23,027 bases of DNA, from IMG/VR virus record IMGVR_UViG_3300033144_003040, positions 1-23,027 of that record. The stretch is one strand, 5' to 3'. Each line of letters starts with the position of its first letter. Positions within the stretch are counted from its first letter, which is position 1. This DNA is from a virus. The notes under the pieces were generated by a model that worked only from the letters and a program-made list of their open reading frames with translations, did not search any database and was not told where the DNA came from. This document shows, piece by piece, positions 1 through 23,027 of this stretch. The translations under genes and the position numbers were made by a program.

Positions 1-225
1 TTTTAGTAGGCCCTTAGTGTATTTTAGAGGGAAGTGTTCGATGATATCACTTGCTAGTAGGTACTCAAACGTTTCGTCTTTGAAAGGTAGTTTACCTACA
101 TGAGCTCCTACATCTACACGATCCAATCCCAGGCGTTTATCTAAATTGATACATCGATGCCCGTCTTCTTTAGGATATACATCATAAGTTCTGTCTCCAG
201 AGCCTATATTAAGAGCTAAGCTCAT
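1..225 (-). CDS. SAM-dependent methyltransferase, N-terminal part (runs off window)
   Basis: Only the first 75 codons are inside the window; the gene continues past base 1. The start ATG (225-223) overlaps the TGA of the glycosyltransferase upstream in an ATGA, and a GGAG lies about 11 nt before it. The visible sequence has a class I methyltransferase layout: a glycine-rich SAM loop (LNIGSGD, residues 6-12), an acidic residue at the end of the next strand (INLDKR) and the typical 'LPFKDETFEYLLASDIIEHF' stretch of the Methyltransf_11 type. The fold call is well supported. The substrate is unknown; coupling to two glycosyltransferases suggests it acts in the same modification pathway, for example on a sugar, base or protein. 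Confidence 0.8.
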   Translation of the reverse strand, partial: MSLALNIGSGDRTYDVYPKEDGHRCINLDKRLGLDRVDVGAHVGKLPFKDETFEYLLASDIIEHFPLKYTKGLLK

Positions 226-1340
226 ATCTTTTTAATCTCCTCAATTAAACGTTTTCCTATTACTTCCCAAGAAAAGTGCTCGGCTATGTAATCTTTAAGA
301 AGTCCACCACGTTCCTTTGATTCATCTTGGTTTTCATAAACACGACGCATAAGTGATGCTCCATGGGCTACATCTGGCTCTGCCCAAAGCTGATCTCCCC
401 GGTACCATGGGCTCCAGGGCATACCAAAAACCGGAGTAAGGGATCTATCAATCCTATAACTGATGTTATCTTTGGCATACTCCTTGGCGCCGCCATAGTT
501 GGTAACTATGATGGGATTTCCACATGCGCCGGCGGCGAAAGGACTAAGACCGAAGCCCTCACCACGATTAAATGTTACAAAACAATCGCCGCGGGCATGT
601 AAGCCAAGTATCTCATCTTCAGAAAGAATGTTTGGGATTAGGTATATGGGTGGGTAGTAATCCATGGGTGTGACTTTCTTTAATCGTTTAATAGTATTCC
701 TTATAGCTTCTTTTTCACCGTCGGAATAGTCGCCTCTGTAGGCCTTAAGGACTAAAGCTACGTTATCATCCTCATTAAATTCGTACCAATATGCCTTTAT
801 TAGGGCCAATGGATGCTTACGTTCAGTCCATTGAAAGATATCATAGAACACATAAGCCTTGTCGTCTATTCCAGCTATAGGATAGGGTTTAATTCCCTTA
901 AAGGACGCCATATTAATTCCGTGAGGTACTACGCCGATAGGAATAGTTACTCCAGAGGTCTGAAAAACCTCTTTGTTCCAGTGGCAACCAACTAAAACCT
1001 TCTGTACGTTGTCATTTATGTAACCAGGCCAATCTGGGTGAAGTTTGCTTGTCTCCCAGATGGTATAGCCAACTGAAGTTTTACCTAGTTCCTTATATTT
1101 AGACCAAAATTCAGGTGTTGTGTGGATAATGACAAGATTATAATCAATATCCCTGTTAACCAACCCCTCTAGTATTTTTCCCTCGGTGCCAAGATCAGGC
1201 TTAAGTTTTTCAAACGATATTGGGCTAATGGTGAGGGGAATTCCTTGCTCGTGGAGAGCAAGGATGTTTCCCCTTGAAGCCTTTGCATAGCCTGAATTAT
1301 CGAAGCATGGAGAGACGTATTTTATACCTTTTATTTCCAT
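222..1340 (-). CDS. GT-B glycosyltransferase (GT4-like), 372 aa
   Basis: Transfers a sugar from an activated donor to an unknown acceptor, presumably in the cytoplasm since no membrane segment or signal peptide is visible. Signs of the GT4/GT-B fold are an N-terminal NSGYAKASRGN loop, VPHGIN (about residues 138-143), FQWTERKHP (about 169-177, donor-phosphate-binding region) and a C-terminal GEGFGLSPFAAGACGNP motif (about 261-276). In the usual E-x7-E motif the first Glu is present but the second is Ala. An in-frame ATG lies 21 nt further upstream (1361), but AGAGGTGG sits 5 nt before the ATG at 1340, so I use 1340. The gene lies 33 nt after another glycosyltransferase and overlaps the methyltransferase start by 4 nt. 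Family is secure; substrate is not. Confidence 0.88.
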   Translation of the reverse strand: MEIKGIKYVSPCFDNSGYAKASRGNILALHEQGIPLTISPISFEKLKPDLGTEGKILEGLVNRDIDYNLVIIHTTPEFWSKYKELGKTSVGYTIWETSKLHPDWPGYINDNVQKVLVGCHWNKEVFQTSGVTIPIGVVPHGINMASFKGIKPYPIAGIDDKAYVFYDIFQWTERKHPLALIKAYWYEFNEDDNVALVLKAYRGDYSDGEKEAIRNTIKRLKKVTPMDYYPPIYLIPNILSEDEILGLHARGDCFVTFNRGEGFGLSPFAAGACGNPIIVTNYGGAKEYAKDNISYRIDRSLTPVFGMPWSPWYRGDQLWAEPDVAHGASLMRRVYENQDESKERGGLLKDYIAEHFSWEVIGKRLIEEIKKI

Positions 1341-1373
1341 AATTCCACCTCTATCTAACACATAGTCAGTTAA

Positions 1374-2705
1374 TTAAAACTGCTCCGTTTCGATCTCAGA
1401 AACAACGTCTATTTCTTCTGTCTCACCTGTCTCGTCGTCCAGATATTCTTCGTACATTTTATCAAAAATCTTAATCCAACGATCTACGATAGGACCACTG
1501 GCGCCCCAAGACAACTCAGTAGTAACCCATTCATAAGCCGCCTCTGCTTTCTCCATAGCAGCGTCATAATCGTTATAAATAGCTAGCATCTGTCTTACCA
1601 TGTCGTCTACGTCCACTAGAGGCCTTAAAACCTCATTATCGTGAGGTAGAACAGTAAACAGACTTGGGTTAGTGCCACTATCAACAAGATATCCTCTATC
1701 TTCAGAGATGGCTTCTGTCAGAGCTGTGTTCCTAGGCATAATAATAGGTGTCTTAGTGGCCATTGCTTCTGACCATGACAACCCCCAGCCCTCACCAAGA
1801 GTGGTGCTCACTACAGCATCAACACAGTTGTACAACATGTTGACAACAGTGCGTGGGTAGCCTTGATTTGGACCAAAATTCTGCGGAAAAATGACATCTT
1901 CTGCCATACTTAGACCGTAGGCCTTGAGAACTTCAGGTAGGTCCCAACCTTGATCCTTCTGAGCCATATGTAGGTACAACAGGGACTCAGGAACTTCCTT
2001 TCGGAACTCTGAAAACGCCTGAATTGTACGTGGAATGTCTTTTCTCTGCTGATTTCTGTTCAAATTCATAAAGATGAACTTGTCGGCATGCTTGCCAAAA
2101 TAACGTTTTCTAAACTCTTCAACCTGTTCCTTATGTAGTGGTGAATAGTCCACAGTGTTAACCCCATGAGGGATAACATCCAGTTCTGGACACTCAGAAT
2201 ACGCTGCCATAGAAGCATCTCTACCAAATTCAGAGTAAGCTACTGGGTAGTCCACTGCACTGATGTTTTTAATCCACTGCTCCTTAGGTACACCATCAAT
2301 AGGAAAGTAACAAATTGATTTGAATTTACTGCCTTGGGTCCTCAGATGAGGAATAAGCTCCGGTAAGAAGTCCATAATGAAGGTGTCCTGTAGGAAAAAC
2401 AGGATGTCATACTCCATTTGTGGAATCATACCACAGATCTTTTTGCGGCCATAGGGGTCCTTCTGTGCATTAGTACCAGTAGGCCAGATTCTGTAGGGAA
2501 AAGTGTGGGGATCGCCCCAATAGTTGATTCCCAGTACATCAACCTGGTATCTACCAGTTGCCTGGAGTCCCTCAAAAATGTTTCGGCTGACTGTACCAAA
2601 ACCAGTCGCACAGGTGGGGCTATCACAGTACGCCAACACCTTAATCTTAGGTAAATCTACGTTCCAAGATTTCTTAGGGGTCTTTTTCTTGCTTCTTTTA
2701 GCCAT
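1374..2705 (-). CDS. GT-B glycosyltransferase (GT4-like), 443 aa
   Basis: A second retaining-type glycosyltransferase. Visible elements are a basic N-terminus (residues 1-12), the TGFGTVSRNI loop near residues 34-43, VIPHGVN (177-183), NRNQQRKD (216-223), a donor-site GEGWGLSWSEA (304-314) with an intact E-x7-E motif, and an acidic tail (about 415-443) rich in D and E. The ATG directly abuts the TAA of the Fe-S nuclease gene, with AAAGGAG inside that gene as ribosome site. It resembles the following glycosyltransferase only in the family motifs, so the two may add different sugars in sequence. Acceptor unknown: candidates are modified DNA bases, virion proteins or host surface glycans. Confidence 0.88.
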   Translation of the reverse strand: MAKRSKKKTPKKSWNVDLPKIKVLAYCDSPTCATGFGTVSRNIFEGLQATGRYQVDVLGINYWGDPHTFPYRIWPTGTNAQKDPYGRKKICGMIPQMEYDILFFLQDTFIMDFLPELIPHLRTQGSKFKSICYFPIDGVPKEQWIKNISAVDYPVAYSEFGRDASMAAYSECPELDVIPHGVNTVDYSPLHKEQVEEFRKRYFGKHADKFIFMNLNRNQQRKDIPRTIQAFSEFRKEVPESLLYLHMAQKDQGWDLPEVLKAYGLSMAEDVIFPQNFGPNQGYPRTVVNMLYNCVDAVVSTTLGEGWGLSWSEAMATKTPIIMPRNTALTEAISEDRGYLVDSGTNPSLFTVLPHDNEVLRPLVDVDDMVRQMLAIYNDYDAAMEKAEAAYEWVTTELSWGASGPIVDRWIKIFDKMYEEYLDDETGETEEIDVVSEIETEQF

Positions 2706-3872
2706 TTACTTAGTCTCCTTTACCTTTCTTGTCTTTTTAGTCGCCAAAAATGGCGTTGTGAAATTAACTTTGGCCGCGTTAAAGATCAGCTCTCTGTGGG
2801 CTGGGTTCTCATCAGCGTACTCATCTACTGCTCTCTTGTTTATGTTAACCATTTTAACCAGTCGTTCAAACGGTACTATCTTTGACACTATATCAAGGTC
2901 ATATGTGGTCCTTGAGTTCTGTCTAATGTAAACTTCTTTGTCGCCCCATGTGGGGTTGGTTTCTTCGCGCTTGATCTTCTCCATAAGTATCATGGAGAGC
3001 TCTCTATCACGCTCCTCAAGTATCTTTTTTATGCTTTTTACGTCCTGCCACTCCTGTACAAGCTCCTCCTCTGGTAATTTGACTGCGGATTGGAACTTAT
3101 AGTCAGACTTCTTACATGCCTTCTCATAGGTGGTGCAGTACTCTTTGTAGTCGCACCACGGACAGAAGATATTAAGTAGTGGTTTGGCCTCTCTCTTGGT
3201 AAAAGACACCATTTGGTCGTATAATTCCTTTACATAGTGCTCAAACTCTTCCCTCTCCTCTGGGGTCCTGTAGGTGTATAGCATCTCTGATTTAAGTAGG
3301 TCTAAACTCAGGATTATCCTCTTGTATTGAGGCCATTTGTAGCTCGCTACAAGGTCATAAATTGATAATTGGTTGTCTACCTTCATCTGATCTGCTGTAG
3401 GTGCTGTTCTTGATGTTTTGTAGTCCACAATGAGGATGGTTTCGGCGTCTATCTCTACCACCTTATCAATTGCGCCAACTAGTGGTACACCGTCTCCGGT
3501 TGTTACATCAGCTGCGCCCTTAAAACCAAACTCTATTTCCAAACCCAAAATCTTACCTAAATCAAAGGCATCTAGTCTCTTTTTCACGAGTCTCTTGCCT
3601 TCTGCATGGATAAGTTTGTCCACAATACCTTCTGTAATTGCGACAGCTTCATACTTGTCCACCACCTTTTTCTTGTCCGCTGCGGTGAATTTTTCTTTCT
3701 TCATCCAGATCTGGCCGGCCAGTTCCAACGACTCATGGACTGCTGTACCAAGTCTAAACGCAGGACTGGGTACCTTCGGCAGGTGTTCAATATAATTACA
3801 CCAATACTTGTATTTGCACTCTAGGAATGAACTAATCCTCGTCGCGCTTAGTTTTATCTCTTTCTTTGCCAT
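2706..3872 (-). CDS. PD-(D/E)XK nuclease with Fe-S cluster (Cas4/AddB/RecB-like)
   Basis: Predicted DNA exonuclease of the PDDEXK_1 group. Nuclease motifs in order: GTAVHE (His46), GAIDKV (Asp136), IVDYKTS (Asp150, Lys152) and NQLSIYDL (Gln168, Tyr172). The cysteines fit the 4Fe-4S cluster of Cas4 and AddB: Cys19 or Cys25 near the N-terminus, then Cys237-x2-Cys240-x5-Cys246. About 130 residues follow the cluster, a partly charged helical region absent from the shortest Cas4 proteins. AAGGAG lies 8 nt before the ATG; the gene overlaps the 70-residue gene by 41 nt. No cas1, cas2 or array is near, so a role in phage DNA end processing or recombination beside recA is more likely than CRISPR adaptation. 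Confidence 0.87.
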   Translation of the reverse strand: MAKKEIKLSATRISSFLECKYKYWCNYIEHLPKVPSPAFRLGTAVHESLELAGQIWMKKEKFTAADKKKVVDKYEAVAITEGIVDKLIHAEGKRLVKKRLDAFDLGKILGLEIEFGFKGAADVTTGDGVPLVGAIDKVVEIDAETILIVDYKTSRTAPTADQMKVDNQLSIYDLVASYKWPQYKRIILSLDLLKSEMLYTYRTPEEREEFEHYVKELYDQMVSFTKREAKPLLNIFCPWCDYKEYCTTYEKACKKSDYKFQSAVKLPEEELVQEWQDVKSIKKILEERDRELSMILMEKIKREETNPTWGDKEVYIRQNSRTTYDLDIVSKIVPFERLVKMVNINKRAVDEYADENPAHRELIFNAAKVNFTTPFLATKKTRKVKETK

Positions 3873-4044
3873 TTGTTATCTCCTTAATATTCATAAGATC
3901 ATCTCTTAGGAAATTATAACCATCCTCGCCATGTTCGTCCAAGAAAACTACTAAAGGACCATCAACTATGACACGAGAAGCCTTTATATTTATAGTAATT
4001 ATCTCCCCATCCCTATCCATATAATCAACTCTATATCTTTTCAT
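3832..4044 (-). CDS. small hypothetical protein, 70 aa
   Basis: I do not recognise this protein. It is short and probably beta-rich in its first two thirds (strand-like stretches around residues 3-8, 15-20 and 30-34), followed by a strongly charged, Lys/Asp/Glu-rich tail. The ATG overlaps the 3' end of the upstream nuclease gene by 14 nt and GAGG precedes it, and its own 3' end overlaps the Fe-S nuclease gene by 41 nt. The tight fit between two nuclease genes supports it being real and translated with them. No function can be assigned. Confidence 0.65.
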   Translation of the reverse strand: MKRYRVDYMDRDGEIITINIKASRVIVDGPLVVFLDEHGEDGYNFLRDDLMNIKEITNGKERDKTKRDED

Positions 4045-4417
4045 TCTTAATTTCCTCTAATGCTAGTTTATAAAGGTCAAAAAAATCATCTGCTTTCAAC
4101 GCTACATATGTTTCAGACCTATTACGTTTGAAGAACACTATGGGCTTACCACCATGCTCTTCAGCCTGTGCTAAAGCCTTCCAAATATTCAGGGCCTCGA
4201 CATTTTTACACTCAATACCGTGAAAAATGAACAAATCTTTGGCTTCACCACGCAGAATGACATCCCTGCCAGACTGGCCCATAGGTCTGGACTCAATGGC
4301 GCCGTCTTTCTCTGCCGGGACATTTGTGATTTTGGATATACACTCTGCAATTTGCTTTTGTAGCCGTCTTCCCTTAGCTTTACGAGCAGCTACACTTATC
4401 GGTTTCTTTTTAGCCAT
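4031..4417 (-). CDS. PD-(D/E)XK nuclease, Holliday-junction-resolvase-like, 128 aa
   Basis: A compact single-domain protein with the arrangement of small archaeal/phage resolvase-like nucleases: a basic N-terminus (KGRRLQKQIAE, with Glu25), GQSGRDVIL (Asp52), IECKN (Glu69-x-Lys71), then a helix with NIWKALAQAE and a final strand GGKPIVFFKR. Glu25, Asp52, Glu69 and Lys71 fit the catalytic set. It could cleave branched DNA produced by RecA-driven recombination or replication. Its ATG overlaps the dnaJ stop as TAATG, with TTGGAGG as ribosome site. Fold is fairly sure; the junction-cleaving role is inferred from size, motifs and context. Confidence 0.72.
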   Translation of the reverse strand: MAKKKPISVAARKAKGRRLQKQIAECISKITNVPAEKDGAIESRPMGQSGRDVILRGEAKDLFIFHGIECKNVEALNIWKALAQAEEHGGKPIVFFKRNRSETYVALKADDFFDLYKLALEEIKNEKI

Positions 4418-5172
4418 TATAATTCCTCCAATGCTTTTCTCTGCTCTTCTGTTAAATCTTCGGCCTTGGGTAGCTGCATGTATAGTTTGATTACCAAGTC
4501 TCCATTGGGGCCACCGTTCAAACCAATGTGTCCTTCCCCTGTGGCGCCTACAACCTGCCCCTCGCGGACGTTTTTTGGTACCTCGAGGGTGACATCCTTG
4601 ACAACTTCCATAGAACTTGCTCCCTTACAGGATTCACACTTCTTCTTGGCTGTGAAACCTCTGCCCATACAAGCAGGACAGGCCCTTGATGACCTCATAG
4701 TCATCCCTTGCTGGCGGCGTATCTCCATTATCTGGCCGACTCCCTTACAATTAGTGCAGGTTTCCTTCTCTTCTGCACCAGTGCCGCTGCAGTCTGGGCA
4801 AGCGTCCCTGAAGGAGAAATTAACCTTAAATTTGCCCCCAAAAATGAAGTAATGTATTGGTAATAGGTGCTCCATCACTATATTCTGCCCGCGGCGAGGA
4901 GCGTTGAGGTCTGGTGGGCCAGGTTGACGTCCACCGAAACCAAACATATCACCGAAGGGGAAACCGCCCATCTGTCTCATAGGATTGTCATAATCCGCAC
5001 GTTTTTTGGGGTCAGATAGGGTAGAATAAGCCTCATTTATCTCCTTGAACTTCTCCTCATCACCACCGTGGTCTGGGTGATACTCCTTGGATAACTCACG
5101 ATAGGCCTTCTTCAGCGTGTCCTGGTCGACCATCTTGTCGACACCTAGTATTTTGTAGTAGTCTTTACTCAA
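4417..5172 (-). CDS. dnaJ: DnaJ-like co-chaperone, shortened (J + G/F + Zn + CTD-I)
   Basis: A phage DnaJ/Hsp40 homologue expected to stimulate host DnaK. The J domain occupies residues 4-62 with HPD at 32-34, followed by a Gly/Phe-rich linker (about 68-85) and a zinc domain with four Cys pairs (C125/C128, C139/C142, C165/C168, C179/C182). The last has lost the usual final glycine (CESCKGAS). The CTD-I strands after the zinc domain are present (VKDVTLEVPKNVREGQ, GPNGDLVIKL), but the protein stops at residue 251, whereas cellular DnaJ is about 375 residues; CTD-II and the dimerisation region are missing. The start is TTG: no ATG precedes the J domain, and TTG gives the canonical MSKDYYKILGV. 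It overlaps the upstream gene by 8 nt; GGGAG lies about 11 nt upstream. Confidence 0.92.
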   Translation of the reverse strand: MSKDYYKILGVDKMVDQDTLKKAYRELSKEYHPDHGGDEEKFKEINEAYSTLSDPKKRADYDNPMRQMGGFPFGDMFGFGGRQPGPPDLNAPRRGQNIVMEHLLPIHYFIFGGKFKVNFSFRDACPDCSGTGAEEKETCTNCKGVGQIMEIRRQQGMTMRSSRACPACMGRGFTAKKKCESCKGASSMEVVKDVTLEVPKNVREGQVVGATGEGHIGLNGGPNGDLVIKLYMQLPKAEDLTEEQRKALEEL

Positions 5173-5584
5173 ATCTCACTATCTCCCATTCAAAATCACA
5201 ATCTATGCATGTATATTTACCATCATTAACATCCACTGCTGTAGAATTACATTGCAAGCATTTATGCACAAAATCAGACATCGAAGCCTCTCCGGTGGCC
5301 ATTTTGTCTACTTTAAGTAGCTGTTCGTTGATGTTGTCCATTATAGCGTGATCTTCTTCGGTCATATCAGGGTGGGTTCCCATCATAAGCCCAGCGAAAT
5401 CACCTAAATCCATTACACTCATCTGCGAATCATCAAACACTCCGCCATTAACTGAGCGCCACATCCACCCACAATCTGGACAGATATTATACTCAACCAA
5501 ATTTGTTTCATCGCAATGGCCACATGGAAATTCTTCCTGAAAAAACGACGCTTCCTTCCCACTATCACATTTAAAGCAAATCAT
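5165..5584 (-). CDS. zinc-ribbon protein with five CxxC pairs, 139 aa
   Basis: Unrecognised protein with Cys pairs at 3/6, 21/24, 35/38, 109/112 and 126/129. This suggests a zinc module at the N-terminus and a zinc ribbon at the C-terminus (HKCLQC ... YTCIDC), joined by an acidic, Met-rich middle (about 45-105). An upstream in-frame ATG at 5638 exists, but AAGGAGAGG ends 3 nt before the ATG at 5584, and this site overlaps the stop of the previous gene, so 5584 is used. Zinc ribbons of this kind often bind nucleic acid or polymerase subunits, but nothing here proves it. It overlaps dnaJ by 8 nt, and both are zinc proteins. Confidence 0.72.
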   Translation of the reverse strand: MICFKCDSGKEASFFQEEFPCGHCDETNLVEYNICPDCGWMWRSVNGGVFDDSQMSVMDLGDFAGLMMGTHPDMTEEDHAIMDNINEQLLKVDKMATGEASMSDFVHKCLQCNSTAVDVNDGKYTCIDCDFEWEIVRFE

Positions 5585-5594
5585 GTCCCTCTCC

Positions 5595-5993
5595 TTACTT
5601 AACTGTAGATTTAACTGCCTCGGGAGGCAGAATTTCAATAATTTGTCCTATAATCCGCGCCTCATCATCATCTAAAAGCAGTGCAATAGGAGCAAATAAC
5701 TGGTTATTTGCCAGTGCTGGGTACTTATCAACAGCAAATAAAATTTTAGTCAATGACGGTAGATATATGACAGCATTGTCTTCATCATAGACCATAAAAT
5801 CACCGTCTTCGGCGTCGAAAACTTCAGGCGCTATCTCAGCGTAGTTGCCTTTACGTGGTATAACTATTGTATATTCAGTTTTAGACACTCTAAATTGAAA
5901 ATTACGAGCCGGAAACATAACCATAGTCGGTGTTCCTGTCTGGGGCTCGCTCCACTCACCTACTTCAATCGGTTTTCTTTCTTTCTTTTTCAT
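5595..5993 (-). CDS. hypothetical protein, 132 aa
   Basis: Not recognised. It starts with a basic run (MKKKERK), has beta-strand-like segments in the middle (FQFRVSKTEYTIVIP, residues about 32-46) and a leucine/isoleucine-rich helical C-terminal third with an acidic loop (LLLDDDEARIIGQIIEILP). The ATG is preceded by GTGGAGGAATAAG, a strong ribosome site that overlaps the end of the SSB-like gene, and the stop codon lies inside the ribosome site of the next gene. It therefore sits in one translational series with the SSB and zinc-ribbon genes; a replication-linked role is only suggested by position. Confidence 0.65.
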   Translation of the reverse strand: MKKKERKPIEVGEWSEPQTGTPTMVMFPARNFQFRVSKTEYTIVIPRKGNYAEIAPEVFDAEDGDFMVYDEDNAVIYLPSLTKILFAVDKYPALANNQLFAPIALLLDDDEARIIGQIIEILPPEAVKSTVK

Positions 5994-5997
5994 AATC

Positions 5998-6315
5998 TTA
6001 TTCCTCCACTACCATAAAGTTGTCAATAACTACATTAGTCCAATAAACCTTAGAATAACCACTACAATGACGACATTTACCATCATACGAGCGCTCTTCT
6101 ATGTGTCCGTGTACTTTAATAAAAGTATCTTTAGGTAGCTCTGCTATAGCCTCAGCTGTGGCTCCCCAGGCAGCTACCTTGACGTACTGATGCTTGCCAT
6201 TTCCTGTAGGAATAGCCAATTTAGCGTTAAGTAGGCTGTTATTGTTCATACCTACCGTTTTTAGGTTAGGATACTGTATTTTCCCTGTTAAACTTACAAA
6301 GTTTTCGCCGATCAT
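5998..6315 (-). CDS. ssb: single-stranded DNA-binding protein (OB-fold), short
   Basis: Looks like a minimal SSB: NFVSLTGKI (strand 1), SLLNAKLAIP (28-36), HQYVKVAAWGATAEAIAEL (42-60) and DTFIKVHGHIEERSY (63-77) follow the order of the bacterial SSB OB-fold. It would coat ssDNA made by the helicase and RecA reactions. At 105 residues it has only the OB domain; the usual linker and acidic, Phe-terminated C-terminal tip that recruits partners is absent (it ends VVEE). A CRHC pair (81-84) is inserted in the loop before the last strands, possibly a metal site. The ATG overlaps the HNH gene stop as ATGA, with AGGAG upstream. Confidence 0.72.
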   Translation of the reverse strand: MIGENFVSLTGKIQYPNLKTVGMNNNSLLNAKLAIPTGNGKHQYVKVAAWGATAEAIAELPKDTFIKVHGHIEERSYDGKCRHCSGYSKVYWTNVVIDNFMVVEE

Positions 6316-7181
6316 TTGCTATATCTCCTATACATTACCGCTTGATACCACGCTTCGTGCCATTCTCTATGTACATTAGCCCTAGCGTTACAAGAACCAC
6401 ATACGGTAATTAAATTATCCGGCCTACAATTTTTCTTATTATAATCTATATGATGAATGGTTAATCTATTTGTTGTTTTCCAACAATCTGGATTTATACA
6501 CACATAACCATCACGCTCTTTTATTGATTCCTTATATTCCTTATCCGCCCAGGCATCGCAGTAAGGAGCACACGAAATGCCGCCCTTCCAACTAGAATTT
6601 CCAGGGCCAGTATTATTTATTACCCAACATACACCACACCGAGCATGTCTATGATACCAACTATTCCATGTAACACTACTTATGTGGTTCTCAGGGCATC
6701 TATATTTTAATTTTATATTATCACGTATGTAATTATCAGTCAGAAGTGTGTAATTTTCAGCTTCAAATGAGGCTCTAATATCATCTATATTTAACCTTCT
6801 ATTGTTAGCTATTCTCACCCGGGCACAATATAAACATCTACATCCCGCTTTCCAATCATCCCAGGTAATAGTGTGCTCGTGCCCAACTGGACATATATAT
6901 TTTAATCTTTGGCGGCTATTTTTATAAACTTCAGTAATCAATTTATAGCCTTCTTTTATAAACTCAGATCTCACAAACTCTACAGTCAATTTAGCTATAT
7001 GGGAACAATGGGGACATCTACATCCCTGTGACCAATTACCCCACGATACAGCATGCTCATGTTCATTAGGACAAGCATATTTTATTTTTGTATCGGCATT
7101 TACATAATTTTCAGACAGCACTTTAAACCCCTCCTCTCCAAACTGCTGCTTAATGAAATCCATTGTATGTCGCTTGGTCAT
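6312..7181 (-). CDS. HNH endonuclease with three tandem zinc modules (probable homing endonuclease)
   Basis: Residues 7-62, 66-122 and 131-187 are three copies of one ~60-residue module: a helix (FI..F..EGYK), a strand ending in KY.CP..HEH, a [ST]W..W segment and a closing C.C..C pair, so each looks like a zinc-binding DNA-recognition unit. The C-terminus (about 228-275) is an HNH nuclease: C228/C233, IHHIDYNKKN with the catalytic His pair, DNLITVC and a second pair C261/C264. This build of repeated DNA-binding modules plus HNH is typical of free-standing phage homing endonucleases. It sits between primase and ssb, overlapping them by 1 nt (TAATG) and 4 nt (ATGA). The ribosome site is weak (AGGCGGG at a long distance). 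A restriction-type or packaging role is less likely. Confidence 0.85.
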   Translation of the reverse strand: MTKRHTMDFIKQQFGEEGFKVLSENYVNADTKIKYACPNEHEHAVSWGNWSQGCRCPHCSHIAKLTVEFVRSEFIKEGYKLITEVYKNSRQRLKYICPVGHEHTITWDDWKAGCRCLYCARVRIANNRRLNIDDIRASFEAENYTLLTDNYIRDNIKLKYRCPENHISSVTWNSWYHRHARCGVCWVINNTGPGNSSWKGGISCAPYCDAWADKEYKESIKERDGYVCINPDCWKTTNRLTIHHIDYNKKNCRPDNLITVCGSCNARANVHREWHEAWYQAVMYRRYSK

Positions 7182-8212
7182 TATATATACCCGCCTAAAT
7201 ACTCGTAAAGTTGTTCACATGAGAGGTCTGCTGGATCTAACCCCTCTTCTGTTATAAATACTGGCCATACATCCATTCTATATCGTAAGGCCTCGTATGC
7301 TACCATTGCTCCCTCTACGCCAGCGACATCACAATCAAAAAACAGCACCACTCCGTGTAGGGCATTTGAAAATAACAACTTCTGCTGACCACTAGTGATT
7401 TTTGACCCCATGACAGCCACAACATTTTTGATTCCATATTCATGTAACCTCCACACACTTTTAAACCCCTCAACCACAACTAACGGACCATCTATCGGTA
7501 TGATTCTATGTAGATTATAAAGAACATTATCTTTAGAAAACCCCGGAGTTATGTAATATTTACTCGCGTAATCGGCATTTGGGCGTACATCTCTCAAACT
7601 ATATGCCATGAGCTTGCCGTCTATATCCCTGATTGGGATGACATCTCGAACTAGTTTGTCTTCCGTCTTGTAGCCCCCACCTATCTCATAATAATCAAGT
7701 ATTTCGCTCGAAAACCCATCATTAATGAACAGTTGTGATCTGTGCCCCATATACCCCACCAGACGCTCCTCATTGACCTTTGGGTGGACGTAAGGCTCTG
7801 TCTTAGTGTGCCCTATGAACTCCTTTTGCTCCCTTTCTCTGCGGTATTTGAGGCCTTCTATGGCTGAATCGAAGTCTCCCACTAAACTACTGAGATAATT
7901 CACTGCGCCCATGAAATCTACATGCTGCATGGCTTTGATCAAACCTATAATATCATTACCATGGATGTCGTGGCACTTGTGAGAGAAGCAAACCCACGTT
8001 TTTTTCTCCTTATTGAACCTAAAAGAGGTCGGATTGTCGCCTCCGTGGACAGCACAGGACCCGCGCAGTTCTTTGGGGGTCTCCCTTGTGACCACAATAC
8101 CTAGAGACTCCACTACATACCTTGGATCTACCATATCCTTGAGATAGTCAAGTTTTATCTTGAAATTCTCCCATCTTTCGTCTTTATTGGATCTCATCAT
8201 CTGAGTCGCCAT
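7181..8212 (-). CDS. dnaG: DnaG-type DNA primase (CHC2 zinc finger + TOPRIM)
   Basis: Synthesises RNA primers with the neighbouring DnaB helicase. The N-terminal zinc site is C53-x2-H56 and C75/C80 (GSCAVHGGDNPTSFRF ... WVCFSHKC), a CHC2-type finger. The central region ends with a TOPRIM domain: VVVEG (Glu248), KNVVAVMGS and FFDCD (Asp293, Asp295), the metal-binding acidic set. At 343 residues it is much shorter than cellular DnaG (about 580) and has no separate helicase-binding C-terminal domain, as in several phage primases. The ATG at 8212 lies inside the dnaB 3' end (29-nt overlap) with GGTGAT close before it; ATGs at 8200 and 8197 are possible but have poorer ribosome sites. Confidence 0.9.
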   Translation of the reverse strand: MATQMMRSNKDERWENFKIKLDYLKDMVDPRYVVESLGIVVTRETPKELRGSCAVHGGDNPTSFRFNKEKKTWVCFSHKCHDIHGNDIIGLIKAMQHVDFMGAVNYLSSLVGDFDSAIEGLKYRREREQKEFIGHTKTEPYVHPKVNEERLVGYMGHRSQLFINDGFSSEILDYYEIGGGYKTEDKLVRDVIPIRDIDGKLMAYSLRDVRPNADYASKYYITPGFSKDNVLYNLHRIIPIDGPLVVVEGFKSVWRLHEYGIKNVVAVMGSKITSGQQKLLFSNALHGVVLFFDCDVAGVEGAMVAYEALRYRMDVWPVFITEEGLDPADLSCEQLYEYLGGYI

Positions 8213-9578
8213 AGTTTATCACCCGGTCTCCGTAGTCCACAACCTGATCTGGTGGTTCTGCTTCTTTAACTGTTAGTGTTGACTTCTTAAATAGGTAACC
8301 AATACCTTGTTCTGGGGTCATTCCACCCCGTCTTGTCTCTCTCACCACTAATTTGTACTGGCCGCCGGCATCGCCTTTGATTTCCTGCTCTTCCTCAGTC
8401 TTATACATCCACTCCATGATGGTGTCAGCGTACCGTACTATCCTATCACTGTCTGCTACAGAACCTTTACGATTAACCTGGACCGCGGTCAAGCATGGTA
8501 TGTTTAATGAACCGGATAAGTCCTTCAATTTAGTGGTAACATCACCTAAAACCTGGTATTCCTTACGATTTCTCTCTATACTTGAGGAGTCTGGCTCCTT
8601 GATGTAATCAAAGACCATCAACCCTATGTCATGCTTCATTTTGTATTTTTTGTACAAAGCTGTCAGTTTGTCAATAGTGTATCCAGGCATGAATTCATGG
8701 AATAATTTGCCAGATTCTGTTAGATTAATGGCTGTCTGGATCTTATTGTAGTCTTCCTGACTGTACCCTCCATGTTTAATGGCTCGTTCTTTTACGCCCG
8801 TCAGACTGGATACGATTCTGTCCCGCCACTGGTCAAAAGGCATCTCTGTGTCAATATAGAGTATTGAGGTGGCTGGTTTAGCTATGTATGCCACGTAGTA
8901 TGAGATGTTTGATAGGAATGTACTCTTACCCATCTTGGGTCGGGCCGAGATAATGTTCAATGTGCCGGGAACAAGACCGTCAATCTGCTTGTCTAATATA
9001 GGAAAGCCGGTGGATATCCCCATTTGTTTGACAGGGTTGGCCATTCGCTCCTCAATCAGCTCCCTTAAGCCATCGGACAAGTTTCTTGGTTCACGTATGG
9101 ACTTACTTTCGGTGGATAAATCCAGTATTTTACGCTCTATACTACCTATTAACTCCTCACTGGTACTACCATCCTTGGCGTTCTGCTCAATCTGCTTAAG
9201 GTCGTCGGCAATAGTATAGTATAGTTTATATTTAGTACTAGATTCCAGTACATTCTGCAGATATATGTCGTAATTCTTCTTGTTTACCCTCATTTCGTTG
9301 ATAGACTGTAGGTACTCTATTCCACCTATACTAGTAAGGCCACCGAACACTTGCTGTGCTGTGTTTACCACCATGGGTAGGTCAAATGCCCCAACATCTT
9401 GCTTTGATAGCGCCCCTAACAGTATGAATAGTGTACTGTGGTCAGAGTGTAGAAAGTCTTCTGCTGTCATTTTACCCACCAAATCATAGAAACTGTCCAT
9501 ATCTCTCAAGCAGTAAGACAATAGAGCTCGTTCGTCGGTGGGTTTACAGAACATCTCCTTCATTTCTAAATCATTCAT
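8184..9578 (-). CDS. dnaB: replicative DNA helicase, DnaB family
   Basis: Hexameric 5'-3' helicase that drives the fork and recruits primase. An all-helical N-terminal domain (about 1-155) is followed by a RecA-like motor: Walker A SARPKMGKST (211-220; the first Gly of the motif is Ala), DTEM with catalytic Glu245, Walker B LMVFDY (Asp324), the sensor Gln367 in AVQVNR, and RETRRGG (413-419) in the arginine-finger region. At 464 residues it is close to the family norm, with an acidic tail (DYGDSDDEIQ). The ATG overlaps the upstream stop as TAATG, with AGGAAGGA as ribosome site. dnaB and the primase gene overlap by 29 nt, consistent with matched production of interacting partners. Confidence 0.95.
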   Translation of the reverse strand: MNDLEMKEMFCKPTDERALLSYCLRDMDSFYDLVGKMTAEDFLHSDHSTLFILLGALSKQDVGAFDLPMVVNTAQQVFGGLTSIGGIEYLQSINEMRVNKKNYDIYLQNVLESSTKYKLYYTIADDLKQIEQNAKDGSTSEELIGSIERKILDLSTESKSIREPRNLSDGLRELIEERMANPVKQMGISTGFPILDKQIDGLVPGTLNIISARPKMGKSTFLSNISYYVAYIAKPATSILYIDTEMPFDQWRDRIVSSLTGVKERAIKHGGYSQEDYNKIQTAINLTESGKLFHEFMPGYTIDKLTALYKKYKMKHDIGLMVFDYIKEPDSSSIERNRKEYQVLGDVTTKLKDLSGSLNIPCLTAVQVNRKGSVADSDRIVRYADTIMEWMYKTEEEQEIKGDAGGQYKLVVRETRRGGMTPEQGIGYLFKKSTLTVKEAEPPDQVVDYGDRVINYGDSDDEIQ

Positions 9579-10036
9579 TAACGCCGTTCCTTCCTAATAG
9601 TATATAGCTCGTTGTCTCTGCGCGTGAGTTCACGTTTGAATGCAGATATGAGCTCTGTTACTGCCTTGTCTATCCCATCTACTTTTACCAAATCATATCT
9701 TAGCGTTTGTAACTTATCATTCATGGTCGATGACTCTGGATTACTTCGAATTAAATATTCCCGCGCCGCAGTCTGAGTCTTATGCTCTTTAAGTATATCT
9801 TTAGTCATCCATGTGGACATTAGAAACTCAAGATCACTCTTTAAATGGTTAATTTGTGCCTTTGTCTCGTTAACCTGGTACTTATAGTATATCAGCCATT
9901 GACTAAGTGCTATGACATATTGACTCAATGTTGAGTCTGTTATACTATTTAGATTTTTCACGTTAAATGACCAAATTTCGTTTATTAGATCATCACTTGG
10001 CTGAACCTTAGTAAAAGATAATACACCTTCGTCCAT
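9578..10036 (-). CDS. candidate recombination mediator (UvsY-like), 152 aa
   Basis: Mostly helical, strongly charged protein with no cysteine. I compared it from memory with T4 UvsY (137 residues). Both have a DST..QY segment (residues 34-40 here) leading into a long helix with W and Y residues and many Lys/Glu, then a DxxKVD-like stretch (DLVKVDGIDKAV, about 115-126) and a last basic helix. The size, order and the presence of recA and an SSB nearby fit a recombinase loader, but identity is low and this is an inference. A helicase loader is the main alternative, since it directly precedes dnaB and overlaps its start by 1 nt. AAGGGG lies just before the ATG. Confidence 0.5.
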   Translation of the reverse strand: MDEGVLSFTKVQPSDDLINEIWSFNVKNLNSITDSTLSQYVIALSQWLIYYKYQVNETKAQINHLKSDLEFLMSTWMTKDILKEHKTQTAAREYLIRSNPESSTMNDKLQTLRYDLVKVDGIDKAVTELISAFKRELTRRDNELYTIRKERR

Positions 10037-10043
10037 TTGTCAA
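10015..10043 (-). promoter_or_regulatory. possible internal promoter before the helicase-primase genes
   Basis: TTGACA (10043-10038), a 17-nt spacer and TATCTT (10020-10015) on the minus strand. The -35 and the next three bases are the same TTGACAAAT found at the two promoters before the clamp gene. It lies on the ribosome site and start codon of the 152-residue gene, so the resemblance may be accidental; a transcript from here would begin inside that gene and serve dnaB and genes beyond it. Confidence 0.2.
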
Positions 10044-10048
10044 CCCCT

Positions 10049-10369
10049 TTATGAAACGTTTTCGTCCTTTAATCGTTCTTTTAATGGCCGGAGATCATAC
10101 ATACCTGTGCAAAATATAGCATGCTCTACCAACCCACCCTTATCATCGTATACTGGTAGAATATTCCCCTCCATTGGCACACCTTGTCCGTTAGGAAGGA
10201 TGTCTATCTGTCTACACATTAGACTGAGATTACAATACCTACACTCTCTAACAATTGTACCATCGTCAAGGCATACAAAGTCGTCGCAGTCCTTGTGATA
10301 CTTTACGGAGTCAGGTGTAACACCATCTACGCGCTCTTCGTTGGGAATATTTATCAGCATTTTACTCAT
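10049..10369 (-). CDS. hypothetical Cys-rich protein, 106 aa
   Basis: Not recognised. It has six cysteines (28, 33, 43, 46, 52, 87), with a C-x2-C at 43-46 (RECRYC) inside a compact region that could bind one zinc. AAGGAGAG ends 5 nt before the ATG at 10369, so I use that start rather than the in-frame ATG at 10387. It overlaps the 75-residue gene by 8 nt and lies 12 nt before the candidate mediator gene, so it belongs to the recA-dnaB gene series. A nucleic-acid-binding role is possible but unproven. Confidence 0.65.
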   Translation of the reverse strand: MSKMLINIPNEERVDGVTPDSVKYHKDCDDFVCLDDGTIVRECRYCNLSLMCRQIDILPNGQGVPMEGNILPVYDDKGGLVEHAIFCTGMYDLRPLKERLKDENVS

Positions 10370-10589
10370 TTGATCTCTCCTTAGCAATAGCTAAAACACG
10401 TCTCAAAAATTCTGCGGCTTCAGACCAGAATTCATTATCATCAATCACAGCGAAGCCATCTGTTAATTTAATGCTCATTACATTTTCACAACTCCAACTA
10501 TTGTTATCAAGTGGGATTAGTTCGCCTGTAATGGGTGTGTAATCCTCTTCTACGATCATTAATAGTTTTAAATATTTTGGTTTACTCAT
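10362..10589 (-). CDS. small hypothetical protein, 75 aa
   Basis: Not recognised. A basic start (MSKPKYLKLLMIV), a central part with alternating hydrophobic residues (SIKLTDGFAVI) and a C-terminal amphipathic helix (FWSEAAEFLRRVLAIAKERS). GGGAGGG stands a few nt before the ATG, and the gene overlaps its neighbours by 8 nt on each side, which supports real translation. No transmembrane segment or known motif is visible. Confidence 0.6.
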   Translation of the reverse strand: MSKPKYLKLLMIVEEDYTPITGELIPLDNNSWSCENVMSIKLTDGFAVIDDNEFWSEAAEFLRRVLAIAKERSNE

Positions 10590-10947
10590 AGAAATGCCCT
10601 CCCTCTAAAACTTTGTTGAGCTTCTTACGCACTAGAGCTTTAGTTATTTTTTCGTTGTAATTGAAACGTACGAGACACTTATCATTCTCCTCTACGTACT
10701 GTATTTTGAGGTTATCGCGCATTTTTTGGGCGCTAAAGGTGGCCTTATCGCCGTGAAAATGTTTGACAAACTCAGTGTGCTGGCGGCCTTGTACTTCTAT
10801 ATATATCCCAAGTTCTTTCACAAAGAAATCAAAAAATAGCTTCTGTCCCTTATAATTTATATAAATCTCCTCGACAACTCTATTTGCTGAGAGCTTAGGG
10901 AACATATCATTCAGGATATCACCTATTTTATTAGCTATTTTGCTCAT
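10582..10947 (-). CDS. Vsr-like/PD-(D/E)XK (E-x-Q) endonuclease-fold protein, 121 aa
   Basis: The core reads FFDFFVKELGIYIEVQGRQH (residues about 38-57), followed by a His-containing loop (VKHFHGDKATF), a helix with KMRDNLK and a strand CLVRFNY. This order, D, then E-x-Q-G-x-x-H, then D-x-x-K, is what I know from the very-short-patch-repair/DUF559 branch of PD-(D/E)XK nucleases, where Lys of E-x-K is replaced by Gln. Likely a DNA nicking enzyme or a homing/repair nuclease. GGAG lies 6 nt before the ATG. The start overlaps the proposed frameshifted end of recA by 17 nt, with the ribosome site inside it. Fold is probable; activity is inferred. Confidence 0.6.
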   Translation of the reverse strand: MSKIANKIGDILNDMFPKLSANRVVEEIYINYKGQKLFFDFFVKELGIYIEVQGRQHTEFVKHFHGDKATFSAQKMRDNLKIQYVEENDKCLVRFNYNEKITKALVRKKLNKVLEGGHFYE

Positions 10948-11023
10948 ATATCTCCGTTAATCCTACCATATCTATTACTCTGGCACGAATTTCATTGTAC
11001 ATCTTGGCGTTATCCTCTGCTTT
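10931..11023 (-). other. recA: RecA C-terminus continued in the -1 frame
   Basis: From codon 303 (AAG, 11022-11020) the recA frame gives 14 unrelated residues and stops at 10975. Reading one base back (AAA GCA GAG ...) gives AEDNAKMYNEIRARVIDMVG and nine more residues, stopping at a TAA at 10933-10931. That peptide looks like a normal amphipathic C-terminal helix of RecA and would make a protein of about 332 residues. Whether this is programmed slippage at CTTAAAG (11026-11020), a mutation or a one-base assembly error cannot be told here. Confidence 0.6.
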
Positions 11024-11928
11024 AAGCGCCAACAGGCACCTACCTTGTCGATAATACCAAGATCTATACCTAATTTTAGTATCTCCCAATAGGTGTCATA
11101 GCCCTTACCATATATCAAATTGATCTCTGTCTTCTTGAATGGTGGTGCTAATTTGTTCTTTACGATCTCAAACAGCGTAGTGTGGCCGATGATTTCACCA
11201 CTCATGGGGTCTGGTATCCGCCTTGCCTTAGCTTCGGGACCTCTGACAGATATCCTTCCGGTGGTATAAAACGCCAGCGCTTCGCCGCCGGTGGTTGTTT
11301 CAGGATTACCATATCCACCAATCTTCATTCTCAATTGGTTGATAAAGATAATTAAACAGCCGGCGCGATTAGCGATAGGGGTCAGTCGTCTTGTGGCTTT
11401 GCTCATTAGTCTAGCGAGGAGGGCGATATGATCGTCGCCTATCTCTGCAGCTGCCTCGTTGCTTGGTATCAAAGAGCTGACACTGTCCACAACTGCTATC
11501 TTATAAGCACTAGATGACACCAACATCTCTAAAACATCCAGATTCTCTTCACCATTATAACCCTGCACTAAGTCTAGGTTTTTGATATCTACACCATAAT
11601 TTTTGAACAACAGTGGGTCAACTGCATGCTCAGCGTCTACATAACAGCATTTCATTCCGCGTTTCTGGCCCTGTATTACGACATTGGCAGCGAGTGTAGA
11701 CTTGCCACCACTGTTGGGTCCAAAGATCTCATATAGACGGCCTAGTGCCATACCACCGCGGCCCAGGGCTACATCTAAACTGATAGAACCAGTAGATACT
11801 GTGGGAATTACCATGTCTTCATGATCACTAAGCTTGCTGATTACCTCACCATATTTCTTAGTGATTGCCTTCTTAATTATATCTAGATTGTCTGATTTAA
11901 TCTCAGGTCTTGCTTTCTTTTTTGCCAT
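10975..11928 (-). CDS. recA: RecA recombinase (annotated frame, 317 aa; true end probably at 10931)
   Basis: Polymerises on ssDNA and catalyses strand exchange with ATP. Landmarks: Walker A GPNSGGKS (70-77), DAEHAVD (98-104) with catalytic Glu100, Walker B IAVVDSVSSLIP (144-155), the loop INQLRMKIG (196-204) with the allosteric Gln198, loop L2 through PETTTGGEALAFY (209-221), and VKNKLAPPFK (256-265). The core is therefore intact. After GACWRLK (297-303) the frame departs from RecA, while the -1 frame continues it. The ATG has a strong GGAGG site and overlaps the 210-residue gene by 26 nt. It lies in the same gene series as the clamp, candidate mediator and three nuclease genes. Confidence 0.95.
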   Translation of the reverse strand: MAKKKARPEIKSDNLDIIKKAITKKYGEVISKLSDHEDMVIPTVSTGSISLDVALGRGGMALGRLYEIFGPNSGGKSTLAANVVIQGQKRGMKCCYVDAEHAVDPLLFKNYGVDIKNLDLVQGYNGEENLDVLEMLVSSSAYKIAVVDSVSSLIPSNEAAAEIGDDHIALLARLMSKATRRLTPIANRAGCLIIFINQLRMKIGGYGNPETTTGGEALAFYTTGRISVRGPEAKARRIPDPMSGEIIGHTTLFEIVKNKLAPPFKKTEINLIYGKGYDTYWEILKLGIDLGIIDKVGACWRLKQRITPRCTMKFVPE

Positions 11929-12535
11929 ATTGATCCTCCAATTTTTTTTGGCATGCTGCTAACTCCTCTAAAGAGTAGCCCATTGTATATTTTTTTTCGA
12001 TACGTTCAGTCATTTCGTCTACTGATTTTTCTGTTGCTGCTAATTTATCCTTAGTTATTTGATCGTTAATTATTCCTATTGCCCGTTCAGTTATCCATCC
12101 CATCTCTGCCTGTCCAAATATACCAAAAGTTGGTGGTGTTTCAAACTTAAACACGTCTGGAGTTCTAAAAACGGTCTTAACTATTAAAGCACACTGCTGC
12201 ATTGCATCGTAGCGACTAATCTTATCAGCCTCCATGCGTTTTTCAATGAATGCCTTGGCAGTTGCCCGGTCTCTCTTTTTATTAGAAGATGGAAGTAGAT
12301 GCTTTTCGTATGAATTATTCAGATCACTATAGAACGTGGAGATTATTTCATCCAATTTAGTTATCTTTACAGGATAACTCATTGGTGGTCGAACACCATA
12401 ACCTTGTCCCTTTAAAAATTTGACACACACCTCGGTTGACTTATCAGTGAATATCTTCTTATTACCAAACAAGTCTCCCTGTTGGGATGCCGTTAGTAAT
12501 CTTTGCATCTCACCCAAAAACTTATCAAAATCCAT
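11903..12535 (-). CDS. hypothetical protein between sliding clamp and RecA, 210 aa
   Basis: Not recognised. It is predominantly helical and charged, with a more ordered, aromatic/proline-containing middle (PPTFGIFGQAEMGWITERA, about 138-156) and a C-terminal coiled-coil-like part (about 160-205) rich in K and E. No Walker motif or catalytic signature was seen. The ATG overlaps the clamp stop as TAATG with CAGGAGAAGG as ribosome site, and its end overlaps recA by 26 nt. Being locked between the clamp and recombinase genes suggests an accessory role at the fork, such as a loader, or a clamp- or recombinase-binding factor; this is an inference from position alone. Confidence 0.65.
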   Translation of the reverse strand: MDFDKFLGEMQRLLTASQQGDLFGNKKIFTDKSTEVCVKFLKGQGYGVRPPMSYPVKITKLDEIISTFYSDLNNSYEKHLLPSSNKKRDRATAKAFIEKRMEADKISRYDAMQQCALIVKTVFRTPDVFKFETPPTFGIFGQAEMGWITERAIGIINDQITKDKLAATEKSVDEMTERIEKKYTMGYSLEELAACQKKLEDQYGKKESKT

Positions 12536-13668
12536 TACCTTCTCCTGACCGGTGTAATCAGTGCTGATTGATCCATAAAGTTGCCGGAATCAAAGACTAG
12601 AACTCCATCGTCGTCGGAGAATTTTATCATGATCTTGTCATCTTTAATAACTTCTATGGTCTGAATCATGTATTGTCCGTTGACATCTATAATAAATTCA
12701 CCAGGAAAATCCACCTGGCCATCATAAGTGAACTCAGCCACATCGCAACTCAATATCATTTTACCTTTAGATAAGGAGAAAGTGAGGCGATAGTTGTCAT
12801 CTGGGTTCAAAATGTCAGCAAATGGTAGGAGACTACTCATTAGAACCTCTTTATCTAATATGATAGAGTCCTCAGCTGAACCTAAGATGGTTTTATAGTC
12901 TGGGAATTCATGTCCTATGATTGTCTGGCCCCAAAAGATCACACCATCGAAAGCCGCCTTGACACTACGATCATCAAACTCAAACGCTAATTGATTCTCT
13001 GCATCGACAACTCTACGCAGTCCCATGATGAAATCGTACCGTAAAAGGAACATGCCCTCGTCTAGATCACTGATGTTTTTGACTTTATATTCAGAAAGTC
13101 TCTGGCCATCAGTGCCTACGAAGCATATTTCATCCTTGGTAAACACCACATTCATTCCTTGTAGAAATGCACGTGTGTCTGACGGATTTATAGCGTATAG
13201 CACCTTGCTGGTTGCCGTCCTAAAAATATTTGAATTCAGCACAAAGTTAGGTTTACTAAACTTTTTAGGTTCACGTATCGTATAAACGTCGTAAACCTTT
13301 AGTTTCAGGTTTCCCTTAGAAATCTTGCTGTTCTCATGGGTATTTACAACGGAAACGTTAAGAAAATTGTTGGTGAGATCAAAATGAAAATCCTTTACGC
13401 CGTCTTTATCATTCCAGACATGGAACGACGACACAAAGGACTTGACTTTGCCGTATTCTATTACGGCCGCGCCGGGCACCTTAACCTCTGCTTTGTTGGA
13501 GGTAAAGGATAGCGCTGTGGAACCATTGTTCGATAAGAATGTAATAATACCATCTTCGGCTGCTGTTATAAGTACCATACCAGTTGAATCTAAGACGTTT
13601 ACCTTGGCGGTAACGCTCAGCAACTTGATGGCCTTCTGCAGGTCACCAGTCTCAATAGAAAAATCCAT
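12535..13668 (-). CDS. dnaN: DNA polymerase III beta-like sliding clamp
   Basis: Ring-forming processivity factor. At 377 residues it has the three-domain size of bacterial DnaN. Clear family segments are AINPSDTRAFLQGMNVVF (159-176), ICFVGTDGQRLSEY (181-194) and EFPDYKTIL (254-262), all in the second and third domains. The C-terminus (ALITPVRRR) stands where cellular clamps end in a P-M-R type sequence. It is the first gene after the twin promoters; AAAGGA lies 8 nt before the ATG, and the 5' leader would be about 54 nt. No polymerase or clamp loader is in the window, so the partner polymerase lies elsewhere or comes from the host. Confidence 0.9.
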   Translation of the reverse strand: MDFSIETGDLQKAIKLLSVTAKVNVLDSTGMVLITAAEDGIITFLSNNGSTALSFTSNKAEVKVPGAAVIEYGKVKSFVSSFHVWNDKDGVKDFHFDLTNNFLNVSVVNTHENSKISKGNLKLKVYDVYTIREPKKFSKPNFVLNSNIFRTATSKVLYAINPSDTRAFLQGMNVVFTKDEICFVGTDGQRLSEYKVKNISDLDEGMFLLRYDFIMGLRRVVDAENQLAFEFDDRSVKAAFDGVIFWGQTIIGHEFPDYKTILGSAEDSIILDKEVLMSSLLPFADILNPDDNYRLTFSLSKGKMILSCDVAEFTYDGQVDFPGEFIIDVNGQYMIQTIEVIKDDKIMIKFSDDDGVLVFDSGNFMDQSALITPVRRR

Positions 13669-13719
13669 ATGTTAAATCCTTTCAGTTAATTCTACAAATT
13701 TTATGGTCGTGTAGTTCGG

Positions 13720-13756
13720 CCTGTAAATAATATAATCATCAATTTCTATTTGTCAA
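13720..13756 (-). promoter_or_regulatory. sigma70-type promoter P2 (proximal) for the replication genes
   Basis: TTGACA (13756-13751), 16-nt spacer, TATATT (13734-13729), so transcription should begin near 13722 and run into the clamp gene after a leader of about 54 nt. The tract just upstream (13784-13760) is almost pure A/T with long A-runs, in the place of an UP element. The 37-nt block is a near copy of P1: 29 of 37 positions agree by my count. Confidence 0.75.
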
Positions 13757-13784
13757 GGGCAAAATTAATTTTTTTTTATTTTTT

Positions 13785-13821
13785 CCTGAAATAAATATAA
13801 TCATTCTTTTTGATTTGTCAA
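13785..13821 (-). promoter_or_regulatory. sigma70-type promoter P1 (distal) for the replication genes
   Basis: TTGACA (13821-13816), 16-nt spacer, TATATT (13799-13794). The -35 begins two bases after the TAA of the 654-residue gene. Same spacing and same flanks (TTGACAAAT, TGATTATATT, CAGG) as P2, 65 nt apart, so the pair probably arose by duplication. Confidence 0.72.
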
Positions 13822-13822
13822 G

Positions 13823-15787
13823 TTAAAATTCTAAATATCCTACTCCATCATCTGTATATCCAATCACAACGTCAAACGAATGTTCTGTCTCTCCTACTAT
13901 ATCTGAGGTTAGATTATTACTGGTTGAATAGTATCTTGTGGCTCCAATTCTAGCCGATATATTATTTATTGCCATAGGTGCTATTGAATTTATATATGCT
14001 CCCAAGTTCTGTACTGGCTGTGTAGTTACGTACCATATTGCATAGCGCATTGCTTCATCTACATCATCAAAATGACGCATGTCGTATAAATATTTAACCT
14101 TGTGCAATCCCCTGTCTAACCTCCGACTGGTCGCTGGTGAATAATATGATGCAACTTTAGTTACAAAGTGTGTATATCTGTCTACCTTCGCGACAACATC
14201 ACTCCCTGAACTATAAAAGTAATCCTTGACTATGGTCTCGAATGATATATCGACGTCTTCATAGTCTGACAAAACCTGTGTGTATGTGGTGTCGTACACG
14301 CGCTCTTTGCCCTTCCATGTCTCAAAGTCATAAGGCTGTACGTCTATTGCATTTATATAAGCCGGAAGGTCTCTTGGGTGTCTTTGCGGAGTAATACTCG
14401 CTCCCAAACTCAGGCCGGCGCGGAAAACTGACAGGCTAACAGCGAATTTATCTTCTGTTCTAAAACCTATCGCGGCTATACTTATATTAATAGGTAACTT
14501 ATCCTGTACTGTTGTGTTTAAAGCATAACCAAACGATGCTCCAAGGTTTCCCTGTGCCCAGGCAAAATTCTTCGGATAAATGTATGCACCCAGATTGGCC
14601 TGAAATACCGGACGTATAAAGGAAGCCAAATCTCTGAAATCTGAATAGAAACATGGTATACTAATCGTTGCTGATAAGTTTCTGTTCTCCATTGTAACCA
14701 CTGAAAGTATACCTGTCAGGCGCATTCTCTTTGGATAAATTTCAGCAGTAAGATTTTTTAAGTCCTTTCCGGGATCGATGTAGGCTGTTAGGTTCCTTGC
14801 CTGTTGGATTGCCAGTGACGCTGGAAGATTCCCTATTCCCTGAGTTACTAAAATAAAAGCGGCAAGATTTCCATGTGGTGGTAATAAATTAGAAATAATA
14901 TTGGCCGATAGATCTTTAGTTTTCCAAGGACTTGCAAAAATAGAAGCTGTCAAATTCCATGGATAGGCTGCTGGATACAATACAGCCGAAAGGTCTTTAG
15001 TGTCCCAACCATATATAAAAGCGGTCATATCCCGCGGTACTACTGGAAATAAATATGCTGGCAGTTGAGCCATAGAAGTGGCACGGATGAATGCATTCAA
15101 ATCATCTATATCATATGAATGTACGAATGCTCCTAGATCATATGTTGCTTCCCTAACCCACCCCTTAATCAATGCTCTTATACTTCTGGGGCGGTGAGTA
15201 CCGATAATAGCAGGTAGGTTTCCAAGCCCGCCTGGTAATATATAGGCACTTAAATCTTTAGTGTCCCAACCATAAATAAACCCAGGTAGATCTCTCTGCG
15301 GCCATGGTTTTATATACCCACTTAAATCTTCTGGTAGATGTCCGCCTATCTCAGCTGGGAGGTGAGCAGAGAACAAGACACGTATAGAAGCTGGTAGTTC
15401 CCTGTAGTCAAACCCCCGTATATAGGCAGATAGATTCTCTGGATCATGCTTGTCTATAATGCCGCCAAGGTTGCCAGGTAAATGGCCGCCTATTATGCCG
15501 CCTAAATCCACTTCCTGTGTGGCAAAATCACCTATAATTTCAGCTTGCAAATTAGCATAGACCACACCACCTATCCAAGCTGGTAGATCTCCGGGGTAAT
15601 GGCCGCCGGCGCTAACACCTAGATCTCTAATACCACCATAATGGCACTTACCTTTAATTATCTGAACACCATGGGTACTGTAACCAACTATATAGTGTTC
15701 ACAATATTTAAGAAAGGTAAATGTTTCATTGTGAAATGGCTGTAGTAAATTTATTTGTGCCTGTATTTCAGCAGACCACGCGGGCAT
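13823..15787 (-). CDS. virion-type protein built of ~30 tandem 12-residue repeats, 654 aa
   Basis: I do not recognise this family. From residue 67 to about 480 the protein repeats [DN]-L-x-[AG]-x-[IL]-x-[GP]-x4. The anchor Leu (Ile once) falls at 107, 119, 131, 143, 155, 167, 179, 191 and 203, exactly 12 apart, then at 218, 230, 242, 254 and 266; later copies drift to 11-16. Examples are NLSAYI, DLPGFI and DLSAYI. One 10-residue string, IYGWDTKDLS, occurs twice. Single copies reappear at 595, 610 and 626 after a non-repeat segment (about 485-590) with charged and aromatic residues. A regular 12-residue period suggests a narrow beta-solenoid, possibly a fibre shaft. No signal peptide. AAGGAG precedes the ATG. 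It is the last gene of the structural set. Confidence 0.82.
   Translation of the reverse strand: MPAWSAEIQAQINLLQPFHNETFTFLKYCEHYIVGYSTHGVQIIKGKCHYGGIRDLGVSAGGHYPGDLPAWIGGVVYANLQAEIIGDFATQEVDLGGIIGGHLPGNLGGIIDKHDPENLSAYIRGFDYRELPASIRVLFSAHLPAEIGGHLPEDLSGYIKPWPQRDLPGFIYGWDTKDLSAYILPGGLGNLPAIIGTHRPRSIRALIKGWVREATYDLGAFVHSYDIDDLNAFIRATSMAQLPAYLFPVVPRDMTAFIYGWDTKDLSAVLYPAAYPWNLTASIFASPWKTKDLSANIISNLLPPHGNLAAFILVTQGIGNLPASLAIQQARNLTAYIDPGKDLKNLTAEIYPKRMRLTGILSVVTMENRNLSATISIPCFYSDFRDLASFIRPVFQANLGAYIYPKNFAWAQGNLGASFGYALNTTVQDKLPINISIAAIGFRTEDKFAVSLSVFRAGLSLGASITPQRHPRDLPAYINAIDVQPYDFETWKGKERVYDTTYTQVLSDYEDVDISFETIVKDYFYSSGSDVVAKVDRYTHFVTKVASYYSPATSRRLDRGLHKVKYLYDMRHFDDVDEAMRYAIWYVTTQPVQNLGAYINSIAPMAINNISARIGATRYYSTSNNLTSDIVGETEHSFDVVIGYTDDGVGYLEF
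14348..15589 (-). repeat. 12-residue (36-nt period) coding repeat array
   Basis: About 30 degenerate copies in one reading frame, each around [DN]-L-[PSTG]-[AG]-x-I. At DNA level most copies have diverged, but two near-identical stretches about 260 nt apart (around 14995-15020 and 15258-15283), both encoding IYGWDTKDLS, indicate recent duplication or recombination. The start is residue 67, the end residue 480. Confidence 0.85.
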
Positions 15788-15796
15788 AAGTTCTCC

Positions 15797-16144
15797 TTAT
15801 GGGGTATCTACATTTAAATCTACTGTGTCAGTATTGGTTAACGTCTCTTCTCCACGGCCTCCATATGTCTGGGTATAATGGTCGTACAAATTTTTGCTGC
15901 TTAAATCTAAAACAGATAACGCTGTTCCTGGTCCCCATGACAGGGTGTACATCTTCCCATTCTCTCGGCTGGCGTCAGAGTCTGCCCATATAGCCGTGAA
16001 TATATTTGAAAAACCAGCCAATACATAAAAAACAGCTAGAGCAAAATCGAAGTCTGCGTCGAGCGGTGGTCTGGGTGTATACCCAGCCAAATCAAAATTA
16101 AAATCAGCATCATCCGCTACCGGCGGTACATATTGATCGGCCAT
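15797..16144 (-). CDS. small virion-associated protein with duplicated D-F-x-F motif, 115 aa
   Basis: The N-terminal third repeats a short unit twice: PPVADDADFNFDLAGY and PPLDADFDFALAVFY, i.e. P-P, a few residues, then D-A-D-F-x-F. I have seen this type of Pro/Asp/Phe repeat in phage structural proteins, often next to tail or fibre genes; that is memory, not a search. The rest (about 45-115) is polar with many T, S, D and N. AGGAGG lies directly before the ATG, and it is 9 nt after the 1165-residue gene and 10 nt before the repeat-protein gene. Likely a small partner or tip component of the same assembly; no enzymatic motif. Confidence 0.65.
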   Translation of the reverse strand: MADQYVPPVADDADFNFDLAGYTPRPPLDADFDFALAVFYVLAGFSNIFTAIWADSDASRENGKMYTLSWGPGTALSVLDLSSKNLYDHYTQTYGGRGEETLTNTDTVDLNVDTP

Positions 16145-16152
16145 TTTTCCTC

Positions 16153-19100
16153 CTATATTGGATAAGGTTCCATCTTACCTAGTATCAAGTCATTATAATC
16201 TATTGGTGGATCATCGTCTCTACATATTATGTAATGGGCACCGCTATATGTAGTTTCCAAGTGATATAAGCCAGTTCCGCTGGCGGAGACAGTAGAATCC
16301 ATCAATTCATGCGTATCAGCCCTAAAACAAGCCACATCTCTTATTATAGGTACACCTTTCTCAGTAACATTACCTTCAAAGTAGTGGGTTTTATATGCCG
16401 GCCACTGTACCCATTGAAACCATCCATATGTAGTTCCCCCTTTATCATATCTGCTACAGGTTATGGTGCTATCATCTGTAAGCTCGAATCTTACATTTGC
16501 AGATCCTACATCGTTAGCGCCGGTAGCATCTACTCTGTTGATATCTCCCGCTATGGTGGGACAAACCATCGCCCTATCTAAATCAAGGGGTTGATCATTT
16601 ACTATGCTCTTAGTTTCTGATGTAGTACCTGTTGACATATCAGTCCAATAGCCGCCCACCTTAACACCTATTTTGGGGTTAAATTCAACCATTTCAAGGT
16701 GTCTATCAGTTATAGAATTACTATTAGTCTGCCTGTTCCATTGAAATCCGTGATCTGGTCTGGGAAATAATCTCAAACAAGCCCTATCGGGAAAATAATT
16801 GGTTACATCATTAGAGTAAGAACCTTGAACAAATCTATGTGTATTGCCACTGTCGGCATAATGAAAATTACCATAATCATAAAAATTAGTGCCTGTTTGG
16901 CTGCCAGTGTCTACACGTTTAACATACCATTGGTCTTGTAAGCACTCTACTAAATATACAGTCAACCAAACTGTGCCAGACGAACCATGGCGTCTAAATG
17001 TCAACAAGCTACTGGAAGTAAATTCTGCCGTTGTTAAAGCGTCGTTCCAATCATCCTGATAATTATCCACAGAGTAACCAAACCAAATGAAAGTTCTATT
17101 TGTTACAACCGGCACGGGTATAGTTATAGTGGCACTAGTTCCTGTCATATATTTAAAGAGTCTTTGTACCTTTACCTGTTCAGGATCAAATTCTACCAAG
17201 TATATAGTTTCATCTAAATTTCCGGTGCCGCTTTTGCTGCTGTCTGAATAGGATATTACCTTGGAGTTTACAGTATCAACATAGTGGTAGCGCATAATTC
17301 TTGTCATTTCACCGTCATCAGCGCTTACTCGCCAACTAGCAAACGGTACACAATTTTCTGGCCGTTGTCCCTTTGTCATATAATGCGCTATTATCCTACC
17401 AGCACCATTATATTCACGCTTTTCTATAGATCTTACCAAAGACATAGTGTCATTTAATCCTGTAGGTATATTATAATCCTCATCAGCTTCGGGGTTAGCA
17501 TACCCTAACCAGTTGACAGCACAACCATAAGAGCTATACAGAGTTATTCCTACTGTGGCCTCTCTTCTATTCTCTACTTGAGTGTTACTATTTATCAATT
17601 TATACGTATGAAAAACACCTCTCATATCATCAGATCCTGCGCCAGAGCCTCTACCAACATCGTTCTGCATGATATTAATCGCGGAAAGAGCATCTTCATG
17701 TCCGAGCCAGAGGGTAGTAACGTTGTGAGTAGATAGTGTGGTTGAAGTGTCAAAATTTACTGCCATTACTTGAGTACGATATCTCATATCCAAAAATCTT
17801 ACATTCTGTGAGGCAGCATACATAGTATCAGCTGATGTCTGTCTGTTGATCCTAGGAGCTCCGCCTGACCCATACGAATATGCTCTTGCTGTGCCTCTAG
17901 CCACATCATAACTATCATTAGATACAGCATATGACATTAAATACATACTGGAATAATACCAACCATAATTATCTGTGTACCACTCGTGCCCAGTGTCAGT
18001 AAATGAATTAGTATTATGAGTTACTCTAAAATTATCTCCTAGATCTTCTATCACATAATAATAACCAACTAAATTATTCCCAGCGTCATGTCTGTATAAT
18101 TCTATAGTATCTGTAGCTGTAAATCTGGCACGAATTGAGCTTCGGCTCCAGTACGTGGCTTCATTGCATTCCATACTATATAATATAAACGCTTTTGATG
18201 TGCCAGATACAGCAGATATAGTTGGTGTCGTGGTAGTTGTCGCCCACATGAGCCACTGGCCGCTTTGTACCCTAACTTGGTCTGGATAAAATTCTACTAC
18301 ACTTATCTCTGCTATACGAGACCCGCCGGCATCAGTGCAATGACCTACTAATACCCCAGGTTCCCTCAACCAGACTACAGCCTTGCTTTCTCTTATTTGA
18401 TTACCAGTACCACTTCCTCTAACTGATACAAACACAGCACAATTAGACACATCTTGGCCCTTACTTAGAACTATCATGTCCATATAAGCACCAATTGTCA
18501 TGGTAATATTCTCCACGGACTTGACAAAGGTGTGGTCTGGATTTAGAGGGCTTGGGTTAGTACCGGTATAGGGCGATGTTCCGGCCCAATCCACTACAGA
18601 ATAGGCTGTGTAACTTGCCTGGCCGCCGCCATCTGAATTTCTTTCGTATTGTATAGCTGTAGTGCTAGTAAGTTTTACAGACATCCACAAGGAATCTATT
18701 TGTGTTGTTGATGTTGTGTTGCCCCTACACTGTCCCATAGGCACTGTAACAATAGGACAGGAGGTGTTCAAACTACAAGGTAAATGTGTGCCCACGCTGC
18801 CCACTAGAGTAGGAGTTCCTACACCTAATTCTCTATTTTCTACCACATATACTTTGCTCTCATCAAGAAAAGTTATGAATTGCGTATTATACCATGTAGT
18901 GCCCCCTGCTGTATTCTTATCACACTGCCACAAACCAGCAAAATATGGCCAAATCCTAGCAGTCTGTCTATTATTCCACCCATCAGCTGCATTGTCAGAG
19001 TTAGTGTAAGACCCTATACAAATAGTCTTACTTAAATCAAAATAGCCTTGATTTGGATTAGACGGTGCCCTACGACTACTTGTTCCAGTGTAACTACTAT

Positions 19101-19650
19101 CCTGGTGATTAACGGCAAAATGATCATTCCCTGCGCTGATGTCCTCGAATAGAAAATAGTGACCTGTTACTGTTCCGCCGGTAAGGTATCTATACATATC
19201 TACCTGCGTACCATTTGATGATACCCGTCCCCTGACCATATGGATACCCCAGCGCCGTGTACCGGAAGAAGACCACCAATAGTGAACCATGGCCGTTTTG
19301 GTTTGTGTGAAACTTGACGGGGTGTTGTAAGTAGTAGTAGCTGCGGGCGGCAAAGCAGAAAAAGAGCCTTGTTGTACTTTAACTTCGGCAGGATCAAACT
19401 CCACAACATAGCATTTGATATACATACTACAACTACGAGTTTCATTACGTTGAAAATTAACAATACCAGAGGCCACAGTGCCACTAAACCACACATCCAT
19501 ACAGTGACTGTCCATATAGTCACTACAACCATGTAAAGTCATGAAAGGCACACAATCGTTGTAGTTCTGATTTTTAGTTAAGTTTATATTACTTGTAGTA
19601 CCAGTCTGTGTTATTTCCACAAACTCAACTGATTTTACCATTGATGCCAT
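16153..19650 (-). CDS. large structural protein with three ~365-residue repeats, 1165 aa
   Basis: Three long repeats are anchored by K/R-S-V/I-E (residues 6-9, 377-380, 740-743), [ND]C.[PV]F (32, 403, 767), VEF.P..V.VQ (83-93, 452-462, 819-829) and NRQT (227, 602, 972). Each repeat seems to contain about four ~90-residue beta-rich modules, giving perhaps a dozen in all. The C-terminus (about 1090-1165) differs: FEGNVTEKGVPIIRDV, then AHYIICRDDD and YNDLILGKMEP, a small beta-sandwich like the carboxypeptidase-regulatory-type domains at the end of phage tail proteins. Rich in W, Y, S, T and N and poor in K, as in secreted or virion beta proteins. AAGGGG lies 8 nt before the ATG. Probable tail or baseplate-associated decoration or adhesin; exact role unknown. 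Confidence 0.78.
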   Translation of the reverse strand: MASMVKSVEFVEITQTGTTSNINLTKNQNYNDCVPFMTLHGCSDYMDSHCMDVWFSGTVASGIVNFQRNETRSCSMYIKCYVVEFDPAEVKVQQGSFSALPPAATTTYNTPSSFTQTKTAMVHYWWSSSGTRRWGIHMVRGRVSSNGTQVDMYRYLTGGTVTGHYFLFEDISAGNDHFAVNHQDSSYTGTSSRRAPSNPNQGYFDLSKTICIGSYTNSDNAADGWNNRQTARIWPYFAGLWQCDKNTAGGTTWYNTQFITFLDESKVYVVENRELGVGTPTLVGSVGTHLPCSLNTSCPIVTVPMGQCRGNTTSTTQIDSLWMSVKLTSTTAIQYERNSDGGGQASYTAYSVVDWAGTSPYTGTNPSPLNPDHTFVKSVENITMTIGAYMDMIVLSKGQDVSNCAVFVSVRGSGTGNQIRESKAVVWLREPGVLVGHCTDAGGSRIAEISVVEFYPDQVRVQSGQWLMWATTTTTPTISAVSGTSKAFILYSMECNEATYWSRSSIRARFTATDTIELYRHDAGNNLVGYYYVIEDLGDNFRVTHNTNSFTDTGHEWYTDNYGWYYSSMYLMSYAVSNDSYDVARGTARAYSYGSGGAPRINRQTSADTMYAASQNVRFLDMRYRTQVMAVNFDTSTTLSTHNVTTLWLGHEDALSAINIMQNDVGRGSGAGSDDMRGVFHTYKLINSNTQVENRREATVGITLYSSYGCAVNWLGYANPEADEDYNIPTGLNDTMSLVRSIEKREYNGAGRIIAHYMTKGQRPENCVPFASWRVSADDGEMTRIMRYHYVDTVNSKVISYSDSSKSGTGNLDETIYLVEFDPEQVKVQRLFKYMTGTSATITIPVPVVTNRTFIWFGYSVDNYQDDWNDALTTAEFTSSSLLTFRRHGSSGTVWLTVYLVECLQDQWYVKRVDTGSQTGTNFYDYGNFHYADSGNTHRFVQGSYSNDVTNYFPDRACLRLFPRPDHGFQWNRQTNSNSITDRHLEMVEFNPKIGVKVGGYWTDMSTGTTSETKSIVNDQPLDLDRAMVCPTIAGDINRVDATGANDVGSANVRFELTDDSTITCSRYDKGGTTYGWFQWVQWPAYKTHYFEGNVTEKGVPIIRDVACFRADTHELMDSTVSASGTGLYHLETTYSGAHYIICRDDDPPIDYNDLILGKMEPYPI

Positions 19651-19662
19651 AATGAATACCCC

Positions 19663-20418
19663 TTATGCTGTATAGTAGGTGTCTCCCTCGTCTAGTTCTT
19701 CGTCTATAACGAAGATACCACTTGTGGTGGCCACGAATATAGTGTTAGCTGCTCCTGTATCTGATGTTCCCTCTGTTACAAATATGTCAAGTATATCTGT
19801 TCCTGGGTTAATGAGAAACGTTCCTGTTTCATAGAACTTATCTGGGTCCGTCCAATTACTGCCTGTTGCATTCTTTTTATTTATCTTCCAGGTTCTTCCA
19901 TCCCATGTTACATAGTACATTGTGCCAGAGGCAGTTATGAATACTTTTCTGGCTAATTTTGTGGCCGTGCTGGCAACCTGGGCCGTGCTTCTATAATTAA
20001 CACCAGAAGCAGTGCTAATTAACATGTGGCCATTGTTACCATGTATATATCTTACTTGATCTGATAGTATATCTGGCTCGTTTAGATAATCTGTTAGGCA
20101 CACTGACAGTTCATATGGGCTAATTGTACTGCCACTTATACAGGTCTTCTCAATGTACTTGATGCCACTGGCCGGCGTAGCCAAATAAACTCCGCTGACA
20201 CTGGCCCAAACAGAAGTAAAACCATCCGCGTAGGTTATATGTGCGTACGCTAGTTCAGACTCAAAGTCTATTATGTTTAGACCGTCAGTAGTGGCTGCGT
20301 ACACATAGGTACGATCAGTCCATATCTGCTTAAGCAGATAGAATGGATCTGGCTGTACTGTCCATTCTTGGTCAGCGTACTCTATCCATTGATCATTATT
20401 TTGGCCCGTCCAGCCCAT
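19663..20418 (-). CDS. beta-propeller-like virion protein, 251 aa
   Basis: Five similar short units can be seen, each with strands ending in a small-x-G-[ILV] turn: YVYAATTDGLNIID (38-51), VYLATPASGIKYIE (77-90), HMLISTASGVNYRS (131-144), MYYVTWDGRTWKIN (167-180) and IFVATTSGIFVIDE (227-240). This resembles blades of a beta-propeller, common in phage fibre- or tail-associated proteins as a binding or scaffold domain. No catalytic residues could be picked out. The ATG directly abuts the stop of the 838-residue fibre gene (TAAATG) with GAGGGG upstream, so the two are likely translated in step and probably belong to the same structure. Confidence 0.62.
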   Translation of the reverse strand: MGWTGQNNDQWIEYADQEWTVQPDPFYLLKQIWTDRTYVYAATTDGLNIIDFESELAYAHITYADGFTSVWASVSGVYLATPASGIKYIEKTCISGSTISPYELSVCLTDYLNEPDILSDQVRYIHGNNGHMLISTASGVNYRSTAQVASTATKLARKVFITASGTMYYVTWDGRTWKINKKNATGSNWTDPDKFYETGTFLINPGTDILDIFVTEGTSDTGAANTIFVATTSGIFVIDEELDEGDTYYTA

Positions 20419-22935
20419 TTAAGCCCCTCGTTTCCAAAATTCTGCTACTGTATAAATTTCAGGTGAATCTCCTGGAAAAATATCACTATTACCATTACCA
20501 AATCCATTATCAACTCGTGTAGTCTGGCAGGCGTGCTGTACTTCTAAACTCTCAACACCACTAATTGTAATTTGCCCACGTATAGTAGAAAAATTAGACA
20601 CAGAGTCTGCTAATGCCGATCTCTCAGGAGTACCATACATAATTACCCCAGAAGTGGTAGCATTGTATAATCTAGCTTTGTGGTGATCTATTCTGTACGC
20701 AGGAGCTGTTATACGGTATGTATAAATTCCCGGCTCCAATACTATTTGGTTACTTAATAAGCTACACGTATTGTCATCATCATAATTTATAGTATTAAGA
20801 TCTCTAGTTTGCCAGGCGCCGGAAGTAAATGTCCCTCCCTCTGTGGCAGAAGATTTAACATCGGACATCATACAATACGAAGATGTACCACTCCCAGATA
20901 CAGTAGTCCATTCTACACCAGAGGTGGTGGAGATTAGATATTTACCCTCATCATATGTGGCTGGGGTGTCTGTCAGTCCAGAGAATGTAGTAGATCCTAC
21001 ATCATATATGGGTAGAGATATGTTTGTTCTTTTGTATACCCTAATATAACCAGTCATATTTTGTAGCGTGAAAAATCTCATACTAGTTACTTCATCCGCA
21101 GTATTAGTCCAATATGACGAAGTTAATGTATTTGTAGCATCAGCAGCATCTACCTCTGTTCTGGTGTCTATATCCATCATTGATCTAGTATTACCAGATT
21201 TCAGACGTAACGACGCTGTTCCCGTACTATTTCTGGTGGTATGTGGTCGACCAAACTGCAAAGCATTTGAAGATGTTTCCTTGACACCATCAGCCTGATC
21301 ATTTATCTGGAATAGATAACTGTAATAATAATTCCCGCCGGTACTATCTTCATTTAGTTGAATCCATACCGAGTCTGAAGCAGCGGCGTAAGACATGTTG
21401 TATCTAATTTCCCACTCATCATCGGTGTTGCCTTGTATACCAGAGAATGTAACATCAAGGGTTTCGTTATTTAGGTTATATTCCGCTACTAGCTCAAGAG
21501 CTTCATAATCTGTGGCCACCCACGTGCCTGAAAAAGTAGGTGTTTCTATAGTAGTCCACTCTACACCAGAGGTGGTGGAGATTAGATATTTACCGTCATC
21601 ATAAGTAGCAGGGGTGTCTGTTAAGTCTAGTAAGGATTGTTCATGTGCTATGATTGTCTGCCAATCACCGCCTAGTAAAGTCAACATTTCAACCTCTGTT
21701 ATGGCGGTAGCTGGGTGCCCATTACCTACAGTTATATTTATTTTATGATATAAAAATGGTTGTACATTATCATTTATAGTCCATTCATGCCAAGTAGCTG
21801 ACCAGGAAGTATAATTAGTTACCGTCAATAAAACAGTTTCTTCACCTAAAAAGGCTCCGGTATTAGAACCCTGAAGCTGGAAAGTTTTTGCCGCCTGCTC
21901 AAAACTATCGGGTCTTGGATATATCCTTAATCTATTAACTACAACCGGAGAAGTGAATTGATATTTTAACCAATGAGGAAAAGAACTATTCTCGGTACCC
22001 CACATGGTTGCAAGTGAGTCATCAAATGCTTTGCTGGGGGTCCAATCAGACCATTGAGAATTTCCTCCTGTTGCCGTGCCGCCAGTACAGAGGTCTGTAC
22101 TATATGTGTAACCACTCTCCGCCGTTCTTTTATACACATCTTCATTATCTTCATCGATATAGAAATCTCCGGACTTTCCTAGTGCGCCGGGTGGTGCCCC
22201 ATTACCTGAATACATAATCCCATCTACAGACAGCAACTGATCATTCAAATAAATATACCCTCCATCAGTTGTTAATCGTGTATTTCCTATATATACGGTG
22301 CCTTCCGAGGTGTAGATATCATTACAATGAATATCTCCTGTGCCTGATATAGTGCCCGAACCAAAGTCCCATGGTACATAAGCAACGTGGCTGTGGTCAT
22401 CGGTGCCGGAGGTAGGCACAACAGCAAACTCAGTGCCGGATGCTGTAGCATTTACTCTAAGAAACAATCCTTCCGATCCTGAATATGTCACGGGAGTATC
22501 TGTCAACTCTAGAAATGAAGTGGCCGCTTCTGTAAATTCAATACCGGATGCTGTGGAATCTACTCTTAAAAATAACCCCTCTGTCCCTGAATATGTTGTA
22601 GGAGTATCGGGAAGAGATAAAAATGTTAAACCTAAACTAGCGCCATCTAACACGCCGCCCTGACCCTCTACACCTCCCTCATGTGTATGGTCTGGGAAAC
22701 TGCCCGTTTCTCCGGTCTGTGTAACACCATAAAGAGCTGAGGTGAGTGACGCAGTGAGATCTGATTCATCTATAACTACTGTGGTATACGGAGAAGAATA
22801 TGAAGATGATACAACTGAGGCGTACTTTATACCATCCAAACCACAATCTAACTTCACTCTTCTGCTGGCGTTAAACTCCGCGGTCCTATCGTCTAGAACT
22901 TTGAAGCTGTTACCACTTATATATATAGCATCCAT
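20419..22935 (-). CDS. tail fibre/receptor-binding-type protein with F5/8C-like and C1q-like domains, 838 aa
   Basis: The N-terminus (RRVKLDCGLDG, SSSYSSPYTTVVI, 25-55) is of a type I associate with phage fibres. DTP linkers (L.DTP.TY ... G.E[FW]) lie at 108-135, 143-171, 437-463 and 653-679. NGAPPGALGKSGDFYID (245-261) is a typical fibre linker. Residues about 281-418 look like a discoidin/F5/8 type C carbohydrate-binding module (SKAFDDSLATMWGT, WLKYQFTSPVVVNRLRIYP, AITEVEML). Residues about 465-640 form another beta-rich domain, and the last ~150 (SGAWQTRDLNT, LEPGIYTYRITAPAY, YTVAEFWK) resemble a C1q/TNF-like trimeric head. HTH and HSH motifs (83-85, 181-183) could bind metal. It probably binds host surface sugars. 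AAGGGAG precedes the ATG. Confidence 0.82.
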   Translation of the reverse strand: MDAIYISGNSFKVLDDRTAEFNASRRVKLDCGLDGIKYASVVSSSYSSPYTTVVIDESDLTASLTSALYGVTQTGETGSFPDHTHEGGVEGQGGVLDGASLGLTFLSLPDTPTTYSGTEGLFLRVDSTASGIEFTEAATSFLELTDTPVTYSGSEGLFLRVNATASGTEFAVVPTSGTDDHSHVAYVPWDFGSGTISGTGDIHCNDIYTSEGTVYIGNTRLTTDGGYIYLNDQLLSVDGIMYSGNGAPPGALGKSGDFYIDEDNEDVYKRTAESGYTYSTDLCTGGTATGGNSQWSDWTPSKAFDDSLATMWGTENSSFPHWLKYQFTSPVVVNRLRIYPRPDSFEQAAKTFQLQGSNTGAFLGEETVLLTVTNYTSWSATWHEWTINDNVQPFLYHKINITVGNGHPATAITEVEMLTLLGGDWQTIIAHEQSLLDLTDTPATYDDGKYLISTTSGVEWTTIETPTFSGTWVATDYEALELVAEYNLNNETLDVTFSGIQGNTDDEWEIRYNMSYAAASDSVWIQLNEDSTGGNYYYSYLFQINDQADGVKETSSNALQFGRPHTTRNSTGTASLRLKSGNTRSMMDIDTRTEVDAADATNTLTSSYWTNTADEVTSMRFFTLQNMTGYIRVYKRTNISLPIYDVGSTTFSGLTDTPATYDEGKYLISTTSGVEWTTVSGSGTSSYCMMSDVKSSATEGGTFTSGAWQTRDLNTINYDDDNTCSLLSNQIVLEPGIYTYRITAPAYRIDHHKARLYNATTSGVIMYGTPERSALADSVSNFSTIRGQITISGVESLEVQHACQTTRVDNGFGNGNSDIFPGDSPEIYTVAEFWKRGA
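20902..20975 (-). repeat. direct DNA repeat, copy A (DTP linker 4)
   Basis: About 74 bases almost identical to 21550-21623, with only a few scattered differences. Both encode the same linker, DTPATYD-[DE]-GKYLISTTSGVEW, in the fibre gene. They flank the central beta-rich domain, so recombination between them would delete or exchange it. Confidence 0.85.
21550..21623 (-). repeat. direct DNA repeat, copy B (DTP linker 3)
   Basis: Partner of the copy at 20902-20975; same reading frame and near-identical sequence. The other two DTP linkers of this gene (about 22423-22509 and 22531-22614) form a second, adjacent pair with GLFLRV and TASG in common. Confidence 0.85.
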
Positions 22936-22947
22936 AACTAACTCCCT

Positions 22948-23027
22948 TTATTTAACATTAAAATCAGCTACAGCACCTGATACTGTAGTGTATTGAATCA
23001 GTGTTTCGTGCTCAATAGTACTAAATT
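22948..23027 (-). CDS. C-terminal end of an upstream structural gene (partial)
   Basis: An open frame enters from beyond the window and ends at a TAA (22950-22948), 12 nt before the fibre gene; its last residues are ETLIQYTTVSGAVADFNVK. The stop lies just before the AAGGGAG ribosome site of the fibre gene, the same spacing as other pairs here, which supports it being a real gene end. The piece (25 codons) is too short to identify; its position before the fibre gene suggests another virion protein. Confidence 0.6.
   Translation of the reverse strand, partial: FSTIEHETLIQYTTVSGAVADFNVK

Follow-up and report, generated by a model that had tools for sequence, protein, structure and literature searches.

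A family of 12-residue repeat proteins encoded at the end of the tail fibre gene cassette in uncultivated phages

The window analysed here, a whole 23,027-nt stretch of viral DNA (an IMG/VR record), encodes on its minus strand a 654-residue protein (open reading frame at 13823-15787) that is built largely of 12-residue units. Recurrence of these units exceeds chance, and the gene belongs to a family with a conserved place at the end of a tail fibre gene block. The protein is probably an elongated, beta-rich component of the distal (host-contact) tail apparatus, forming the shaft of a fibre or of the tail tip, and we infer that it is present in the virion. The repeat array covers residues ~61-480 (14348-15607, minus strand). 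It is preceded by a non-repeat N-terminal part (residues 1-60; 15608-15787, minus strand) and followed by a C-terminal part (residues 485-654; 13823-14335, minus strand) containing the most conserved motifs of the family, YFY[SV][SN]G[ST][DE] and DEAxRxxIxxV; the conserved domain itself spans residues ~485-600. Full-length orthologues from two other contigs, L002 and L006, are 68% and 65% identical to the window protein. An earlier sequence-only reading had placed the repeat protein at 14348-15589, which describes the repeat part of a wider frame; it had overlooked the N-terminal and C-terminal non-repeat regions, a super-period of 48 residues and the existence of a family with the same neighbours.

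The strict motif x-L-x-[AG]-x-[IL] is found 28 times in the repeat protein and a relaxed version (I/L/M/V and V/F/M variants) 36 times, compared with a mean of 1.6 and a maximum of 7 strict matches in 2000 shuffled sequences. Both runs of regularly spaced anchors that had been reported were recovered, at residues 107, 119, 131, 143, 155, 167, 179, 191 and 203 and at residues 218, 230, 242, 254 and 266, with a spacing of exactly 12 residues within each run. Three of these anchors are slightly degenerate (SIRALI at 203, DLGAFV at 218 and DMTAFI at 254). Over residues 61-480, self-identity reaches 64 at a lag of 12 residues, versus 27 ± 5 after shuffling (maximum 49 in 5000 shuffles; z = 7.4), and is 53 at lags of both 24 and 36. 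The protein has no period of 5, 6 or 18 residues (17, 11 and 20 at these lags), and the values at lag 8 (29, near background) and lag 15 (24, not raised) are to be compared with ~27 expected by chance. The 115 exactly 12-spaced units of the whole family yield the consensus [DN]-L-[PGS]-[AG]-[YFI]-[ILV]-x-[GAS]-[FIVW]-x-[PAE]-[KR], with D or N at position 0 in 88% of them. Insertions are located between units, spacings of 12 residues being more frequent than spacings of 13, and these more frequent than spacings of 14.

Every fourth unit is alike in the window protein (permutation p = 0.0002), in L006 (p = 0.0024) and in L002 (0/5000 permutations), these three tests not being independent since the proteins are related. 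Counted from residue 68, window units 3, 7, 11 and 15 end in HLP, HLP, HRP and VVP, and units 4, 8, 12 and 16 contain HDP, PWP, GWV and GWD. Because of this resemblance, the structural or evolutionary unit in the clade of the window, L002 and L006 may be 48 residues long. The super-period is absent in the more distant L015 and L017, and the window protein displays no 24-residue alternation (lag-2 permutation p = 0.48).

Homologues were found on 17 other IMG/VR contigs of up to 296 kb, i.e. 18 contigs with the window, some of which are near-identical (L006/L007 and L011/L012). L002 was obtained by a direct scan, the remote homologues L003 (the same locus as L017) and L004 (the same locus as L008) by a degenerate repeat pattern, and the others by alignment scans; a further candidate from the viral pattern scan, L005, was rejected as a low-complexity frame. 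The most distant members share 24-30% identity with the window protein, and arrays of the L003/L017 type are less regular. The C-terminal patterns YFY..G.......D and DEA.R..I..V are nevertheless invariant (family alignment columns Y523, F524, Y525, G528, D536, D577, E578, A579, R581, I584 and V587). Repeat proteins of L006, L008 and L009 carry an additional N-terminal module, YxPP...GGY...FxF, that the window protein lacks. LamG domains (PF13385; 6e-30 and 1e-19) are present at the C-terminus of the 1226-aa L011/L012 version and of the L038 version. Most homologues have no recognisable receptor-binding domain.

The description of the repeat as unrecognised holds for all the resources that we searched. 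Sequence and profile searches of Pfam, PHROGs, NCBIfam and PDB gave no match to the repeat protein, and none of the Pfam and PHROGs families, known phage tail-fibre families included, was hit by the window protein at E 1. PLSDB gave no match, and an alignment scan of 84,980 bacterial and archaeal genomes detected no relative. When the same cellular genomes were scanned with the repeat pattern, the 10 matches were all simple-sequence expansions, such as DLSADISIDDS in Treponema. In INPHARED, tblastn returned two records of one Pseudomonas phage (E 0.9, 37% identity over 60 residues) that we judged to be a chance match, and queries with L003 or L004 returned none. With a repeat HMM, no convincing copy of the array was detected in other proteins of the examined phage loci, and no description of a 12-residue repeat of this kind was found in the literature. 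The family is therefore apparently confined to uncultivated virus contigs, although collections other than those searched, e.g. other metagenomes, may contain more members. Neither the repeat array nor the YFY...DEA domain matches a described fibre family. The family, previously unnamed and found in no isolate phage, stands out by the unusual shortness of its beta repeat, by units that are specific to their position and by its fixed synteny.

Gene order is fixed: the tape-measure gene, tail genes and genes for lectin-like fibres lead up to the repeat gene, and those for the sliding clamp, RecA and DnaB come after it. The repeat gene closes the tail/fibre cassette, and the sliding clamp gene comes directly after it in the window and in seven homologue loci whose context could be read (L002, L006, L011, L013, L015, L016 and L017); one extra gene (225-aa product) separates the two in L008. 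The clamp, DnaN (12535-13668, minus strand in the window; PF02767, 1e-11; phrog_947, 2e-25), opens the replication block and is followed by a protein of ~180-210 aa, RecA, an endonuclease-like protein of ~115-120 aa, DnaB, DnaG and SSB. On the other side of the repeat gene, the minus strand of the window encodes a 115-aa protein (15797-16144), a 1165-aa cassette protein that has no match in INPHARED (16153-19650), a 251-aa cassette protein (19663-20418) and an 838-aa tail fibre protein with a lectin-like F5/8 type C domain (20419-22935; PF00754, 4e-10; phrog_24210, 7e-18). The module found at the N-terminus of the L006, L008 and L009 repeat proteins is shared with adjacent cassette proteins, which likewise start with it; one of these is the window 115-aa protein, where it reads YxPP...GY...DF. 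F5/8 C, LamG, SPRY and DUF2341 domains, which are common in host-contact proteins, are encoded by the genes immediately preceding the repeat gene.

Two long contigs, G001 (296 kb, behind L015) and G002 (115 kb, behind L006), carry large tail genes on the same strand, tape measure included. The G001 tape measure is 4651 aa long (phrog_4211, 6e-81). At the corresponding place, G002 harbours at 79535-103780, on its minus strand (L022/L023), an uninterrupted open reading frame of 8081 aa, the last part of which matches tape-measure phrog_25241 (6e-8). As a general rule, tail length is about 0.15 nm per tape-measure residue, so that the tail would measure ~1.2 micrometres if this frame is indeed a tape measure. 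The synteny marks a group of uncultured phages, with contigs up to 296 kb, that possess very large tape-measure genes. The moraphage paper (PMC12619734) does not mention RecA or a sliding clamp, and moraphages were not identified as the lineage of the phages encoding the repeat protein.

Comparison of the window protein with L002 and L006 revealed pN/pS values of 0.32-0.39 in the repeats and of 0.19-0.26 in the C-terminal part, synonymous sites being near saturation; for the repeat protein as such the values are 0.25-0.39. Identity between orthologues is 0.88, 0.87 and 0.86 at unit positions 1, 3 and 5, versus 0.42-0.66 at other positions, a contrast that is partly selection bias, since in one of the two proteins the units were picked by means of the motif. 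Conservation of these three positions points to one beta strand per 12-mer, with its L, A and I residues buried. At the variable positions, identity between units that occupy equivalent places in different proteins is 25%, a figure somewhat favoured by the alignment itself, compared with 8% for units from different places and 9% for units within one protein; unit order is therefore constrained. Since each unit retains its own identity in distant relatives, the array is old and has not been slipping. Repeat copies have diverged at the DNA level, and the sole near-identical pair extends over 26 nt (96% identity), which likewise argues for an old array with no recent expansion.

These data bear on the possibility that the array is a low-complexity or expansion artefact devoid of structural meaning. 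Such motifs do occur in recent bacterial simple-sequence expansions, as mentioned above. Here, by contrast, the units differ from each other, are under purifying selection and keep a position-specific identity across distant relatives, and a single 26-nt stretch is all that remains near-identical in DNA; the position-specific identity and the pN/pS values refute this explanation, to which we attach practically no weight. It is unlikely that the protein acts outside the virion, for instance as an intracellular assembly chaperone or an early protein encoded at the boundary of two gene blocks. The repeat gene borders the replication block, and a position at the end of the structural block could also suit a non-virion gene. 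Against this, some homologues are fused to LamG domains and the N-terminal module of others is common to fibre-cassette proteins. A fibre role, as already suggested by the sequence-only reading, is supported in terms of genomic context by these LamG fusions and by the position of the gene, the last of the cassette, downstream of the tape measure and lectin-like genes. Its location in the tail/fibre cassette is that expected of a tail appendage, and its location at the end of the fibre gene block makes it probably part of the host-contact apparatus. Phage fibres and adhesins with LamG or F5/8 C domains are encoded in the same cassette, and LamG is even present on some homologues; the repeat and the C-terminal domain, however, are unlike those proteins.

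If the protein is indeed such a tail component, each 12-mer would contribute one short strand, L-x-A-x-I, whose L, A and I side chains point toward a core, and the turn after the strand would begin at the G/P and finish at the conserved D/N. About 25-30 strands would be stacked as a rod, docked to the tail by the N-terminal region. The conserved C-terminal domain could cap this rod or bind a partner, and the LamG extensions of some relatives would bind surface glycans, possibly as receptors. Structure prediction produced low-confidence models. AlphaFold2 gave a mean pLDDT of 31 for the whole repeat protein (14-sequence alignment) and of 39 for residues 105-278 (13 sequences), with block means of ~55 at most, over the first five units. 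The best part of the latter model displays one strand per 12-mer. No deeper pseudo-MSA could be gained from shifted-register repeat alignments because MAFFT tiles them in the natural register. Foldseek searches with the low-confidence model yielded no significant match (best E 3.4); the weak matches (E >= 3.4) are mostly beta-helices (CcmM/CcmN, LpxA and hexapeptide acyltransferases, MinC, tapirin and CAP). VIA-align gave three matches, all solenoid-like, with Z values of 3.0-3.7, in a range (below 4) that is uninformative; the structural matches amount to no more than a hint. The proposed beta-solenoid is thus not demonstrated: sequence and conservation fit one strand per 12-mer, but pLDDT values of 31 and 39 speak neither for a regular solenoid nor against it, and a homotrimeric beta-fibre is just as compatible.

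Among known solenoids, insect antifreeze proteins of the Tenebrio type have 12-residue coils, rich in Cys and Thr, with a disulphide core and a TxT ice face. The period is the same as the one observed here (lag-12 z = 7.4), and the composition differs, with a single Cys in residues 61-480 and no TxT in the consensus. Pentapeptide and hexapeptide solenoids share with our repeat the [DN]-L and L/I-x-small elements, and the non-significant Foldseek matches include hexapeptide helices. They differ from it in period, as neither the pentapeptide A(D/N)LXX (lag 5 = 17) nor the hexapeptide left-handed beta-helix (lag 6 = 11, lag 18 = 20) agrees with the data, and no Pfam match was obtained in either case. 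Fibre shafts of the adenovirus triple beta-spiral type, to which PMC4576200 refers, are also made of short beta repeats, of ~15 residues, whereas lag 15 is unraised in the present protein (24). Phage fibre shafts are commonly trimers. The C-terminal triple-stranded beta-helix of T4 gp5 is a trimer with an 8-residue repeat, VxGxxxxx, and an N/D ladder (PMC4576200). Like the repeat protein, gp5 is a phage tail protein with a short hydrophobic-x-small repeat and an N/D ladder position; it is unrelated in sequence, its repeat has 8 residues, and its trimeric state is established, whereas that of the repeat protein is only hypothesised.

We consider it about equally likely that the rod is a monomeric solenoid or a trimeric fibre, each being a serious candidate that falls somewhat short of an even chance. 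As a monomeric beta-solenoid, the protein would have one 12-residue coil per repeat and a D/N ladder at one corner, and the rod would measure ~30 x 0.48 nm = 14 nm. The equivalence of the units with no 24-residue alternation (64, 53 and 53 at lags 12, 24 and 36), the location of insertions between units, the D/N at position 0 in 88% of units and the mostly beta-helical or solenoid-like weak structural matches are compatible with such a coil. However, block pLDDT means do not exceed 55, the Foldseek matches are not significant, the VIA-align Z values lie in the uninformative range, and the 12-residue coil of insect antifreeze proteins depends on disulphides, residues 61-480 having a single Cys here. 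In a homotrimeric shaft (triple beta-helix, beta-prism or spiral), L-x-A-x-I strands would be arranged around a three-fold axis with A/G nearest to it. Such a shaft would follow the usual build of phage fibres and the gp5 trimer, whose motif is of the same kind; failure of single-chain prediction is expected of an obligate trimer, although the shallow alignment explains it too. The period of 12 rather than 8 residues (lag 8 near background) speaks against such a shaft. Antiparallel hairpins or a beta meander with alternating strands, making an extended sheet or a spiral platform instead of a shaft, seem improbable: a 6-residue strand and a 6-residue loop permit them, and the 48-residue super-repeat could be two hairpins, but the 24-residue periodicity is missing in the window protein. 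If the protein is a shaft, its repeat is a compact, disulphide-free building block whose fold escapes prediction by AlphaFold2 with alignments of the present depth. It is rather doubtful that the protein represents a new fold class, namely a disulphide-free beta rod with 12 residues per layer and 48-residue super-repeats, used as tail-tip shaft by uncultured large phages with very long tails.

Several additional features of the window were observed. The 26-nt near-identical pair corresponds to GWDTKDL units at 14994-15019 and 15255-15280 (96% identity); the matching two L006 units are both GWQEADL, an indication that units of the array have undergone gene conversion with each other. The 251-aa and 115-aa cassette proteins match two parts of a single 330-aa protein of L008 (7054-8046), the first part at 44% and the C-terminal part at 41% identity. 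A gene for a ~1170-aa protein lies between these two parts in the window (15797-20418) and in L006 (3222-7962), as if it had split an older gene of the 330-aa type. In L002 (15-3581), the ~1165-aa and 115-aa genes are fused into one frame. The 1165-aa protein of the window (16153-19650) seemingly consists of three similar modules of ~370 aa that start with MVKSVE, FVKSVE and LVRSIE. The 289-aa product of positions 6312-7181, encoded between the SSB and DnaG genes, has a C-terminus of HNH-like sequence (HHIDYN...CGSCN). As this site is empty in L002 and L006, the protein resembles a homing endonuclease whose gene was inserted. The window RecA (10975-11928) has 317 aa compared with 346 aa in L002, and its last residues are unrelated, suggesting a frameshift in the window, either real or due to an assembly error. 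Finally, the products of two neighbouring genes (222-2705), 379 and 443 aa long, are glycosyltransferase-like by eye.
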